A DNA stretch of 64,000 nt from Chitinophagales bacterium (lineage in GTDB: Bacteria; Bacteroidota; Bacteroidia; Chitinophagales; JADIYW01): assembly GCA_019694955.1 (NCBI GenBank), contig JAIBAX010000020.1, forward strand, positions 1 to 64,000, read 5' to 3'. Below are positions 1-64,000 of this stretch, in pieces. The translations under genes were made by a program, and so were the position numbers. Under the pieces are notes generated by a model, which did not search any database, was not told the DNA's origin, and saw only the letters and a list, made by a program, of their open reading frames with translations. Each line of letters starts with the position of its first letter. The first letter of the stretch is position 1.

Positions 1-2133
1 CCTCCCGAAGGTGAAGCCCTGTTATCATGGTTAAGCCATCAAGATATGTTACCACCCGTAGCGCTCCTAGCTTATGTTCCGGATCAACCGCAGCATGCCG
101 TTTTCTATCCTTTTGCAGATTTTTCCCCCGAGTGGAATGCCATAAAAACTGCACAGCAATTAAACATTCCTATACGCCTGATGGACATGCCTTTAGCACA
201 TAAATTTGCTTTAAATGATAAAGTTGATAAAGAAGATTTTGCCATACAAAGTGATGCAGAGATATCTGCTACAGAAGATATGCCAGCGGTTATTTCACCG
301 CATGACCCAATATCATATCTCGCTGAGATTGATGGATTTGTTGATGGCGAGGAATGGTGGGAACATCAATTTGAGATAACACCACAACCATTAACTGTAT
401 TTGAGGCGATCGCTCATGCTATGAGTGCGTTGCGGGAGGCGTTTCCTGACAATAAACCGGAAGAAAAAATTAGGGAGGCATTTATGAGAAAAGCCATCCG
501 TACTGCACAAAAAGAAATGTATACAGAAATTGCGGTGGTTTGTGGCGCTTGGCATATTCCCGTATTACAGGAAATGCCCAAACAAAAAGACGATGAGGCA
601 CTACTTAAAAATCTTCCGAAAACAAAAGTAGAATGTACGTGGATACCTTGGACATTTGACCGACTGTCTATTGAAAGCGGTTATGGTGCAGGCATTACAT
701 CTCCAGGATGGTATAACCATATATGGAAATACCCCAATGATGATGGTACTCGATGGCTTTCTCATACTGCAAATGTCTTTCGCAATAACAAAATCGACAT
801 TTCTTCGGCACACATTATTGAAGCCGTAAGGCTAACGAATGCTTTGTCAGCATTGCGTGGAATGGTGCGACCTGGACTAAAGGAACTTAACGAAGCTACC
901 CAAACCGTTATGTGTATGGGCGAAAGCATCCTTTTAGAATTGATAAGAAAAGAATTAATTGTCGGCAAGTCTATTGGGAACATCCCGACCGGCACACCTC
1001 AAATTCCTTTACAACGAGATTTTGAAAAACAAATAAAAAGCCTTCGCCTGAAAATAGACGGTGAACATAAAATTATTTCGCTTGATTTACGTGAACAGCA
1101 TGATCTCCAAAAGAGTATCTTATTACATAGGTTGAATTTATTAGAAATACATTGGGGTAAAACCCAACACACTTATGGCAAAGGCACTTTCAAGGAAGAA
1201 TGGAGTTTGCGCTGGACGCCTGAAATGATTATTCAGCTTTTAGAAAAGGCTCCTTGGGGGAATGATATTGAAACGGCAGCCAATAATTACCTCATACATC
1301 TTTCCGACCAATACCATCAACTGTCAGAAATTACCAAGATTGCTCAAAGTGCCATACCAGCAGAACTTCACGTCGGAATTGTTGCCATAATGAATAAAAT
1401 GGATGAACTGGCAGCTAATACAACCGATACAGGTGATTTAATGGAAACCTTCATTCCTTTGGTCAGCATTAAGCGTTATGGCAATGTCAGAAATACCGAT
1501 ATCCATACCATCAGTGTCATTCTATCATCCATTTTTTATAGAATTATTGCCAACTTTCCGTTGAGTTGCAGCAATATCAATGAAGAAGAAGCATTGGTAT
1601 TATCCAAACGAGTTAAGAAGGTTCATGACGCGGTGGTATTATTAGATGACGGAGAATTATCGGAGGTCTGGAAGGAGACTTTATTCAAAATTGTTGACAT
1701 GGATATGATAGAGGCCGTTATACATGGCACATGTTGTAAATTGTTGTACGATATCCATGCAATAGATGATACGGCTACCGCACAGATGTTCAGCCTAGCA
1801 TTATCTGCCGGCAATGACCCCAATTATGCTGCGAACTGGTTGGAAGGATTTCTGGAAGCTGCCGCTACGATACTCATTTTAGACGATCACATTTGGAACA
1901 TCGTTAATAATTGGGTAGCAGATTTGTCGCCGGAGGTTTTTGTCAATATCCTACCCTTACTACGTCGCACATTTGCTACCTTTAGCAGCATTGAAAGGCA
2001 AAAAATCGGTTTGCGTGCCAAGCGTGGAAATACAGCATCATCAGGGGCTTTTACTGCTATTCAAGAACAATTACATTTGGAAAGGGCATTTAAAGTAATT
2101 CCCGTAATGGCTGATTTATTCGGAATAAAATAA
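1..2133 (+). CDS. DUF5682 family protein, 5' end outside window
   Basis: The reading frame is open from base 1 (it begins P-P-E-G-E-A-L-L-S-W), so the first ATG at 46 is internal and the start lies outside the window. At least 710 residues are visible. I recognise the DUF5682 family, chiefly by the motif V-V-C-G-A-W-H-I-P-V-L near 538-570; its conserved His recalls the ChaN/EreA/TraB-like fold, but that relation is from memory and no activity is known to me. There is no signal peptide in the visible part and no membrane segment; the C-terminal half is helix-rich. The next gene, a vWA protein, starts 4 bases after the stop, so the two are surely co-transcribed. In other bacteria DUF5682 genes sit with a MoxR AAA ATPase, a SWIM zinc-finger protein, DUF5691 and a vWA protein; those partners would lie to the left. 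Confidence 0.8.
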   Translation, partial: PPEGEALLSWLSHQDMLPPVALLAYVPDQPQHAVFYPFADFSPEWNAIKTAQQLNIPIRLMDMPLAHKFALNDKVDKEDFAIQSDAEISATEDMPAVISPHDPISYLAEIDGFVDGEEWWEHQFEITPQPLTVFEAIAHAMSALREAFPDNKPEEKIREAFMRKAIRTAQKEMYTEIAVVCGAWHIPVLQEMPKQKDDEALLKNLPKTKVECTWIPWTFDRLSIESGYGAGITSPGWYNHIWKYPNDDGTRWLSHTANVFRNNKIDISSAHIIEAVRLTNALSALRGMVRPGLKELNEATQTVMCMGESILLELIRKELIVGKSIGNIPTGTPQIPLQRDFEKQIKSLRLKIDGEHKIISLDLREQHDLQKSILLHRLNLLEIHWGKTQHTYGKGTFKEEWSLRWTPEMIIQLLEKAPWGNDIETAANNYLIHLSDQYHQLSEITKIAQSAIPAELHVGIVAIMNKMDELAANTTDTGDLMETFIPLVSIKRYGNVRNTDIHTISVILSSIFYRIIANFPLSCSNINEEEALVLSKRVKKVHDAVVLLDDGELSEVWKETLFKIVDMDMIEAVIHGTCCKLLYDIHAIDDTATAQMFSLALSAGNDPNYAANWLEGFLEAAATILILDDHIWNIVNNWVADLSPEVFVNILPLLRRTFATFSSIERQKIGLRAKRGNTASSGAFTAIQEQLHLERAFKVIPVMADLFGIK

Positions 2134-2137
2134 AGAT

Positions 2138-3277
2138 ATGGAAGAAGAACAAATAAAACGGTGGCGACTTATTTTAGGTAGTGATACCAACGATGAACTC
2201 ACCTGCACCCTCTCTAATATTGAAATTGGTATTGACAAAACACTGGAAGCGCTCTATAATACGAGTAGAAAAGGTGGGTTGGGTGCCTCTTCACCAAATG
2301 TATCCCGATGGCTTGGAGATATTAGAACCTATTTTCCCACCTCGGTAGTAAAGGTCATGCAACAGGATGCCTTAAAGCGATTGAATCTGACAGCCATGCT
2401 CACGGAGCCCGAATTATTGGAAACTGTCGTTCCAGATGTACATTTAGTGGCCAATTTGATGACATTAAGCAGAACCATTCCTGAAAAAACAAAGGATACT
2501 GCCCGTATGGTCGTTAGAAGAGTAGTAGACGAACTAATGCAAAAGTTATATACACCAACACAACAAGCTATTGTCGGTAGCCTGAACCGTTCTGCAAAAA
2601 ACCGAAGACCTCGACACAATGAAATCAATTGGCATGAAACCATTAGAAAAAATCTAAAACATTATCAAGAAGAATACAAAACGATTATTCCGGAAGTAAG
2701 GATTGGTTTTGGAAGAAAACGCAAGGCCATGAAAGATGTTGTACTATGCTTAGACCAAAGTGGATCTATGGGTACATCTGTGATATACTCCGGAATTTTT
2801 GGTGCCGTAATGGCATCGATTCCTGCTATCCAAACGAGGATGGTGGTTTTCGATACGGCAGTAGTTGATTTATCAGAAGAATTGGCTGACCCGGTTGAAT
2901 TATTGTTTGGTGTACAATTAGGCGGCGGCACAGATATTGCTAAAGCCTTGCAATATTGCCAACAAATCATCACGAAGCCATTAGATACCGTGTTGGTGCT
3001 GATTACTGATTTATATGAAGGCGGAAACGAGGCAGAGATGAGGAAAAAAGCTGTAGAATTATCCGGTGCGGGTGTTCAGGTGATTTGCCTTTTAGCATTG
3101 AATGATGATGGCGCACCCTCGTATGATCATGAAAATGCTGCCTTCCTTTCCTCCTTGGGAATTCCTGTTTTTGCCTGTACACCTGATCTTTTCCCGGAAC
3201 TTATGGCCACTGCTTTAAGTAAGCAAGACATCAACAACTGGGCAGGAAATCAAAATATCAAAGTGCATCGCAGATAA
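2138..3277 (+). CDS. vWA (CoxE-like) domain protein
   Basis: The 379-residue product has an N-terminal helical half and a C-terminal von Willebrand factor A domain. The metal-ion-dependent adhesion site is intact: D-Q-S-G-S-M at about residues 205-210 (DxSxS), a G-G-G-T-D motif about 60 residues later (the MIDAS Thr), and I-T-D-L-Y-E-G-G as the third metal-site segment. There is no signal peptide, so it should be cytoplasmic. In MoxR/vWA gene sets the vWA protein is thought to present a substrate or effector to the AAA ATPase. It follows the DUF5682 gene by 4 bases and is the last gene of that operon; the next gene, lysS, has its own promoter-like box. The family assignment is firm; the biological role is inference. 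Confidence 0.85.
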   Translation: MEEEQIKRWRLILGSDTNDELTCTLSNIEIGIDKTLEALYNTSRKGGLGASSPNVSRWLGDIRTYFPTSVVKVMQQDALKRLNLTAMLTEPELLETVVPDVHLVANLMTLSRTIPEKTKDTARMVVRRVVDELMQKLYTPTQQAIVGSLNRSAKNRRPRHNEINWHETIRKNLKHYQEEYKTIIPEVRIGFGRKRKAMKDVVLCLDQSGSMGTSVIYSGIFGAVMASIPAIQTRMVVFDTAVVDLSEELADPVELLFGVQLGGGTDIAKALQYCQQIITKPLDTVLVLITDLYEGGNEAEMRKKAVELSGAGVQVICLLALNDDGAPSYDHENAAFLSSLGIPVFACTPDLFPELMATALSKQDINNWAGNQNIKVHRR

Positions 3278-3327
3278 TATCAAAATTATCAAATTATAAA
3301 CCTGCCGCTTTCAAAGAATTGTTTGTT

Positions 3328-3335
3328 TATTTTTG
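3328..3335 (+). promoter_or_regulatory. putative -7 promoter box for lysS
   Basis: TATTTTTG matches the Bacteroidota -7 consensus TAnnTTTG and lies 19 bases before the lysS ATG. No clear TTTG is seen at the expected -33 position, so only the -7 half is supported. Confidence 0.35.
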
Positions 3336-3354
3336 TGTTCCTTAAAAATATCAT

Positions 3355-4887
3355 ATGCATCTAAGTGAACAAGAGATTATCCGTAGAGAAAAATTACAAC
3401 AAATTATAGATTTGGGTATCGACCCATATCCCGCCCCTTTATTTCCCGTCTCTCATACGTCTATAGAAATTCTTGAAGGCTATCAAGAAGAAATATTGGA
3501 AGATGGCACCAAGAATCGCCTCAATTTTCAGGAAGTAGCGTTGGCGGGAAGGTTAATGGTGGCACGTCCGGGCGGAAAGGCGAGTTTTGCCAACATACAA
3601 GATGCACATGGAAGGATACAAATATATGTCCGCAGAGATGATATCTGTCCAGATGATGATAAAACCCTATATGATATTTTATTTTGTAAATTATTGGATA
3701 TTGGCGATTATATCGGTGTAAAAGGGTATGTATTTAAAACCAAAACGGGAGAAGTGTCTATTCATGTCAAGGAATTGACCTTGTTATCAAAAGCCCTTAA
3801 GCCACTACCTGTTGTAAAAACAGACCATGATGGGAATGTTTACGATGCATTTACAGATATAGAATTGCGGTATCGTCAACGTTATGTGGACCTGACTGTC
3901 AATAGAGGTATCAAAGATATTTTCATTAAGCGGGCTAAGATGATACAAGTCATCCGCGATTATCTTTTAGACCATGGTGCCTTGGAAGTAGATACGCCTG
4001 TACTACAAAATATTCCGGGCGGTGCTGCTGCCAGACCCTTTATCACGCACCACAATGCCCTTGATATTCCTTTGTATTTGAGAATTGCCAACGAACTGTA
4101 CTTAAAAAGGCTGATTGTAGGTGGTTTTGATTTTGTCTTCGAGTTCAGCCGCAATTTCAGGAACGAAGGCATGGACAGAACCCATAATCCCGAATTCACT
4201 GTATTGGAATTCTATGTGGCATACAAGGATTATTTTTGGATGATGGATTTTACTGAAAAATTATTGGAAAAGATAGCACTTACCCTTTATGGCACCACAG
4301 ATGTGCAGGTTGGAGAACAAATCATCAGTTTTAAAGCACCTTTTAGAAGGATTTCTATATTGGAAGCCATACAAGAAAAAACAGGTATCGACATCAGTGA
4401 AATGGATGAGCAAGGATTGATGGATGTTTGCAAGCAATTGCACATCGAAACGCAACCTTCTATGGGTAAAGGGAAACTAATAGACGAAATCTTTGGAGCA
4501 ACAGCTGAGAAATCTTTTATTCAACCGACCTTCATTACGGATTATCCGGTAGAAATGAGTCCGCTTACCAAAAAACATAGGAGTAAGGCAGGTTTAGTAG
4601 AGCGTTTCGAATTGATGATCAATGGCAAAGAGGTAGCAAATGCCTATAGTGAGTTGAATGACCCTATCGACCAACGTGCCAGATTTGAAGAGCAGGTGCA
4701 ATTGATGGAGCGTGGTGATGATGAAGCGATGTTCATCGACCACGACTTCTTGCGAGCCATGGAATATGGTATGCCGCCGATGTCGGGCATAGGCTTCGGT
4801 ATCGACCGATTGGCGATGTTGTTTACCAACCAAAGTTCTATTCAGGAGGTATTGTTTTTTCCACAGATGCGGGGAGAAGGGCAATAA
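3355..4887 (+). CDS. lysS: lysyl-tRNA synthetase, class II
   Basis: Charges tRNA-Lys with lysine using ATP. The 510-residue length is normal for bacterial LysS. An N-terminal OB-fold anticodon-binding domain (about residues 55-150) is followed by the class II catalytic core: motif 1 around R-Y-R-Q-R-Y-V-D-L (about 172-180), motif 2 as F-S-R-N-F-R-N-E-G (about 263-271), and motif 3 as G-I-G-F-G-I-D-R-L (about 478-486). The start ATG at 3355 has a sensible N-terminus (L-S-E-Q-E-I-I-R-R-E-K-L, as in other LysS proteins) and a promoter-like box just upstream. It is monocistronic or the first gene of a short unit; the following barrel-protein gene starts 38 bases downstream and seems unrelated in function. 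Confidence 0.97.
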   Translation: MHLSEQEIIRREKLQQIIDLGIDPYPAPLFPVSHTSIEILEGYQEEILEDGTKNRLNFQEVALAGRLMVARPGGKASFANIQDAHGRIQIYVRRDDICPDDDKTLYDILFCKLLDIGDYIGVKGYVFKTKTGEVSIHVKELTLLSKALKPLPVVKTDHDGNVYDAFTDIELRYRQRYVDLTVNRGIKDIFIKRAKMIQVIRDYLLDHGALEVDTPVLQNIPGGAAARPFITHHNALDIPLYLRIANELYLKRLIVGGFDFVFEFSRNFRNEGMDRTHNPEFTVLEFYVAYKDYFWMMDFTEKLLEKIALTLYGTTDVQVGEQIISFKAPFRRISILEAIQEKTGIDISEMDEQGLMDVCKQLHIETQPSMGKGKLIDEIFGATAEKSFIQPTFITDYPVEMSPLTKKHRSKAGLVERFELMINGKEVANAYSELNDPIDQRARFEEQVQLMERGDDEAMFIDHDFLRAMEYGMPPMSGIGFGIDRLAMLFTNQSSIQEVLFFPQMRGEGQ

Positions 4888-4925
4888 ATGTATCTAAAAT
4901 TTCCATTACAATTTAACGCATTAAT

Positions 4926-6110
4926 ATGAAAAACATCTTAATTCTAATCATTTCATTTCTTTCATTCAACTTATTAGCCCAAGATCATTCTATAGAAATC
5001 TCTTTAGCTGATAATAACAATATCTCAGGGAAGGTATATACTGCCAAGGTAATTGACATATTGAGCTGGAAAACCATTAAATATTTTGATGGAGAAAAGG
5101 ATGTCAATCTTCCTCTTAATGAGGTAAAAGCTTTTATTATCGATTCAACAAGATCTTTTGAACTTGTGATAATCAAGGGCAATAGATATATCGCCCAGTT
5201 ATTAGTTGATGGAAGCATAAGTCTGTATAAGGTAATGCCTACCGAAGTATTAGAGGAGTTTTACATATACAAGGATGGAGAAAATGAATTTGTAAAGTTA
5301 ACGAAGACAAATAGAGCCGCATTATATAATTTATATTTTAAAGATTGTAACGAATTTTCTGAAGAGAATCTTTTTAAGTTAAAAGGGAAGTTTTCCGAAG
5401 ACCAATTAATTAATCACTTCCAAAAGTATTATGCATGCTTAGGTGAATCAACTACAGCACATACCAAAAAACAATATAATAAAACTGACCTTTATATTCA
5501 TGCTGGAGGTGGGCTACAGTATTTTAAACCTACTTTTATTGATGAATATAACACTTTCTATCAGGCAAACCATACTTCGCAATTAAATTATTACATCAAT
5601 ACAGAGTTAATTGCAAAAGTAAAGCCTATCATTTCGGTTTCCTTTCTTTTGGGGTTCGAATCAAAAACAGCTTTACTTGAAAAACAGAAAACTTTAGCCT
5701 TTACAAACTCTATTGATTCAATTTCAGGGCAAGTAAACATCAATCAGGTTTCTTTAGGCTCTAACCTAAGGGTTTATTTTACAAAGAAAGCTTTCCAGCC
5801 TTATTTTTTAGCAGGATTAAGATTCGGAATAAGACCAACATCTGAAACCTTTTATACCTTTAAGAATAGGTATTACAATGTCTACAATGAGGAAACATTA
5901 GACAATATTGACCAATTCTCAATTGGATTTGGCACTGGATTAGGAATGCAATATACTATTAGAAATAAAGCCTATTTGGGTGTTGATGCCGGAATAAAGT
6001 ATGATATTTCTAATTTCGGATACTCTGCTGGAGGAATAAATGAATTTTCTTATTGCTTCGGAATAAACCTTGGTTTTAAAATAGCAACCACTCACGCTAA
6101 AAAAGACTAA
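4926..6110 (+). CDS. outer-membrane beta-barrel protein
   Basis: The 394-residue product begins with a clear signal peptide (M-K-N-I-L-I-L-I-I-S, cleavage after L-L-A-Q at about residue 19). Residues about 20-180 form a mixed region without a domain I recognise. From about residue 190 to the end, alternating hydrophobic/aromatic strands and repeated glycine-rich turns look like the small 8-strand porin-like barrel common in Bacteroidota (PorT/OmpW-like fold). The C-terminus (F-G-I-N-L-G-F-K-I) fits a final barrel strand. It is convergent with the DoxX-like gene, whose stop is 2 bases away. Function is unknown; an outer-membrane location is inferred from the signal peptide and barrel pattern. 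Confidence 0.75.
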   Translation: MKNILILIISFLSFNLLAQDHSIEISLADNNNISGKVYTAKVIDILSWKTIKYFDGEKDVNLPLNEVKAFIIDSTRSFELVIIKGNRYIAQLLVDGSISLYKVMPTEVLEEFYIYKDGENEFVKLTKTNRAALYNLYFKDCNEFSEENLFKLKGKFSEDQLINHFQKYYACLGESTTAHTKKQYNKTDLYIHAGGGLQYFKPTFIDEYNTFYQANHTSQLNYYINTELIAKVKPIISVSFLLGFESKTALLEKQKTLAFTNSIDSISGQVNINQVSLGSNLRVYFTKKAFQPYFLAGLRFGIRPTSETFYTFKNRYYNVYNEETLDNIDQFSIGFGTGLGMQYTIRNKAYLGVDAGIKYDISNFGYSAGGINEFSYCFGINLGFKIATTHAKKD

Positions 6111-6111
6111 C

Positions 6112-6474
6112 TCATATCATCACACTCCAAGTCCAATACATCAATAACAACTGTAATGGAATACGCAATATCAACAACCCATATTTGCCTTTGAGTAATT
6201 TTGGCGGATGAATGAGGTGCGGGATATGTATTAACAAGAGATAGGCGGTAAGCATACCTATGGTAACGAAAACGGAGATATTTCTAGTCTGCGGCAACAG
6301 CAATCCAACCGATAAAAGCACTTGCCCTGCTCCAGTCAATTGATTCAAGAATTCCTTATATTGAAGAAAATCCGGCATGATAGATAGGTAAAACTTAGGT
6401 TTCAAGAAATGGTTGATGCCCGCAAACATATAGAAGGCTACCAAAACATAAAGAGATATTTGTTGCCACATCAT
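6112..6474 (-). CDS. DoxX-like small membrane protein
   Basis: The product of about 120 residues starts M-M-W-Q-Q-I-S-L-Y and has four hydrophobic segments, with the motif F-A-G-I-N-H-F near the N-terminus followed by F-Y-L-S-I-M-P, typical of the DoxX/DoxD-like family of four-helix membrane proteins. I chose the ATG at 6474 because it gives the normal family start; the longer open frame runs back into the end of the phospholipase gene. It lies 29 bases after that gene on the same strand and may be co-transcribed. DoxX-like proteins have been linked to respiratory or redox membrane functions, but this subgroup has no firm role. Confidence 0.8.
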   Translation of the reverse strand: MMWQQISLYVLVAFYMFAGINHFLKPKFYLSIMPDFLQYKEFLNQLTGAGQVLLSVGLLLPQTRNISVFVTIGMLTAYLLLIHIPHLIHPPKLLKGKYGLLILRIPLQLLLMYWTWSVMI

Positions 6475-6503
6475 TTTCTTCGAAAGATATACATTTTTAC
6501 CAA

Positions 6504-7658
6504 TTATTCTACAACTTTGCCTAAATCCAGATGGTCTGCGGCATTTTGCGGATTGATTTTGATCAAATCGCCGTCCGGAAACTGACAACTATAAGAAGTA
6601 AATCGTGTATCTGGGCGATAATAGTCGGTTGATAGAATCTGCGCTCCACACCTGAAGGCGGCGTCTTGCCTAGTATAATCATTGGTTTTATTCTGATTAC
6701 CCGGCTCATCACACCTAGTTCTAACCATGTATCCTTTTTGAACCGCATCAATTATTTTATTCCACTCACTAATTGGGTCATCGTACAACAAAACGGCGGC
6801 TTCGGGTTTTCCTTTTTGTGAACCGGTGAAGATAATCCTATTTTGTAGTGAAGGATGGTCAATTAAATAATTATCTCGCCCTTCCCCAATCATTACAAAC
6901 ATAAATTTACCACGCGATTCTCCCAATGTAGGCCAGTTATTAGCTAATACAGCCTCTTCTAAAGTAGCATAACTTCCTCTGACATCATCAGGAGTTATTA
7001 CCTTATCTAAGGAGGAGCCGAACACAGATTTAATTTCTTCATCTATTTCATCACAACGCTCCTTCGTAAAAGGGATAGGTTCTGCAAAACCTAAGCCTAT
7101 AACACTTCCGACACTAAAAGCTTTTGTTTCAACAAGGATGGTAATGGGTACATGTGTTGGGTGTTTATCTGACCAATCTTTAAATAACTGAAGTGCTTGC
7201 TTGAAGGTATATACATGTGTTTCAAAATCTATATCAGGGATATGCATAACTTTTAAACCGGGATACTTAAGAACCTCCACACCTGAAGCTTCTGGAAGCC
7301 CTGCCAATAAATTACCTCTCCGACGATAAAACAGCCCTCCGGCGGTATCATTATAGATATCTATTTCGAAGGTACGCATTTTATATATATTCAGTTGATC
7401 TTCTATCGTTTCATGCGAATAATCTAATTTTGTAACATCCAATTCATCCGGCAAAATATTATTGATAGATTTCAAAGCCTGATAGAGTGGTGTACTCATC
7501 CTTTTATGGTAGCTATTATGGCTGCCGAGGTATTGGTATTGATTTATCTTGAGCTTATCTAATTCCGTTTGATCTAATACATAACCCACTCGAGCATTTT
7601 CCTTCTTACAAGAAAATACCATAAGAACCATAGAAAAAAGGCAAGTCCAAAACTTCAT
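6504..7658 (-). CDS. PI-PLC-like (Ca2+-dependent type) phospholipase lipoprotein
   Basis: The product of 384 residues has a lipoprotein signal (M-K-F-W-T-C-L-F..., lipobox V-F-S-C then K-K-E), so it should be a membrane-anchored envelope protein. The mature part resembles the Ca2+-dependent phosphatidylinositol-specific phospholipase C1 group: Y-L-G-S-H-N-S-Y-H near residue 47 carries the first catalytic His, R-T-F-E-I-D-I-Y holds acidic metal-site residues, and K-V-M-H-I-P-D matches the second His region. The ATG at 7658 is preferred over a TTG 9 bases upstream because it gives a compact lipoprotein signal. It may form a transcription unit with the DoxX-like gene. Substrate is not established; the family also includes enzymes acting on other phosphodiesters. 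Confidence 0.75.
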   Translation of the reverse strand: MKFWTCLFSMVLMVFSCKKENARVGYVLDQTELDKLKINQYQYLGSHNSYHKRMSTPLYQALKSINNILPDELDVTKLDYSHETIEDQLNIYKMRTFEIDIYNDTAGGLFYRRRGNLLAGLPEASGVEVLKYPGLKVMHIPDIDFETHVYTFKQALQLFKDWSDKHPTHVPITILVETKAFSVGSVIGLGFAEPIPFTKERCDEIDEEIKSVFGSSLDKVITPDDVRGSYATLEEAVLANNWPTLGESRGKFMFVMIGEGRDNYLIDHPSLQNRIIFTGSQKGKPEAAVLLYDDPISEWNKIIDAVQKGYMVRTRCDEPGNQNKTNDYTRQDAAFRCGAQILSTDYYRPDTRFTSYSCQFPDGDLIKINPQNAADHLDLGKVVE

Positions 7659-7900
7659 AATAAACAATTAATAATTAATGGTTACTACAAGGTAAATAAA
7701 TATTTTAATAATATCTCATACCTTGGCTGTATATTTATTAAAATTGAATAGACATCGATAATTAATTTATCACAATTGGCTTTTACCTACCCGATTGCGT
7801 TGGTAAAAAGATATTTCTTCAACTAATTCACAACCAATGTAATCAAAAAAATATCGACATATTGGAACATTTATTTGCCACATTTTCTACGGTTTAACCA

Positions 7901-7934
7901 AAACAAAAAAGGGTTGCCGTACGACAACCCTTTT
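7901..7934 (-). terminator. rho-independent terminator after the lipoprotein pair
   Basis: A nearly perfect 14-bp palindrome (AAAGGGTTGCC / GACAACCCTTT with one G-U pair) lies 18 bases past the stop of the minus-strand lipoprotein gene, and on the minus strand it runs into a T-rich tract. The remaining stretch 7659-7900 shows no gene. Confidence 0.75.
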
Positions 7935-7951
7935 AACTTATACTAATATAA

Positions 7952-8332
7952 CTATTGTTTAGTTACGGTAAATGTTCCACCACCTGATGTACTTGAATTA
8001 ACTCCGTATGTTCCATTAATAGTCTTATCATCATCAGATACAGTGCCTGCTAAAGAAAATATGTTTCCCGAGGAAGTGTACCTATATGTACCCCTAAAAT
8101 TCTTTCCGATTACCGTCCATGTTCCTGTAGCCTGACTCACATCTCCAAGACCATCGACAACACCCAACGTACCTAAATCATTTAGGATTAGCGTAAAATC
8201 ATTAGTTGAATTATAAGTACCTACCCACTTTCCATTATAATCAGGAATTACAGTACATTCCTCTTTCTTACAATTTGTAAACAACATAGCAGAAACTAGG
8301 ATTAATATGATATATTTGTTAATTGCTTTCAT
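7952..8332 (-). CDS. small lipocalin-like lipoprotein (paralogue of neighbour)
   Basis: The 126-residue product has a lipoprotein signal ending in T-N-C-K-K-E-E-C. The mature part contains G-K-W-V-G-T-Y, later T-G-T-W-T-V and F-R-G-T-Y-R-Y, then a G-T-F-T-V-T end: the short alternating strands of a small lipocalin-like or META/DUF-type beta-barrel. It follows the next lipoprotein gene by 11 bases and shares with it the C-K-K-E-x-C start, the W-V-G-x-Y strand and the G-T-W-T repeat, so the two are tandem duplicates that have diverged. A strong terminator hairpin follows. No function can be assigned. Confidence 0.75.
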   Translation of the reverse strand: MKAINKYIILILVSAMLFTNCKKEECTVIPDYNGKWVGTYNSTNDFTLILNDLGTLGVVDGLGDVSQATGTWTVIGKNFRGTYRYTSSGNIFSLAGTVSDDDKTINGTYGVNSSTSGGGTFTVTKQ

Positions 8333-8343
8333 AATAAGATTTT

Positions 8344-8772
8344 TTATTGTTTAACCATTTTAATTACACCAGAACCCGTAGTTGCACCATTTTGCCCACG
8401 TGTACCAGAAAAGCTTTCAAAATCTGAAGACATGGTAGCAACAATATTTCTATTAACATCTAAAGTTAAAAATTTAAAAGTTGCTCTAAAGGTTGTGCCA
8501 TCTAATGTCCATGTACCTTTTGCCTTATTTGCATCAGGAGCAGTTGGCGTTGTTAATCCATCATGAACAATAATTTCGCCGGTAGAATTGATTTCAAAAG
8601 TTACATCCACATTCGTCAATGCGGTATCGGTACAAGAACTACAGTACTTCCCTACCCAAACACCCGAAATCTTTGTAATATCATCTGCTTCTGGGCAATC
8701 TTCTTTCTTGCACCCAAATAATGCCACAGCTACTATTGCCACGGCAAAGAATAATCTCAATTGTCTTTTCAT
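8344..8772 (-). CDS. small lipocalin-like lipoprotein (paralogue of neighbour)
   Basis: The 142-residue product has a lipoprotein signal ending in A-L-F-G-C-K-K-E-D-C. The mature part has G-V-W-V-G-K-Y, then an extra Cys pair (Y-C-S-S-C), K-G-T-W-T-L-D-G-T-T-F-R-A-T-F, and a G-S-G-V-I-K end. It is the first gene of a two-gene unit with the paralogue 11 bases downstream. The added C-x-x-C in this copy could form a disulfide or bind metal; the second copy lacks it. Function unknown. Confidence 0.75.
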   Translation of the reverse strand: MKRQLRLFFAVAIVAVALFGCKKEDCPEADDITKISGVWVGKYCSSCTDTALTNVDVTFEINSTGEIIVHDGLTTPTAPDANKAKGTWTLDGTTFRATFKFLTLDVNRNIVATMSSDFESFSGTRGQNGATTGSGVIKMVKQ

Positions 8773-8842
8773 ATTGCTTATTTTTTGTTAAATATACAAA
8801 AAAATTACAATATATAAATTCTCAGCATTTTAATTAAAAAAA

Positions 8843-10765
8843 CTATTTATATTTATGTTCATACTCCACTTGCAAATCTTCCCAGTTTTTCAGCGTTTGT
8901 TCCAATTCCTTCTTAGTTTGTTCGTACTTTGATAGTTGTTGCTCAGAGGCACCCGCAGACATTTCCAATTCCTGATTTTTCAGATCTTTTTCTATACGCT
9001 CAATAGTCTCCTCACTTTGCTCAATTTTTCTCTTAAGGCTCTTTTCTTCCTTAGCAAGTTCTTTCTTTTGTTCAAAGGATAACGGTTCTTGCTTTATTTC
9101 CTGTTTTTTTTGGACTTCCAGTTGTTTTTTCTCCGTTTCAAAAGCACGAATATCCTCTAATTGTTTATTGGATAAAAACTCTGTGATATCGCCAATATGT
9201 TCCTTGATGCCATCTTCCCTAAACTCTATTACCTTGTCTGTCAACCCTTCCAAAAAATCCCTGTCATGTGAAACGACGATAACGGTACCTTTAAACTCTC
9301 GTACAGCCTCTTTTAAAACGGCTTTCGAGCGAAGGTCTAAGTGATTCGTAGGCTCATCCAAAATCAAGGTATTGCTGGGTGTCAACAAAAGATGCGCCAA
9401 ACAAAGCCGGGAACGCTCGCCACCGGAAAGTACTTTTATCTTCTTGTCAACATCTTGCCCACTAAACAAAAAACAGCCTAAAATGCCACGCACTTTGGTA
9501 CGCATATCGTATTCTGCCGACCGATCCATATAATCAAATACCGTATAATCTTTGGGTAAATGCTCGGCATTATGCTGACCATATACGCCCATTTTTACAT
9601 TATAACCCAAGTCACATTTTCCGTTGTCATACTCCACTTCTCCGGCAATAATCCTCGACAAGGTCGTTTTTCCCATGCCGTTTTTTCCAATAAAAGCAAT
9701 TTTCTCCCCTGCATTTACTTCTAACGTCACATCTTTGAGTACATGCTTTTCTCCATAGTACTTATTGAGGTGTTGAATATGAACGACAACTTTCCCACTT
9801 TTTGGTGCATCCGGAAAGCGAAACTTCAAGGTTGCATTATCCTCATCTTCCACTTCCAAAATGTCCATCCTATCGAGTTTTTTAATCAAACTCTGCGCAA
9901 AACTGGCCTTATTGGCTTTAGCACGGAAACGGTCGATGTTGCGTTGAATATCTTTTATTTCTTGCTGTTGATTTTTATAGGAAGCCATCTGCAGTTCCTT
10001 GCGTTCCTTCTTCAACTCTAAATATTTCGAGTAGTTAGCTTTGTATTCCGATAGCTTGCCCAATTCTATCTCCAGCGTTTTATTGGTAACATTATCCATG
10101 AATGTTTTATCGTGGCTCACCAATAATGCTGCTCCTTCATATTTCACTAAGAACTGCTCCAACCACAGTATGGATTCAATATCCAAGTGATTGGTAGGCT
10201 CATCCAGCATCAGCAAATCAGGCTTTTGCAGCAGAATTTTTGCCAATTCAATCCGCATAGCCCAACCACCACTGAAGGTCGAAGGTGCCTTTTCAAAATC
10301 TGTCCTTTTGAAACCAAGTCCCTGTAATACCAGTTCGATATTCTTATCTAAATTATTATAGTCCAAATAATCCAGCCTATGATGAATATCATTGAGTTCT
10401 TCTAATAGGTCATAATACTTAGGGTCATTATAATCCAGATAATTTTCTATGAGGTGCTCAATTTCATGCAGACGTTTCTCTAATTGAATCGCTTCTGCAA
10501 ATGCCGAACGTGCCTCTTCGAATAGTGTAGGCTGCTTATGCGCCCGAATTTCTTGTCTCAAGAAACCAAACGTATAACCATTCGGCATAGAAACCGAGCC
10601 ACCATCCGTAGATTGTTCTCCGGCAATAGCCTTCATCAACGTCGACTTCCCTGCGCCATTTTTTCCTACCAATGCCACCCTATCTTTAGGACGTAGTGTG
10701 AAAGTTGCATTATCCAAAAGATACCTATCACCAAAAACGATGGTTAATCCACTTACTTGCAGCAT
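8843..10765 (-). CDS. ABC-F family ATPase
   Basis: A 640-residue soluble protein with two ABC nucleotide-binding domains and no membrane segment. Domain 1: Walker A G-K-N-G-A-G-K-S-T (about 34-42), signature F-S-G-G-W-A-M-R (about 165), Walker B L-L-M-L-D-E-P-T-N-H-L-D. A charged linker (about 240-300) follows. Domain 2: Walker A G-K-N-G-M-G-K-T-T (about 357-365), signature L-S-G-G-E-R-S-R (about 444), and a second D-E-P-T-N-H-L-D. Residues about 545-635 form a strongly charged coiled coil like the Uup C-terminal domain. ABC-F proteins act on ribosomes or, in the Uup group, in DNA/ribosome housekeeping. It begins 1 base after gldC on the same strand, so the two are co-transcribed. Confidence 0.93.
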   Translation of the reverse strand: MLQVSGLTIVFGDRYLLDNATFTLRPKDRVALVGKNGAGKSTLMKAIAGEQSTDGGSVSMPNGYTFGFLRQEIRAHKQPTLFEEARSAFAEAIQLEKRLHEIEHLIENYLDYNDPKYYDLLEELNDIHHRLDYLDYNNLDKNIELVLQGLGFKRTDFEKAPSTFSGGWAMRIELAKILLQKPDLLMLDEPTNHLDIESILWLEQFLVKYEGAALLVSHDKTFMDNVTNKTLEIELGKLSEYKANYSKYLELKKERKELQMASYKNQQQEIKDIQRNIDRFRAKANKASFAQSLIKKLDRMDILEVEDEDNATLKFRFPDAPKSGKVVVHIQHLNKYYGEKHVLKDVTLEVNAGEKIAFIGKNGMGKTTLSRIIAGEVEYDNGKCDLGYNVKMGVYGQHNAEHLPKDYTVFDYMDRSAEYDMRTKVRGILGCFLFSGQDVDKKIKVLSGGERSRLCLAHLLLTPSNTLILDEPTNHLDLRSKAVLKEAVREFKGTVIVVSHDRDFLEGLTDKVIEFREDGIKEHIGDITEFLSNKQLEDIRAFETEKKQLEVQKKQEIKQEPLSFEQKKELAKEEKSLKRKIEQSEETIERIEKDLKNQELEMSAGASEQQLSKYEQTKKELEQTLKNWEDLQVEYEHKYK

Positions 10766-10766
10766 A

Positions 10767-11117
10767 TTATTGATTTTGTTTATTCATCTCGTGCGTGCGG
10801 GTCTTCGCAGCCAAATCATTACAAAATTGCTTCATTGCCTCCATCACAAAAGGATTATTGGTAGCACGCTGATAGCTTTCTGTCATAGTAATCAGGCTTT
10901 GGAAAAAATGCATGTGCATCTGGTCGACCGTAAAGTCTTTCGTCCATAAGTCAATTCGCAGCGTGTTTTTCTCCTTAGCATCCCACAAAGAAATCATCAT
11001 AGACTTACATTCTTGCTCATCCACCTGATTGCCATCGGTGGCCGACCATTTAATATTCGTAGGAAGATTTTGGTCATCCAGTTGAATATTGAACTTTATT
11101 TCCGTTTCGCGTGCCAT
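10767..11117 (-). CDS. gldC: gliding motility-associated protein GldC
   Basis: The 116-residue cytoplasmic protein matches the GldC family through most of its length: M-A-R-E-T-E-I-K-F-N-I at the start, then C-K-S-M-M-I-S-L-W-D-A-K, L-R-I-D-L-W-T-K-D and H-F-F-Q-S-L. The ATG at 11117 is chosen because the family starts there; an upstream extension to 11144 would run into the -7 promoter box. GldC is conserved in gliding and non-gliding Bacteroidota; in Flavobacterium it enhances but is not essential for gliding. Here it leads a two-gene unit with an ABC-F ATPase rather than lying next to gldB. Confidence 0.88.
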   Translation of the reverse strand: MARETEIKFNIQLDDQNLPTNIKWSATDGNQVDEQECKSMMISLWDAKEKNTLRIDLWTKDFTVDQMHMHFFQSLITMTESYQRATNNPFVMEAMKQFCNDLAAKTRTHEMNKQNQ

Positions 11118-11131
11118 AGTATAAATTTCTG

Positions 11132-11139
11132 CAAAGATA
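11132..11139 (-). promoter_or_regulatory. putative -7 promoter box for gldC
   Basis: On the minus strand this reads TATCTTTG, an exact TAnnTTTG match, 14 bases before the gldC ATG. No obvious -33 TTTG accompanies it. Confidence 0.45.
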
Positions 11140-11192
11140 GCCAAAAGCCAGAGAGCAGGAAAATGTATAATTTATGGGAGGGTTAAGTTTTT

Positions 11193-11248
11193 GGCGCATG
11201 GCCGGGCTTTCGTCGCACACGGTTGCTCCTCTATCCCTATGCGAGAGA
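11193..11248. repeat. intergenic repeat copy A
   Basis: A GC-richer patch between two genes. Its second half (TCGCACACGGTTGCTCCT, then TATCCCTAT) is closely related to the patch at 39388-39448 (TCGCACAAGGTTGCTTCT, then AATCCCTAT), and more weakly to 47849-47928 through the GTCGGGCTTTC-like left part. No coding capacity is apparent. It looks like one copy of a dispersed intergenic element. Confidence 0.6.
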
Positions 11249-11257
11249 AGATAAATT

Positions 11258-12238
11258 TCAGTTGATTCTATGATTTACCACCATGTTGTATTGAACGGCA
11301 GTGGTATAATCTTTTACGCCGAAATGCCCATAAGGTATTGTTAGATAAGATTTTTCACCGCGCTGTCCGGGAATTCTACAAGTATTTTGTCCATATACCA
11401 AACAACCACAACAAACTACCTCGTCCACGGCACTCCAAATGCTATATACATAAGCTCCTTCATACCCTACCGAACTATTCAAATCGGTTAAAAAAGCGGA
11501 CATGCCGATACCATTGGCATTACCGGGATAAAAACCGGTTTTATCATTACAAGTAGGCACATTAGTACCAGATACAAAGCAGGAAGTCAGCCCCTTATTT
11601 GCTCCGGCAATACCAACGAACGCATCTACCTTATCGGTCAAAGGTATACCTAAATCGAAATAGTTATTCGTTTGTTCATCATAGGCGAGTCCACCTTTTA
11701 TGACTTTCCTCGCCAAGGTAACACCCATAGAATGAGCAATTACATCAACCTTTTCCGCACCTGTATAGGCTAAAACAGCTTCAAAAAACTTCCGTAGATA
11801 CAGTAAGTATTCCTTTGAGTGGGTATGCTGCGATGCATTGGCCATATTGGCATCTCCCCAAGTGGTAGCATATAATTCCGAGTTCTTGTATCCTTTGCTT
11901 TTGAAATAATTAAAGCTCTTCACCCAACCATTATAGCCAAACACCGTTCCCGTTGCTTTGTCGCCATTGCCATGTATGAAGATAACAGGTTGTTTGGTTA
12001 TGGTTTGTGTGGCAGTCGTCTTACCACCGAAAGAACCACCTGAGATATCGGGTCTCGTAAAGTTGAATGTACCATATCCATTTGCATCCAGCCAAGTTTT
12101 AAAATGTGCGGAGAGTTTCTCCGACCCTCCCAAAACAGACGGTTCATTGTCGGGTGTTATGACCGCTTCATTTTGACATGTCGTAAAAATAAATAACAAT
12201 AGAATGACGCCAATAAAAACTACATACTTCTTTAACAT
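11258..12238 (-). CDS. lipase/esterase lipoprotein (class 2 lipase-like)
   Basis: The 326-residue product has a lipoprotein signal (M-L-K-K-Y-V-V-F..., lipobox F-T-T-C). The alpha/beta hydrolase core shows the oxyanion segment P-V-I-F-I-H-G-N-G-D, a nucleophile elbow A-H-S-M-G, an acid candidate in W-S-A-V-D-E-V-V, and the late His in P-Y-G-H-F-G-V. The pattern around W-G-D-A-N and the H-S-M-G elbow resembles class 2 (EstA/LipB-type) lipases. The ATG at 12238 gives the lipoprotein signal; the longer open frame upstream has an unlikely N-terminus. Cysteine pairs near the C-terminal half (C-C-G-C) may form disulfides. Expected to be envelope-anchored. Substrate unknown. Confidence 0.8.
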   Translation of the reverse strand: MLKKYVVFIGVILLLFIFTTCQNEAVITPDNEPSVLGGSEKLSAHFKTWLDANGYGTFNFTRPDISGGSFGGKTTATQTITKQPVIFIHGNGDKATGTVFGYNGWVKSFNYFKSKGYKNSELYATTWGDANMANASQHTHSKEYLLYLRKFFEAVLAYTGAEKVDVIAHSMGVTLARKVIKGGLAYDEQTNNYFDLGIPLTDKVDAFVGIAGANKGLTSCFVSGTNVPTCNDKTGFYPGNANGIGMSAFLTDLNSSVGYEGAYVYSIWSAVDEVVCCGCLVYGQNTCRIPGQRGEKSYLTIPYGHFGVKDYTTAVQYNMVVNHRIN

Positions 12239-12407
12239 GAAACAAAAATAGAGAAATAAGAACGATTTAACACTAGAATAAATACATGAAATATGCAATC
12301 CTAGCAAGGGTGTTTTCTGATGCTCAAAGATTCTTTCATCATGAAACTGATGAATTCATAGAAAAGTCTATCTTGCTTTGTTTTAAGCTATCAATTTAAG
12401 AAAAGGT

Positions 12408-12899
12408 ATGGATGAGCAGCAGCGACGCTTATGGGATAGAATACGGAATTTTGAGCTAGACCATCCGAATCAGGCTTTCAACTTTACGGATAGGTTGGCG
12501 AGGGAAAATGGATGGACGTATGCATATGCTTTAGCAGCAGTAGTAGAATACAAGCGGTTTATTTTCTTAATTTGCATATCAGACAAACCGCTTTCGCCTT
12601 CGGATCAAGTTGATCAGGTATGGCATCTCCACCTCATTTATACAGAATCTTATTGGATTGATTTCTGTAAAAAAACATTGTTTAAGAAAATCCATCACGG
12701 ACCAACAAGAGGTGGCAAAGAAGAAAAAGATAAATATGAAGAATTATATAGTTTTACTTTGGAAAGGTATAAGGAAATCTTCATGGAAAATCCTCCGCAA
12801 GACATTTGGCCATCTTCACAGGAGAGATTTAAAGACCTACAATTCTGTCGTATTAATATGGATAAAAACTGGGTGATAAAAAAACCATTTATCACTTAA
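12408..12899 (+). CDS. GRDP-like (glycine-rich-domain-containing) family protein
   Basis: The 163-residue soluble protein has no signal peptide. It carries the hallmark segment D-Q-V-W-H-L-H-L-I-Y-T-E-S-Y-W (about 69-83) of the 'glycine-rich domain-containing protein' family (DUF1399/GRDP-like in plants). The rest, including L-A-R-E-N-G-W, E-Y-K-R-F-I-F-L, H-H-G-P-T-R-G-G and P-P-Q-D-I-W-P, matches the short bacterial members as I remember them. An AAAAGG ribosome-binding site precedes the ATG. The next gene starts 17 bases downstream and ends in a Cys/Gly-rich tail; in other bacteria these short proteins commonly sit beside such Cys/Gly-tailed (TIGR04222-like) proteins, so they are probably partners. 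Biochemical role unknown. Confidence 0.7.
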   Translation: MDEQQRRLWDRIRNFELDHPNQAFNFTDRLARENGWTYAYALAAVVEYKRFIFLICISDKPLSPSDQVDQVWHLHLIYTESYWIDFCKKTLFKKIHHGPTRGGKEEKDKYEELYSFTLERYKEIFMENPPQDIWPSSQERFKDLQFCRINMDKNWVIKKPFIT

Positions 12900-12916
12900 T
12901 CAATAAAAGAAATTCA

Positions 12917-13688
12917 ATGATATTTAAATTTTTGAATCAACTTAGCCCTGCACAAGCACATTTAATGTTACACCCTTTGAGTGCCACCAGAAAAGATTTG
13001 CTTAAACTCACCTTTAAGGACTTGGTGATGAGGAAGGTTTTTAACGGTATACAATCACATCACCCCTGTTCCGGGACTAGACACAGGTCTTATATATAAA
13101 TATGTGAAGGTTGGGGAACATTTTAGCAGCTATAGCTTAAAAGAATTTGAGGAGGTATTCCTACGATTCTTCATAAGATATCCTAATGAACATATACTAT
13201 TGACAAACCTAATAAAGAGTGTCTTTAGTGAGGTAAAGTCTAACGAACGGTATTACGAAAAGATTGTCTCTACTGACCCAGTACAAGAATACTTCAAAAA
13301 ATCATGGATAAGACATTTGTTTGGCGGTTATTTATTAACACCATCAGGTAAAGCTGCACTTTCACAGCTTTCTGCTGAAATGGAAGAAGCCATATTGACC
13401 ATAAACAAATTACTGGCCAATAAAGATGTTGCCATCAGGGAATTATTGTTGCAAATCAACGGAAATGTATTTTTGCTTCAAGGCATCAGCCTCGATCTTC
13501 TAAAAGAAGTAGATACAAGTTTCAATGAACATTATCCCAAAGACCAATATAATGGTTGTTCCGGTTGCAGTATTTGGGATAGCTATGTGGATATTTCAGA
13601 TGGTATCGACAGTGGATGTTCTGGTTGCTCGGGTTGTGGTGGTGATGGCGGTTGCTCTGGTTGTGGTGGTTGTGGTGGTGGAGATTAA
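12917..13688 (+). pseudogene. Cys/Gly-tailed (TIGR04222-like) protein gene, frameshifted
   Basis: Two frames join into one protein if a single T is removed from the five-T run at 13038-13042. The first frame (12917-13099) gives L-L-K-L-T-F-K-D-L-V-M-R-K-V and then turns into unlikely sequence; the second frame, read upstream of its ATG at 13104, gives L-T-V-Y-N-H-I-T-P-V-P-G-L-D-T-G-L-I-Y-K before V-G-E-H-F-S. The joined product would be about 256 residues: a helical N-terminal body and a tail in which G-C-S-G-C, G-C-G-G and C-G-G-C units recur (13 Cys in the last 45 or so residues). The tail recalls TIGR04222 proteins, but I see no membrane segment. Either a true frameshift, a programmed shift, or a homopolymer sequencing error. 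The 13104-13688 part could still be translated alone from its ATG/GTG. Confidence 0.65.
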
Positions 13689-13742
13689 TAGTCATTTATC
13701 TATATTACAGAATACTTACGATTACTTTATTTGTTATAATTG

Positions 13743-13750
13743 TAACTTTG
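13743..13750 (+). promoter_or_regulatory. putative -7 promoter box for deoD
   Basis: TAACTTTG matches TAnnTTTG and lies 19 bases upstream of the deoD ATG. A -33 box is not evident. Confidence 0.35.
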
Positions 13751-13769
13751 AATTCAAAATAATAGCAAA

Positions 13770-14468
13770 ATGAGCATACATATTGGAGCAAAGAAAGGAG
13801 ATATAGCTGAGAGTATTCTTTTGCCCGGCGACCCTTTACGAGCCAAATTCATCGCAGAGACTTTTCTGGACGATGTTTTTTGCTATAACGAAGTACGCAA
13901 CATGCTAGGATTTACTGGTTGGTATAAAGGGAAGCGGGTTTCTGTTCAAGGCACAGGTATGGGTATCCCCTCTATCTCTATTTATGCAAATGAATTAATT
14001 CGCGAATATGGTTGTAAGAAACTCATCCGTGTAGGCACTGCCGGTGCTTTGCAAGAAAATGTGAAAGTAAGGGATATTATAGTGGCGATGGCAGCAAGCA
14101 CTACCTCTTTTATCAATACGAAATATTTCAATGGTGCCGACTACGCTGCAACCGCCAGCTTTCCTTTGTTTCTGGCGGCTGTCAACAAAGCTAAAGAACT
14201 GAATATAAACGTTAAAGCCGGGAATGTGCTGAGTGCCGACGAATTTTATAATAACGACCCTAACTGGCATCAGGTATGGACAGAACATGGCGTTTTAGCA
14301 GTAGAAATGGAAACGTATATCTTATACACCTTGGCCTCAAAATATAAAGTGGACGCTTTGGGTATATTTACCATCAGCGATAGTTTGATTACGGGTGAAG
14401 CTACAACAGCAGAGGAAAGGCAAAGCACTTTCTCACAAATGGTAGAACTGGCGTTGGGGTTGATTTAG
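13770..14468 (+). CDS. deoD: purine-nucleoside phosphorylase, DeoD type
   Basis: Phosphorolysis of purine (deoxy)nucleosides to free base and (deoxy)ribose-1-phosphate, for purine salvage. The 232-residue length fits the hexameric DeoD family. Motifs: L-L-P-G-D-P-L-R-A at 17-25 (phosphate-binding Gly/Asp/Arg), Q-G-T-G-M-G-I-P-S (about 59-67), R-V-G-T-A-G-A-L (about 87-94), the nucleoside-binding V-E-M-E-T (about 178-182), and the catalytic Asp in I-S-D-S-L-I-T-G-E (about 204). It stands alone with its own promoter-like box and is convergent with the membrane protein gene on the minus strand. Confidence 0.96.
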
Positions 14469-14515
14469 AGATTTTGAATGATAAATATTGGATGCTAAAT
14501 ATTGCCGAGCTTATT

Positions 14516-15919
14516 TTATTTATGTTGGTCGTAATTTCCGTATGACAGTAAAATCACATACTTGCTTTCATCCTTATTATCGAAATACTTTCTGTTCATC
14601 TCCGCATTTTTTACCATATTCCATTTAGAAATCCAGTATTGGTTCTCGTCTATTGCCCATTGATAGTTCTCGGGATGGTCATCGATGGCAACATATCTGG
14701 CTTCTTGCGGGCTGTTCAGCGCGGAAAGAAAAAGCATTTCAAAAGAAGTCCCCCAGCTCATTATCAGTGGATTATTGGGAAAAGCGGCCTCATGAAAGAT
14801 GATTTTCTTATTCGACACATTAGCTGTCTCATTTAAGATATGTTGCTCAAAATCCAATCTTTTTGTAAATGGTTGGTGCGACATGCCAATCCTTATCCAT
14901 GAAGTAAGAAAAACCAATATCAGCAGCGCCATTGACTTTTTTATATCCATCTTTGGCAAGATATCCACGACAAAGGGTAGAATAACGAAAACACTTAGTG
15001 GCAAGTACAAATTTTCCAAATAAAACTTATCCGCTCCATCATAATATGAAACATTTATCAGCAGCAGATAACCAAAAAATGACACAAATAGAAATGCTAA
15101 TTTTTTAAACTCCTTTTCTTTAAAATAGAAAGCAAAAATGCCTAACAAAAAGAGGGGTAGCCAATAATAGTCTGTGAGGCAGTTTTTAAGGAACTGCTTA
15201 TTGGAAGTCAACCCAAAATAACGGGGAAACAAGGTGATGAAGTTATGCAATTTTCCGAAGGCATTTTTATCATAATCAGAGGTTTTGAAGAATAGCATTT
15301 TGAATACTAATATTCCAACAAACATAGCACTAAAACAGGCCCATTTTTTGTAATTGGAAGGTTCTGTAATAAGAAAAAAGCATATACTAAACGCCACTAC
15401 AAACAATAATGTGGGGTGAAAAAACACCAACACAAAAGCAAGAACAAAATATCCGAGGTATCGCCACCGCCTTCCACTATGCTGGCTTTTATTTCTTATC
15501 ATGGCCCAAGCAAAAAAAGAAAATGAAATGCCTAATGGCAGTTCTGACGGCACCCAATAAAATGTTTGTGCCACCATCAACACAGAGAATAAGGCGCCTG
15601 CTAGTGCCATTTGCTTGTCTTTCAGGGCAAATGCACTCAAAGAGAAGAATATGAAGTGCCATAAAACGTATGAAGCAGAAAATGCCATCAACACCATTTT
15701 AAGGGAACAGCCCAGCCGTATAGTTAATAGTGGAAGTATCTGAGGCAATGCCTCTGCAAAGCGATTATTCTGTATGTTAAAACTTCCCTCATGTATAAGA
15801 AAAAATGCTTGGTAAGCTGCATCAATAAAGATAATCCGCTCCTTATAGAAAACAAGGGAAAACACCAATAACACCAACGATGAAAATACGCCTAAGCCAA
15901 TCTGTTTATCTTTTCTCAT
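14516..15919 (-). CDS. polytopic membrane protein of unknown function
   Basis: The 467-residue protein has about eleven to twelve hydrophobic segments spread over residues 8-360, followed by a soluble C-terminal part of about 110 residues. The layout (many helices, an early loop between the first two, a C-terminal soluble domain) resembles GT-C type glycosyltransferases or related lipid-linked sugar enzymes, but I do not see a decisive motif such as a conserved acidic pair in the first loop beyond F-I-D-A-A-Y. It begins 2 bases after recJ on the same strand, so it is co-transcribed with it; that arrangement is not obviously functional. No confident function. Confidence 0.7.
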   Translation of the reverse strand: MRKDKQIGLGVFSSLVLLVFSLVFYKERIIFIDAAYQAFFLIHEGSFNIQNNRFAEALPQILPLLTIRLGCSLKMVLMAFSASYVLWHFIFFSLSAFALKDKQMALAGALFSVLMVAQTFYWVPSELPLGISFSFFAWAMIRNKSQHSGRRWRYLGYFVLAFVLVFFHPTLLFVVAFSICFFLITEPSNYKKWACFSAMFVGILVFKMLFFKTSDYDKNAFGKLHNFITLFPRYFGLTSNKQFLKNCLTDYYWLPLFLLGIFAFYFKEKEFKKLAFLFVSFFGYLLLINVSYYDGADKFYLENLYLPLSVFVILPFVVDILPKMDIKKSMALLILVFLTSWIRIGMSHQPFTKRLDFEQHILNETANVSNKKIIFHEAAFPNNPLIMSWGTSFEMLFLSALNSPQEARYVAIDDHPENYQWAIDENQYWISKWNMVKNAEMNRKYFDNKDESKYVILLSYGNYDQHK

Positions 15920-15921
15920 AA

Positions 15922-17625
15922 TTATCGAATATCTTTTAACCTAAGTTCAACGTTAACATGTCCGTTCCATTCATTTTCATACAATTGATAGCAGATATCA
16001 AAATGCCGCTTATCTTTAATAAAGTCGAAATAATATTTCATATTAAATCCGATGCCACTCACAGCAGGTTGTCCTACTTTAAATACTTCCAATTTCAGGT
16101 GGTCTTCTTTAAGGATTCGGGTTCTACCGTTGTCTTGAACTGCCATTGTCATCCATACGGGCCGCATATTCCCCGGACCAAAGGGTGCCATTTGTTCAAT
16201 AATCTTCAGAAATGCAGGGGTGATATCACTCAATTCTAAGATACCATCGACATCCACCTTTGGTTGCAATTGGTCTTCGGTGATGTTTGCTGAGACAATA
16301 ACTTCAAACTGCTCAATAAAATGGGGTAGTTTATCTGGCAAGAGTGTCAATCCTGCGGCATATTTATGTCCACCAAATTGATTCAGGTGTTCGGCACATG
16401 CCTGTATGGCTTCATAAACATCAAAATCATGTACAGAACGAGCCGAACCCGATAACATTCCATTGGATTCTGTTAGAATGATGGTAGGTTTATAGTACTT
16501 TTCTATCAGTCTGGAGGCAACGATTCCAATAACACCCTTATGCCAATGCGGCTGAAAGAGAACGGTGGATTTCTTATCGATGGTTGTTTGCTCATTTCTG
16601 AGCATCTCCAAAGCCTCTTCTGTGGTGCTTTTATCTTCTTCTTTTCTGGTGTCGTTATTGAGTTGTATTTTCTCTGCTTTCTCCTTCGCCAGCGTTGCAT
16701 CAGTCTCAATCAGTAAATCAACCGCTTCAGATCCATGCGCTATTCTACCGGCAGCATTAATTCTTGGTCCAATTATAAATACTAAGTCGCTGATATCTAG
16801 TATCCTTTCCTTCACCTGAGCAATATCCAATAGAGCCTTTAATCCGGGTCTGGGATTTGCATTTATTTTCTGTAAGCCAAAGTATGCCAATGTCCTGTTT
16901 TCTCCGGTTATCGGCACAATATCAGAAGCAATACTTACCGCTACCAAATCCAAATAGGTATATACTTCCGACATGTCCAACTTCATCCTCATCGCTAAAG
17001 CTTGTGCCAGTTTAAACCCAATACCACATCCGCTCAACTCCTTATATGGGTAGGTGCAATCAGTTCTTTTTTGATCTAAAACAGCTACGGCTGCAGGTAG
17101 AGTGATGCCCGGAAGATGGTGATCACAGATAATAAAATCTACTCCTAGCGCATTGGCATATTCAACTTTATCATGTGCTTTTATTCCACAGTCCAGCGCA
17201 ATCATCAGCGTAAAGCCATTTTCTTTGGCAAAATCTATGCCTTCCATGCTAATGCCATAACCTTCACGATATCTATCTGGAATATAGTATCCGATATCTT
17301 CATAAACAGTCTTTAGAAAAGAATACATCAGCGATACGGCGGTAGTACCATCAACGTCATAATCTCCAAAAACCAATATCTTCTCTTTCTTCTCAAATGC
17401 CTGAAGAATTCTATTCACAGCAACCTCCATATCTTTCATGAGAAATGGGTCGTGAAGATGCGTTAACGAAGGGCGAAAGAAATGTTTGGCATCTTCAAAA
17501 GTAGTAATACCTCTTGCCACCAAGATACGACAGATTTTGGGATGAATTTTCAATTGTAATTGTAGGGTTCTCACCAATTCCTCATCCACTTGTTGAATGT
17601 TCCAACTTTTTTTTTGTATTTCCAT
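15922..17625 (-). CDS. recJ: single-stranded-DNA-specific 5'-3' exonuclease RecJ
   Basis: Degrades single-stranded DNA 5' to 3' in recombination and mismatch or base-excision repair. The 567-residue length is standard. The DHH phosphoesterase motifs are present: V-F-G-D-Y-D-V-D-G-T-T (about 81-91), I-A-L-D-C-G (about 145), I-C-D-H-H-L-P-G (about 165-172), and the DHHA1 region with F-G-G-H-K-Y-A-A-G (about 416). The OB-fold that follows includes D-V-D-G-I-L-E-L and the C-terminal nucleic-acid binding region. ATG at 17625 gives the normal start. The membrane protein gene follows by 2 bases. Confidence 0.96.
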   Translation of the reverse strand: MEIQKKSWNIQQVDEELVRTLQLQLKIHPKICRILVARGITTFEDAKHFFRPSLTHLHDPFLMKDMEVAVNRILQAFEKKEKILVFGDYDVDGTTAVSLMYSFLKTVYEDIGYYIPDRYREGYGISMEGIDFAKENGFTLMIALDCGIKAHDKVEYANALGVDFIICDHHLPGITLPAAVAVLDQKRTDCTYPYKELSGCGIGFKLAQALAMRMKLDMSEVYTYLDLVAVSIASDIVPITGENRTLAYFGLQKINANPRPGLKALLDIAQVKERILDISDLVFIIGPRINAAGRIAHGSEAVDLLIETDATLAKEKAEKIQLNNDTRKEEDKSTTEEALEMLRNEQTTIDKKSTVLFQPHWHKGVIGIVASRLIEKYYKPTIILTESNGMLSGSARSVHDFDVYEAIQACAEHLNQFGGHKYAAGLTLLPDKLPHFIEQFEVIVSANITEDQLQPKVDVDGILELSDITPAFLKIIEQMAPFGPGNMRPVWMTMAVQDNGRTRILKEDHLKLEVFKVGQPAVSGIGFNMKYYFDFIKDKRHFDICYQLYENEWNGHVNVELRLKDIR

Positions 17626-17855
17626 ATATAATAAGATACAATATCCGACAAAATTCCACGTTTCCGGTGCATTATTTTAAAAAGATTTTACACAGAGAAA
17701 ATGTAGTGTTCATAGAATATGGCTATAATTATTGATTATCAAAGATTTAAAATACAATAAAAACCCATGCGCAATAAAAAATCACATTAACACTACTTGA
17801 ATAAAACCTTAACGACGCTTAAGGATTCAGTAACCAACAGTTAATTGGCAGGCAA

Positions 17856-17885
17856 TTTTCAGTTAATGTTTACCCTTTACCTTTG
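17856..17885 (+). promoter_or_regulatory. putative promoter of the phasin-like gene
   Basis: A T-rich TTTT at 17856 is followed after 18 bases by TACCTTTG (17878-17885), an exact TAnnTTTG -7 box; the ATG lies 20 bases further on. The rest of the 280-base gap 17626-17855 shows no gene. Confidence 0.5.
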
Positions 17886-17905
17886 CAGCATCAAAAAATA
17901 CAAGT

Positions 17906-18232
17906 ATGATAAAAAATGCAATTTATTCAGGTATCGGTGTTGCTTCCCTTACTACGAACAAAATCAAAGAATTGGTGGAAGACTTGATTCAAAATGAGCA
18001 GCTTACCAAAGAAGAAGGCAAAAGATTGGTAGATGAGTTCTTACAAAATGCAGAAACCCGTCGTTTAGCATTCCAAAACCAACTCAATGGTTTTATTGAT
18101 GATATGCAAACAAAGATACAAATTCCGGGACGTGAGCAAATTGAAGGATGGGTGGCAAACATCAGCAAGAACATCGAGAATGTTCCTTTCCTACAAGACG
18201 TTATCAAAAGAGATAATGTTTCTCAAAACTAG
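17906..18232 (+). CDS. phasin family-like small protein
   Basis: The 108-residue soluble protein is helical and amphipathic. It starts M-I-K-N-A-I-Y-S-G-I-G-V-A-S-L-T, then K-I-K-E-L-V-E-D-L-I, the acidic E-E-G-K-R-L-V-D-E-F-L segment and later Q-L-N-G-F-I-D-D-M. This layout matches the PhaI/PhaF-type phasin-related family common in Bacteroidota. True phasins coat polyhydroxyalkanoate granules; no PHA synthase gene is in the window, so a granule role is not shown. It is monocistronic, with a good promoter and a clear terminator, suggesting strong independent expression. Confidence 0.75.
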   Translation: MIKNAIYSGIGVASLTTNKIKELVEDLIQNEQLTKEEGKRLVDEFLQNAETRRLAFQNQLNGFIDDMQTKIQIPGREQIEGWVANISKNIENVPFLQDVIKRDNVSQN

Positions 18233-18268
18233 TCAACACACACAGTAAATAGTTAGTTTAGTTTAGGC

Positions 18269-18298
18269 ATCCCGATCATTTAGGTCGGGATTCTTTTT
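18269..18298 (+). terminator. rho-independent terminator of the phasin-like gene
   Basis: A 7-bp stem ATCCCGA / TCGGGAT with a 9-base loop is followed by TCTTTTTT, 36 bases after the stop codon. Confidence 0.85.
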
Positions 18299-18328
18299 TA
18301 CAAGTAAGAAGAAATTCTATACCTCACT

Positions 18329-18748
18329 TTAAGCTTCATTATATGGATGTTCCCACCGTATGTATATTTGTGAGCAGATGACACAACCTTTGGTATGGAA
18401 TTTATCTCTACCGCAAATATTAAAAACGAACCCTATATACTTCTTTTCCTCTGTAACTTCAATTCCTTCCAAATCAATCATTGCTGTCGTCTCTTCATCC
18501 TCGAGTAGAAAAAGTTGATTTTCATGCCATGCATCCGGCCATTCTTCTTTTGATCCGATATTGGTATAAAGCAAATCTCTGAACTCTATGTGTACATTCA
18601 CATAATAACCAAAATCAAAACTTCCCTGAATATACAAGCAATGGGAATCTTTAGAATACACCCGGAAAGAGTAGCCCCGATTCAACAACCGTTGATTAAA
18701 TAGTGCCAGCCCTTGCCGTATCGATTCAATATCTTCGTAAACAGGCAT
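18329..18748 (-). CDS. hypothetical protein, 139 aa
   Basis: I do not recognise the family. The product is soluble with no signal peptide, starts M-P-V-Y-E-D-I-E-S-I-R-Q-G, and alternates aromatic and acidic residues through the middle (F-D-F-G-Y-Y-V-N-V-H-I-E-F). A Cys pair is split (I-C-G-R-D-K... then C-V-I-C) near residues 110-125, with two His close by, so zinc binding is possible. The composition and good ATG support a real gene. It sits between the phasin terminator and an unannotated AT-rich stretch, on its own transcript. Confidence 0.6.
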   Translation of the reverse strand: MPVYEDIESIRQGLALFNQRLLNRGYSFRVYSKDSHCLYIQGSFDFGYYVNVHIEFRDLLYTNIGSKEEWPDAWHENQLFLLEDEETTAMIDLEGIEVTEEKKYIGFVFNICGRDKFHTKGCVICSQIYIRWEHPYNEA

Positions 18749-19084
18749 AAATCAGAATTACATGCAATAATAAACGAAATTTATAAAAATGATGGATTGA
18801 TTTCAAACATATTTTTTAGAGCAATTTTCAACAAGCGATCTTTTCTCCAATAAAATTCGTTCCAAAACTGCGATTTTAGAAAATGTTGGAGTAGAAGAAC
18901 TGTATAGATTGTAATCCTATTTTTGGCTATTTTTGCAATTGTTGGTTTTCCATCTCTCCCGTCCGAGTATAAGTAGAAAAGCGTGAATTGTATTGCCTAT
19001 ATTTTGTGAGGGTTAATTGTTTGGGCTAAAGATTGGTTTGACTAGTGAAGGTCACCTATTGAATTGTAAATTTAAAAGAATGCT
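18749..19084. other. AT-rich intergenic stretch, no gene seen
   Basis: About 340 bases with no plausible reading frame, RNA gene or repeat that I can identify. It separates the hypothetical gene on the minus strand from the broken membrane-protein gene. Confidence 0.6.
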
Positions 19085-19509
19085 GTGAAAAGATTTTTAG
19101 AACTATTTTTCTTTCTTTCCAATTATGAAAGAATTAAAGGAATAAAAGTATTTAGAGAACATACGAAAGAGTATGTCAGTGTTTTTACTAATTACAATGG
19201 AGCAATTCTTAGTGTGCAAATGTTAATTTTAGCGCCAATTATGGATGGTTTGTGTAGAATTTTTACTAAGAAAGATATACTAGTCTTAATACAAGAATCA
19301 AATCCCATACCCTTTTTTTAGTGCTACTTATATTTATTATTTTGATGATATTTAATGGATGGTATTTCAAAGAAGATAGAATATTTTTACTTTATGAAAA
19401 GTATATGAGTATTCGCAAACTCAATAGTAAGATGAATAGAATTCTACTGATATTTACTATCTATATATTCCTCATAATTATAAACATATTGTATTTTAAA
19501 ATCATTTGA
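19085..19509 (+). pseudogene. small membrane protein gene, frameshifted at a T-run
   Basis: Two adjacent frames (19085-19321 and 19321-19509) become one protein of about 141 residues if one T is added to the seven-T run at 19313-19319: ...N-P-I-P-F-F then L-V-L-L-I-F-I-I-L-M-I-F-N-G-W-Y-F. The join falls in the middle of a membrane segment, and the result has the plan of a common Bacteroidota family of 140-150 residue proteins with three to four helices, including the N-G-W-Y-F-K-x-x-R turn and a C-terminal helix. The first start could be GTG or ATG near 19082-19085. Sequencing error in a homopolymer is as likely as a real mutation. Function unknown. Confidence 0.55.
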
Positions 19510-19727
19510 AGTGATCTAATTTTTAATAACTTGTTGCTGACAATATAAGTTTTTAACTTGAGTACACTTCATCTGTTTATCATACGCCTGACAGCTTCTA
19601 TTGCCTTCGAAACTCCGGCTTTCACTTATACTTCTTACCCTAACCCTAATTTCCAACTTAAAGATTACTCATTTACTAAATTTTGTAACACTTTAATACC
19701 AAAACTCCCGTATTTTTGGAAAATCTT

Positions 19728-22571
19728 ATGGAAACGGAACTACCAGTCATTCAAGAACAAGACATTACACATATCAATGTGTTGGGCGCACGTGTGCACA
19801 ACTTAAAGAATATTGATGTGCATATTCCCCGCAATCAATTAGTGGTTATCACAGGATTAAGTGGTAGTGGAAAATCATCGTTGGCATTCGATACTATTTT
19901 TGCTGAAGGACAAAGGCGCTATCTCGAAACCTTTGGCACCTATGCACGGCAATTTCTGGGTAATCTTGAACGCCCCGATGTGGATCAGATCACAGGATTA
20001 AGCCCGGTAATTTCCATCGAACAAAAGACCACCAGCAAAAGTCCACGTTCTACGGTAGGCACCACAACAGAAATCTATGACTTTCTACGCTTGATGTACG
20101 CACGTACCGGAGAAGCGTACTCCTATAATACCGGCAAAAAAATGGTCAAATTCAGTGAAGACCAGATAGTTGAGCAGGTAATGGAGCAATTTTCTGGGAA
20201 AAAAATATCCATACTTGCACCCGTTGTCAGAGGGCGAAAAGGGCATTACAGAGAGTTGTTTGAAAAAATCAGGAAACAAGGATACCTAAAAGTAAGGGTC
20301 GATGGAGATATCATCGACATCCAACCAAAATTACAATTGGATCGCTATAAAATTCATGACATAGAAATAGTCATAGATAGGCTTTTAGTGGAAGATAAAG
20401 ACTTGCAAAGAATCAGGATCTCCTTAAAAATGGCATTAGATGAAGGTCAAGATTTAATATTCATTCTCGAGAACGACAGCAATGAGACATATACGTTTAG
20501 CAAACAATTAATGTGCCCGGAAACCGGACTCTCCTATGAAGAGCCCTCGCCCAATACATTTTCTTTCAACTCCCCTTATGGGGCATGTCCTTCCTGCAAT
20601 GGGCTTGGTTTCGTATTTAAACCTGACATGGATAAAATCATTCCCAACGATACACTTAACATTCATGATGGTGGTCTCGCCCCTATTGGTACATATAAAA
20701 GCAATATCACCTTTCAGTTGATAGAAAAAATTCTACAAAAGAATAAAGAAAACCTGCAAACGCCCATCAGAAGTATCTCCAAGGCGTCCATGGATGCTAT
20801 CTTGTATGGCTCTAGAGAGAAAAGTGAAGTAAAAAGCAGTGAAAAATCCAGTTTACACATCAGCTTTGACGGTATAATCACACAGATACAAAAATCTTAT
20901 GAGACCAATAACTCAGAACCCTTGCGCCGGTGGGCAGAAGAATACATGACCGAAAGTGATTGTGATGCCTGTAAAGGATATCGATTAAAGAAAGAGGCAC
21001 TTTGGTTTCTGCTGGACGATAAGCATATTGGTCATTTAGCAGAAATGGGATTAGATGAGCTGCGCCAATGGTTGGAAGAATTACCCGAAAAACTAACACC
21101 TTCACAACAAACCATTTCACGTGAAATCATTAAAGAATTGCTGTCGAGAGTGGATTTTCTCTTGAATGTCGGGTTGAGTTATCTGAGCCTGTCCCGCCCA
21201 TCTGGGTCGCTTTCCGGTGGTGAATCGCAACGCATACGGTTGGCAACGCAAATAGGTTCTCAGTTGCAAGGTGTCACCTATATCTTGGACGAACCTAGTA
21301 TTGGGCTGCACCAAAGAGATAATCAAAGGCTGATACAATCCTTAAAGTCGCTCAGTGAAATTGGCAATACCGTCCTTGTTGTTGAACACGACAAGGATAT
21401 CATGTTGGCAGCCGATTATATCCTCGACATAGGCCCGGGAGCAGGAGAACATGGTGGCAAAATTGTTGCCCAAGGTACGCCAAAGCACTTCCTACAGCAA
21501 GATACAGAAACTTGTGCATACCTCAACGGCACAAAAGAGATAGCCCTTCCCAAAAAGAGACGCAAAGGAAATGGAAATATCTTGCGCCTAAAAGGTGCTA
21601 AGGGCAATAACCTCAGAAATGTTGATGTACACATCCCTTTGGGTACGCTCACCTGCATAACCGGCGTTTCTGGTAGCGGAAAATCTACCCTTATCAATGA
21701 AACTTTGTACCGAATCTTAAACAAACACTTCTTCAGGGCAGTAGCAAAGCCGATGCCCTATACCGCCATAGAAGGTCTGGAACATTTAGACAAGGTCATA
21801 GAAATTGATCAGGCGCCCATCGGTCGCACACCACGCTCCAACCCTGCTACATACATAGGTGTTTTTGACCAAATACGGAATCTCTTCGCCAGCATCCCTG
21901 AAGCAAAGATACGCGGTTATAAACCGGGACGTTTTTCTTTCAATGTGCAAGGCGGGAGATGTGAGGAATGCGAGGGCGGTGGGATGAAGTTAATAGAAAT
22001 GAACTTCTTACCGGATGTATATGTAGAATGTTCCAAATGCCTTGGCAAGCGATACAATAAGGAAACCTTAGAAATTAAGTATAAAGGAAAATCCATCTCA
22101 GATGTACTGAATATGACCATCGAGCATGCCACAGAATTCTTTGAGCATGTGCCACAGATATACCGTAAAATCAAGACATTGAACGAAGTGGGGTTAGGTT
22201 ATGTGCGCTTGGGGCAATCTGCGACGACACTCTCCGGTGGTGAGGCACAACGTGTGAAGCTATCGGAAGAACTTTCCAAAAAAGATACCGGAAAGACCAT
22301 TTATATATTGGATGAACCTACCACAGGTTTACATTTTGAAGACATAAGAATGCTATTAGAAGTACTCCAGAAGCTCGTTAACAAAGGCAATACCGTTTTA
22401 GTCATTGAACACAATTTAGATGTCGTTAAAGTGGCAGATTATATCGTGGATTTAGGTCCGGAAGGTGGCAGTGGTGGTGGTAGAATCATCGCTACCGGAA
22501 CGCCGGAAGACATTATTAAAAACAAAGACAGCCTGACAGGCAAGTTCTTGAAGTTGGAGATGAAGAAGTGA
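19728..22571 (+). CDS. uvrA: excinuclease ABC subunit A
   Basis: Damage-recognition ATPase of nucleotide excision repair, working with UvrB. The 947 residues from the ATG at 19728 match the normal length; a TTG 12 bases upstream is not needed. First ATPase: Walker A G-L-S-G-S-G-K-S-S (about 43-51) and signature S-L-S-G-G-E-S-Q-R (about 495). Second ATPase: G-V-S-G-S-G-K-S-T (about 644-652), signature T-L-S-G-G-E-A-Q-R, and D-E-P-T-T-G-L-H. The C-terminal zinc module C-E-E-C...C-S-K-C is complete (about 744-771). The first zinc module keeps G-A-C-P-S-C but its first half is C-P-E-T instead of C-x-x-C. D-C-D-A-C lies in the insertion domain. Convergent with the LRR protein gene. Confidence 0.97.
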   Translation: METELPVIQEQDITHINVLGARVHNLKNIDVHIPRNQLVVITGLSGSGKSSLAFDTIFAEGQRRYLETFGTYARQFLGNLERPDVDQITGLSPVISIEQKTTSKSPRSTVGTTTEIYDFLRLMYARTGEAYSYNTGKKMVKFSEDQIVEQVMEQFSGKKISILAPVVRGRKGHYRELFEKIRKQGYLKVRVDGDIIDIQPKLQLDRYKIHDIEIVIDRLLVEDKDLQRIRISLKMALDEGQDLIFILENDSNETYTFSKQLMCPETGLSYEEPSPNTFSFNSPYGACPSCNGLGFVFKPDMDKIIPNDTLNIHDGGLAPIGTYKSNITFQLIEKILQKNKENLQTPIRSISKASMDAILYGSREKSEVKSSEKSSLHISFDGIITQIQKSYETNNSEPLRRWAEEYMTESDCDACKGYRLKKEALWFLLDDKHIGHLAEMGLDELRQWLEELPEKLTPSQQTISREIIKELLSRVDFLLNVGLSYLSLSRPSGSLSGGESQRIRLATQIGSQLQGVTYILDEPSIGLHQRDNQRLIQSLKSLSEIGNTVLVVEHDKDIMLAADYILDIGPGAGEHGGKIVAQGTPKHFLQQDTETCAYLNGTKEIALPKKRRKGNGNILRLKGAKGNNLRNVDVHIPLGTLTCITGVSGSGKSTLINETLYRILNKHFFRAVAKPMPYTAIEGLEHLDKVIEIDQAPIGRTPRSNPATYIGVFDQIRNLFASIPEAKIRGYKPGRFSFNVQGGRCEECEGGGMKLIEMNFLPDVYVECSKCLGKRYNKETLEIKYKGKSISDVLNMTIEHATEFFEHVPQIYRKIKTLNEVGLGYVRLGQSATTLSGGEAQRVKLSEELSKKDTGKTIYILDEPTTGLHFEDIRMLLEVLQKLVNKGNTVLVIEHNLDVVKVADYIVDLGPEGGSGGGRIIATGTPEDIIKNKDSLTGKFLKLEMKK

Positions 22572-22599
22572 GCATCTTCATATTAATGTCTTACTTTAA

Positions 22600-25206
22600 T
22601 TACATCTTGATTAGTTTTGCAGTAGACACCCTACCTCCTATTTCTACGGTAATAAAGTAATTTCCCGCAGGTAATTGCTCAATATCTAGATCCAAGGTTT
22701 TTGTATTATCGTAAATGGCAGCAGTTTCAATAATCCTTCCATAGATATCACTCAATAAATATCTTCCAATCCCAGTATACGGCAGTTCAATTCTTATGGT
22801 ACTCTTCGAAGGGTTGGGAAATAACTTAAAATTAAGCAGTGCATTATCAGCAATTGTTGTTAAAACTTTCACAACTGTTTCTACTGTATTTGTTTTTACA
22901 GGTGCATTATAGTCAAAGAAAATATCCGCATTATTCTTGATTTTCACATCCGTCACTAATCCTTCTTTAGCCTGGATTGAGAATTGAATCAAGCCATGAG
23001 ATAGTGGTTCGTTTCGACCAGAATCTACCAACTGTATATTTGGGAAAGCAAATTCAATGATATTTTTTTCTCTAAGCAATAGTTGATAAGGGTGGCTTGC
23101 CTGAATAACTTTTATGGTATTAATATCAAGGTTATCCTCAATGACATCTCTTACAACAACAGTAAATGCTGTATCATTACCCGTATTTTGGAAGCGAATA
23201 GTATATAATAGCTTATCTTTTTCGGCATCATAACCAAAAGGAAGCCGCTCTTTATTTACTAATTTATCATTAGGATCAAACGAGCCAGTAACCGATTGAT
23301 TCCATATGAAATAATTATCCAATGGAGTAGTGTCCCCCAACATTCCTGACACCCAACCTTCAAAGAGCAACTCAGTGCCTAAAACCTCATTTTCAGGAAC
23401 TTGCAATTCAACAGTAATATTTTGCTGTCCTTGAAAATCAATAGAGAGATTTTCCCAAAACAAGGTATCATTAAGTATTTTAGTAGGAGTTAAAGAAGTT
23501 GACAATACATTATAATTTGTAGGTATCTTCAATTTAGCAATTATATTATCTTGATTAATCGTTCCTTCATTTTTAATATTTGCGAATATAAAAGTATTAT
23601 ATCCAGGTCGAGCATTTAATGATGCTAAATGTATATTTAAATCTTTTATATTAGATTCAAATTGAATGCCAAAATTATAACTTCCCAATACCATACCTAA
23701 GTTTAAAGGGGTAAGTGAAAAGGTTTCTGGAGAATTAGCATATTTATATGTCGGAATACATCTCCAAAGATTATTGACTCCTGTATCCAGTTTTACAATA
23801 TAACCTCCAAAAGAATTACTACTACTTATCCAATGATTAGGTTCTACTTCTATAATTTGTTCTTTTAATACCCTCTCTGTTAATGAGTCATATACTCCAT
23901 TCAAATTAACATCATGAAAAACAATTCCTTTAGCGAAAGGGGTTACTTGACATATTTCTGAAGGATCAGTACAAACATCAGGTATAGGAAAAGGAAAAAT
24001 TGTTGCATTCGGATTAATATCATTGGGCAAACAAGTAACATTTGTTTCTGAAAAAACCAATCGACTCATATAATAAGGTAAAATTGGGAGACATTGCAAA
24101 AATTCATTACAACAACATTGAAGTACTTTTAAGTCATTAGGGAGAGACGGCAATTCAGAAAGTAAATTCTTATTAAGAGACAGATATTCTAACGTGGAAG
24201 GCAAGGGTGGTAGGAACAAAATCTGGTTAAAATTTAAATTGAGATAAACCAAACTATCGGGTATGGCAGGTATTGAAACCAAATTATTCCTATCAGCCCA
24301 AAGTCTTTGCAATGATTTTGGGAGATTACTAATAAAACTAATATTGTTATCAGTACAGGAAATTTCAAAAATTCTATCCGGCAAAGCAGTCAATTCCTTT
24401 ATCTTATTATCTTCACATTTCAATACTTCAAGCTTTGACGGTAGTTCGGGAAGTATTTCAATATTATTACCAGCACAGTCTAACCATTTTAATTCATTTG
24501 GCAATGCCGTCAACTCATTAATATTATTTCTATAACAACTTAAAAATGTCATTTTTAAAGGCAAAACGGGAAGTTGACTGATGTGATTATCAGAACAAGA
24601 TAAGTAATGCAAATTACTAGGCAATGGAGGAAGAAAGCTTAATTTATTTGAATTACAAGACAAATATATTAAACTATCATTTAATAAAGGGAGGCTATCC
24701 AATAAATTAACATCACATACAAGCTCTTTAAGTGTTTTTGGTAATGGTTCAAGTTTATCAATAATATTATTCGAGCAATGCAATTCTACCAAACTATCAG
24801 GTAAAACAGGTAATTTCTCGATATTATTAAAACTACAATCAAAATATGTTAAATTTGATGGCAAGTCAGGCAGATTATTGAGAAAATTATTATTGCAGTA
24901 GAAATATGTTATATTTTTTGGCAATTCAGGTATATAATCAATCTTATTATACCCAACATATAAAGTTACGAGAGACTTAAAATATTGTATTCCTTCAATG
25001 TTAATAACATTCGTATTAGCAAATGCAATTACATCCTCAGCAAGCACATTGCTACAAGTAGTATCCATTTTATCATTGATATTAAAACATATTGGATATC
25101 GTTCTTTTAGAAAAGCTCTAAAGGCAGTATCTGGAATAGTTACATACTGAGCAAATGTTGACAATAGAAGATGCCATAATGTGATGAATAAGAAAAGTTT
25201 TTTCAT
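22600..25206 (-). CDS. secreted leucine-rich-repeat protein with T9SS sorting domain
   Basis: The 868-residue product has a signal peptide (M-K-K-L-F-L-F-I-T..., cleavage near F-A-Q). Residues about 85-370 hold 14 tandem 20-residue leucine-rich repeats of the form L-P-x-L-P-x-x-L-x-x-L-x-C-x-x-N-x-I, with Cys at the same position in most repeats, like the short LRRs of YopM/IpaH type proteins. Next comes a region with D-V-N-L-N-G-V-Y-D (calcium-type loop), a beta-sandwich DUF11/DUF7619-like domain around F-D-P-N-D-K-L and Y-T-I-R-F-Q-N-T-G, and a C-terminal T9SS type A sorting domain (L-F-P-N-P-S-K-S-T...L-P-A-G-N-Y-F-I). Probably cell-surface and binding; target unknown. The ATG at 25206 gives the signal peptide. 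Confidence 0.88.
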   Translation of the reverse strand: MKKLFLFITLWHLLLSTFAQYVTIPDTAFRAFLKERYPICFNINDKMDTTCSNVLAEDVIAFANTNVINIEGIQYFKSLVTLYVGYNKIDYIPELPKNITYFYCNNNFLNNLPDLPSNLTYFDCSFNNIEKLPVLPDSLVELHCSNNIIDKLEPLPKTLKELVCDVNLLDSLPLLNDSLIYLSCNSNKLSFLPPLPSNLHYLSCSDNHISQLPVLPLKMTFLSCYRNNINELTALPNELKWLDCAGNNIEILPELPSKLEVLKCEDNKIKELTALPDRIFEISCTDNNISFISNLPKSLQRLWADRNNLVSIPAIPDSLVYLNLNFNQILFLPPLPSTLEYLSLNKNLLSELPSLPNDLKVLQCCCNEFLQCLPILPYYMSRLVFSETNVTCLPNDINPNATIFPFPIPDVCTDPSEICQVTPFAKGIVFHDVNLNGVYDSLTERVLKEQIIEVEPNHWISSSNSFGGYIVKLDTGVNNLWRCIPTYKYANSPETFSLTPLNLGMVLGSYNFGIQFESNIKDLNIHLASLNARPGYNTFIFANIKNEGTINQDNIIAKLKIPTNYNVLSTSLTPTKILNDTLFWENLSIDFQGQQNITVELQVPENEVLGTELLFEGWVSGMLGDTTPLDNYFIWNQSVTGSFDPNDKLVNKERLPFGYDAEKDKLLYTIRFQNTGNDTAFTVVVRDVIEDNLDINTIKVIQASHPYQLLLREKNIIEFAFPNIQLVDSGRNEPLSHGLIQFSIQAKEGLVTDVKIKNNADIFFDYNAPVKTNTVETVVKVLTTIADNALLNFKLFPNPSKSTIRIELPYTGIGRYLLSDIYGRIIETAAIYDNTKTLDLDIEQLPAGNYFITVEIGGRVSTAKLIKM

Positions 25207-25710
25207 AAAATGGAGATTTAGAATTTTAATATATAATGACAATTTAAGTAATAAAAATAAATATTCAATTCAAAAGCATGGAAAAAAGTATAATACAAAT
25301 CATTTTTTTAGTCATTTTTAAATTTATATGTCAAAAGTAAATCAAAAACCCTCAAAATAAATATCATTTTTAACACATTTGTTATATTTACTTATTATAA
25401 AAAATCAATAAAAAAATATTATTTTATGATAATCAAATAGATACAAAAAAATAATTTATATAAAAAGAAGATTTGTTGGTATAAACATTAGAAAATAATT
25501 TTTTTAATGTACAACCTCATATAATATTAGATTTGGAAATGACCTATATATCAAAATACAAAAATGATGTTGGCAGCATCAGTCGCCAGATTGCATCCCT
25601 TTAAAAACGCATCAATAAGTTTTTCTGCACTGAACATAATTTAATATTCATTTCTCCAATTATATACTATTTTTATCCCACACAATTTTTGATTAAATAC
25701 GGCAAGCGTT
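25207..25710. other. very AT-rich intergenic stretch, no gene seen
   Basis: About 500 bases between divergent genes with long A and T runs and no reading frame of note. It should contain promoters for both neighbours, but I see no TAnnTTTG box at a convincing distance from either start. Confidence 0.6.
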
Positions 25711-27510
25711 ATGAGTTTGGATCCTTTTGAGGTTTATGTAGCACCCGATACCAGATATTTTAAAACAAAAGATGAATTTGACAAAGCCATCAGCAAAGAT
25801 TTTATCTTGCATGCAAATAAAACCTTGGCAAAAGGTGAGCATTTTTTCGTAGGATTATCTCATGGAAAATCTCCCTCTGGAGCATATCAGTATATCATTG
25901 AGCATTATACAAAAATCACTAAACCTGAAAATATTCGCTATACCTTTGTAAACACCCCGCTCGTTACGCAAGAAGGTCTTTCCGATGTTTTTGACGCAAG
26001 AGTTTTCTTACTGACCTTATTAAAAAAGGGGTATATTTCCAAACACCAGATACTTGGTAGGAACTTTAAGGAAGAGGAAGCAGATGACTATTGTACAGAA
26101 ATCAATCTCCTTATCAGCAGTTACCTGAAGGAACATAAAAAAACAGGCTTTGATTATGCATTTCTAGCCTCCAATCCTGATGGAAGGGTGGCAGGAATAG
26201 AAAGAAACTCTAAGGCTTTCAGTTCCAATGAAGTTGCCATATCCGTTATAGTGAAGAAGCAAAAAGAAATCACTGTCACCCCATTCTTTTTAAAGAAATC
26301 AGCAAGGATTGCCTTTCTGGCAACAAAGTCAGACAAAAGAAGACCCTTGGCATGGCTATACTCCATTTGGGGCAAAGAAGATGAAAGCCCCAGTTTCTTG
26401 CGTTTTATTGACAATGTACAACAAAAGATGACTGTCTTCATCGATGACCAAGCGTTAACATGGCCACAAATCGAAGTGGAAAGAGAAACGCCTTACGGAG
26501 TCAGTAAGATAAGAATAGATTTGGCAAATTCCTATAAGCCTAACGTAAAAGAAAAATTGCCCGTCATCCTTTTAGTGCATGGCTTTTTAGGATTAAATTC
26601 CTTTGATGCATTGCTAGCCGCTATTCCGTCAACAAAATATATTGCCGCAGCCATGCATTATGGCACCATCCCCAACGATTTACCTGTTAAGGAATACTCG
26701 CAACATGTGATGAAAAATATCGATGCAGTAGTAAGCTTCTTCGGTTCGAAAGGACATCCTGTATACCTCTTTGATCATTCGATGGGCAATATTTATTTTC
26801 TTATGATGGACAGAGAATTTGACAAACTCTCGGGAATAAACACTTATCTAAGAGGAAGAATTGGTGCCAATCCTTTCTTTGGGGAAGAATCCAAGCATGC
26901 TTTACTGGGATTTTTAGACAATGTCATCATACCTTCAGTTTCATTCTTAGAGAAAATCGCCGAAAAAACCGTCTTATTAACGTTTAGAAGTATCCTTCCT
27001 TTAGACACGAAACGTGGGGTGCGCCGTAGAGGTATCAATTTAACAGAAGTACTGATACAAAATGAATCCAAAAGGACAGACGCCATTTGGTCGGCAGCTA
27101 AGCAGCGTATAATGTTTCTGATGTCGAACATGGACTCGTTACCTGATTTAAACAGAATACCTATTGAAAATGCGCTAAACAGATTGCCTTCTAAAATTTT
27201 TGCTATTCAAATCAACTCCGCACTGCAAGAATCGAAAGCTTTTGATGAACAAACCGGATTATTGCACACCAGAATTCATAAGATTCCAGTACTCATCTTA
27301 AAAAGCGATAAAGATGGCGTTGCCAAATTTGTTCCACGGCTATATGATTCTGAGAATGCAAAAATAATGGACATCACCAACCGACAGGAAACTGATTTAT
27401 TCCGTGAACACTTATACCACATGGTCAATCCACTATCGACTACCAAAATCATCGATGCGTTTATTACAAAAAGAGAACAGGAATTAAACACAGAAAATTC
27501 ACCTGCCTAA
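25711..27510 (+). CDS. 6-phosphogluconolactonase-like domain fused to alpha/beta hydrolase
   Basis: The 599-residue cytoplasmic protein appears to join two domains. Residues about 15-245 resemble the 6-phosphogluconolactonase/NagB fold: F-F-V-G-L-S-H-G-K-S-P-S-G-A-Y (46-59) for the phosphate loop, and F-L-A-S-N-P-D-G-R-V-A-G-I (151-163) where active enzymes have a G-x-D-G-H-x-A-S motif, so the key His is replaced by Arg159. Residues about 270-590 are an alpha/beta hydrolase: L-L-V-H-G-F-L-G (H290) for the oxyanion region and F-D-H-S-M-G-N (nucleophile Ser357, with Asp in place of the first Gly of GxSxG). A late His such as R-E-H-L-Y-H-M could complete the triad. No signal peptide. The first domain is likely non-catalytic or altered. 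Function unknown. Confidence 0.7.
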   Translation: MSLDPFEVYVAPDTRYFKTKDEFDKAISKDFILHANKTLAKGEHFFVGLSHGKSPSGAYQYIIEHYTKITKPENIRYTFVNTPLVTQEGLSDVFDARVFLLTLLKKGYISKHQILGRNFKEEEADDYCTEINLLISSYLKEHKKTGFDYAFLASNPDGRVAGIERNSKAFSSNEVAISVIVKKQKEITVTPFFLKKSARIAFLATKSDKRRPLAWLYSIWGKEDESPSFLRFIDNVQQKMTVFIDDQALTWPQIEVERETPYGVSKIRIDLANSYKPNVKEKLPVILLVHGFLGLNSFDALLAAIPSTKYIAAAMHYGTIPNDLPVKEYSQHVMKNIDAVVSFFGSKGHPVYLFDHSMGNIYFLMMDREFDKLSGINTYLRGRIGANPFFGEESKHALLGFLDNVIIPSVSFLEKIAEKTVLLTFRSILPLDTKRGVRRRGINLTEVLIQNESKRTDAIWSAAKQRIMFLMSNMDSLPDLNRIPIENALNRLPSKIFAIQINSALQESKAFDEQTGLLHTRIHKIPVLILKSDKDGVAKFVPRLYDSENAKIMDITNRQETDLFREHLYHMVNPLSTTKIIDAFITKREQELNTENSPA

Positions 27511-27533
27511 TGATTCTTTCAGCTACAAAGATG

Positions 27534-27541
27534 TAACTTTG
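27534..27541 (+). promoter_or_regulatory. putative -7 promoter box for the alkaline phosphatase gene
   Basis: TAACTTTG matches TAnnTTTG exactly and ends 9 bases before the first ATG, so the leader would be very short. A TTTC about 15 bases upstream is a poor -33 candidate. Confidence 0.4.
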
Positions 27542-27550
27542 CATAAATAA

Positions 27551-29200
27551 ATGATGATGCGTAAACTAACACTTGCTTTCTTCGCCATTACAATATCAAT
27601 TGGGCTTCTCGCGCAAAAAACTCCTACTACATATCCACCAACACCGCGACCAAAGATTGTCATTGGACTTGTCATCGACCAAATGCGTTGGGATTATTTG
27701 TATAGATATGAGAACAAATATGGCACTGATGGATTCCGCAGACTGGTACGAGAAGGATACAATTGTCAGAACACACATATCAATTACTCACCCTCTTACA
27801 CCGCTCCGGGGCATGCTTGTATTTATACAGGGTCAACACCTGCATTGCACGGCATCACTGGAAACAACTGGTTCGATTATAAGGCAGACTCGATTGTTTA
27901 TTGTACCGATGATGCTTCGGTTACATCTGTTGGCAGCAATACCAAAGCTGGAAAAATGTCACCCAACAAAATGCTCACCACTACTATTGGAGACGAACTG
28001 CGTTTGGCAACGAATTTCCACTCGAAAGTAATCGGTTTAGCCATAAAAGATCGCAGTTCCATTCTTCCCGCAGGTCATAGCGCTAATGCGGCTTATTGGT
28101 ACGATGGCACTGCGAATAACTGGATATCTTCGACCTATTATATGGACAGTCTTCCAACATGGGTACAACAGTTTAATCAAAGACAGTTGGCAAAAAAATA
28201 TCTAGCTGCCAATTGGGAAGCCCTATTGCCCTTAGACAAATATACCGAAAGCCATGAAGACAATGTTCCTTTTGAAAGCCCATTTAAAAACGAGCAAATA
28301 CCTGTTTTCGGACACAAGGTAAGTGAACTTGCCATAGAAAAAACAGAAATCATCAAAAGCACTCCTTGGGGAAATACATTTACCTTGGACTTTGCAAAAG
28401 CCACCCTTCTTGGTGAGAAAATGGGCAAAGGTACGGCGACAGACTTTCTTGCAGTGAGCCTCTCTTCTACCGATTATATCGGCCATCAGTTTGGCCCTAA
28501 TAGTGTGGAGCAGGAAGATGATTTCATCCGGTTGGACAAGGAAGTAGCTTCGTTTTTACATTTCTTAGATTCACTATATGGTAAAAATAATTACTTATTA
28601 TTCCTTACCGCCGACCATGGAGCAGCACATATTCCTGCATACCTAGAAACCAAAAAAGTTCCTGCCGGTGTATATGAATATGACACGCTAGGAAAAATGG
28701 TGAACCGCTATATGGAAAGCAAATTCGGAAGTGGCGCATGGGTACATGCTTTTGAAAACCAACAATTGTATCTCAATCATGCTTTGATGCAAGAGAAAGA
28801 TATAGATGGGGATGAAGTTACCGCACTGCTGCGTTCGTATCTACTTTCCTTACCGGGAGTTGCGCAAGTATTTGACATGCGCGACCTCAATGAGGAAAAT
28901 TACGATGCCCAACTTTTGCAGATGATTAAAAATGGTTATTATCCCGGCAGAAGTGGCGATATATACGTCAATTTCGAACCTGCTTGGTTCGAAGGATATC
29001 CCAAAGGCACTACACACGGTACCATTTATCCTTACGACACCCACATTCCTTTAATTTTCTTTGGTTGGAAGGTAAAACCAAAAGAGGATTTTTCATCAAT
29101 ATTCATGACAGACATCACAGCTACCTTGGCCGCCCTATTGCATATACAGGCACCCAATGGTTGTATTGGCAAACCTATAACCGGGTTGCTTCAAAAATAA
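27551..29200 (+). CDS. pafA: PafA-type alkaline phosphatase
   Basis: Secreted or periplasmic phosphomonoesterase of the alkaline phosphatase superfamily that releases phosphate from organic esters and is not blocked by phosphate in studied relatives. The 549 residues start with a signal peptide (cleavage near L-L-A-Q, residue 22). Active-site residues line up with the Elizabethkingia PafA: metal Asp43 in V-I-D-Q-M-R-W, nucleophile Thr84 in Y-T-A-P-G-H, Asn105 in G-N-N-W-F-D, Lys166 and Arg168 in A-I-K-D-R-S-S. Further metal ligands are in T-D-Y-I-G-H and T-A-D-H-G-A-A-H, with a late H-G-T-I-Y-P-Y-D-T-H. Three ATG codons in a row open the gene; any could be used. It follows the fusion gene by 40 bases but has its own -7 box. 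Confidence 0.92.
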   Translation: MMMRKLTLAFFAITISIGLLAQKTPTTYPPTPRPKIVIGLVIDQMRWDYLYRYENKYGTDGFRRLVREGYNCQNTHINYSPSYTAPGHACIYTGSTPALHGITGNNWFDYKADSIVYCTDDASVTSVGSNTKAGKMSPNKMLTTTIGDELRLATNFHSKVIGLAIKDRSSILPAGHSANAAYWYDGTANNWISSTYYMDSLPTWVQQFNQRQLAKKYLAANWEALLPLDKYTESHEDNVPFESPFKNEQIPVFGHKVSELAIEKTEIIKSTPWGNTFTLDFAKATLLGEKMGKGTATDFLAVSLSSTDYIGHQFGPNSVEQEDDFIRLDKEVASFLHFLDSLYGKNNYLLFLTADHGAAHIPAYLETKKVPAGVYEYDTLGKMVNRYMESKFGSGAWVHAFENQQLYLNHALMQEKDIDGDEVTALLRSYLLSLPGVAQVFDMRDLNEENYDAQLLQMIKNGYYPGRSGDIYVNFEPAWFEGYPKGTTHGTIYPYDTHIPLIFFGWKVKPKEDFSSIFMTDITATLAALLHIQAPNGCIGKPITGLLQK

Positions 29201-29285
29201 GCTGAATGTTTAACCGAAATTCAGCGTTAGAAGGAAATATGATACATATGAATGTTAGAAGGCTCTTATCTGTTTTTATCTCCGT

Positions 29286-29702
29286 TTAGCTTAAGAATCT
29301 TTTGTAAACACAGTATTCAGTATTTGCAAGCAAAAGAATGATCATAGATTCTCCTATAATATACAACCACCCTAAAAAAGTCAGTTCTTGATAATGATAA
29401 AACGCCAAACCTAACGATAAGCAAGAATACGATACATTCATTACGGCAATCCATTTCAAGAGCAACAAGAAACTTTTATGATGGCTTTTATTAAACGCAT
29501 AAAGGTCAAAAATGGCAAAAACATAAGGGAAAATGGCAAGGGAATATAGTGTTCCCAGTGGAATTCCAAATATATGATTAAACTTTACCAAGACCATGCT
29601 TAACAAACATGCTGAAAGTATGGCACCTATACCATCCATCAAAAAAAGTTTCTCTGGGTTTTTAGAACCCCATTCTATAAATTGCTTATTTAATTCAATC
29701 AA
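29286..29702 (-). CDS. four-helix membrane protein of unknown function
   Basis: The product of about 138 residues has four hydrophobic segments, at roughly 25-45, 50-70, 82-105 and 110-130. The loop with F-D-L-Y-A-F between helices 2 and 3 and an E-S-M in the last helix recall a Bacteroidota family of small conserved membrane proteins, whose role I do not know. The start is uncertain: the frame has a TTG at 29702 and no ATG before residue 22. It is convergent with the alkaline phosphatase gene. Confidence 0.6.
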   Translation of the reverse strand: MIELNKQFIEWGSKNPEKLFLMDGIGAILSACLLSMVLVKFNHIFGIPLGTLYSLAIFPYVFAIFDLYAFNKSHHKSFLLLLKWIAVMNVSYSCLSLGLAFYHYQELTFLGWLYIIGESMIILLLANTEYCVYKRFLS

Positions 29703-30001
29703 TACAATCCCATTTTAATCTGTCATTCCAAAGATTCCTCTTCTTGGTTTGATTATTTTTTACAAATTATCCCAAAAGTAATGATAAAATAGCCCATTGA
29801 TAGAACCAAATTCCTTGTTCTTGTGGCTTCACGAGAACACAAGTGGACTACTTTACAAATCGTCATTTTCTTACAATGAATTAATTACCAAATAGTTACA
29901 AAATCAGTATATAGAAAACAAAAATAATATCTAATTGAAATTCAATCACTTACGCCTTTTACGTGTCAAACTCAAGATAAAATGTCTTATAAAAGACAAA
30001 T
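29703..30001. other. intergenic stretch, no gene seen
   Basis: About 300 bases between two minus-strand genes. It is AT-rich, contains no reading frame worth calling and no clear hairpin or promoter box. Confidence 0.55.
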
Positions 30002-31819
30002 TCAATTATTTTTCACAAATGCTACTCTTCCTACCAACTGTCCATTTTCTTTAAAGAGCATCCACAGCAACCCATTTGGGCAATCTGCTATATTGCAGGC
30101 AAGGTATTTATTGGGTGAGAAATTTCCTATTCGAATACTTCTGCCTAAGTAATCCGTAATTTCCACGTCTAAATATTTGTCACTCAATTCTTCCGGCAAA
30201 GTGACCAACACATCATTTCTGGCAATATTGGGATAAACGAGGATATCTTCAAAGATCTTGGGTATCTCTGCTGTTGCTTCAGCAACTTTAAAATATGCTG
30301 TGCCAAATATGGCATCACAATCCTGTGTGCAGCAACTATACCATTTATTCCGTGCCGAATCTTTATCTGCCACCAATCTATAAAAACAGAGATTGCATTG
30401 ACTATTGTTCACTTGATCCTGCTCCTTTTCTGCCAATACGGCGGTATGAATGAAATTATCTCCCGTTTCGAGTAAGTACTTAAAGGTGAAATTTGCGCGC
30501 ACATAATAATTTGTCAAAGGGTCGCCTTGAAAGAAGCAATTGGGGCTATAATCCGGATGATAGCATTTAAAATTTCCAATAGGAACATTGGCTCCGCCAT
30601 GGGGAAATCCCCGCAGGGAAATTAACCGGCTAATAAAACCCAAGTTTAAGATACGGTCATGAATATTTCCGCCGCCAAAATTATAAAAGGAAGAATCCAA
30701 TATTCCTTGATACTTGATACCGCCTCTACCGAAGCCTCCACATTCAAGGCTAACAATGTCCTCACTGGCCTGAAGGATATAAACAGGAAATTTCTTATTA
30801 TCACGGAAATAGATGGAGTCTGCACGCTCAATCCAGTTCGTATCACGAATAGCGGCGCTCAGGAGATATAGTTTATCAATTTTCAAGTCCTGTAAATGGT
30901 GAGTTGGTGCATAGACATTTAAGTTACCAAGCTTCTCCTTGAGTTGAATCATATTACCAGTACCATCTACACCGGCCGTTGTTAATACTTCAGGAAAATT
31001 ATTCCTTCCAAATGCTGCCAACATAGCAATATTGGAGCCGGAACTGCTTCCCATATAAGAGATCTCGTTGGGATTAATATTCAATGTATCCCAATGATCT
31101 TTGAGGTAGGCGTGTAAAGTAAGCAAATCTTGTACAGCCCTGTAAGATGCTTCCTGATTAGAGTATGGATCGCAATTCCCTTCACAATCGCAATATTGAT
31201 GGTACCAATAGTTAGAAAATCCTTGCAAATCTTGAAGATTAGAAATGCCCTTTATATCCCAACCCTTTCTGAAATCGATGTATATAACGGCAAACCCTTT
31301 CTGCGCTAGGTAAGAGCATAAGGCAAAGTCTTGTGTTTTTGTGCCAAACTTCCCTTCATCATTGAGGCTACTGAGTTCTTCAAAGTAACGCAATCCTGAC
31401 CCTGTAATAGGATTATCGAAGAACCCGGTTGCACCACCAATAAAGATGATGGCTTTTTTACAAGGATCAGGGTCGCCTTCAATAGAAAATATCCTAAAGT
31501 TGAGCAGAAATGCAGTATCAGTAATATTATAGGTTGAATTGGTAGCGCTAAACTCATGGTAGTTAAAGCACTTGTTATTCGGGCGACTTCCAGGTACAAG
31601 AAATCCAAATGGCGAAGGATTGTAAAGATAGGGATCATCACCTTTCATCAACTGATTATTACTAGGCTTGTTGCCACCATTCCAGTAGTTCTTTAAATTC
31701 ATTTCTATATATGGAACATTCGTTCCAACAACAGTACCCGGCAGATCATCCACATAACGCACTTGCGCACATAAAACGGTCGTATAAAAAAATACCAAAA
31801 GCGAACAGAATGATTTCAT
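30002..31819 (-). CDS. secreted carboxylesterase-like protein with probable T9SS sorting domain
   Basis: The 605-residue product has a signal peptide (M-K-S-F-C-S-L-L..., cleavage near L-C-A-Q, residue 19). Residues about 115-330 form an alpha/beta hydrolase: A-I-I-F-I-G-G-A-T-G for the oxyanion region, V-I-Y-I-D-F-R, and the nucleophile elbow M-G-S-S-S-G-S (Ser about 261). H-G-G-A near 405 could supply the catalytic His. A Cys-rich part (about 480-515, C-x-x-C and C-C-T-Q-D-C) follows. The last 80 residues begin I-L-V-Y-P-N-I-A-R-N-D and have the strand pattern of a T9SS type A sorting domain, with N-P replaced by N-I. Probably surface-exposed or released. Substrate unknown. Confidence 0.8.
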   Translation of the reverse strand: MKSFCSLLVFFYTTVLCAQVRYVDDLPGTVVGTNVPYIEMNLKNYWNGGNKPSNNQLMKGDDPYLYNPSPFGFLVPGSRPNNKCFNYHEFSATNSTYNITDTAFLLNFRIFSIEGDPDPCKKAIIFIGGATGFFDNPITGSGLRYFEELSSLNDEGKFGTKTQDFALCSYLAQKGFAVIYIDFRKGWDIKGISNLQDLQGFSNYWYHQYCDCEGNCDPYSNQEASYRAVQDLLTLHAYLKDHWDTLNINPNEISYMGSSSGSNIAMLAAFGRNNFPEVLTTAGVDGTGNMIQLKEKLGNLNVYAPTHHLQDLKIDKLYLLSAAIRDTNWIERADSIYFRDNKKFPVYILQASEDIVSLECGGFGRGGIKYQGILDSSFYNFGGGNIHDRILNLGFISRLISLRGFPHGGANVPIGNFKCYHPDYSPNCFFQGDPLTNYYVRANFTFKYLLETGDNFIHTAVLAEKEQDQVNNSQCNLCFYRLVADKDSARNKWYSCCTQDCDAIFGTAYFKVAEATAEIPKIFEDILVYPNIARNDVLVTLPEELSDKYLDVEITDYLGRSIRIGNFSPNKYLACNIADCPNGLLWMLFKENGQLVGRVAFVKNN

Positions 31820-31950
31820 AAAGCAAAACTTATGGTATTAAAGATACTACTTGGTTTTCTAAATAAAAATTACAAAAAAAAGAAATTATCGGAAAAAAAA
31901 TGGCAATTTAGAAAGTAGCATATTGCAATCATTTATATTTTCCGGGTAAA

Positions 31951-32685
31951 TTAATAGTTCTTTCGTTTAAGTTCAAAATTCTGTCCGAGATACACTTTTC
32001 TGACCATTTCATCACTTGCCAGTTCTTCTGCGGTACCTTCCCTGAGAATTTTTCCTTCAAACAAAAGATATGCCCTATCCGTGATAGAAAGCGTTTCTTG
32101 AACATTATGATCGGTGATTAAGATGCCGATATTTTTATATTTAAGTTGTGCCACGATGCCTTGAATATCTTCAACAGCAATAGGGTCGATTCCGGCGAAT
32201 GGTTCATCCAATAAAATAAACTTAGGGTCAGTGGCTAAAGCACGGGCGATTTCCGTTCTGCGTCGCTCGCCACCGGAAAGTACCTTTCCTACATTCTTAC
32301 GTACTTTCACCAAACCAAATTCATCTAAAAGTAGTTCAAGCTTATCCTTCTGTTCTTTTTTGGTCAATTTAGTAAATTCTAGTACCGCCTTTATGTTATC
32401 TTCAACACTCAGCGTTCTGAACACGCTATTTTCCTGCGGTAAATAACCAATGCCCATTTTAGCACGTTGGTACATGGCTTTACCGGAGATATTGGTTTGA
32501 TCGAGAAAAATCTTGCCGCTATCTTGCGTAACCAGACCTACAATCATATAGAAAGAAGTTGTCTTTCCAGCACCATTCGGGCCAAGAAGGCCAACGATTT
32601 CACCTTGTTTCACTTGTATGGAAACATTGTCAACCACTTTTCTTTTGGAATACGTCTTATTTAATCCTTCAGAATATAAAAGCAC
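31951..32685 (-). CDS. lptB: LPS export ABC transporter ATP-binding protein
   Basis: Cytoplasmic ATPase that powers lipopolysaccharide extraction with LptFG. Motifs: Walker [11 protein letters not shown]-loop [10 protein letters not shown] (the LptB-specific Q-E), signature [10 protein letters not shown], Walker [14 protein letters not shown] and the switch H in I-T-D-H-N-V. About 244 residues. I chose GTG at 32685: a TTG at 32700 overlaps a perfect -7 promoter box, and the protein from the GTG has the usual family N-terminus ([11 protein letters not shown]). It stands alone here, away from lptC/lptA-like genes. Confidence 0.93.
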
Positions 32686-32697
32686 TTGTTTTTTTCT

Positions 32698-32705
32698 CAA
32701 AGATA
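32698..32705 (-). promoter_or_regulatory. putative -7 promoter box for lptB
   Basis: The minus strand reads TATCTTTG, an exact TAnnTTTG match. It covers the TTG that would otherwise be the farthest upstream start, which argues for initiation at GTG 32685 with a very short leader, unless transcription also starts further up. Confidence 0.4.
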
Positions 32706-32915
32706 GGAAGTAGTATTTATTATAGACACAATTATTATTAGCAAAGAATTCAACATCGCGAAGAAAACGAATATTAGATAAAACTATCTTTTACTAATTG
32801 TTGACAAAAAATTGACTTTACAAATAAATGATAATCAATATATTGCGAGATTTCGCCTCTAAAAATGAATTAATTTTAACTAAAATATTTCTTCAAAAGA
32901 CAACAAATATTGATA

Positions 32916-32923
32916 TACATTTG
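32916..32923 (+). promoter_or_regulatory. putative -7 promoter box for the M43 protease gene
   Basis: TACATTTG matches TAnnTTTG and lies 43 bases upstream of the ATG at 32967. The -33 region is not convincing. Confidence 0.35.
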
Positions 32924-32966
32924 AATGTAATTACTATTTAAACACTTAATATCTAAACACTTCATT

Positions 32967-34853
32967 ATGAAAAATTCACTATTTCGATTATGTATTTGGC
33001 TATGTTTTGCATCACTGCTAACAAATTTGCATGGTCAAAGTGCTAGACATGAACCATGTGGTACTTCCCAAATTCGCCAACAGTTAATTCAAGAAAATCC
33101 CGAGTTAAAGTTACTTCTAGAAGAAAATGAAAAGATTTTAGATGAATTCCGTAAGAAACAGGAAGGGAAAAATAATACAGAGAAAATGATGACTACTATT
33201 ACAATTCCTGTTGTATTTCATGTAATCTGGTATAATCAATACGATAATACTACATATTCGGACAATGTCATTAATGGGATTCTTAATAACCTGAATATAG
33301 ATTTTAGTGGAAGCAATACAGACTATATTCCTCCAGCATTTGCAGGTTTAAAAGCCAATACTGGAATTCAATTTTGCCTAGCAAAACAGGATCCTTGTGG
33401 GTTACCTACAACAGGAATCATTAGAAAACAGACGAATGTTTCTGTGTTTACATTAGGGACAGGCAATCAATTTGATATGTTTAATAGTGCCTTAGGTGGT
33501 GATAACATTTGGGATAGAAATAAATATTTAAACATTTATATCTGTTCACTTTCTGGAGCTGGCGGATTTGTAGTTGGTCCATTATTGCCGTCTGCTTCCA
33601 TTGATGGAGTTGTTGTAGGATTTGGGAATGGTACAACAAGTGCTTTTACGCATGAAGTTGGGCATTGGTTAAACTTGGAACATACTTTTGGAACTACGCC
33701 CTCTGATCAAACGCAAACATGTAATGATAATGACTTTGTAGGAGACACACCTAATCAGGAAGACCCCAACTATGGTTGCCCAACCTTTCCACAAATATCT
33801 TGTAATAATGGCCCTAATGGAGATATGTACATGAACTATATGGATTATACAAATGACAATTGTCAGACAATGTTTTCAATAGGTCAATCCGATAGGATGA
33901 ATTTTTTATTTAACCCTGCTGCAACCATTCATCGCAGATCGCTTTTAACTTCTAACGGTTGTGTTGTGCCAGCTACTATGAGCATTGCAGGGAATAGTTG
34001 TATAAACAGTAATGCAGATTTTTTCTATTCTGTTCAGAACCTCCCACCCAATGCAAATGTCACATGGACAGTAACCCCTGCCGGAGTAGTAAACCTTTTC
34101 CCTCAACCTAACAAACAGTTAAAGATAGTTAGAATTGGAAACGCAACGAATGCCATAACAATAACAGCAACCATAACAGGCTGTAATAACTCCGTTATCA
34201 AAACTAAAACTGTTAATATTGGGCTTCCTTATACATTATATCCTGCCAATCCGGTCTCTCCTCCTGAAGCAATCATGGAAACTGGTATGGATGAAGGTCC
34301 TTGTAACTCGCAATGCTATTCACCCGGAGGACCTGGTATAAATTGGAATGCTCCTATTGCATATAATACAACGGGAGTAACATGGCAGAAACTATGGTCT
34401 TTACCCGCAAACTATGGTTTTTGGTCTGGCAATACAAATTCCATGAGTTTGTTCTTTAAAGCTGCAAATCAGTCAGTAGAGTTCGTAAGAACCGTAAGTA
34501 ATACTTGCGGTAGCATACAAGAGTATTATTGTTTTGGAAGTAATACTACCCTTTGCAGTGCAAGGCTTGCTTCATCAGATATTAAGCAAACGATTAAGAT
34601 ATATCCTAATCCAATTTCTGCAGACTGTAAACTTCAAATTAGTATTGATGACTATCAATCATTTACTACAGAATATGGAGAAAATATTATCGTACAAATC
34701 TCTGATGCAGGTTCTAAATTAGTTTTGGAGCAACCATTATCTAATCTTACGGGAGAAGGGATTGGAATTACTAACCTCTCTTCAGGTATCTATTTTGTTC
34801 GAATCATGGGAAATTCCAAAACAAGTTCATTAGAAAAATTGATTGTTAAATAA
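32967..34853 (+). CDS. secreted M43 (cytophagalysin/pappalysin-like) metalloprotease, T9SS cargo
   Basis: The 628-residue product has a signal peptide (cleavage near L-H-G-Q, residue 24), a prodomain, and an M43 catalytic domain opening with I-P-V-V-F-H-V-I. The zinc motif H-E-V-G-H-W-L-N-L-E-H-T-F-G starts at His229 (HExxHxxGxxH type with the third His in L-E-H), and the Met-turn is in Y-M-N-Y-M-D-Y. Conserved Cys pairs flank it (T-C-N-D-N-D and C-P-T-F). After an Ig/PKD-like segment comes a Cys-rich domain (about 420-530) nearly identical to one in the next gene, then a T9SS type A sorting domain (I-Y-P-N-P-I...L-S-S-G-I-Y-F-V). Expected at the cell surface or in the medium. The next gene starts 13 bases downstream. 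Confidence 0.92.
   Translation: MKNSLFRLCIWLCFASLLTNLHGQSARHEPCGTSQIRQQLIQENPELKLLLEENEKILDEFRKKQEGKNNTEKMMTTITIPVVFHVIWYNQYDNTTYSDNVINGILNNLNIDFSGSNTDYIPPAFAGLKANTGIQFCLAKQDPCGLPTTGIIRKQTNVSVFTLGTGNQFDMFNSALGGDNIWDRNKYLNIYICSLSGAGGFVVGPLLPSASIDGVVVGFGNGTTSAFTHEVGHWLNLEHTFGTTPSDQTQTCNDNDFVGDTPNQEDPNYGCPTFPQISCNNGPNGDMYMNYMDYTNDNCQTMFSIGQSDRMNFLFNPAATIHRRSLLTSNGCVVPATMSIAGNSCINSNADFFYSVQNLPPNANVTWTVTPAGVVNLFPQPNKQLKIVRIGNATNAITITATITGCNNSVIKTKTVNIGLPYTLYPANPVSPPEAIMETGMDEGPCNSQCYSPGGPGINWNAPIAYNTTGVTWQKLWSLPANYGFWSGNTNSMSLFFKAANQSVEFVRTVSNTCGSIQEYYCFGSNTTLCSARLASSDIKQTIKIYPNPISADCKLQISIDDYQSFTTEYGENIIVQISDAGSKLVLEQPLSNLTGEGIGITNLSSGIYFVRIMGNSKTSSLEKLIVK
34225..34555 (+). repeat. duplicated Cys-rich domain, copy 1 (in M43 protease)
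   Basis: This segment encodes the module from L-Y-P-A-N-P to Y-C-F-G-S-N-T-T-L-C. It is highly similar in DNA and protein to 36664-36990 in the next gene, including identical stretches such as M-E-T-G-M-D-E-G-P-C-N-S-Q-C and W-Q-K-L-W-S-L-P-A-N-Y. Confidence 0.85.
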
Positions 34854-34866
34854 AAAAATTACTACT

Positions 34867-37284
34867 ATGAAGAAGCTATGTTCAACATTACTCTTATTAC
34901 TTTATGTACTTATTTCAAATGCTCAAATGAAGTATTGGACATTTTCCAATAAGAAAATAGATTTCACAGGTGTAAACCCTACGCTTAGTACTATATCTTC
35001 AATGCCTACTTTTCCCCAAATTAATCACACCAATGCCGTTTATGATGAAACTGGAAACTTGTTATTTTATATAGATAACGGGCAAGAAAATGGACAATGG
35101 TATAAAATGATCTATAATGCATCAGGCGTAGTTGTTGCGAAAGTTCCTAGAATTTGTGCAATTAATCCTCCATCATCATGTACTGTACCTAACTATGGAC
35201 CTATATTTCTAATTGTCCCAGAGGACGGGACATGTAGGAAGTATAAGATTTTTTATACTCTGAATATTTATATTTGTGGCTCTTATAGTAGCCTGTATAT
35301 GTTATCTATTGATTGTTCTGACCCCAATAATATTGTTACCAGTTATTCAACCACAACTCAAATGAACCCTTGTAATGGAGAGTTCGATGTACCCCAAAGT
35401 CTTACATCGAGTTCTGGTTCCTATCCTGGATTAACTGCCACCAAATTAATTGGCAATGATAGATATATTTACTTTGTTACTAGAAGTATTATAGAGACAT
35501 TCAAACTCACATCAGGTAACATAACCAAAATATCTACTTATAATATACCAGAAAATCATCCATCACTTACTGAATTAGAATATTTTAACAATGGTACAAA
35601 TAAATTCATTTCTTGGGTTCACTCTGATAATGGATATAAACTTTGCAAGGCAACTTTGGGGACAAGTGAAACTCCGACTAGTTATTCCAGTTTTGCCCTG
35701 AATTATTCAGGTCTCATGAATGTTAGTGGTTTTGAAATAGACCCAACCAATCCGGATTTTGCCTATATTTCTACCAATTTAGGTATCTTTAAACAGCATT
35801 TATCTAATGCTTCCAATTACACATTACTTGCCAATTCGCAGAATTATTCCAAAACGAATTTAGAAATAGCCAAAGATGGATTCATATATGCAATTAACAA
35901 CTCTGGAACATTAGGAAAAATTAATTTAACAACAAGTACTATTCAAGCATCTTCATTAAGTCTTACCATCGATGAGACTTCAAATTTGAATCCTTCTTCT
36001 CTTTCAGGCTATCAGTTGCCAAATCAAATTGATGGTGATAATTATACTTTTTTTCCTAACCTACCCGCACTGGTTACTATTTCTAACTTCACCATCAACA
36101 ATACAACATTATCTACTAACTGCGCATCACTAACAAATATAAACAATTTTACACCTGTTCAATTTAATGCCACAACAAGTGGAACGCCATCACAATACAG
36201 ATTTGAAATTAAATCGCTTGATGCCAGTTGCAATCCGGTAACAGGAAGTGGAAAAATCAACTATTCAGGTTCTTGGATAAATGGTACTCCTCCTGCCAAT
36301 CTAGATATAAGCACACTTATTGATGGGGCGGGATTAAGCTTAAGAAATGTAACTGGCAAAGTTAAAATTACTTATTTTGTAAGAAATGCTTGTAATGTTG
36401 CGCAAGGTCTTTCAAAAAATATTAATCTTTTACCGCCTCCCACATCCATGACCATTTCAGGTGTAAATTGCAATAACGGTTCTTCATACACCATTAGCGG
36501 AATACCAGCTAATTCATTTGTAATATGGTCTGCTTCTCCTGCAGGAATTGTTTCCATCAATCCAAATGGTAACTCATGCACACTTACACAGATTGGATAC
36601 GGAGTGATTACACTCACGGCAACACTTGGAAATACCACTGCAACAAAAGTTATAACAGTAGGACTTCCTTACACATTATATCCTGCCAATCCAAACCTTC
36701 CTGAAGCAGTCATGGAAACAGGTATGGATGAAGGTCCTTGTAACTCGCAATGCTATTCACCAGGTGGACCTAGTATAACTTGGAATACACCAATTGCTTA
36801 TAATGCTACGGGAGTCACATGGCAGAAATTATGGTCCTTGCCCGCGAACTATGCCTTTTGGTCTGGTAATACAAATTCAATGACCTTGCTCTTTAAAGCT
36901 GCCAACCAATCGGTAGAGTTTAAGAGAACCATCACGAACGGTTGTGGAAGCATTTATGAATACTATTGCTTTGGAAGTACAACAACATTATGTGGTGCCA
37001 GATTGCAACAAACACCACAAACTGTTGGACAAATTAAACTTTATCCCAATCCAGTTATTTCTGGTAATGAGTTGGCTTTTGAAATCCTCGACAAGACCAT
37101 TCTTGAGACGGAAGGCAATCTTGAATACGAATTAATTGATATTCATGATAATCTTTTATTGAATAGCACATTATTGAATCAACCTATCGGAATAATAAAG
37201 ATACCAAAGGTAGCTGCCGGTATTTATTTCCTCAGAATTAAAGTAGGCGAAAAAACAATAGTTGAAGAAATAGTTGTTCAGTAA
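34867..37284 (+). CDS. large secreted protein with T9SS sorting domain, sharing C-terminal module with M43 neighbour
   Basis: The product of 805 residues starts at the ATG at 34867, giving a signal peptide (M-K-K-L-C-S-T-L-L, cleavage near S-N-A-Q). Residues about 25-390 look like a beta-propeller-type region: repeated short strands that compare statements of the form N-x-L-x-x-I-x-x-S, but I recognise no named family. PKD/Ig-like strands follow (about 420-600), with I-T-L-T-A-T-L-G-N before a Cys-rich module (about 600-710) almost identical to that in the upstream protease, and a T9SS type A sorting domain (L-Y-P-N-P-V...V-A-A-G-I-Y-F-L-R-I). It is translated from the same transcript as the protease, 13 bases downstream. 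Function unknown; a surface partner or substrate binder of the protease is a guess. Confidence 0.85.
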   Translation: MKKLCSTLLLLLYVLISNAQMKYWTFSNKKIDFTGVNPTLSTISSMPTFPQINHTNAVYDETGNLLFYIDNGQENGQWYKMIYNASGVVVAKVPRICAINPPSSCTVPNYGPIFLIVPEDGTCRKYKIFYTLNIYICGSYSSLYMLSIDCSDPNNIVTSYSTTTQMNPCNGEFDVPQSLTSSSGSYPGLTATKLIGNDRYIYFVTRSIIETFKLTSGNITKISTYNIPENHPSLTELEYFNNGTNKFISWVHSDNGYKLCKATLGTSETPTSYSSFALNYSGLMNVSGFEIDPTNPDFAYISTNLGIFKQHLSNASNYTLLANSQNYSKTNLEIAKDGFIYAINNSGTLGKINLTTSTIQASSLSLTIDETSNLNPSSLSGYQLPNQIDGDNYTFFPNLPALVTISNFTINNTTLSTNCASLTNINNFTPVQFNATTSGTPSQYRFEIKSLDASCNPVTGSGKINYSGSWINGTPPANLDISTLIDGAGLSLRNVTGKVKITYFVRNACNVAQGLSKNINLLPPPTSMTISGVNCNNGSSYTISGIPANSFVIWSASPAGIVSINPNGNSCTLTQIGYGVITLTATLGNTTATKVITVGLPYTLYPANPNLPEAVMETGMDEGPCNSQCYSPGGPSITWNTPIAYNATGVTWQKLWSLPANYAFWSGNTNSMTLLFKAANQSVEFKRTITNGCGSIYEYYCFGSTTTLCGARLQQTPQTVGQIKLYPNPVISGNELAFEILDKTILETEGNLEYELIDIHDNLLLNSTLLNQPIGIIKIPKVAAGIYFLRIKVGEKTIVEEIVVQ
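36664..36990 (+). repeat. duplicated Cys-rich domain, copy 2 (in large T9SS cargo)
   Basis: Second copy of the module described at 34225-34555. The few differences are scattered single substitutions, with a two-residue length difference near the start (N-L-P-E-A against V-S-P-P-E-A). Confidence 0.85.
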
Positions 37285-37304
37285 TTTATTTAAATCTTTA
37301 AAGG

Positions 37305-37345
37305 CAATTTCCTTATCGAAGTATTTCGGTAAGGAAATTGTTTTT
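37305..37345 (+). terminator. rho-independent terminator of the protease/cargo operon
   Basis: A 15-bp stem (CAATTTCCTTATCGA / TCGGTAAGGAAATTG, one G-U pair) with a 6-base loop is followed by TTTTT, 20 bases after the stop. The stem can extend further through A-U and G-U pairs. Confidence 0.85.
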
Positions 37346-37462
37346 AAAGGAAACACCACATCTAGCACTTGTATGTATATTGCCAAAATAGCAACTAATA
37401 TAATTTATGTTAACGTAAAAAAGTTCATCTTAGATTTTAAAGTGTTGTTGTATCTTTAACCT

Positions 37463-38695
37463 GTGAACATCGCAGAAAATATCCAACTTGCTTACAGTTC
37501 TGTCAAACAGAATGCTACTAAATCTATCATCACTTGTTGCATTATTGCCATCGGAATCATGTCTTTAGTAGGGATTTTAACGGCTATTGATGGATTAAAA
37601 TCTTATTTGGTAAAGGATTTTAGCGCAATGGGCGCCAATACATTTAAACTGCGCAATGCCAGTTTAGGTGTACAATTAGACGATGATGATGAGGAACAAA
37701 AGATATTCCGCTCCATTACTGTTGCAGAAGCAGAAACCTTTAAAGAACGTTTTAATGAAATACGACCTGTTTCCATACAAGTGATTGCATCCATGATGTC
37801 GACCTTAAAATTTGAAAACGAAAAATCAAATCCGAATATTAAAATCATTGCTACAGACGAAAATTATATTAAGACAGAAGGATTTGTTATTGAGCGTGGC
37901 AGAAATCTTACCAGTAAAGAAATCGAAGTGGGCAGTCCTGTAACCCTATTGGGCAATGAAGTTGCTTTAAAGCTTTATGGCACATCTAATAACGCCATTG
38001 GAAAATTTGTCTTAATGGATGGCAACAGGTATTTAGTCGTTGGCGTTTGTGAAGCTAAGGGTACCAGTGTAATGGCCAATGACAATTATGCAGCCATCCC
38101 TTATAAGATTGCACGTGTACGATTTACCATGTCAGATCCATCCTACCTGCTAAGTGTATTATGTAAAACACCCGAAGAAATGCCGGCAATTACCGCCGAG
38201 GCCAAGGGCATCTTGCGCGTGATAAGAAAGCTAAAACCCGCGGAAGAAAATGATTTCGATGTCCTAAAAAGCGATAGCATATCCGACATGTTGGTGGAAA
38301 AAACCTCTGTTGTTACATTGGGTGGTATGATTATAGGTATCATCACCTTGTTAGGGTCGGCGATTGGACTGATGAATATAATGCTGGTAAGCGTCACCGA
38401 ACGGACAAGGGAAATAGGCACCATGAAAGCTATTGGTGCCAATAATCATAGTATCCTCATGCAGTTTCTAATGGAAGCCATTCTTATTTGTCAGTTAGGA
38501 GGAATTTCTGGTATCATTCTTGGAATTATTATTGGAAATATCTTTTCAAGTTTAATGGGAGGCACATTCATCATCCCTTGGCTATGGATATTCATCGGGG
38601 TGCTTTCTTGTCTTATTGTAGGATTAATTTCCGGTATTTACCCAGCGCTTAAAGCTTCTAGACAAAACCCTATCGAAGCGCTCCGCTACGAATAG
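37463..38695 (+). CDS. MacB/FtsX-type ABC transporter permease
   Basis: The 410-residue inner-membrane protein has one N-terminal helix (about 20-42), a periplasmic MacB-like domain (about 45-275) and three C-terminal helices (about 280-400). The conserved cytoplasmic loop [16 protein letters not shown] and the C-terminal [20 protein letters not shown] are those of MacB/LolCDE-type permeases. The start is GTG at 37463; the residues that follow ([10 protein letters not shown]) are the normal family start, and TATCTTTA at 37451 could be a -7 box. No ATP-binding or membrane-fusion subunit is adjacent, so its partners are encoded elsewhere. Function could be efflux or lipoprotein transport. Confidence 0.9.
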
Positions 38696-38841
38696 TTCAC
38701 TGACTTTTGGCTTTTCTAAAGATATGGGCTTGGAAAAATTGGACACTCTCTTGCACAATTGCTTGATATATTATACCTTTACATCATATATTTATATTTT
38801 TACTTAAGTTATTTTTGGCATATTTTTTAGGGTAGTTTGTT

Positions 38842-39339
38842 ATGAGAAAGATTTTGTTCGCTGGTTGGTTATCCCTCTTATTTTCGGTTGCATTTGCGGG
38901 TGAGTTAAGAAAAGTCTATTTTAGGGGTTATCACTTAAGCGCGTATCAATATCCTAAGAAGAATGAAGAGGGCTTTTATTTTCCCTATTACGAGAAAACA
39001 GATTCCGTTAAAAATTACGGCACCATCATCATAGATGAGGAAGCAAAAACAATCACCTATAAATATATCAATGGCGACACATATACTGCTAAGAATGTAG
39101 AAAAACTTATTCGCTTTGAATATGTGCCCGGCAAGGGCAATGTGGAAAGCACCGTTTTCTTAGGCACTTGGGAAGGAAATAATACAGACTTCAAATTTCA
39201 GTTTATCAAAAATGCCGACAACGCTTATTCTGTAAAATTATTCTCCAAAAGAAACTACGACCCGACAATGTTGGGTGGAGAATTTTATAATAAGGAATTT
39301 GAATTCCAAACCTTGGGGATGGTTCCTGAGCAACTATAA
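38842..39339 (+). CDS. secreted hypothetical protein, 165 aa
   Basis: The product has a signal peptide (M-R-K-I-L-F-A-G-W..., cleavage near A-F-A-G, residue 20). The mature part is beta-rich and aromatic, with Y-F-R-G-Y-H-L-S-A-Y, Y-G-T-I-I-I-D-E-E and F-L-G-T-W-E-G-N-N, and looks like a small periplasmic or extracellular barrel. I do not recognise the family, and there is no lipobox or sorting domain. It is isolated between the permease gene and a repeat-containing gap. Confidence 0.6.
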   Translation: MRKILFAGWLSLLFSVAFAGELRKVYFRGYHLSAYQYPKKNEEGFYFPYYEKTDSVKNYGTIIIDEEAKTITYKYINGDTYTAKNVEKLIRFEYVPGKGNVESTVFLGTWEGNNTDFKFQFIKNADNAYSVKLFSKRNYDPTMLGGEFYNKEFEFQTLGMVPEQL

Positions 39340-39387
39340 TGTAAATAATCAACTAAAAACCAATAACTCATAACTAAAAACTTAATA

Positions 39388-39448
39388 AGGGCAATCCACC
39401 CTAAAGGGTGTTCGCACAAGGTTGCTTCTCAATCCCTATTGCGATGGT
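39388..39448. repeat. intergenic repeat copy B
   Basis: Contains a 6-bp palindrome CACCCTAAAGGGTG followed by TTCGCACAAGGTTGCTTCTC and AATCCCTAT; the latter two match copy A at 11193-11248 closely. It lies in the 320-base gene-free gap 39340-39659, which otherwise shows nothing clear. Confidence 0.6.
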
Positions 39449-39659
39449 AAGTGCAAATGATTGTTTAGTTTTGTAACATTATATCAAGAGATTTATAAAA
39501 TAGACCACTCGTTTTCACATGTCGACACACATGAACAGGGAATTAGATTTTACTAATGGACTACATTAACATTACTTTTGCGATTACAATATTCAAAATG
39601 GAAATTTATTAGAAAAAATGAAGCAAATAATTTAAATTTACGCTATAAAAAGGAACGGC

Positions 39660-39890
39660 ATGAGAACAGTTGAGTTAAAATCAAATTTACATAACATTCT
39701 TGACAAGATTGAAAATGAGCAACTTTTATGGACAATCTATGACTTTCTACAACAAGGAGACATAAAAAATGAGGGACAGATTTGGAAAACACTTAATGAA
39801 GAACAAAAAAAGGAAATCTATCTATCATATGAAGAATCGCAAGACGACAAAAATCTGATAGATTGGGAAACTGTTATGAAAAAGTATTAA
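39660..39890 (+). CDS. antitoxin-like protein of a ParE/RelE-type module
   Basis: The 76-residue acidic protein starts M-R-T-V-E-L-K-S-N-L-H and has a helix-rich body ending in L-I-D-W-E-T-V-M-K-K-Y. The layout matches short Bacteroidota antitoxins that precede ParE/RelE-like toxins. Its stop codon overlaps the toxin ATG by one base (TAATG), so the pair was once translationally coupled. The toxin is truncated (see next entry), so this antitoxin may no longer have a local partner. Confidence 0.65.
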   Translation: MRTVELKSNLHNILDKIENEQLLWTIYDFLQQGDIKNEGQIWKTLNEEQKKEIYLSYEESQDDKNLIDWETVMKKY

Positions 39891-40084
39891 TGCAAGTCTA
39901 CATTACCCCAAGAGCAGAATTAAACTTCAACTCAATTGTAAACTACTTAAAACAAACATGGGGCGAAAAAACTGCCAAAGAATTCATTCCCCTTACTGCT
40001 CGAAGTTTAGAACTTCGTGCTGAAAATGGTGCAAGTTTAGAACTTGCGGAGCATAGATTTTCTTTAACGCAGAATAAGCGTTAG
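39890..40084 (+). pseudogene. ParE/RelE-like toxin, truncated
   Basis: The first 33 or so residues (M-Q-V-Y-I-T-P-R-A-E-L-N-F, then W-G-E-K-T-A-K-E-F) are a normal ParE/RelE N-terminal helix pair. After about base 39988 the sequence becomes an unrelated palindromic DNA element, and the frame ends 32 residues later. The conserved C-terminal strands with Arg and aromatic residues are missing and I do not find them downstream. The toxin is therefore probably inactive. Confidence 0.65.
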
Positions 40085-40163
40085 ACTTTGTGACGAAAGG
40101 AAATTATACAAAATAGCTATGAGGCACGGAATTTTTCTCCTGCAGACGTAGTAATAACTACGT
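39997..40163. repeat. palindromic element inserted in or beside the toxin gene
   Basis: Two 7-bp hairpins share the core AGTTTAGAACTT: CGAAGTT-TAG-AACTTCG (40001-40017) and GCAAGTT-TAG-AACTTGC (40031-40047). An outer 5-bp pair TGCTC / GAGCA (39997-40001 and 40049-40053) encloses both. A third hairpin, ACGTAGT-AATA-ACTACGT, lies at 40146-40163. The limits of the element, perhaps as far as about 40260, are not certain. Confidence 0.6.
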
Positions 40164-40310
40164 TGAGGACAGAAAAATGAGTACAGAAATAGATATGAAG
40201 TAGAATTTTCTTGCAGTAAATTTCTAATGCTTTTTCTGGGTTTAAAAAACAAGATACAATCTCGCGTTATGCTATATTCAAAATTACAATCTTTGAACAG
40301 TAGAAATAAA

Positions 40311-40336
40311 AAAAGGTCACCCGAAGGTGACCTTTT
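40311..40336 (-). terminator. rho-independent terminator of the rpsF-rpsR-rplI operon
   Basis: An 11-bp stem AAAAGGTCACC / GGTGACCTTTT encloses a 4-base loop that reads TTCG on the minus strand, followed there by a T-run. It lies 20 bases past the rplI stop. Confidence 0.9.
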
Positions 40337-40355
40337 ATATCATACATTGAAATGA

Positions 40356-40802
40356 TTAGTCTTGAACGACTTCAAAAGCAATCTCGGCTACTACATCTTT
40401 GAACAAGTTCACGGATGCCTTGTAAGAACCGAGTGATTTCACTTCTTCAGTCATATGTATCTTACGACGGTCAACATCAATATCGAATTGTTTTTTCAAT
40501 ACATCTGCCAACTGAACGGTAGTTACAGAGCCGAAAAGCTTACCGCTGGTACCTGCTTTTGCGCCTACTGTTAATACTTTATCTTTGAGAGAATCTGCCA
40601 ATGCTTGCATATCTGCAATTTTCTTAGCAATCTTTGCAGATTGTTGTTTGCGTATCTCTTCTAAATGTTTTACGTTTGACGTATTGGCTACTTTAGCCAT
40701 TCCTTTTGGGATAAGATAATTGCGACCATAACCCGGTCTTACAGTTACCACATCGAATTTACTTCCCAAGTTTTCAACGTCTTGCAACAAAATAATGTCC
40801 AT
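40356..40802 (-). CDS. rplI: 50S ribosomal protein bL9
   Basis: The 148-residue protein is a normal-length bL9: N-terminal RNA-binding domain M-D-I-I-L-L-Q-D-V-E-N-L-G with R-P-G-Y-G-R-N-Y-L-I-P (about 22-32), a long charged helix (about 42-78), then the C-terminal domain with G-K-L-F-G-S-V-T. It is the last gene of the rpsF-rpsR-rplI operon, 6 bases after rpsR, and is followed by a strong terminator. Confidence 0.97.
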   Translation of the reverse strand: MDIILLQDVENLGSKFDVVTVRPGYGRNYLIPKGMAKVANTSNVKHLEEIRKQQSAKIAKKIADMQALADSLKDKVLTVGAKAGTSGKLFGSVTTVQLADVLKKQFDIDVDRRKIHMTEEVKSLGSYKASVNLFKDVVAEIAFEVVQD

Positions 40803-40808
40803 AGTTTT

Positions 40809-41075
40809 TTACTTTAAAAGGTCAGTAACATAAGGTAATAATGCGATATGGCGAGCACGCTTGATAGCCTGACTAACTTTACGTTGAAATTTCAGTGAGT
40901 TTCCGGTAATTCTTCTAGGAAGCATCTTACCTTGCTCGTTGATAAATTTCAATAAAAAGTCAGGATCTTTGTAGTCCACATACTTAATGCCCATTTTCTT
41001 AAAACGGCAATACTTCTTTTTGTTCATCCCGATTTTTGGGGAATTCAAAAATTTAATGTCTTTGTTGTCTGCCAT
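40809..41075 (-). CDS. rpsR: 30S ribosomal protein bS18
   Basis: The 88-residue basic protein has the family pattern [25 protein letters not shown] and [13 protein letters not shown] at 41075 gives the normal start; an upstream extension overlaps rpsF. It begins 1 base after the rpsF stop. As usual for Bacteroidota, there is no ssb gene between rpsF and rpsR. Confidence 0.97.
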
Positions 41076-41076
41076 C

Positions 41077-41430
41077 TTACACCTCCGTTTTTTCTTTTTT
41101 GCCTGACAATCTTGTTCTTCTGCTCTCCGCATACTTCACAGCATGCTTATCTAAAGCTACTGTAAGGAAACGCATGATGTTTTCATCCCTTTTGAATTCC
41201 ACTTCGAATTTCTTCAACAGTGCACCTTCCAATTGGTACTCTAACAACGTGTAAAATCCGGTTGTTTTCTTTTGTATCGGATAAGCGAGGGTCCGGATAC
41301 CCCAATCTTCTTTGCTTACCAGTTTCCCTCCGTTCTTTTCAATGAAGTCGGTGTACTTCTTGACCGTTTTGGAGTACTCATCATTGCTGAGTACCGGAGT
41401 AGAAATAAATACGGTTTCGTAATTACTCAT
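41077..41430 (-). CDS. rpsF: 30S ribosomal protein bS6
   Basis: The 117-residue protein begins [12 protein letters not shown] and has the S6 core with [12 protein letters not shown] (about 43-54), F-Y-T-L-L-E-Y and [11 protein letters not shown]. It is the first gene of the ribosomal operon and has an exact -7 box upstream. The C-terminal basic tail (R-R-T-R-L-S-G-K-K) is common in this phylum. Confidence 0.97.
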
Positions 41431-41450
41431 TTAATAAAAAATTTAGGGCG

Positions 41451-41458
41451 CAAAGGTA
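41451..41458 (-). promoter_or_regulatory. putative -7 promoter box for the ribosomal operon
   Basis: The minus strand reads TACCTTTG, an exact TAnnTTTG match, 20 bases upstream of the rpsF ATG. A -33 TTTG is not visible. Confidence 0.45.
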
Positions 41459-41560
41459 GCGATTTATTTCTTTATTCCCTATTGATTTGTGTTAAATTTA
41501 ATAGAATTAAATATCATTGTCGTCTGGTAAAAACAAATTGTGCGTGGGCATGACAAAAAT

Positions 41561-41663
41561 CGGCGGCGAGCGTGGGTTGTTGAGGCGTGGAGCGTCCCGA
41601 TTGATATCGGGATGTCTTGATTTTTTTTGGTTACTTTTTTGTATCAAGACAAAAAAGTGACAA
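41561..41663. repeat. intergenic hairpin-rich repeat element
   Basis: Within the 470-base gap 41431-41900, this GC-richer patch contains three palindromes: TCCCGA-TTGATA-TCGGGA (41595-41612), GTCTTGAT / ATCAAGAC (41614-41621 and 41643-41650), and ACTTTTTTG / CAAAAAAGT (41633-41641 and 41650-41658). I recall very similar runs (gatgtcttgatt, then tttggttact, then tatcaagac) between genes in many Bacteroidota genomes. The rest of the gap holds nothing I can name. Confidence 0.6.
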
Positions 41664-41900
41664 ACATTTAGCATGAAAATCAAATAGTTATAATTGGCAC
41701 TTACTGATTAATTAATGCTAACAATTTACGTTTCTCAGTATATTTCTCAACCATTGACAAATTTTAATGTTAAAAGTAAAATTATTGTATGATACCAGCT
41801 TGTTTTTTAGAATTGTCAATTATTTATTGTAATCGGAATTGATAATCAATTAATTAAGAGTTTAAATAATGAGGAAAATTTTTTAATTGGACAATAGTGA

Positions 41901-42338
41901 TTAAATATCTATCTTATTCACGCGCTTTTCATGCCGCCCTCCTTCAAAGGCTGTTGTTAAAAACACTTGTACTATCGCCAATGCTTCCTCTTTTTGCACA
42001 TATCTCGCAGGGATGCAACAAATATTGGCATCGTTGTGCTGCCTTGCCAGCTGCGCAATCTCCGAATTCCAGCAAATAGCCGCACGCACGCCTTTGTGTT
42101 TATTGGCAGTAATTGCCACACCATTGGCGCTCCCACATAAAAGCACACCCATTTTTTGCTTACCCGTAGAAATAGCCTTTGCCAATTTGTGTGCATAATC
42201 CGGATAATCCACAGACTCTCCCGTATAGCAACCTAAATCTTGTACATTAACATCTTGCCCCTTCAAAGATTGCTGGAGAAACTCCTTCCACTCATACCCT
42301 GCATGGTCGGAAGCTAAAAGAATAATATCATTTCCCAT
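41901..42338 (-). CDS. rpiB: ribose 5-phosphate isomerase B
   Basis: Interconverts ribose-5-phosphate and ribulose-5-phosphate in the pentose phosphate pathway. The 145-residue protein has L-A-S-D-H-A-G-Y-E near the N-terminus, D-Y-P-D-Y-A, the catalytic Cys in L-L-C-G-S-A-N-G-V (about 67-75), H-K-G-V-R-A-A and H-N-D-A-N-I. The length and motifs match RpiB/LacAB isomerases. A near-consensus -7 box (TATCTTTA on the minus strand) lies about 5 bases before the start region. It is monocistronic. Confidence 0.94.
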   Translation of the reverse strand: MGNDIILLASDHAGYEWKEFLQQSLKGQDVNVQDLGCYTGESVDYPDYAHKLAKAISTGKQKMGVLLCGSANGVAITANKHKGVRAAICWNSEIAQLARQHNDANICCIPARYVQKEEALAIVQVFLTTAFEGGRHEKRVNKIDI

Positions 42339-42433
42339 GTGTTAAAGATAATATTTTTGAAATGCTATCTACTTATACTGGATTAATTTTAACACTTATA
42401 TTAGAACATCATAATATCAAAATATGAAGAGGC

Positions 42434-43267
42434 TTACGTCCATTCCTGCACATGATGTTTATTCACTCTTGCAGAAATAAATATACTCACTTCGTATAAA
42501 ATAAAGATGGGAAGTGCTACAATAAGTTGACTGGAAACATCACCGGGTGTAACTATTGCCGAAAGGATGAGGTTCGCAACCACAGCTTCTTTGCGATGGC
42601 TGCGCATGAATTCGGGCGTTAGCAACCCTACTTTCGACAAGAAATAACTGATAATCGGCAATTCAAAAACTATTCCACATGCCAATACCGAAGTATTTAA
42701 GAAGCTGATATAATTGGCAAGATTCAGTTGGTTTTCAACTTTATCTGACAGCGTAAAAGTACTTAAAAAACCAATGGAAAAAGGCGCCATGATAAAATAT
42801 CCAAACAAACATCCTATTAAGAATAATAACGAACTCCAAAATATGACGGTACTGGATTTTTGTACTTCTACATCATGTAATCCCGGCTTCACGAACCGCC
42901 AAAATTCCCAAAACACATATGGAAAGGTGACTATAAGTCCACCCAATATGGATAGTTTTGTAGCGGCAGCAAATTGTCCGGCAACATCCACGTTCTGGAT
43001 GGTGACATTTATGCCCTGCATGCAAAGACCTTCCAAGAAGGACGATTGTTGTGACAAGTAACAAAGCAATCGGTAAGTTGGAAAATCATCATCTAATAAT
43101 CCAAATAAAACCGTATCAAAAATTTGTTTATGGTATAAAAATATAACACAGGCCGCAATAGCAACTGCAATAAAGGCCCTGAAGAAGTGCCAACGCAACA
43201 CCTCAATGTGTTCAAAGAACGACATTTCTTGTTTGGGATTGCTTTGCTCAATGCTTTCCTTTGCCAC
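42434..43267 (-). CDS. tatC: twin-arginine translocase subunit TatC
   Basis: Inner-membrane core subunit of the Tat system that recognises twin-arginine signal peptides and exports folded proteins. The 277 residues contain six hydrophobic segments. Hallmarks are M-S-F-F-E-H-I-E-V-L-R-W-H near the N-terminus, F-P-Y-V-F-W-E-F-W-R-F-V-K-P-G-L in the middle, and the late S-A-I-V-T-P-G-D motif. The start is GTG at 43267, which overlaps the TAG stop of the OmpA-like gene by one base and gives the M-A-K-E... N-terminus typical of Bacteroidota TatC; ATG at 43225 is an alternative. No tatA gene is adjacent. Confidence 0.95.
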   Translation of the reverse strand: MAKESIEQSNPKQEMSFFEHIEVLRWHFFRAFIAVAIAACVIFLYHKQIFDTVLFGLLDDDFPTYRLLCYLSQQSSFLEGLCMQGINVTIQNVDVAGQFAAATKLSILGGLIVTFPYVFWEFWRFVKPGLHDVEVQKSSTVIFWSSLLFLIGCLFGYFIMAPFSIGFLSTFTLSDKVENQLNLANYISFLNTSVLACGIVFELPIISYFLSKVGLLTPEFMRSHRKEAVVANLILSAIVTPGDVSSQLIVALPIFILYEVSIFISARVNKHHVQEWT

Positions 43268-44298
43268 TAATTTCCGGTCGTTTGAAGAATTTGTAATATT
43301 TTGTCCATATCCGGGGTGAGAATAATTTCCGTTCTTCTATTCTTAGCTTTTCCTTCAGGTGTAGTATTGGTTTCCACCGGAAAATGCTCTCCCCTGCCGG
43401 ACGCAATAATCTGTTTGGGTGCAACACCGTATTTCCAGGTTAAAATCCTGACAATAGAAGTGGCACGAAGTACGCTCAAATCCCAGTTATCCTTCATAAA
43501 ACCCGTCCCACTCAACGGAACATTATCGGTATGTCCTTCAACATTTACGGCGATATCAGGATTCGCTTTAATCACTTCTGCCAGTTTTCCCAAAGCCTCC
43601 ACACCTTTTGGGTCGACCGTAGTGCTACCAGATTTGAACAATAGCTTCTCTGACAAAGACACATATATCTTGCCATTTTTATTTTCGACAGTAATATCTG
43701 AAGCGGAAAAACTCGTTAATGCTGCCGATATTTTTGCTTTTAATTCTTCAGTTTTCTTTTTCTGTTCATTCAGCAGTTTCTCCATTTCCTGTATCTTCTT
43801 CTCCCTATCCTGAAGACTATTGCCTAAATCTGCGTTTTGCAAACCTAATTTTTCCAAGGCTGCCTGCTTCGCAGCAATATCTGCTTCCTTCTTAGATATC
43901 TCTAATTCCTTGCGCTGCAATTCCAACTCCTTTTGTATCAACTGTCCGTTCGTGAGTTGTGATTGCTGGTTAGCATCCTGAATTTTCTCCCTTTGTTTTT
44001 CCAATTCCTTTTCGTGGTCGTCTTTTAATGTTTGCAAATCCGTCTTAAGTGCTGCAATGGTATTTGCAAGTGCCACAGAATCATTTTGCCGCTTCAAAAA
44101 CTGTTCGTACAATTTTTGATATTCCGCCTTACAAAACTCATAATCATCTTTAATAGTCTTTTGCTCCTCAACAACCTTAGTACGTTCAGCTTCAATAGCA
44201 TAATATTTATCCATTAAATCCTGATACTTGCGTTGCGGAACACAAGAAACCACTACAAAAAGGGTAAGCATAAATATCGAAATCGGTAAAATTCGCAT
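43267..44298 (-). CDS. OmpA/MotB-like peptidoglycan-binding lipoprotein with coiled coil
   Basis: The 343-residue product has a lipoprotein signal (lipobox V-V-S-C at residue 19). Residues about 25-190 are an uninterrupted charged coiled coil. The C-terminal OmpA-type domain (about 205-335) has F-K-S-G-S-T-T-V, V-E-G-H-T-D-N-V-P, the L-R-A-T-S-I-V-R-I-L helix and K-N-R-R-T-E-I-I-L, which bind meso-diaminopimelate of peptidoglycan. It should link the outer membrane to the cell wall. It precedes tatC with a one-base stop/start overlap, so the two are translationally coupled; the functional link to Tat is unclear. Confidence 0.9.
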   Translation of the reverse strand: MRILPISIFMLTLFVVVSCVPQRKYQDLMDKYYAIEAERTKVVEEQKTIKDDYEFCKAEYQKLYEQFLKRQNDSVALANTIAALKTDLQTLKDDHEKELEKQREKIQDANQQSQLTNGQLIQKELELQRKELEISKKEADIAAKQAALEKLGLQNADLGNSLQDREKKIQEMEKLLNEQKKKTEELKAKISAALTSFSASDITVENKNGKIYVSLSEKLLFKSGSTTVDPKGVEALGKLAEVIKANPDIAVNVEGHTDNVPLSGTGFMKDNWDLSVLRATSIVRILTWKYGVAPKQIIASGRGEHFPVETNTTPEGKAKNRRTEIILTPDMDKILQILQTTGN

Positions 44299-44314
44299 CT
44301 CTAATTATTTTGCA

Positions 44315-44322
44315 CAAAGATA
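44315..44322 (-). promoter_or_regulatory. putative -7 promoter box for the OmpA-like/tatC operon
   Basis: The minus strand reads TATCTTTG, an exact TAnnTTTG match, 16 bases upstream of the ATG. No clear -33 box. Confidence 0.45.
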
Positions 44323-44557
44323 AGCATTGGAAGCATTGAGCGTTGTATCGTTTTTTAAACAAAACGGTAAGAAATGTAAAAATAACCTCATTTTTTATCT
44401 CTATCCTTAATTTCCGAATAAGGTGATTCTTAAAAAGTGTATGTGGTTTTATTCTTTTGTTACGAAGTAATTCAATGAATAATGATTTTTTGTTGCTTTG
44501 CTTTACCTTTTTAGTTAATTTTACCTCTAATTTAATAGATTAAGAAAAACCAAAATT

Positions 44558-44770
44558 ATGCAACAACTTATCTTTAAAAAGGATATAGAACAATCCAAAA
44601 TGGATGCATTACTTCATTTCCTAAAGTCTTGGGATATTGAAGCAGAACTTATTAATAACAAAATCACAACAAAAAAGAAAAGCGATTTTTCTCTCTCTGT
44701 GGGTATTTGGAAAGATTATAATATAGATGCTAACGAACTTCGTAAAAATGCATGGAAAACAAACAAATGA
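44558..44770 (+). CDS. VapB-like antitoxin
   Basis: The 70-residue protein starts M-Q-Q-L-I-F-K-K-D-I-E-Q and has an acidic helix followed by a basic stretch (T-T-K-K-K-S-D-F). Its stop overlaps the PIN-domain toxin start in the form ATGA, which is the usual arrangement of a VapBC-type operon and the main reason to call it an antitoxin. I do not recognise the DNA-binding fold in it. Confidence 0.7.
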   Translation: MQQLIFKKDIEQSKMDALLHFLKSWDIEAELINNKITTKKKSDFSLSVGIWKDYNIDANELRKNAWKTNK

Positions 44771-45147
44771 AACTCTGCGACACCAATATTCTTATAGAAA
44801 TTTATAGAGGCAATCTCAATATAATTCATACTGTAAAAACTATCGGACAGCATAATATTGCTGTCAGTGATGTTACTTGTGCCGAACTATTCTTTGGGGC
44901 AAGAAACAAAAGAGAATTGCAAATCCTTAGAAGAGATTTAGATAAATTAACCATCCTTCCAATTGATGCTAACATTTCTAACTTAGCAGTTCTTTTGGTA
45001 GAAAAGTATGCATTATTTCATAACCTCTCTTTACCAGATGCTTTGATTGCTGCTACTGCAATTATTCACAACATCGAACTATATACTATTAATCTTAAAG
45101 ATTTCAAATTCTTAGATACGTTAATGCTATTTAATCCAACAATTTAG
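44767..45147 (+). CDS. vapC: PIN-domain toxin (VapC-like)
   Basis: A 126-residue ribonuclease of the PIN family. Acidic active-site residues are visible: Asp5 in L-C-D-T-N-I-L-I, Glu in C-A-E-L-F-F-G (about 37), and Asp in S-L-P-D-A-L-I-A-A-T-A (about 95), with a final Asp in N-L-K-D-F-K. VapC toxins cleave tRNA or rRNA when the antitoxin is lost. ATG at 44767 overlaps the antitoxin TGA; an ATG 15 bases earlier would also fit. All catalytic acids are present, so the toxin should be active. Confidence 0.85.
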   Translation: MKLCDTNILIEIYRGNLNIIHTVKTIGQHNIAVSDVTCAELFFGARNKRELQILRRDLDKLTILPIDANISNLAVLLVEKYALFHNLSLPDALIAATAIIHNIELYTINLKDFKFLDTLMLFNPTI

Positions 45148-45296
45148 CAAATGACCTTTAAGAACACACTACCCAACTATAACCATTATATCTTTAACCC
45201 AAAAAAAAAAATTTAATATACTTTCATTATCACAGTAAATAAAAACAATCCAAATTCAACGAACTCCTCTTATCTTTATACACAAATTAAATTCAC

Positions 45297-47846
45297 ATGA
45301 TGAGGTCATTTTTCTGTGTTCTATTATTTTCACTTTCATTAACCCTATTCGGTCAAACGGCTGAATCCTTCTTTAACAAAGGACTTACCAAGCTCAACAA
45401 CAGTGATTTTCTAGGTGCTATTAAGGATTTTGACAAAGCCATACAAGCCAACCCAAAATATGCAGAAGCCTATACGAATCGTGGAAATGCAAAAAATGCT
45501 ATCAACGATGCCGCCGGAGCATTGGTGGATTATGATAAAGCCATCGAATTAAATCCCAAGAATCCAATAGCTTTCAACCAAAGAGGCAATATCTACAAAA
45601 ATATGGGCAAATATCAGGAAGCTATCAAAGATTTCGACCAATCTATTTCCCTCAAACCTGATTATGCAGAATCCTTTAACAACAGAGGTGTTTGCAAGCT
45701 AAACCTTAAAGACTACAACGGCGCGCTGGCAGACTTCACGAAAGCAATAGATACAAAGGCGGATTTTTCCGACGCTTATAATAATAGAGGTGTTTGCAAA
45801 ACCATTATGAAAGATTATACGGGATCAATTATTGATTACGACAAAGCCATAGAAATCAATCCAAAATATGCAGAAGCTTATAATAACCGTGGAGTTTCCA
45901 AAAAGAATAACAAAGATATCTCCGGTGCTGTCTTCGACTTCGACAAGGCCATTTCTTTGAATGCCGAATTTACAAAAGCATATTATAACCGAGGCGTCTC
46001 TAGAAGTTTGCTAGGCGACAACCTAACAGCCATTACCGATTTCGACAAAGCATTGGCACTTAACAATAATTATGCGGAGGCATATATCGGAAGAGGTAAC
46101 GCCTACCGAACTACCAATAACTACGACAATGCGTTAACTGACTATAATAAAGCAATTTCCATCAACCCAAACTTCTCTGAAGGCTTCTATGGCAGAGGAA
46201 TAGTACAGCTTCAAAAAAACCACTTAGAAGAGGCTATTATTGACTTCAACAAAGCAATTTCCTTGAACGCCGCTTACGCAGAAGCATACGAGGGAAAAGG
46301 TGAGGCAGAAAGATTAAACAAAAACTATCCAACCGCCATACAAGACTATTCCAAAGCCATCGAACTCAATAAAGATGCATCAAATGCATTTACAGGAAGA
46401 GGATTATCCTACCAGTCTTTGGGTGATTTCGAAAGTGGAAAAAAAGATTTTGAACAAGCTGTAACCTTAAATAATAAAAATGCAACAGCATATAACGGCT
46501 TGGGAGAGTGTATGGTAAGTCTGAAAGATATCCCAAATGCTATCACACAATTTTCCAATGCTGTAAACATTAATCCTTCTTATACGCAAGCTTGGTACAA
46601 TAGAGGGGCAGCAAAAAATGTACTCAAAGACTATAAAAATGCTATTCCCGATTTTGACAAAGCAACCGCCTTCAATCCATCTTTTACGGAAGCCTTTTAT
46701 CAGAGAGGGTATTCCCGACTAAACTTAAAAGATTATAATGCTGCTATGGTGGATTTTAGCAAAACGATTGAACTTAACCCAAAACATATAGATGCATATA
46801 TTGGGCGTGGAAAGGCAAAAGCTTCAACTGCCGATAATGCTGGCGCTATTGCCGATTTCTCGAAAGCCATCGCCCTGGATCCGCAAAAATCTACTGCCTA
46901 TTCCGGCAGAGGTTATGCCCATTACAACCTAAAAGAAGATGCCAAAGCACTTACAGATTTTAACAAAGCACTCGAATTAGACCCAAAATCTTCCGAAGCC
47001 TTTAACGGGAAAGGCTATGTTCAAATTCGTTCTAATGAATTAGAAAATGCTATTTCCAATTTCAATCAGGCACTTTCGACACAACCGGAATATGCAGAAG
47101 CCTATAATGGAAGGGGCACCTGTAATAGTTTAAAGACGAATTATGATGCTGCCATAATAGATTTCTCCAAAGCCATCGAACTCGACAAAGAATACAGCGA
47201 CGCCTACAATGGTAGAGGTATTTCGCATTTCAGCAAAGGCAACGACTCCTTATCTATCATAGATTTCGATGCGGCACTCAAACTTAATCCTACCAACGCA
47301 AAAGCCTTCAACAATCGTGGCATTGCTAAAAGCAATCTAGGCGATGAAAAAGAGGCACGCAAAGACTTCACCAAAGCCATTGAATTGGATCCTAATTTCG
47401 TAGAAGCATACACCAACAGAGCCTATTCACGCTATTTTATGGGCGACAGCAAAGGTGCCATCACCGATTGCAACAAAGCATTGGAAATAGATCCCCTATA
47501 CGTAAATGCCTTATTGAATAGAGGTATGGCGCATGTGTACAGTTATGATTTTGAGTTGGCATTGGTAGATTTAGACAAAGCCATCAGCCTCAACCCCAAT
47601 ATTCCGGAAGCATATACCTTTCGTGGCAATGCGAAAGAAGGTTTGAAAGATTGGCAGGGTGCCATTGCCGACCACAATCAGTGCATTGCCCTAAAACCAG
47701 ATTATGGAGAAGCCTACTACAACCGTGGATATACAAAAACTAAAGCAGACGATATGGAAGGTGCTTGTGAAGATTTTAGAAAAGCGTTGGAATTGGGATT
47801 TACACAAGCCATTCCGGAGATTAAGAAATTTTGCAAGTCGAAATAA
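45297..47846 (+). CDS. secreted protein with about 24 TPR repeats
   Basis: The 849-residue product has a signal peptide (M-M-R-S-F-F-C-V-L-L, cleavage near L-F-G-Q, residue 20). The rest is a nearly unbroken array of about 24 tetratricopeptide repeats of 34 residues, with the pattern A-I-x-D-F-D-K-A-I-x-L-N-P-x-x-A-E-A-Y-x-N-R-G. Many repeats are very alike, suggesting recent expansion. TPR superhelices bind other proteins or peptides. It could be periplasmic; there is no sorting domain or lipobox. The last repeat ends in A-C-E-D-F-R-K-A-L-E-L-G, a common cap. It stands alone on its transcript. The partner is unknown. Confidence 0.9.
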   Translation: MMRSFFCVLLFSLSLTLFGQTAESFFNKGLTKLNNSDFLGAIKDFDKAIQANPKYAEAYTNRGNAKNAINDAAGALVDYDKAIELNPKNPIAFNQRGNIYKNMGKYQEAIKDFDQSISLKPDYAESFNNRGVCKLNLKDYNGALADFTKAIDTKADFSDAYNNRGVCKTIMKDYTGSIIDYDKAIEINPKYAEAYNNRGVSKKNNKDISGAVFDFDKAISLNAEFTKAYYNRGVSRSLLGDNLTAITDFDKALALNNNYAEAYIGRGNAYRTTNNYDNALTDYNKAISINPNFSEGFYGRGIVQLQKNHLEEAIIDFNKAISLNAAYAEAYEGKGEAERLNKNYPTAIQDYSKAIELNKDASNAFTGRGLSYQSLGDFESGKKDFEQAVTLNNKNATAYNGLGECMVSLKDIPNAITQFSNAVNINPSYTQAWYNRGAAKNVLKDYKNAIPDFDKATAFNPSFTEAFYQRGYSRLNLKDYNAAMVDFSKTIELNPKHIDAYIGRGKAKASTADNAGAIADFSKAIALDPQKSTAYSGRGYAHYNLKEDAKALTDFNKALELDPKSSEAFNGKGYVQIRSNELENAISNFNQALSTQPEYAEAYNGRGTCNSLKTNYDAAIIDFSKAIELDKEYSDAYNGRGISHFSKGNDSLSIIDFDAALKLNPTNAKAFNNRGIAKSNLGDEKEARKDFTKAIELDPNFVEAYTNRAYSRYFMGDSKGAITDCNKALEIDPLYVNALLNRGMAHVYSYDFELALVDLDKAISLNPNIPEAYTFRGNAKEGLKDWQGAIADHNQCIALKPDYGEAYYNRGYTKTKADDMEGACEDFRKALELGFTQAIPEIKKFCKSK

Positions 47847-47848
47847 AA

Positions 47849-47928
47849 TCAGGGTGTGCCCACTCGTAAACTTCGGGGTCGGGCTTTCCGCTTATACAAG
47901 GTAACGCTACAATCCCGCACACAGGGGA
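47849..47928. repeat. intergenic repeat, distant relative of copies A and B
   Basis: Just after the TPR gene, a GC-richer patch with GGTCGGGCTTTCCGC, ACAAGGTAACGCTACAATCC and CGCACACAGG. The GTCGGGCTTTC part resembles copy A, and the ACAAGGT...ATCC order resembles both copies, with more divergence. Confidence 0.45.
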
Positions 47929-48036
47929 AATGGATGTCTTGAAAAACATAGTATTATTGTACATTTATTGGAAAAAAATAGGATAGACTATATTGCCCTT
48001 TTTTAATATATTTGCATATATAACAAAACTATATTA

Positions 48037-48264
48037 ATGGGATTACAATTAATACAAGATGGCAAAGGGAAAACTACGGGTATTTATATCCCAATTAGCA
48101 TATGGAAAAAATTGAAAAAACAATATAAAGACCTCGAGGCACTTGAACATGAACCTAAAGAACAAATATTATCAGAAATCAAAGAAGCATTGATGGAATT
48201 GAAATTAGTAGAACAAGGTCTATTAAAAGCACGACCAGCACAAGAATTATTGGACGAACTTTGA
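48037..48264 (+). CDS. antitoxin-like protein of a RelE-type module
   Basis: The 75-residue protein starts M-G-L-Q-L-I-Q-D-G-K-G-K-T-T-G-I-Y-I-P, a short strand region with the 'G-x-x-T-G-V-x-I-P' look of several small Bacteroidota and cyanobacterial antitoxins. A long helix rich in Glu and Lys follows. A RelE-like toxin gene starts 53 bases downstream on the same strand. Confidence 0.7.
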   Translation: MGLQLIQDGKGKTTGIYIPISIWKKLKKQYKDLEALEHEPKEQILSEIKEALMELKLVEQGLLKARPAQELLDEL

Positions 48265-48317
48265 ACCTCATTTTAGGTATTACTATAAAGACTTACATTG
48301 CCTCCAAATAATATCGA

Positions 48318-48644
48318 ATGAGTTATCATATATCTACAATATCCGTTTTTGATAAACAAGCCAAAAAATTAGCAAAGCGATATCCATCATTAAAGAAAGA
48401 TTTATCTTTATTGATAGAACATCTTAAAGAAAAACCAGATTATGGAACACCATTGGGCAATCATTTTTATAAGATAAGAATAACGATAAGTTCACTAGGA
48501 AAAGGAAAATCAGGAGGGGCACGCATAATTACATACGTTAAAGTGGTGGAAACTACTGTTTATCTTGTTTCAATATATAATAAATCTCAAAAAAGTACCA
48601 TCACAACTCAAGAACTCAAAGAAATATTTGAACATATACCATAA
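48318..48644 (+). CDS. RelE/ParE-like toxin
   Basis: The 108-residue basic protein shows the RelE/ParE plan: F-D-K-Q-A-K-K-L-A-K-R-Y-P-S-L-K-K-D-L helices, then H-F-Y-K-I-R-I, G-K-S-G-G-A-R-I-I-T-Y and V-Y-L-V-S-I-Y-N-K-S strands. K-S-G-G-A-R-I-I in place of the usual K-x-x-R-x-x-Y is the characteristic HigB-2/RelE variant. It probably cleaves mRNA on ribosomes. It looks intact, with the antitoxin immediately upstream. Confidence 0.8.
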   Translation: MSYHISTISVFDKQAKKLAKRYPSLKKDLSLLIEHLKEKPDYGTPLGNHFYKIRITISSLGKGKSGGARIITYVKVVETTVYLVSIYNKSQKSTITTQELKEIFEHIP

Positions 48645-48730
48645 TGCAAAAGTAATTTCTTTATTTCGTTAAAATTATCAACAAGGACATCCTTGTATTT
48701 CTTTTATTCCGAAATTTACTTTATTTATTT

Positions 48731-50086
48731 ATGAGTAAAACGAAAACAGTATTCATCTGCCAAAATTGTGGCACCAACTCACCCAAATGGATGGGAAAAT
48801 GTCCGGGTTGTGAGGAATGGAATACCATGGTCGAAGAAATCATCACCAAGGAACCTGCCAACTCCATCAACCAAATCATCCCAACAGAAAAACCTAAACC
48901 CATACTGCTGGAAGAGGTTGAAAGCATCCAACTCAAAAGAATTACTACCGACGACCCGGAATTTAATAGGGTACTAGGTGGCGGTATTGTACCGGGTTCA
49001 GTAGTATTAATAGGTGGCGACCCCGGCATCGGCAAATCCACCTTGTTAATACAAATCGCCATGAAGACGTATGGCAAAAAATTCCTATACGTCTCCGGTG
49101 AAGAAAGCGAGCAACAAATAAAACTCAGAGCAGAAAGAATTGGTGGCAAGAACAAAGAAGTTTATGTTTACACCGAAACGACAGTAGAAACCATCATTCA
49201 ACAAGCCGACCATATACATCCGGATATCATCATCATCGACTCCATACAAACCATTCAAACCCAACGAGTGGAATCGGCAATGGGTAGTGTATCTCAAATT
49301 CGCGAAACGGCAGGCATCATTCAACAATATGCGAAAAAAAGAAATATACCCACCTTCATCATTGGGCATATTACAAAAGAAGGATATATCGCTGGACCAA
49401 AGGTATTGGAACACATCGTTGATACTGTCCTACAATTTGAGGGAGACAGAAATTATACTTACAGAATTCTAAGGACATTGAAAAATAGGTTCGGCTCCGC
49501 TTCTGAATTGGGCATTTACGAAATGCGTGGTGAAGGTATGCGCCCCGTTCTCAATCCCTCAGAAATGCTGATAACCAGTCGTGAAGAACCCGTTTCCGGC
49601 GTAGCAATAGCCACCACCATGGAAGGAATGCGCGCCTTACTGGTTGAAGTCCAGGCATTGGTAACACCTTCCGTATTTGGCACACCACAACGCTCCTCCA
49701 ATGGCTTCGACAGTAAGCGATTAAATATGATTCTCGCCGTCCTAGAAAAACGCTGTGGCTTTTACTTTGGCACAAAAGACGTTTTCCTCAACATCGCCGG
49801 CGGTATACGTGTAGATGATCCCGCCACCGATTTGGCAGTGGTTGCCGCCTTATTGTCTTCCTTTCAGGACATTCCAATAAAGGAAGATGTTTGCTTTGCT
49901 GGAGAAATTGGACTATCAGGAGAAGTAAGGGCCGTTAACAGAATTGAACAAAGACTGGGAGAAGCGGAAAAATTGGGTTATAAAAACTTTTTTCTTTCCA
50001 AATATAATCCCAAGCAACAACCTAAATCCAGCCAACTGACTTACCTTAGAAAGGTGGAAGATATTGTAAACAAGTTATTCAACTGA
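48731..50086 (+). CDS. radA: DNA repair protein RadA
   Basis: Branch-migration helicase-like protein acting with RecA in recombination. The 451 residues have the N-terminal zinc finger C-x2-C...C-x2-C (Cys10, 13, 24, 27), a RecA-like ATPase with Walker A G-G-D-P-G-I-G-K-S-T (about 95-104), the RadA-specific K-N-R-F-G motif (about 250-254), and a Lon-protease-like C-terminal domain (about 285-451) lacking catalytic residues. The ComF-like gene overlaps its stop by one base (TGATG). Confidence 0.97.
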   Translation: MSKTKTVFICQNCGTNSPKWMGKCPGCEEWNTMVEEIITKEPANSINQIIPTEKPKPILLEEVESIQLKRITTDDPEFNRVLGGGIVPGSVVLIGGDPGIGKSTLLIQIAMKTYGKKFLYVSGEESEQQIKLRAERIGGKNKEVYVYTETTVETIIQQADHIHPDIIIIDSIQTIQTQRVESAMGSVSQIRETAGIIQQYAKKRNIPTFIIGHITKEGYIAGPKVLEHIVDTVLQFEGDRNYTYRILRTLKNRFGSASELGIYEMRGEGMRPVLNPSEMLITSREEPVSGVAIATTMEGMRALLVEVQALVTPSVFGTPQRSSNGFDSKRLNMILAVLEKRCGFYFGTKDVFLNIAGGIRVDDPATDLAVVAALLSSFQDIPIKEDVCFAGEIGLSGEVRAVNRIEQRLGEAEKLGYKNFFLSKYNPKQQPKSSQLTYLRKVEDIVNKLFN

Positions 50087-50790
50087 TGAGAAAGGCTTGG
50101 GACTTTGTTAGGGATAGCTTAACTGCTGTATTTTTCCCAGAAAACTGCTGCGGTTGCGGTGAAGGGTTAATGAAAAATGAAGCACACTTGTGTTTGAATT
50201 GCCTACATCAATTGCCCTATACAAACTTTGAAAATGATGTCGATAATCCTGCCAATAAACTATTTCATGGGCGGTTTCCATTTGCTGGTGGAACGTCATG
50301 GCTTTATTTCTCAAAGTCCGGCATCGTTCAATCCGTATTGCATGAGTTAAAGTATCATCAGAAACCGGAATTAGGGATCTGGTTAGGAGAAAAAATGGGC
50401 GCACATCTCTCTAAATGGATAACAGAACAACAAATTGATGTTGTACTTCCTGTTCCTTTGCATCCGAAAAAAGAAAGATTAAGAGGCTATAACCAGTCCG
50501 GATTATTAGCTGAATCTATCGCCAAAACCAATCACCTGCGTTATTCCCCAAATGTTCTGGAAAGGAAATCATTTACCGACTCGCAAACAAAAAAATCCAG
50601 GATTGACCGTTGGGAAAATGTTGCAGATATGTTTCACCTGAATGACGCACAAGCTTTACAAAATAAGCACGTACTATTGATAGATGATGTGCTCACCACC
50701 GGGGCAACCATAGAAGCATGCGCCATTGCCCTAAAAGATGTCCCCGAAATAAAGCTATCTTTTGCAACATTGGCCATAGCCACAAATTAA
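50086..50790 (+). CDS. comF: ComF family phosphoribosyltransferase-like protein
   Basis: The 234-residue protein has a Cys-rich N-terminus that likely binds zinc (C-C-G-C at 21-24 and C-L-N-C at 36-39), and a PRTase-like domain with V-L-P-V-P-L-H (about 120) and the PRPP-binding loop V-L-L-I-D-D-V-L-T-T-G-A-T (about 196-208). The R-x-R-G-Y-N-Q motif (R-L-R-G-Y-N-Q) is typical of ComF/GntX. In naturally competent bacteria ComF is needed for DNA uptake; in others its role is uncertain. The ATG overlaps the radA stop, so the two are translationally coupled. Confidence 0.9.
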   Translation: MRKAWDFVRDSLTAVFFPENCCGCGEGLMKNEAHLCLNCLHQLPYTNFENDVDNPANKLFHGRFPFAGGTSWLYFSKSGIVQSVLHELKYHQKPELGIWLGEKMGAHLSKWITEQQIDVVLPVPLHPKKERLRGYNQSGLLAESIAKTNHLRYSPNVLERKSFTDSQTKKSRIDRWENVADMFHLNDAQALQNKHVLLIDDVLTTGATIEACAIALKDVPEIKLSFATLAIATN

Positions 50791-50820
50791 CCTTTGCATT
50801 TAAAGGATAAATCTCTCTTT

Positions 50821-50864
50821 TTTAACCGCAAAAGCGCTAAGAATACGCCAAGGGCGCAGAGAAA
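50821..50864. repeat. degenerate intergenic repeat
   Basis: TTTAACCGCAAAAGCG, then AAGAATACGCC and AAGGGCGCAGAGAAA form three spaced CGC-A(A/G)A(G) units. I recall well-preserved versions (aaccgcaaag, acgcaaag, ggcgcaaag in a row) between genes in many Bacteroidota genomes. This looks like an old copy. Confidence 0.45.
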
Positions 50865-50900
50865 ATTCTATTCATATGCCTACACTGAAACGTGAATAGA

Positions 50901-52190
50901 TTACTTAAACACCTTTTCCAATTGCATGCCACGAGAGCCTTTTACCAATACAATAGCATCTTTACTTTCTACGGATGTTAACCACGCTTTTACCTCTGCA
51001 TAAGATCTAAACCATTTAAATTGTGTTGGTCGTGATGTCTCTTTATAAATCTCTCCGACCAAGATTACCTCATCAAAATCGCAAGTGGTCAATTGATCAA
51101 CAATAGCTTGGTGTTCTGATTGTGCCGCATCACCTAATTCCCACATATCGCCTAAAACCACCCATTTTTTGGACTTCTGCAATTCACTAAAATACTTGAT
51201 GGCATGCGCAACACTGGTAGGATTAGCATTATATGCATCGAAGATGACTTCTCTGCCATCCATAATTTCTACCTGAGATCTGTTATTATCCGGTTTATAG
51301 GTTGTTAGCGCATCTGCAACATCTTGCAGTGGAATATTCATAAAAAAACCTATTGCTGCGGCAGAAAGTATATTTAAAAAATTGTACTCGCCAATTAAAT
51401 GCGTTTGAATTTCAATAGCTTCCTGTTCAAAATAAAGCATACATTCCACAAAGGGTTGAACAGAAAGGATCTTGCCATGTACTTCTTCAAGTTTATCTCC
51501 ATAAAACCAAGTATGTACAGCAGCATGCTTCGCCATTTCGCGCAAAACTTCTACATTTTGGTTGACGAATGCCATCCCTTTACGTTTTGCCAAATAGGTG
51601 AACATCTCCCCTTTTCCCTTTTTTATTCCTTCAACACCACCAAAACCTTCCAGATGTGCTTTTCCAATACTGGTAATTAACCCATAGTCGGGTTCTGCTA
51701 TCTCACATAAGGCTGCTATCTCACCCTGATGATTGGCGCCCATCTCGATTACGGCAACTTCAATATCCTTGTCCCAGGCGAGGATAGTTAATGGAACACC
51801 TATATGGTTGTTAAAATTGCCTTGGGTAGCATATGTCCTATACTTTTTTGACAATACACGTGTTACCAGTTCTTTGCAAGTAGTCTTTCCATTCGACCCT
51901 GTTATGGCAAACACCTTTACTTGTGGGCATTGTCTTCGATGATAATTTGCTAGTTGTTGAAGTGTTTGTAAAACATCTTCCACTAAAATCGCACCATCCA
52001 TTACAACCGAAGGATTATCCACTACTGCTAGAGAAGCCCCATTTTGCAGGGCTTGCGCTGCAAATTGATTGCCGTCAAAATTATCTCCTTTTAGTGCAAA
52101 GTAAATATTCCCAGTCTGTATTTTTCTGGTATCCGTACACACCCCGGTCGATTGAAGGTATCGTTGATATAGTTCTTGTAATTCCATCAT
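50901..52190 (-). CDS. murF: UDP-N-acetylmuramoyl-tripeptide--D-Ala-D-Ala ligase
   Basis: ATP-dependent ligase adding D-Ala-D-Ala to the peptidoglycan precursor in the cytoplasm. The 429 residues contain the Mur N-terminal domain with C-T-D-T-R-K-I and A-L-K-G-D-N-F-D-G, the ATP loop A-I-T-G-S-N-G-K-T-T (about 94-103), the M-G-A-N-H-Q-G-E-I segment, and Y-N-A-N-P-T-S and L-G-D-M-W-E-L-G in the C-terminal domain. Two adjacent ATG codons open the gene. It lies directly downstream of gldJ but a terminator hairpin separates them. Confidence 0.95.
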   Translation of the reverse strand: MMELQELYQRYLQSTGVCTDTRKIQTGNIYFALKGDNFDGNQFAAQALQNGASLAVVDNPSVVMDGAILVEDVLQTLQQLANYHRRQCPQVKVFAITGSNGKTTCKELVTRVLSKKYRTYATQGNFNNHIGVPLTILAWDKDIEVAVIEMGANHQGEIAALCEIAEPDYGLITSIGKAHLEGFGGVEGIKKGKGEMFTYLAKRKGMAFVNQNVEVLREMAKHAAVHTWFYGDKLEEVHGKILSVQPFVECMLYFEQEAIEIQTHLIGEYNFLNILSAAAIGFFMNIPLQDVADALTTYKPDNNRSQVEIMDGREVIFDAYNANPTSVAHAIKYFSELQKSKKWVVLGDMWELGDAAQSEHQAIVDQLTTCDFDEVILVGEIYKETSRPTQFKWFRSYAEVKAWLTSVESKDAIVLVKGSRGMQLEKVFK

Positions 52191-52203
52191 ACAAAAATAA
52201 AAA

Positions 52204-52229
52204 AAGCCCCGACAAAAAAGTCGAGGCTT
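52204..52229 (-). terminator. rho-independent terminator after gldJ
   Basis: A 10-bp stem (AAGCCTCGAC / GTCGGGGCTT on the minus strand, one G-U pair) with a 6-base loop is followed on that strand by a T-run. It lies between gldJ and murF, so murF may depend on readthrough or its own promoter. Confidence 0.85.
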
Positions 52230-52256
52230 TGTATTTATAGGGAAAAACCTTCGTGA

Positions 52257-53762
52257 TTATTTTCTAGATTTTGCATTTTTAGCAGAAATCTTCTTTGACT
52301 CTTTAAATTGATTACCACTCTTTCCGTTCATAGAAGTACTGGCACTACCCATTCTGTCCATTGCACAACGGAAACCGATTTGGTTAGAAGACTGATCTTC
52401 ATTTAAGAACCTTCTAGACCCTGGTGACAACCAGAAAGCTCTATCATTCCAGCTACCACCTTTATAAACTCTTGCTTTATCACTAACAAGTGAAGATACG
52501 CCGTAGTTATATGATACTTCAGAAGCAGAGTCACCATCGATGTAGTCTTTGGCATAAGCACTTCTATAGTTTCTTCTTTCTCCAATTTCCTCTTGTGGTT
52601 GAACTTCATATTTAATTCTACCCATGCTATCTTTAGGTGCTAAAGTTCCATCCTCATTCAGTACCGGCTTCATGAATACGTTACCACGATATGGGTTTAA
52701 ATCTTGGAAATCGGCTAATGTCAGCGGTCTGTAAACATCTTCAACCCACTCAGAAACGTTACCTGCCATATTGAACAATCCGAAATCGTTCGGTATATTT
52801 GAATACACATCAGCAGTAATCATTGCATTATCATTCAAAGCACCTGCTACCCCTGCATAGTCACCATCGCCTCTTTTGAAGTTTGCTAAGAAGTCACCTT
52901 GCGTTTTAGTATGTTTTTGATAACGTAATGTAGAACCATCCCAAGGATAAATACGACGATTGGTTACCAATTCTTCTCCTTCAACAGGTACTGTACCTTT
53001 AAGTGCCAATGCCGCAAATTCCCATTCTGCTTCTGTTGGGAGGCGATAGTCTGGCAACATAATACCATCTGACATGTTTACATTGCGTTGACCAGAACCG
53101 TTAGGATTGAGGTCTTCTTTCATTTTCTTAGCAGTTCCTTGATATTGACCAGCTAAGTATGCATCTGTGTTAAAGTTTTCTTCATTTACTTGAGATGTGT
53201 TCATTTCAAGATATTGGTTCTTCACCAACAACATTTCATTCACACGGTCGGAACGCCACTTGCAGTATTCTGTAGCTTGTAACCAAGTAACACCCACTAC
53301 AGGATAGTAGTTATATGAAGGATGGCGTAAGTAGTATTCTACATATGGTTCATTGTACGCCAATTCATCTCTCCAACACAATGTATCAGGAAGTACAGAT
53401 CTTAAGATTTCAGGATGCTCAGCACCGAATACTCTTTCTGTCCAATAAATATACTCGCGATAGTGAACATTGGCTACTTCTGTTTCGTCCATATAGAATG
53501 AGTTCACAGAGACCTTTCTAGGTATATTATTATACTCATAAGTCACATCCTGTTCTGTAATACCCATAGCAAAGGTACCACCTTCAATAAATACAAGATT
53601 AGGACCGGTAATCTGTCCCTTATCATCGGCAACTTCAAATCCACCCCATTTAGGGTCATTATAGCCCCATCCTGTGGTAGAAGATTTGTCTTTACTGCCT
53701 TTACAGCCTGCAAAAATAAATGCTACTGCCGCTGCCTGAACAATTGTTTTCCTGATATTCAT
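52257..53762 (-). CDS. gldJ: gliding motility/T9SS lipoprotein GldJ
   Basis: Outer-membrane-associated lipoprotein needed for gliding and for stability of GldK and the T9SS in Flavobacterium. The 501 residues begin M-N-I-R-K-T-I-V with lipobox F-A-G-C, then the characteristic T-T-G-W-G-Y-N-D-P-K-W-G-G-F-E. A formylglycine-generating-enzyme-like (sulfatase-modifying factor) domain follows: F-I-E-G-G-T-F-A-M-G, F-Y-M-D-E-T-E-V-A-N, G-V-T-W-L-Q-A-T-E-Y-C, R-L-P-T-E-A-E-W-E, N-V-S-E-W-V and G-G-S-W-N-D-R. I chose GldJ over GldK by the N-terminal motif, length and the adjacent porU-porV, as in Flavobacterium. ATG at 53762 gives the lipoprotein signal. Confidence 0.93.
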   Translation of the reverse strand: MNIRKTIVQAAAVAFIFAGCKGSKDKSSTTGWGYNDPKWGGFEVADDKGQITGPNLVFIEGGTFAMGITEQDVTYEYNNIPRKVSVNSFYMDETEVANVHYREYIYWTERVFGAEHPEILRSVLPDTLCWRDELAYNEPYVEYYLRHPSYNYYPVVGVTWLQATEYCKWRSDRVNEMLLVKNQYLEMNTSQVNEENFNTDAYLAGQYQGTAKKMKEDLNPNGSGQRNVNMSDGIMLPDYRLPTEAEWEFAALALKGTVPVEGEELVTNRRIYPWDGSTLRYQKHTKTQGDFLANFKRGDGDYAGVAGALNDNAMITADVYSNIPNDFGLFNMAGNVSEWVEDVYRPLTLADFQDLNPYRGNVFMKPVLNEDGTLAPKDSMGRIKYEVQPQEEIGERRNYRSAYAKDYIDGDSASEVSYNYGVSSLVSDKARVYKGGSWNDRAFWLSPGSRRFLNEDQSSNQIGFRCAMDRMGSASTSMNGKSGNQFKESKKISAKNAKSRK

Positions 53763-53797
53763 ACTATTATCCCTATATAGTTTTGTATTTGAACTTC

Positions 53798-53828
53798 CAA
53801 AGATAGTGTTCAACTTTCAATTTTCAAA
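53798..53828 (-). promoter_or_regulatory. promoter of gldJ
   Basis: On the minus strand TTTG (53825-53828) is followed after exactly 19 bases by TATCTTTG (53798-53805). Both match the Bacteroidota -33/-7 consensus with the correct spacing, and the ATG is 35 bases downstream. It is the best promoter match in the window. Confidence 0.7.
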
Positions 53829-53981
53829 ATAAAAAATTGATTTTTGAACTTTTATGCAACCTTAAGAACGTTTTTTTTATCTCCTTATTGTAATTAAACT
53901 ATTATTCTTTCGTTTTGTTGTAAGGTAAGTTGTAATTTTACCACTAAATTTCTATTCTCAGAACACAAAACAATATCAAAA

Positions 53982-56900
53982 ATGATGCCATTCAGAAGTT
54001 TCATTTGTTTAATATTTCTCATTATCACTTTCATTGTAAGGGGAGGAAACACAAATATCAGCCTTCAATGGGAACAACAAAACACACTTTCCACTTCCAA
54101 AACTTTGATGTCATTCACCAATGCCGTCCAACAGCCTGTGGAAGACTTCATCCCATACTATATTAAAGACATTAAGGCTTCCTTTTTGGTAAGTGAGCCA
54201 ATTTTAACAAATGTATCGGTACAGGTGTTAAACATTACGCTTCCGGAAAGTTGGAAAGGAAAAATTGGAAGTACCTTCAAAATTAACCTCGCCAGCGGCA
54301 AAGAGAAAAACCAATACATCCATACATTTTCCATTCTTCCTATCAGATTAAATGCCTCTGGTCAGTACGAATTCCTGACTAATGGCACATTGGAATATAA
54401 GGAAGAAACCATAAACCACCGCCTCGGCAACCGTTCCTATGCCGCCAATTCGGTGTTAGCTTCTGGCAACTGGTATAAATTTGGCGTAACAAAATCAGGA
54501 CTATATAAACTTGATTACGATTTCCTGAAATCATTAGGGATGAATCCCGACAATATCAATCCTGCGCAAATTAAAATATATGGACATGATGGTGGTATGC
54601 TGCCACAACTAGCCGGATCGGCAGTAATTGACGACATTAAAGAATATGGTATTAAAGTCGTTACTTCAGGAGTCAACTTTAAAAGTGGCGACTATATTCT
54701 ATTCTATGCGCCGGGTCCTGAAGAATGGATATATAATTCTGCCAACCAAACATTTAGGCATCAAGTTCATTATTATGCTGCAACAAAAAATTTCTTTATC
54801 ACCGCAGATGGTGCAACGGGTCAGCGGATTGGCGCAGCAACATTATCTACCGATGGTGCAGTAGCCACCTTGACGACATATGATGATTTTGCTTTCAAAG
54901 AAGACGAATTGACAAATCTCGGGCGTTCGGGTATTAGGTGGTTTGGTGAAGAATTTGGTTTTGAAGACCAAAGAACATACAATTTTTCTTTTCCAGATAT
55001 TGACAATAGTGCTTCTGCCAAAATCAATTCTTCATTCGCTGCCCGATCTTCTTCATTTTCCACCTCTTTTTCCGTTGCCGGCAATGGGACAAATTTAGCT
55101 ACTTATAATATAGGCCCTGTAGGTTCCAGCACACTGGCCGATTATGGGCGTTCTTCAGGAGGCACGGCATCTCTTGCCAATCCTTCAGACAATATTTCGG
55201 TTACGGTAACATATAGCAGACCCGACTTCGACTCAAGAGGTTGGCTCGACTATATAGAAATTCAAGTAAAAAGAAAGTTGATTTATAGAAATACGCCGCT
55301 TTATTTTAGAGGTATTGCCACTAGTGGCAGTAACACTTATCAGTTCGAAGTTTCCAACATGAGCAGTTCGGTAGAAATTTGGGACATCACCGATGTATTT
55401 AACCCTAAAAAGGTCAATTATGCGTTGGCTGGCGGTACAGCCAGTTTTAAAATGACCTTAAATGGTGTGCATGAATTTGTCGCCTTAGAAAATTCGTCAC
55501 TAACACCTACCGCATTGGGGAAGGTTGAAAACCAGAATTTACATGGATTGCCTCAGGCAGATATGATCATCATCGCCAGAAAGAATACCATGGCAAAAGC
55601 ACAGGAATTGGCTAATTTCCATGCAGAAAAGCAAGGGCTTACTACCCATGTAATAGACCTAGAGCGAGTATTTAATGAATTTTCCTCCGGCACAAATGAC
55701 ATGACCGCCATAAGAGATTTTGTAAAAATGTTTTACGACAGAGCTGGTGGAAATACATCTTTAATGCCTAAATATTTGTTGCTTTTTGGTGATGGCACTT
55801 ATAATAATCGCAACTTGGGTGCGTATTATATTCCTTCCTATCAAAGTCCGTGGTCGTTGGAATTATTGAAAACCTATACTTCTGACGATTATTTTGCACT
55901 GTTGGATGATAGTGAAGGAGATAATATTGACAATACGACCACACAAAAATTGGATATTGCTGTTGGAAGAATTCCTGCTGACAATGATGAGAAAGCGAGC
56001 ATTGCTGTAGCAAAAATCAAGAAGTATATGTCTTCGGAAGGATTTGGTGATTGGAGAAATCAGTTCACCCTTGTTTCTGATGATGAAGATGGCATACTTC
56101 ATGAAGATGCTGCAGATGGCGTTGCACAAATCATAAAAACCACCGAACCAACCATCAATGTAGATAAAATATATTTGGATGCTTTTGTACAAACATCCGG
56201 TGCCGGGGGCAGTACCTATCCGGAAGTCAATGATGCAATTAACAAGAAAATGTTCACAGGGTCATTATTTATGAATTATGTAGGACATGGTGGTGTGTTT
56301 GGTTGGGCGAAAGAAAGGGTACTCACTTTCGATGATATTAATACGTGGGAGAATGAGGATAAATTACCGCTATTTATTACGGCAACCTGCGAGTTTGGCC
56401 CATATGACCAAGAGGGAGAATATACTGCCGGAGAGCGTGTTTATTTTTCGGAGAAAGGAGGTGCTATCGCCCTGCTTACTACTGTTCGCTTAGTGTACTC
56501 AGATAGGAATGAAGAAATTAACAGGAACTTTGTAACAAAGCTTTTAGAAGCCAATAATGCAGGAACCGTTGTATTGGGAGACGTTTTGACCGCCAGCAAA
56601 AATATTACTTTCACGGCTGACGGCAATAGAAAATTCACTTTATTAGGAGATCCTGCACTCATTATAGGGTTTCCACAACACAATATTGCGACTACTGCTA
56701 TTAATATGACGCCTGTAACAGAGCCTTTAGACACTATTAAAGCGCTGTCGAAGGTTAAAATAGAAGGGGCAGTACAAAATAAAAGTGGAAATTTATTGAG
56801 TGGATTCAATGGAATCGTAGAGGTAAGGATGTATGACAAAGCAAAAACGATTAACACCCTTGAGAATGATGAGGAAAGTGGCCCTTTTACATTCAGTTTA

Positions 56901-57758
56901 CAAAAAAATGTTTTGTTCAACGGTCGTGCGCAGGTCAGTAATGGGTTGTTTAGTGTAGAATTTTTAATACCTAAAGACATCGACTATACTTTTGGTGCCG
57001 GAAAATTAAGTTATTACGCCAACGATGCCGACGAAGATGCGGGAGGTTTTTTCAATGATTTCATCATAGGTGGCATTTCTGATACAATTATCAATGATAA
57101 TGAAGGGCCGATAGTAGAACTATTCATGGAGGATGAATCTTTTATTTTTGGTGGTCTTACGAGTGAAAGTCCTAATCTTTTTGCAAAACTTTTCGACGAA
57201 AATGGCATCAACACTTCCGGAAATGGTATTGGTCATGATATTACGGCAATCATTGACGAAGAAACCAGCAATACAATTGTCCTCAATGATTTCTTCAAAG
57301 GAAACTTAGGTGATTTCACCAAAGGAGAGATACTTTATCCGTTTAGCCAATTAAGTCCGGGTAGACATACTTTAACATTAAAGGCTTGGGACAATCTAAA
57401 CAATTCCGGAAAAGGATATACAGAATTCGTTGTGGCAGAGTCAGAAGAATTTGCCATTAACAACCTATTGAATTATCCAAATCCTTTTAGCACACATACG
57501 GAGTTTACTTTTGAGCACAATCGTGCAGGCAGTAATCTCGATGTTCGCATAGAAGTTTATGCTGTTAGCGGTAGGCTAGTAAAAACACTTACTTCCAATG
57601 GTGTTGCATCTGGCTATCGGTTTAACGAAATTTCCTGGGACGGCTTGGATGACTATGGTGATAAACTTGCCAGAGGTGTTTACATATATAAAGTCACTGT
57701 GAGCGATGATGAGGGCAACACAGTCAAGAAACTTGAGAAGTTGGTAATATTGCGATAA
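53982..57758 (+). CDS. porU: T9SS sortase PorU (C25 gingipain-like peptidase)
   Basis: Cell-surface sortase that removes the C-terminal signal of T9SS cargo and attaches the protein to the surface. The 1258 residues include a signal peptide (about 1-22), an N-terminal pro-like region, and a C25 peptidase domain (about 530-910) with the catalytic pair His769 in Y-V-G-H-G-G and Cys803 in T-A-T-C-E-F-G, the spacing expected for gingipains and PorU. D-D-Y-F-A-L-L-D-D and G-R-I-P-A are family segments. The C-terminus (Y-P-N-P-F-S...A-R-G-V-Y-I-Y-K-V) is itself a T9SS-type domain, as PorU keeps. It diverges from gldJ and is followed by porV; no terminator is seen between them. Confidence 0.94.
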   Translation: MMPFRSFICLIFLIITFIVRGGNTNISLQWEQQNTLSTSKTLMSFTNAVQQPVEDFIPYYIKDIKASFLVSEPILTNVSVQVLNITLPESWKGKIGSTFKINLASGKEKNQYIHTFSILPIRLNASGQYEFLTNGTLEYKEETINHRLGNRSYAANSVLASGNWYKFGVTKSGLYKLDYDFLKSLGMNPDNINPAQIKIYGHDGGMLPQLAGSAVIDDIKEYGIKVVTSGVNFKSGDYILFYAPGPEEWIYNSANQTFRHQVHYYAATKNFFITADGATGQRIGAATLSTDGAVATLTTYDDFAFKEDELTNLGRSGIRWFGEEFGFEDQRTYNFSFPDIDNSASAKINSSFAARSSSFSTSFSVAGNGTNLATYNIGPVGSSTLADYGRSSGGTASLANPSDNISVTVTYSRPDFDSRGWLDYIEIQVKRKLIYRNTPLYFRGIATSGSNTYQFEVSNMSSSVEIWDITDVFNPKKVNYALAGGTASFKMTLNGVHEFVALENSSLTPTALGKVENQNLHGLPQADMIIIARKNTMAKAQELANFHAEKQGLTTHVIDLERVFNEFSSGTNDMTAIRDFVKMFYDRAGGNTSLMPKYLLLFGDGTYNNRNLGAYYIPSYQSPWSLELLKTYTSDDYFALLDDSEGDNIDNTTTQKLDIAVGRIPADNDEKASIAVAKIKKYMSSEGFGDWRNQFTLVSDDEDGILHEDAADGVAQIIKTTEPTINVDKIYLDAFVQTSGAGGSTYPEVNDAINKKMFTGSLFMNYVGHGGVFGWAKERVLTFDDINTWENEDKLPLFITATCEFGPYDQEGEYTAGERVYFSEKGGAIALLTTVRLVYSDRNEEINRNFVTKLLEANNAGTVVLGDVLTASKNITFTADGNRKFTLLGDPALIIGFPQHNIATTAINMTPVTEPLDTIKALSKVKIEGAVQNKSGNLLSGFNGIVEVRMYDKAKTINTLENDEESGPFTFSLQKNVLFNGRAQVSNGLFSVEFLIPKDIDYTFGAGKLSYYANDADEDAGGFFNDFIIGGISDTIINDNEGPIVELFMEDESFIFGGLTSESPNLFAKLFDENGINTSGNGIGHDITAIIDEETSNTIVLNDFFKGNLGDFTKGEILYPFSQLSPGRHTLTLKAWDNLNNSGKGYTEFVVAESEEFAINNLLNYPNPFSTHTEFTFEHNRAGSNLDVRIEVYAVSGRLVKTLTSNGVASGYRFNEISWDGLDDYGDKLARGVYIYKVTVSDDEGNTVKKLEKLVILR

Positions 57759-57931
57759 TAAATAAAAAAGAAGTATTTAACATAAAATAAAGCCTTAAAA
57801 ACCACGTTTATTCATTTGAAGGAAAACATTTTTTAAGAAAGTATGTAAAAAAATTATAAAAACCATTATTTTCAACGTCCAAATTAAAACGATAAGATTT
57901 GAATCCGAATATAGCTCCAAAAATCACCTCC

Positions 57932-59143
57932 ATGAGTATTAAAAAAATTAGGGTTATCACCATAATCCTTAGTTGCTTTGCCTATTTAACCGTTCAAGCA
58001 CAGACGTCTATCGGCGATGTAGGTCAAATTAATGCCATCAATACAGCCGTTCCCTTTTTACGGATAATTCCGGATGCGCGTTCTGGAGGTATGGGAGATG
58101 TTGGCGTGGCCATTTCTTCGGATGCTAATTCTACGTATTTCAACAACTCGAAACTAGTATTTGCGCCGAAAAAAATGGGCATTTCACTCAGCTATACGCC
58201 GTGGTTACGCAATCTTGGCATCACCGATATATACTTAGCACATTTTGCAGGCTACTATAAATTAGACGAACAACAGGCATTATCCACGTCTTTGAAGTTT
58301 TTTAGCTTAGGTAATATCACCTTCACCGACTTTCAGGGCAATATTACCGGAGATTTCAGACCACGGGAGTTGGCGTTGGACATGGGTTATGCCAGAAAGC
58401 TCGGTAAAAGCTTCGCATTAGGTGTACAGTTGAGGTATATCTACTCCAATTTAGCCAGCGGACAAACGGTTGACGGCGTTCCTATTAAGGCAGGGCATGC
58501 ATTTGGCTCTGATTTAACAATGACGTATGCCAAAGATCTTTCGATGAAGAAGATGAAGAGTAGGATTACTACGGGTCTTGCCTTTACCAATATTGGATCC
58601 AAGATTTCTTATTCCGAAGATGCTAGGAATCAGGACTATATTCCCACCAATATGGGACTGGGATTGGGTTATCAGTTATATCCCAGCGACAAACATGAGG
58701 TAGCATTTTATGTAGACATCAACAAATTGCTTGTACCTACACCTGACACGATAGATGCAGATGGTGATGGTGTTTTTGACTATAAGCAAAAAAGCCCTAT
58801 TGCCGGCGTATTTAGTTCATTTGGAGATGCTCCAGGAGGTTTTAAGGAAGAAATGAAGGAATTCTATTATTCTTTCGGTGTAGAATATTGGTATGACCAA
58901 CAGTTTGCTGCAAGAGCGGGATACTTCTTAGAAAACAAATTGAAAGGCAACCGAAAATTCTTTACTGCAGGAATAACCGCCAGATATAGCGTTTTTGGTT
59001 TAGATTTCTCTTACCTCGTTCCGACTTCAAGTCAACGAAGCCCTCTGGATAATACTTTTCGCTTCACGCTGACGTTTAATTTTGATAAGTTAGGCAAGAA
59101 AGAAAAGGGTGACGATAGTGAAGTTATGCCTACGGAAGAATAG
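57932..59143 (+). CDS. porV: T9SS outer-membrane protein PorV
   Basis: Outer-membrane beta-barrel of the FadL type that carries cargo from the translocon to PorU. The 403 residues start with a signal peptide (cleavage near V-Q-A-Q), followed by the PorV-specific N-terminal segment A-V-P-F-L-R-I-I-P-D-A-R-S-G-G-M-G-D-V-G and N-S-T-Y-F-N-N-S-K. The remainder is a 14-strand-like barrel pattern ending R-F-T-L-T-F-N-F. ATG at 57932 gives the best signal peptide; a TTG upstream adds 11 residues. It lies 173 bases after porU; the gap is AT-rich and may hold its own promoter. A short acidic tail (K-K-E-K-G-D-D-S-E) follows the barrel. Confidence 0.94.
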   Translation: MSIKKIRVITIILSCFAYLTVQAQTSIGDVGQINAINTAVPFLRIIPDARSGGMGDVGVAISSDANSTYFNNSKLVFAPKKMGISLSYTPWLRNLGITDIYLAHFAGYYKLDEQQALSTSLKFFSLGNITFTDFQGNITGDFRPRELALDMGYARKLGKSFALGVQLRYIYSNLASGQTVDGVPIKAGHAFGSDLTMTYAKDLSMKKMKSRITTGLAFTNIGSKISYSEDARNQDYIPTNMGLGLGYQLYPSDKHEVAFYVDINKLLVPTPDTIDADGDGVFDYKQKSPIAGVFSSFGDAPGGFKEEMKEFYYSFGVEYWYDQQFAARAGYFLENKLKGNRKFFTAGITARYSVFGLDFSYLVPTSSQRSPLDNTFRFTLTFNFDKLGKKEKGDDSEVMPTEE

Positions 59144-59219
59144 GAAAGTTAAGTATTCTACCCTTTAACCCAGAAAAAGTGTTAGAAATCAGTTTTCTCA
59201 AGACCGCAAGTCTTATTCT

Positions 59220-60098
59220 TTAGCCCAATATTTCCCTAACATTTTTGGCAATATTCGCTGCTATTTTCCCAGTTGGCAAGTCATTATTATCCTTATTAAA
59301 AGGATCTTCGATTTCCTCAGCAATGAGTTCAAGGCTGACTAACACATAAAATATGAAAATCAATACCGGAATAACAAAATAGCTGAGGGAAAATACAAAC
59401 CCAAAGGGAAAGGACATCACATAAAAGAAAATGAATTTTTTGATGAACAATGCATACGAAAAAGGAATGGGTGTGTTTTTTATTCGTTCACACCCACCAC
59501 AGACATCTGCAAGAGAAGAAAGTTCAGGATTTAGCAAAATCAAATGTTCCGGTAGCAACACACCCTTCCTCAACAATTCATTTGCTCTTTTATAGATGAC
59601 ATTGCTGATATGATTAGGAAGATGCTCAGTGTCAACACTATACAACTCAGGGTGGGCGGTTTCGTCTAGGAGAAGCCTTGTTTCCTCCTTTGCCAAGTGT
59701 GCACTCAAAACATTCGCAAAAAGGCTGAGGTGATCACTAAAAAATTCTCGGTTCAATTGGTCTTCTGTTAGTAGAATTGCGTTTAATTTGATGGCCAAGT
59801 TTCGACAAGAATTCACCAATTGTCCCCATAATCTCCTACCTTCCCACCACCTATCATAGGCGGTATTGGTACGAAATACCAGTAATAATGAAAGGACGAA
59901 ACCCAGCAGGCTATGAATAATCGTTAGATTCTTGGCAAAACTCTCCTGACCAAGATTCATAAAATCAAGTTCCAAAAAAGCAATAACGGCACCATAGATA
60001 CCAATGGCAATCATCATTGGAAACAATTTCTGAACCGTATCAGCCTTATGTAAACGAAAGATGAAAGTAAACCACTCTTTAGTATTATATGCTTTCAT
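59220..60098 (-). CDS. bestrophin family ion channel protein
   Basis: The 292-residue membrane protein matches bacterial bestrophins (YneE family, UPF0187): four hydrophobic regions with F-V-L-S-L-L-L-V-F-R-T-N-T-A-Y-D-R-W-W-E-G-R-R (about 67-89) as hallmark, and the C-terminal I-E-D-P-F-N-K-D-N-N-D-L-P motif (about 265-277). Bestrophins form pentameric chloride- or sodium-permeable channels; selectivity cannot be told here. It has a good promoter and is monocistronic, convergent with porV. Confidence 0.93.
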   Translation of the reverse strand: MKAYNTKEWFTFIFRLHKADTVQKLFPMMIAIGIYGAVIAFLELDFMNLGQESFAKNLTIIHSLLGFVLSLLLVFRTNTAYDRWWEGRRLWGQLVNSCRNLAIKLNAILLTEDQLNREFFSDHLSLFANVLSAHLAKEETRLLLDETAHPELYSVDTEHLPNHISNVIYKRANELLRKGVLLPEHLILLNPELSSLADVCGGCERIKNTPIPFSYALFIKKFIFFYVMSFPFGFVFSLSYFVIPVLIFIFYVLVSLELIAEEIEDPFNKDNNDLPTGKIAANIAKNVREILG

Positions 60099-60115
60099 GA
60101 TTAAAAAATTTGGAG

Positions 60116-60145
60116 CAAAGATACGCTTATTGCAAATTTTTCAAT
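60116..60145 (-). promoter_or_regulatory. putative promoter of the bestrophin gene
   Basis: On the minus strand ATTG (60142-60145) is followed after 18 bases by TATCTTTG (60116-60123), and the ATG is 17 bases downstream of that box. The -7 box is exact, and the -33 box matches at TTG. Confidence 0.55.
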
Positions 60146-60231
60146 TGTGATGATAAAAAATAGCTAGATTGCTGATAATTGTCATTTTTTGAAAACCTAG
60201 TATTCTTTAACTTAGCACAAAATATACAACT

Positions 60232-60618
60232 ATGAGTACAAAACATGTCTATATGGACGACTTGCATTTCAACCACCTATTATGGTTGAAAGAACTTGAT
60301 TTCTTTAAAGAGGAATTGACCATACTTCAAAAAAGATTAGAGGAGGTAGCATCCAGAAATACAGATGCTGACATGAAGTCCATGCAGGAGCGCTTCCAAA
60401 ACAAAATTATTCGCCAAAATGAAGTCATTGACGAACTAAAACACGATATTAAATTAGAGGAAGAAAAATTAATTGAGTTTGCCAAAGATCATCCTGTAGC
60501 CTTAAACCATATTTATTTCACCGATCATGTAGATTTGAAAGAGAGAATGTCAACCTTTAAAGACATTTACTCAAGAATGAAAAGTGACTTTCAGAAATTT
60601 GTGAGTGTTTGGTTATAA
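60232..60618 (+). CDS. coiled-coil hypothetical protein, 128 aa
   Basis: The soluble protein has no signal peptide and is helical almost throughout, with a charged coiled coil from about residue 20 to 90 (E-E-L-T-I-L-Q-K-R-L-E-E-V, K-I-I-R-Q-N-E-V-I-D-E-L). I do not recognise a named family. TTTG at 60188 and TAACTTAG at 60208 form a weak promoter. An inverted repeat lies downstream. Probably a structural or stress-related cytoplasmic protein, but this is a guess. Confidence 0.7.
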   Translation: MSTKHVYMDDLHFNHLLWLKELDFFKEELTILQKRLEEVASRNTDADMKSMQERFQNKIIRQNEVIDELKHDIKLEEEKLIEFAKDHPVALNHIYFTDHVDLKERMSTFKDIYSRMKSDFQKFVSVWL

Positions 60619-60647
60619 TACTGAACCGACCGACAAAAGATATATTG

Positions 60648-60712
60648 GTTCCAAGCTCCTGATACAGCATGCTATTTTGATAATAAATAGGAAGTGTACA
60701 GGAGTTTGGAAC
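60648..60712. repeat. 14-bp inverted repeat with 37-base spacer
   Basis: GTTCCAAGCTCCTG (60648-60661) and CAGGAGTTTGGAAC (60699-60712) pair over 14 bp with one G-U pair. The hairpin lacks a following T-run, so it is not an ordinary terminator. It sits 29 bases after the coiled-coil gene. The rest of the 324-base gap to proA shows nothing I can name. Confidence 0.6.
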
Positions 60713-60942
60713 ATAATATGAACGAACAACGAATTTGCAAATCTCTATTAATAAAGTTTCTTTTTAAGTAAGTACAAAAAACCACCCCTATTGATACATC
60801 CGCTATCCAGATCTTACATCTGCTTGTTTTTAAATAATGATAAAAAATAATAATAAGATTTCATTTTTTCATAATTTAAAGTCAAAGATTTTACGGATAG
60901 TTAGAACTACATTTGTTGTCGTTTTTGAAACAAGTGATTCTA

Positions 60943-62190
60943 ATGGAAAGTATTCAACCAATTCTACAATCAGTACATCAGGCTTCTGTGCAGACTCGTC
61001 AGTTAACTGATGAACAGAAGCAACACCTTTTATTGGATATTGCTAAGAATATAGATGATCATATCGATGTCATTGTTGGAGAGAACAGCAAAGATTTAGC
61101 TAGGATGGATGATGGTGATCCTAAAAAAGATCGGTTGCTATTGAATCCTGCTCGTTTGAAAGATATTGCCCAAAGCGTAAGAGATGTAGCACAGCTCGAA
61201 GATCCGACAGGCAAGTTATTATATACACATGTTGCCGAAAACGGATTAAAAATTGAAAGGATTACTGCCCCAATGGGCGTAGTAGGTGTTATATACGAAT
61301 CCAGACCAAATGTAACCATTGACGTAGTTGCCTTATGTTTAAGAGCTGGAAATGCCGTAATCTTACGTGGTGGTAGTGATGCAGAAGCAAGCAATAAGAT
61401 TTTAGTAAATCTTGTTCACCAAGCATTATCAAAGAATGGACTATTTACAGAAATGATCCAACTATTGCCAACAGACAGAAAGTTTGTAAAAGAGCTTTTG
61501 GAAGCAGACAAATATGTAGATATCATTATACCAAGAGGCTCTCAAACGTTAATCAACTTTGTAAGAGATAATTCTCGTGTCCCTACTATTGAAACGGGTG
61601 CGGGCGTATGTCATACTTTTGTTGACAGTTATGCCGATTTATACAAAGCTGCTCAAATTGTCATCAATGCAAAAACACATAGACCTTCTGTTTGTAATGC
61701 ATTGGATACTATTATTATACACAGTAAAATCGCCGAGAAATTTATTCCTTTGTTAAAAGAAGGTTTTGCTTCATTTGATGTTGAAATTTTTGCAGATGAG
61801 TCTTCATATCCCATCTTTTTATCAAATGGATTCAGCCACCTACAACACGCTGGAGACGAAAGTTTCGGAATGGAATATCTAAGTCAGAAATGTTCAGTAA
61901 AGGTGGTTAGTGATATTGAAGAGGCTTTGGCACATATAAGAAAATACTCTTCAAAACACTCCGAAGCAATTGTATCAGAAAACAATGAGCATATCGTGAA
62001 ATTCTTGAATGAAGTGGATGCTGCAGCTGTTTATGCGAATGCATCTACCCGATTTACTGATGGAGGCGTTTTTGGTTTAGGTGCAGAAATAGGTATTTCC
62101 ACACAAAAATTGCACGCACGCGGACCATTTGCCTTAGAAAAGCTCACCACCGAAAAATGGATCATTCACGGTAACGGACAAATTAGATAA
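60943..62190 (+). CDS. proA: glutamate-5-semialdehyde dehydrogenase
   Basis: Reduces gamma-glutamyl phosphate to glutamate-5-semialdehyde with NADPH in proline synthesis. The 415 residues from the ATG at 60943 match the usual length; a TTG 30 bases upstream is less likely. Family segments: P-M-G-V-V-G-V-I-Y-E-S-R-P-N-V-T (about 107-122), L-R-G-G-S-D-A, the catalytic Cys in K-T-H-R-P-S-V-C-N-A-L (about 247-257), and F-G-L-G-A-E-I-G-I-S-T-Q-K-L-H-A-R-G-P. The partner proB is not adjacent in the window. The Rieske gene starts 20 bases downstream and may share the transcript. Confidence 0.96.
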   Translation: MESIQPILQSVHQASVQTRQLTDEQKQHLLLDIAKNIDDHIDVIVGENSKDLARMDDGDPKKDRLLLNPARLKDIAQSVRDVAQLEDPTGKLLYTHVAENGLKIERITAPMGVVGVIYESRPNVTIDVVALCLRAGNAVILRGGSDAEASNKILVNLVHQALSKNGLFTEMIQLLPTDRKFVKELLEADKYVDIIIPRGSQTLINFVRDNSRVPTIETGAGVCHTFVDSYADLYKAAQIVINAKTHRPSVCNALDTIIIHSKIAEKFIPLLKEGFASFDVEIFADESSYPIFLSNGFSHLQHAGDESFGMEYLSQKCSVKVVSDIEEALAHIRKYSSKHSEAIVSENNEHIVKFLNEVDAAAVYANASTRFTDGGVFGLGAEIGISTQKLHARGPFALEKLTTEKWIIHGNGQIR

Positions 62191-62210
62191 GAATTTTAAA
62201 AAATTATACT

Positions 62211-63203
62211 ATGCCACCTAAAATAGTTGACATTTGTACATACCCCAAAGGCTGGTACACCATTGCCCTCAGCCATGAAATTAAAACTGGTGAGGTAAAG
62301 CGGCAATTGTTTATGGGACAGGAGACAGTTATTTTTAGAACACAGTCTGGAAAAATTAGCGTCTTAGATGCTTATTGCACCCATATGGGAGCTCATTTAG
62401 GTCACGGTGGCACTGTGGAAGGAGAATCAATCAGGTGTCCCTTCCATGGATTTTGCTTTGACACAGAAGGCGCCTGTACGAAAACCGGTTATGGCACTAA
62501 AGCCCCAAAAACCAACATATTTAAATATCCCGTTATAGAGAACTACGGCATCATCTTGGTATATTTCGATCCGGAACGACAAGCACCTGAATGGGAAGTA
62601 CCACAAATAGATATGGAAGGTTGGCGTTATCCTAAATTTCATCGGTGGGAATTAGAAAGCCGTCCACAGGAGATTGCAGAAAACAGTGTTGATATTGGAC
62701 ATTTCAGCGAAGTACATAAATATACAGATATCCAAGTACATAAAAATCTGGAAACAGATGGGCCTTTTCTTACAGCAAAATACTCTATGACTAGGAAAGC
62801 CTTTACGTTGAATAAAAATGGTAAGAAAATTTATGCTGAATTTGAGATTAATCAGTGGGGATTGGGTTATGCGAGAGTAGAGGTTTACGTCCCGGAAATC
62901 AATCTTAGAACACGACAATTTGTTCTCTCTACACCCATAGACGAGAAAAACATGTATCTAAGGATTGGAATGAGCATCAAAGAACTCGAAAAAAAATCGC
63001 AAATACATCCTCTTTTAGTGATGCTTCCAAAAGGATGGGTTACCAAATTGGTAGAAAGTGCGGGGTTGCGTGGTTACATGCACGATGTTCACCAAGATTT
63101 CATCATTTGGCAGAATAAAAAATTCATGCATCCACCAGCCTTAGCGGAAGGTGATGGCCCCATCATGCAATACAGAAAATGGGTAAAACAATTTGAGTAC
63201 TAA
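62211..63203 (+). CDS. Rieske non-heme iron oxygenase (KshA/Neverland-like)
   Basis: The 330-residue protein has an N-terminal Rieske [2Fe-2S] domain with ligands Cys56, His58, Cys76 and His79 (C-T-H...C-P-F-H-G-F) and a catalytic domain with the mononuclear iron set in E-N-S-V-D-I-G-H-F-S-E-V-H (Asp161, His164, His169). The H-F-x-x-V-H spacing and the overall length resemble the steroid-type oxygenases (3-ketosteroid 9-alpha-hydroxylase KshA and cholesterol 7-desaturase DAF-36/Neverland). There are no reductase or ferredoxin genes nearby. It follows proA by 20 bases and converges with the amidase gene, whose stop is 1 base away. The substrate cannot be read from the sequence. Confidence 0.85.
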   Translation: MPPKIVDICTYPKGWYTIALSHEIKTGEVKRQLFMGQETVIFRTQSGKISVLDAYCTHMGAHLGHGGTVEGESIRCPFHGFCFDTEGACTKTGYGTKAPKTNIFKYPVIENYGIILVYFDPERQAPEWEVPQIDMEGWRYPKFHRWELESRPQEIAENSVDIGHFSEVHKYTDIQVHKNLETDGPFLTAKYSMTRKAFTLNKNGKKIYAEFEINQWGLGYARVEVYVPEINLRTRQFVLSTPIDEKNMYLRIGMSIKELEKKSQIHPLLVMLPKGWVTKLVESAGLRGYMHDVHQDFIIWQNKKFMHPPALAEGDGPIMQYRKWVKQFEY

Positions 63204-63204
63204 A

Positions 63205-64000
63205 TCATAACGCCGGAACGTTATTAAACCACGGCTGTGCTTCTTCCAATTGTTTGGCCACTTGAAGTAATAATGTGTCCTCACACATTCTACCCGTCAG
63301 CATAGTTCCGATTGGCAAATTACCCTCACCCCAAAACAAAGGCACACTCATAGAGGGTTGTCCTGTCATATTTGCTAATGGCGTAAACGGCAGATAATCA
63401 TATGCCCTACGTGCTAAGGTATCAACAATTGAGGAGTTCTTAAGCATGCCAACTATACCTGTTTGTGCAGCCACTTTCAGGAACGATTCTTCAAACGGCT
63501 TTGTCTTTAACTCACCAATCTTTACGGGAGGTCGTGACAATGTTGGCGTAAGGAATAAATCATATGTGCCATGAAAATCAGCCATTTGTCTGGATAGTTG
63601 ATACCACCCTCTTTTTGCTTGAGCATACTGTTTGGCAGAAAAACTTTTACCCAATTCCCCAATTAAATAGGTGGTCACTTCAAAATCATCGATATCCGGT
63701 TTTTTCTTTCCTCTGAGATGGGATACATGCTCTAATTCTGCTGCTACCTCTCCAACAATCATATAAAAGAGGTACTTTGTCAATGCTTCGGGACCATAAG
63801 GCAAAGGAACTTCCTCTACTTCATGACCAAGACTCTTCAATAATTTGACTGTATGGATGACAGCTTGTTTATTTTCTTCATGCACCTGCTGGTCTTCGAA
63901 TGGATGGCGTGTAGAAAAGCCAATTCTCAGTTTACCGGGATTTGCCAGCATTCCCTCTTTATATGAGATGGGTGGCAACTGTACATAATACATATCTCCT
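63205..64000 (-). CDS. amidase (amidase-signature family), 5' part outside window
   Basis: At least 265 C-terminal residues of an amidase-signature enzyme. The visible part begins G-D-M-Y-Y-V-Q-L-P-P and continues upstream beyond the window, so the ATG at 63993 is internal. It contains L-L-K-S-L-G-H-E-V-E-E, Y-D-L-F-L-T-P-T-L-S-R-P-P, P-F-T-P-L-A-N-M-T-G-Q-P-S-M-S-V-P-L and L-P-I-G-T-M-L-T-G, all typical of the C-terminal half of GatA-like amidases. The Ser-cisSer-Lys triad lies in the missing half. Because the adjacent gene is a Rieske oxygenase and not gatC/gatB, it is more likely a stand-alone amidase than GatA. Confidence 0.88.
   Translation of the reverse strand, partial: GDMYYVQLPPISYKEGMLANPGKLRIGFSTRHPFEDQQVHEENKQAVIHTVKLLKSLGHEVEEVPLPYGPEALTKYLFYMIVGEVAAELEHVSHLRGKKKPDIDDFEVTTYLIGELGKSFSAKQYAQAKRGWYQLSRQMADFHGTYDLFLTPTLSRPPVKIGELKTKPFEESFLKVAAQTGIVGMLKNSSIVDTLARRAYDYLPFTPLANMTGQPSMSVPLFWGEGNLPIGTMLTGRMCEDTLLLQVAKQLEEAQPWFNNVPAL

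Follow-up and report, generated by a model that had tools for sequence, protein, structure and literature searches.

6-Phosphogluconolactonase (6PGL) and NagB have a D-G-H stretch in common. The histidine of the GxDGH motif of 6PGL is catalytic, and the DER motif and the arginine of the RITLT motif are catalytic or phosphate-binding positions, this arginine contacting the phosphate in the 6PGL/NagB superfamily. In alpha/beta-hydrolases a GxSxG motif is common but not essential, and in plant phytyl ester synthases a hydrolase and an acyltransferase are carried in one chain. A 6PGL fused to a metabolic enzyme is known from Giardia, as the G6PD-6PGL protein (PMC6165198), and no 6PGL-hydrolase fusion or 6PGL pseudoenzyme like the one reported here was found among the titles and abstract beginnings of the literature matches listed.

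The window analysed here, a stretch of 64,000 nucleotides from a Chitinophagales bacterium, encodes a protein whose two halves are both known folds, the first that of 6PGL and the second that of an alpha/beta-hydrolase; the Giardia protein is a different fusion (PMC6165198). The protein resembled 6PGL (PF01182, TIGR01198; 4tm8, 1vl1, 3e7f) in the fold of residues 8-252, in the order of the motifs, in the Gly and Ser of the loop and in the lysine of GxxK. Unlike 6PGL, it retained one of six active-site positions, with no row of its family keeping more than two, scored well under the TIGR01198 cut-off, was joined to a hydrolase and came from a genome where G6PD was not found. It had the common fold of NagB (2bkv, 1dea; Z about 22), but D-G-H occurred in only one of 50 family rows (locus L077) and was absent from the window protein. 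The C-terminal half shared core fold, strand order, triad placement and a helical cap with the capped alpha/beta-hydrolases (4x00 aryl esterase, 4uhd esterase, 8ynw PHB depolymerase and 4zwn monoglyceride lipase), and differed from them in its low identity (11-14%), in a D-H-S-[MI]-[GAS]-N elbow in place of GxSxG, in the N-terminal 6PGL-fold domain and in that Pfam hydrolase families stayed below cut-off. With the phytyl ester synthases there is an analogy only, since in some relatives the hydrolase/acyltransferase pairing recurs as neighbour genes, the two being separate genes here. The best explanation, to which we give about an even chance, is a soluble intracellular serine hydrolase of lipid metabolism with a non-catalytic 6PGL-fold domain that holds an anionic ligand.

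Domain organization and distribution of the fusion

25711-27510, + strand: fusion gene, 599 aa, ATG start, homologues found

A Pfam search of the window protein matched PF01182 (Glucosamine_iso superfamily) at residues 19-218 (E 2.8e-9, 37.6 bits vs a gathering score of 27), and the same family was matched by all 25 scanned relatives at E <= 0.1, whereas the 6PGL equivalog TIGR01198 was not reached by the window protein (28.3 bits vs a cut-off of 124.45). For its C-terminal half, Pfam hydrolase families were all below cut-off, and NCBIfam gave zero matches for the window protein and weak, scattered ones in relatives. PDB sequence searches returned no informative match, the weak ones including one by chance, and scans of genome and viral contigs with a single-protein query, of plasmids and of PHROGs were uninformative. 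Naming based on PF01182 could mislabel the fusion, in which almost the entire catalytic set is missing, as a 6-phosphogluconolactonase or NagB, which would mislead pathway reconstruction in Bacteroidota.

The initial annotation had read the protein as a 6PGL-like domain joined to an alpha/beta-hydrolase and had named structure prediction as what could overturn this. The full-length AlphaFold model, built from the 50-row alignment, had a pLDDT of 88.6 and a pTM of 0.87, and the C-terminal half modelled alone had a pLDDT of 88.2. In VIA-align comparisons, residues 8-252 of the model matched the 6PGL 4tm8 with Z 24.7 (rmsd 3.1, 233 aligned), residues 12-251 matched NagB 2bkv_B with Z 22.2, and residues 247-588 matched the alpha/beta-hydrolase 8ooh_B with Z 21.1 (268 aligned). 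The N-terminal part is thus predicted to have the NagB/6PGL fold and both folds of the two-domain reading were recovered. In agreement with this, hhalign of the family profile against six canonical 6PGLs (alignment A4) gave a probability of 98.0 and E 2.3e-13 over 238 columns.

Homologues of the fusion were found in 6 of 13 genomes of the same taxonomic family (the genome itself included; G004 and G009 partial) and in 43 of 298 genomes of the order. Of these 43, 38 carried the fusion and five (G172, G214, G241, G244 and G286) had weak matches in the N-terminal half, with a query range within 15-260. Both halves were covered in 33 of the 38 fusion genomes, the others being four copies at contig ends (G004, G009, G088 and G159) and one with stops (G171). 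A class draw gave matches in 21 of 395 genomes, 18 of them strong (own genome included), and a phylum draw in 12 of 395, where the own genome was the sole strong one. On GTDB contigs we found 63 fusion loci, Bacteroidota by record title except L077 (Verrucomicrobia), which pairs in the tree with a Chitinophagales MAG with a support of 100/100. The order and class scans revealed no free-standing C-terminal half; away from contig ends, matches confined to that half were short and weak (267-312 in G061:C20, E 5e-4; 263-322 in G505, E 4e-4). Homologues in the family, the order, the class and the GTDB loci rule out a chance open reading frame or a single-genome oddity: the fusion is a real family, and the fused state is kept across many Bacteroidota.

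The Verrucomicrobia-titled record of L077 is perhaps a mislabelled bin. Copies with frameshifts or stops were seen in L089, L093, G171:C219 and G478:C129, through either decay or assembly error.

The former 6PGL active site

25744-26460, + strand: N-domain (residues 12-250) of 6PGL/NagB fold that lacks the catalytic set (PF01182, hhalign, fold, residue losses)
25861-25875, + strand: HGKSP, residues 51-55, counterpart of the 6PGL loop GGSTP (Gly52 and Ser54 in 50/50)
26173-26190, + strand: NPDGRV, residues 155-160, aligned with GxDGHT (Gly158 is the one invariant residue, Arg159 varies, and Asp157 occurs in 3/50, window included)
26326-26343, + strand: KSDKRR, residues 206-211, counterpart of 6PGL GxxK (Lys206, Lys209 and Arg210 in 50/50)

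Residues were counted in a 50-row family alignment (A3), which omits 14 of the 63 loci as near copies, cut at contig ends, broken or lacking an ATG start (L042, L048, L056, L064, L066, L067, L070, L074, L079, L088, L089, L092, L093 and L096); alignment A2 omits 6 of 31 rows. In the profile alignment, LSHGKSPSG (residues 49-57) replaces the 6PGL GGSTP in the window protein, and at the family level GGSTP is exchanged for HGxSP, WGDER for FVN[ST]x and RITLT for EITVT. The final Gly of GxGxDGH alone is kept family-wide, and the GxxK lysine corresponds to Lys209. The earlier statement that the phosphate-loop motif is kept holds in part only, the motif itself being HGxSP and not GGSTP.

Six positions of 6PGL were followed through the family: all three of DER, the Asp and His of GxDGH, and the RITLT arginine. 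None was kept in 38 of the 50 rows, one in 11 and two in L077, whose D and H of GxDGH make it the sole D-G-H row; the window protein keeps Asp157. At the DER positions, D and E were found in no row and R in six, and the RITLT position held Arg in one row and Glu in 42. As the initial annotation had stated, an arginine stands at the position of the catalytic histidine, N-P-D-G-R159 aligning with GxGxDGH. The loss of the histidine was right but the losses had been under-counted, the whole DER triplet and the RITLT arginine also being missing in the window protein. Position 159 varies (R in 29 rows, Q in 10, H in 3, and M, S, K and L in 2 each), so that Arg159, which the initial annotation had over-read, is no family feature; that it is a newly acquired, conserved residue for catalysis or binding is ruled out. 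The three histidines at this position (L075, L077 and L095) stand in G-H-V-A-G, with the preceding Asp in L077 only.

A different set of residues was invariant in or close to the motifs of the former active site (Gly52, Ser54, Asn81, Gln87, Thr188, Lys206, Lys209 and Arg210, all 50/50), and the N-terminal half was conserved to the same degree as parts of the hydrolase, with a mean commonest-residue frequency of 0.68 as compared with 0.67 in the lid, 0.66 in the second core part and 0.76 in the first. Taken together, the lost catalytic set, the invariant residues and the conservation of the half indicate, as read from the alignment, that the 6PGL chemistry is gone from the N-domain and that the domain is under constraint, with other residues fixed at the old active-site motifs. 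Since the RITLT arginine is replaced by Glu in 42 rows, phosphate binding by the N-domain may be gone as well.

The genomic distribution of G6PD (PF02781) bears on the same question. G6PD was not found in the own genome, and in the order it was present in 5 of 38 fusion genomes vs 83 of 260 other genomes. Each of the five (G101, G116, G131, G162 and G171) had an additional strong PF01182 match of ordinary 6PGL length; G068 had such a match without G6PD. PF01182 was matched by the fusion gene only in the own genome, which comprises 4.1 Mb on 103 contigs and is rated 100% complete, a result limited in sensitivity because the whole-genome scan missed four known full-length fusions (G045, G061, G078 and G182). 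Because G6PD was not found in the own genome and the G6PD-bearing fusion genomes have a separate PF01182 match of ordinary 6PGL length, the fusion is unlikely to be the lactonase of the oxidative pentose phosphate pathway, a candidate that we discarded on the G6PD and PF01182 distribution.

The different residue set could also belong to a phosphosugar enzyme with a rebuilt active site, making the protein a bifunctional fusion, and the Giardia G6PD-6PGL is a precedent for 6PGL joined to a metabolic enzyme (PMC6165198). With at most two of the six 6PGL positions kept in any row, and the search for G6PD negative for the own genome and for 33 of the 38 fusion genomes, we regard this as very unlikely, and a non-catalytic N-domain is preferred.

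A further long type of PF01182 match, with open frames of about 640-700 aa, was seen in numerous f18 and f20 family genomes (G268, G226, G170 and others); we take these to be, possibly, long NagB-like proteins of Bacteroidota.

The capped alpha/beta-hydrolase domain

26461-26880, + strand: first core part of the C-domain, residues 251-390 (models, fold comparison)
26578-26586, + strand: HGF, residues 290-292, putative oxyanion-hole motif after strand 285-289 (50/50)
26773-26787, + strand: DHSMG, residues 355-359, nucleophile elbow with Ser357 (sequence, model, alignment)
26881-27276, + strand: helical cap (lid), residues 391-522, inserted after strand 380-388 (DSSP of models)
27313-27315, + strand: Asp535, which follows strand 527-531, putative acid of the triad (50/50)
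27409-27411, + strand: His567, which follows strand 550-554, putative base of the triad (50/50)

In the model, Ser357 lies at the end of strand 351-357, and the order Ser357-Asp535-His567 is the usual one for a working triad, as which these residues are putatively assigned. All three were invariant, as were Asp355, His356, Asn360, His290 and Gly291. The reading of Ser357 in D-H-S-M-G, with Asp for the first Gly of GxSxG, was correct (FDHSMGN), and the elbow proved conserved family-wide, with Asp355, His356 and Ser357 in all 50 rows; the last Gly position held Gly in 34, Ala in 15 and Ser in one. Given this invariant elbow together with invariant Asp535 and His567, the D-H-S sequence gives no reason to suspect an impaired hydrolase, and residues 251-599, a capped alpha/beta-hydrolase by fold, are probably an active serine hydrolase.

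The best matches of the C-half model were tied (4x00_A, Z 21.8 over 258 residues with rmsd 3.2; 8ooh_B and 21dl_A, both 21.7; 4psu, 21.6), and its structural neighbours were generic, comprising esterases, dehalogenases and epoxide hydrolases, with no pointer to lipids.

In a rival explanation the N-domain is a pure scaffold, which would serve docking, dimerisation or lid support, bind no small ligand and leave the hydrolase constitutive. The range of the model ended at 482-490, within the hydrolase lid, in 12 of the 27 6PGL/NagB matches listed, fitting a lid that packs on the N-domain; the two-domain model was confident overall (pTM 0.87), and most 6PGL active-site residues are gone. However, eight invariant residues, among them Gly52, Ser54 and the Lys206-Lys209-Arg210 group, are more than a scaffold would be expected to need, and we consider this explanation somewhat unlikely. 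Under the preferred explanation, the N-domain would have lost the ability to catalyse the 6PGL reaction and most likely still binds an anionic (phosphorylated) ligand in the old substrate pocket, and the bound ligand would gate the lid or place the substrate. The earlier proposal of a regulated or substrate-tethered esterase is supported in part, in that an N-domain devoid of the catalytic set yet with conserved residues on the putative pocket side, and a hydrolase with an intact putative triad, fit it.

Acyltransferase genes and the proposed function

We compared 730 open reading frames around the 63 loci and in the window. The two commonest neighbour clusters were PF01553-type acyltransferases, present at 11 and 9 loci, the next cluster being present at 7. 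The A5 acyltransferase (about 270 aa) lay head to head with the fusion, 90-165 bp upstream, in 11 loci, and marked 10 of the 12 rows of one tree clade, the exceptions being L061 (cut upstream) and L084 (another gene there). The confinement of this divergent pair to one clade indicates one origin that was kept. The A6 acyltransferase (about 226 aa, NHTSLxE, PlsC-like) was directly downstream in five loci and within three genes in four more (L045, L048, L049 and L093), of which L045 and L049 belong to a different tree clade and L048 and L093 are absent from the tree. Acyltransferase genes occupied 16 of 116 slots adjoining the fusion vs 4 of 547 farther slots (the slots beside L089 and L093, both broken loci, take in pieces of the fusion gene). 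The Fisher p of 8e-10 for this difference is overstated, since the same neighbours had served to make the profiles and related loci are non-independent. A WS/DGAT gene adjoined the fusion in L044 and L089, with TIGR02946 above cut-off for L044, and L071 had a serine-palmitoyltransferase-like neighbour gene whose best model was below cut-off.

Genome-wide, A6 was present in 21 of 38 fusion genomes vs 3 of 39 controls and 1 of 70 further controls (4 of 109 in total). The f8 controls of the 39-genome set were a biased draw from PF01182-matching genomes; the 70 added controls, without a PF01182 match, included three from f8, with A6 in one. Comparing fusion with non-fusion genomes, A6 was found in 17 of 20 vs 2 of 10 in f8 and in 4 of 6 vs 2 of 7 in f1, and genus g11 ran in the reverse direction (0 of 2 vs 1 of 1). 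Stratified by genus, the association had a Mantel-Haenszel odds ratio of 7.1 (p 0.003), a value that ignores kinship within genera and is post hoc, as are all A6 p-values, because three neighbour queries were tried (A5, PF03007 and A6). The presence of A5 (31 of 38 fusion genomes vs 14 of 39 controls; 13 of 13 in f1 with or without the fusion) was not accepted as proving a function in lipid metabolism, since it tracks taxonomic family and not the fusion, and neither was the presence of WS/DGAT (10 of 38 vs 4 of 39).

At the window locus, the fusion is flanked by a T9SS LRR protein and a PF01663 phosphodiesterase, with no acyltransferase neighbour. The own genome had no A6 and no WS/DGAT match, and two distant A5 relatives lay on a different contig. 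The acyltransferase linkage of the fusion thus holds at the level of the family.

These gaps in the own genome, the dependence of A5 on taxonomic family and the generic fold neighbours of the C-terminal half would suit a non-lipid substrate (a small ester, lactone or peptide), the acyltransferase linkage then reflecting lineage only. Against it stand the enrichment of acyltransferase genes in the adjacent slots and the association of A6 with the fusion within genera, and we hold such a substrate to be somewhat less likely than not. Acyltransferase adjacency and A6 co-occurrence together point to lipid metabolism for the fusion family. In the lipid-metabolism explanation that we favour, the capped hydrolase, with its putative Ser357-Asp535-His567 triad under the helical lid at residues 391-522, would be located in the cytoplasm (no signal peptide was seen in the fusion protein by eye), most likely has as its substrate an acyl ester or thioester from lipid metabolism, and would work with or against acyltransferases of the PlsC or WS/DGAT type.

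A bolder form of the same explanation, which we think unlikely, is that the lid opens or closes when the dead 6PGL pocket binds a phosphorylated metabolite, and that the protein is a metabolite sensor tying the state of central carbon metabolism to the turnover of acyl lipids in several families of Bacteroidota. Should the N-domain indeed be a phosphosugar sensor, the fusion would offer a compact, testable example of how a metabolic enzyme can come to regulate a hydrolase.

Other genes were also seen in the window. A BD-FAE-type esterase (PF20434; 30002-31819, - strand) is a second gene of alpha/beta-hydrolase type near the fusion. On the + strand, 46-3277 holds a DUF5682 gene followed directly by a CoxE-type VWA gene, and 45297-47846 encodes an 849 aa TPR-rich protein with 17 TPR_1 stretches. 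The gene at 53982-57758 (+ strand) encodes a C25 peptidase that carries a FlgD-like Ig domain and resembles the T9SS sortase PorU in size and domains.
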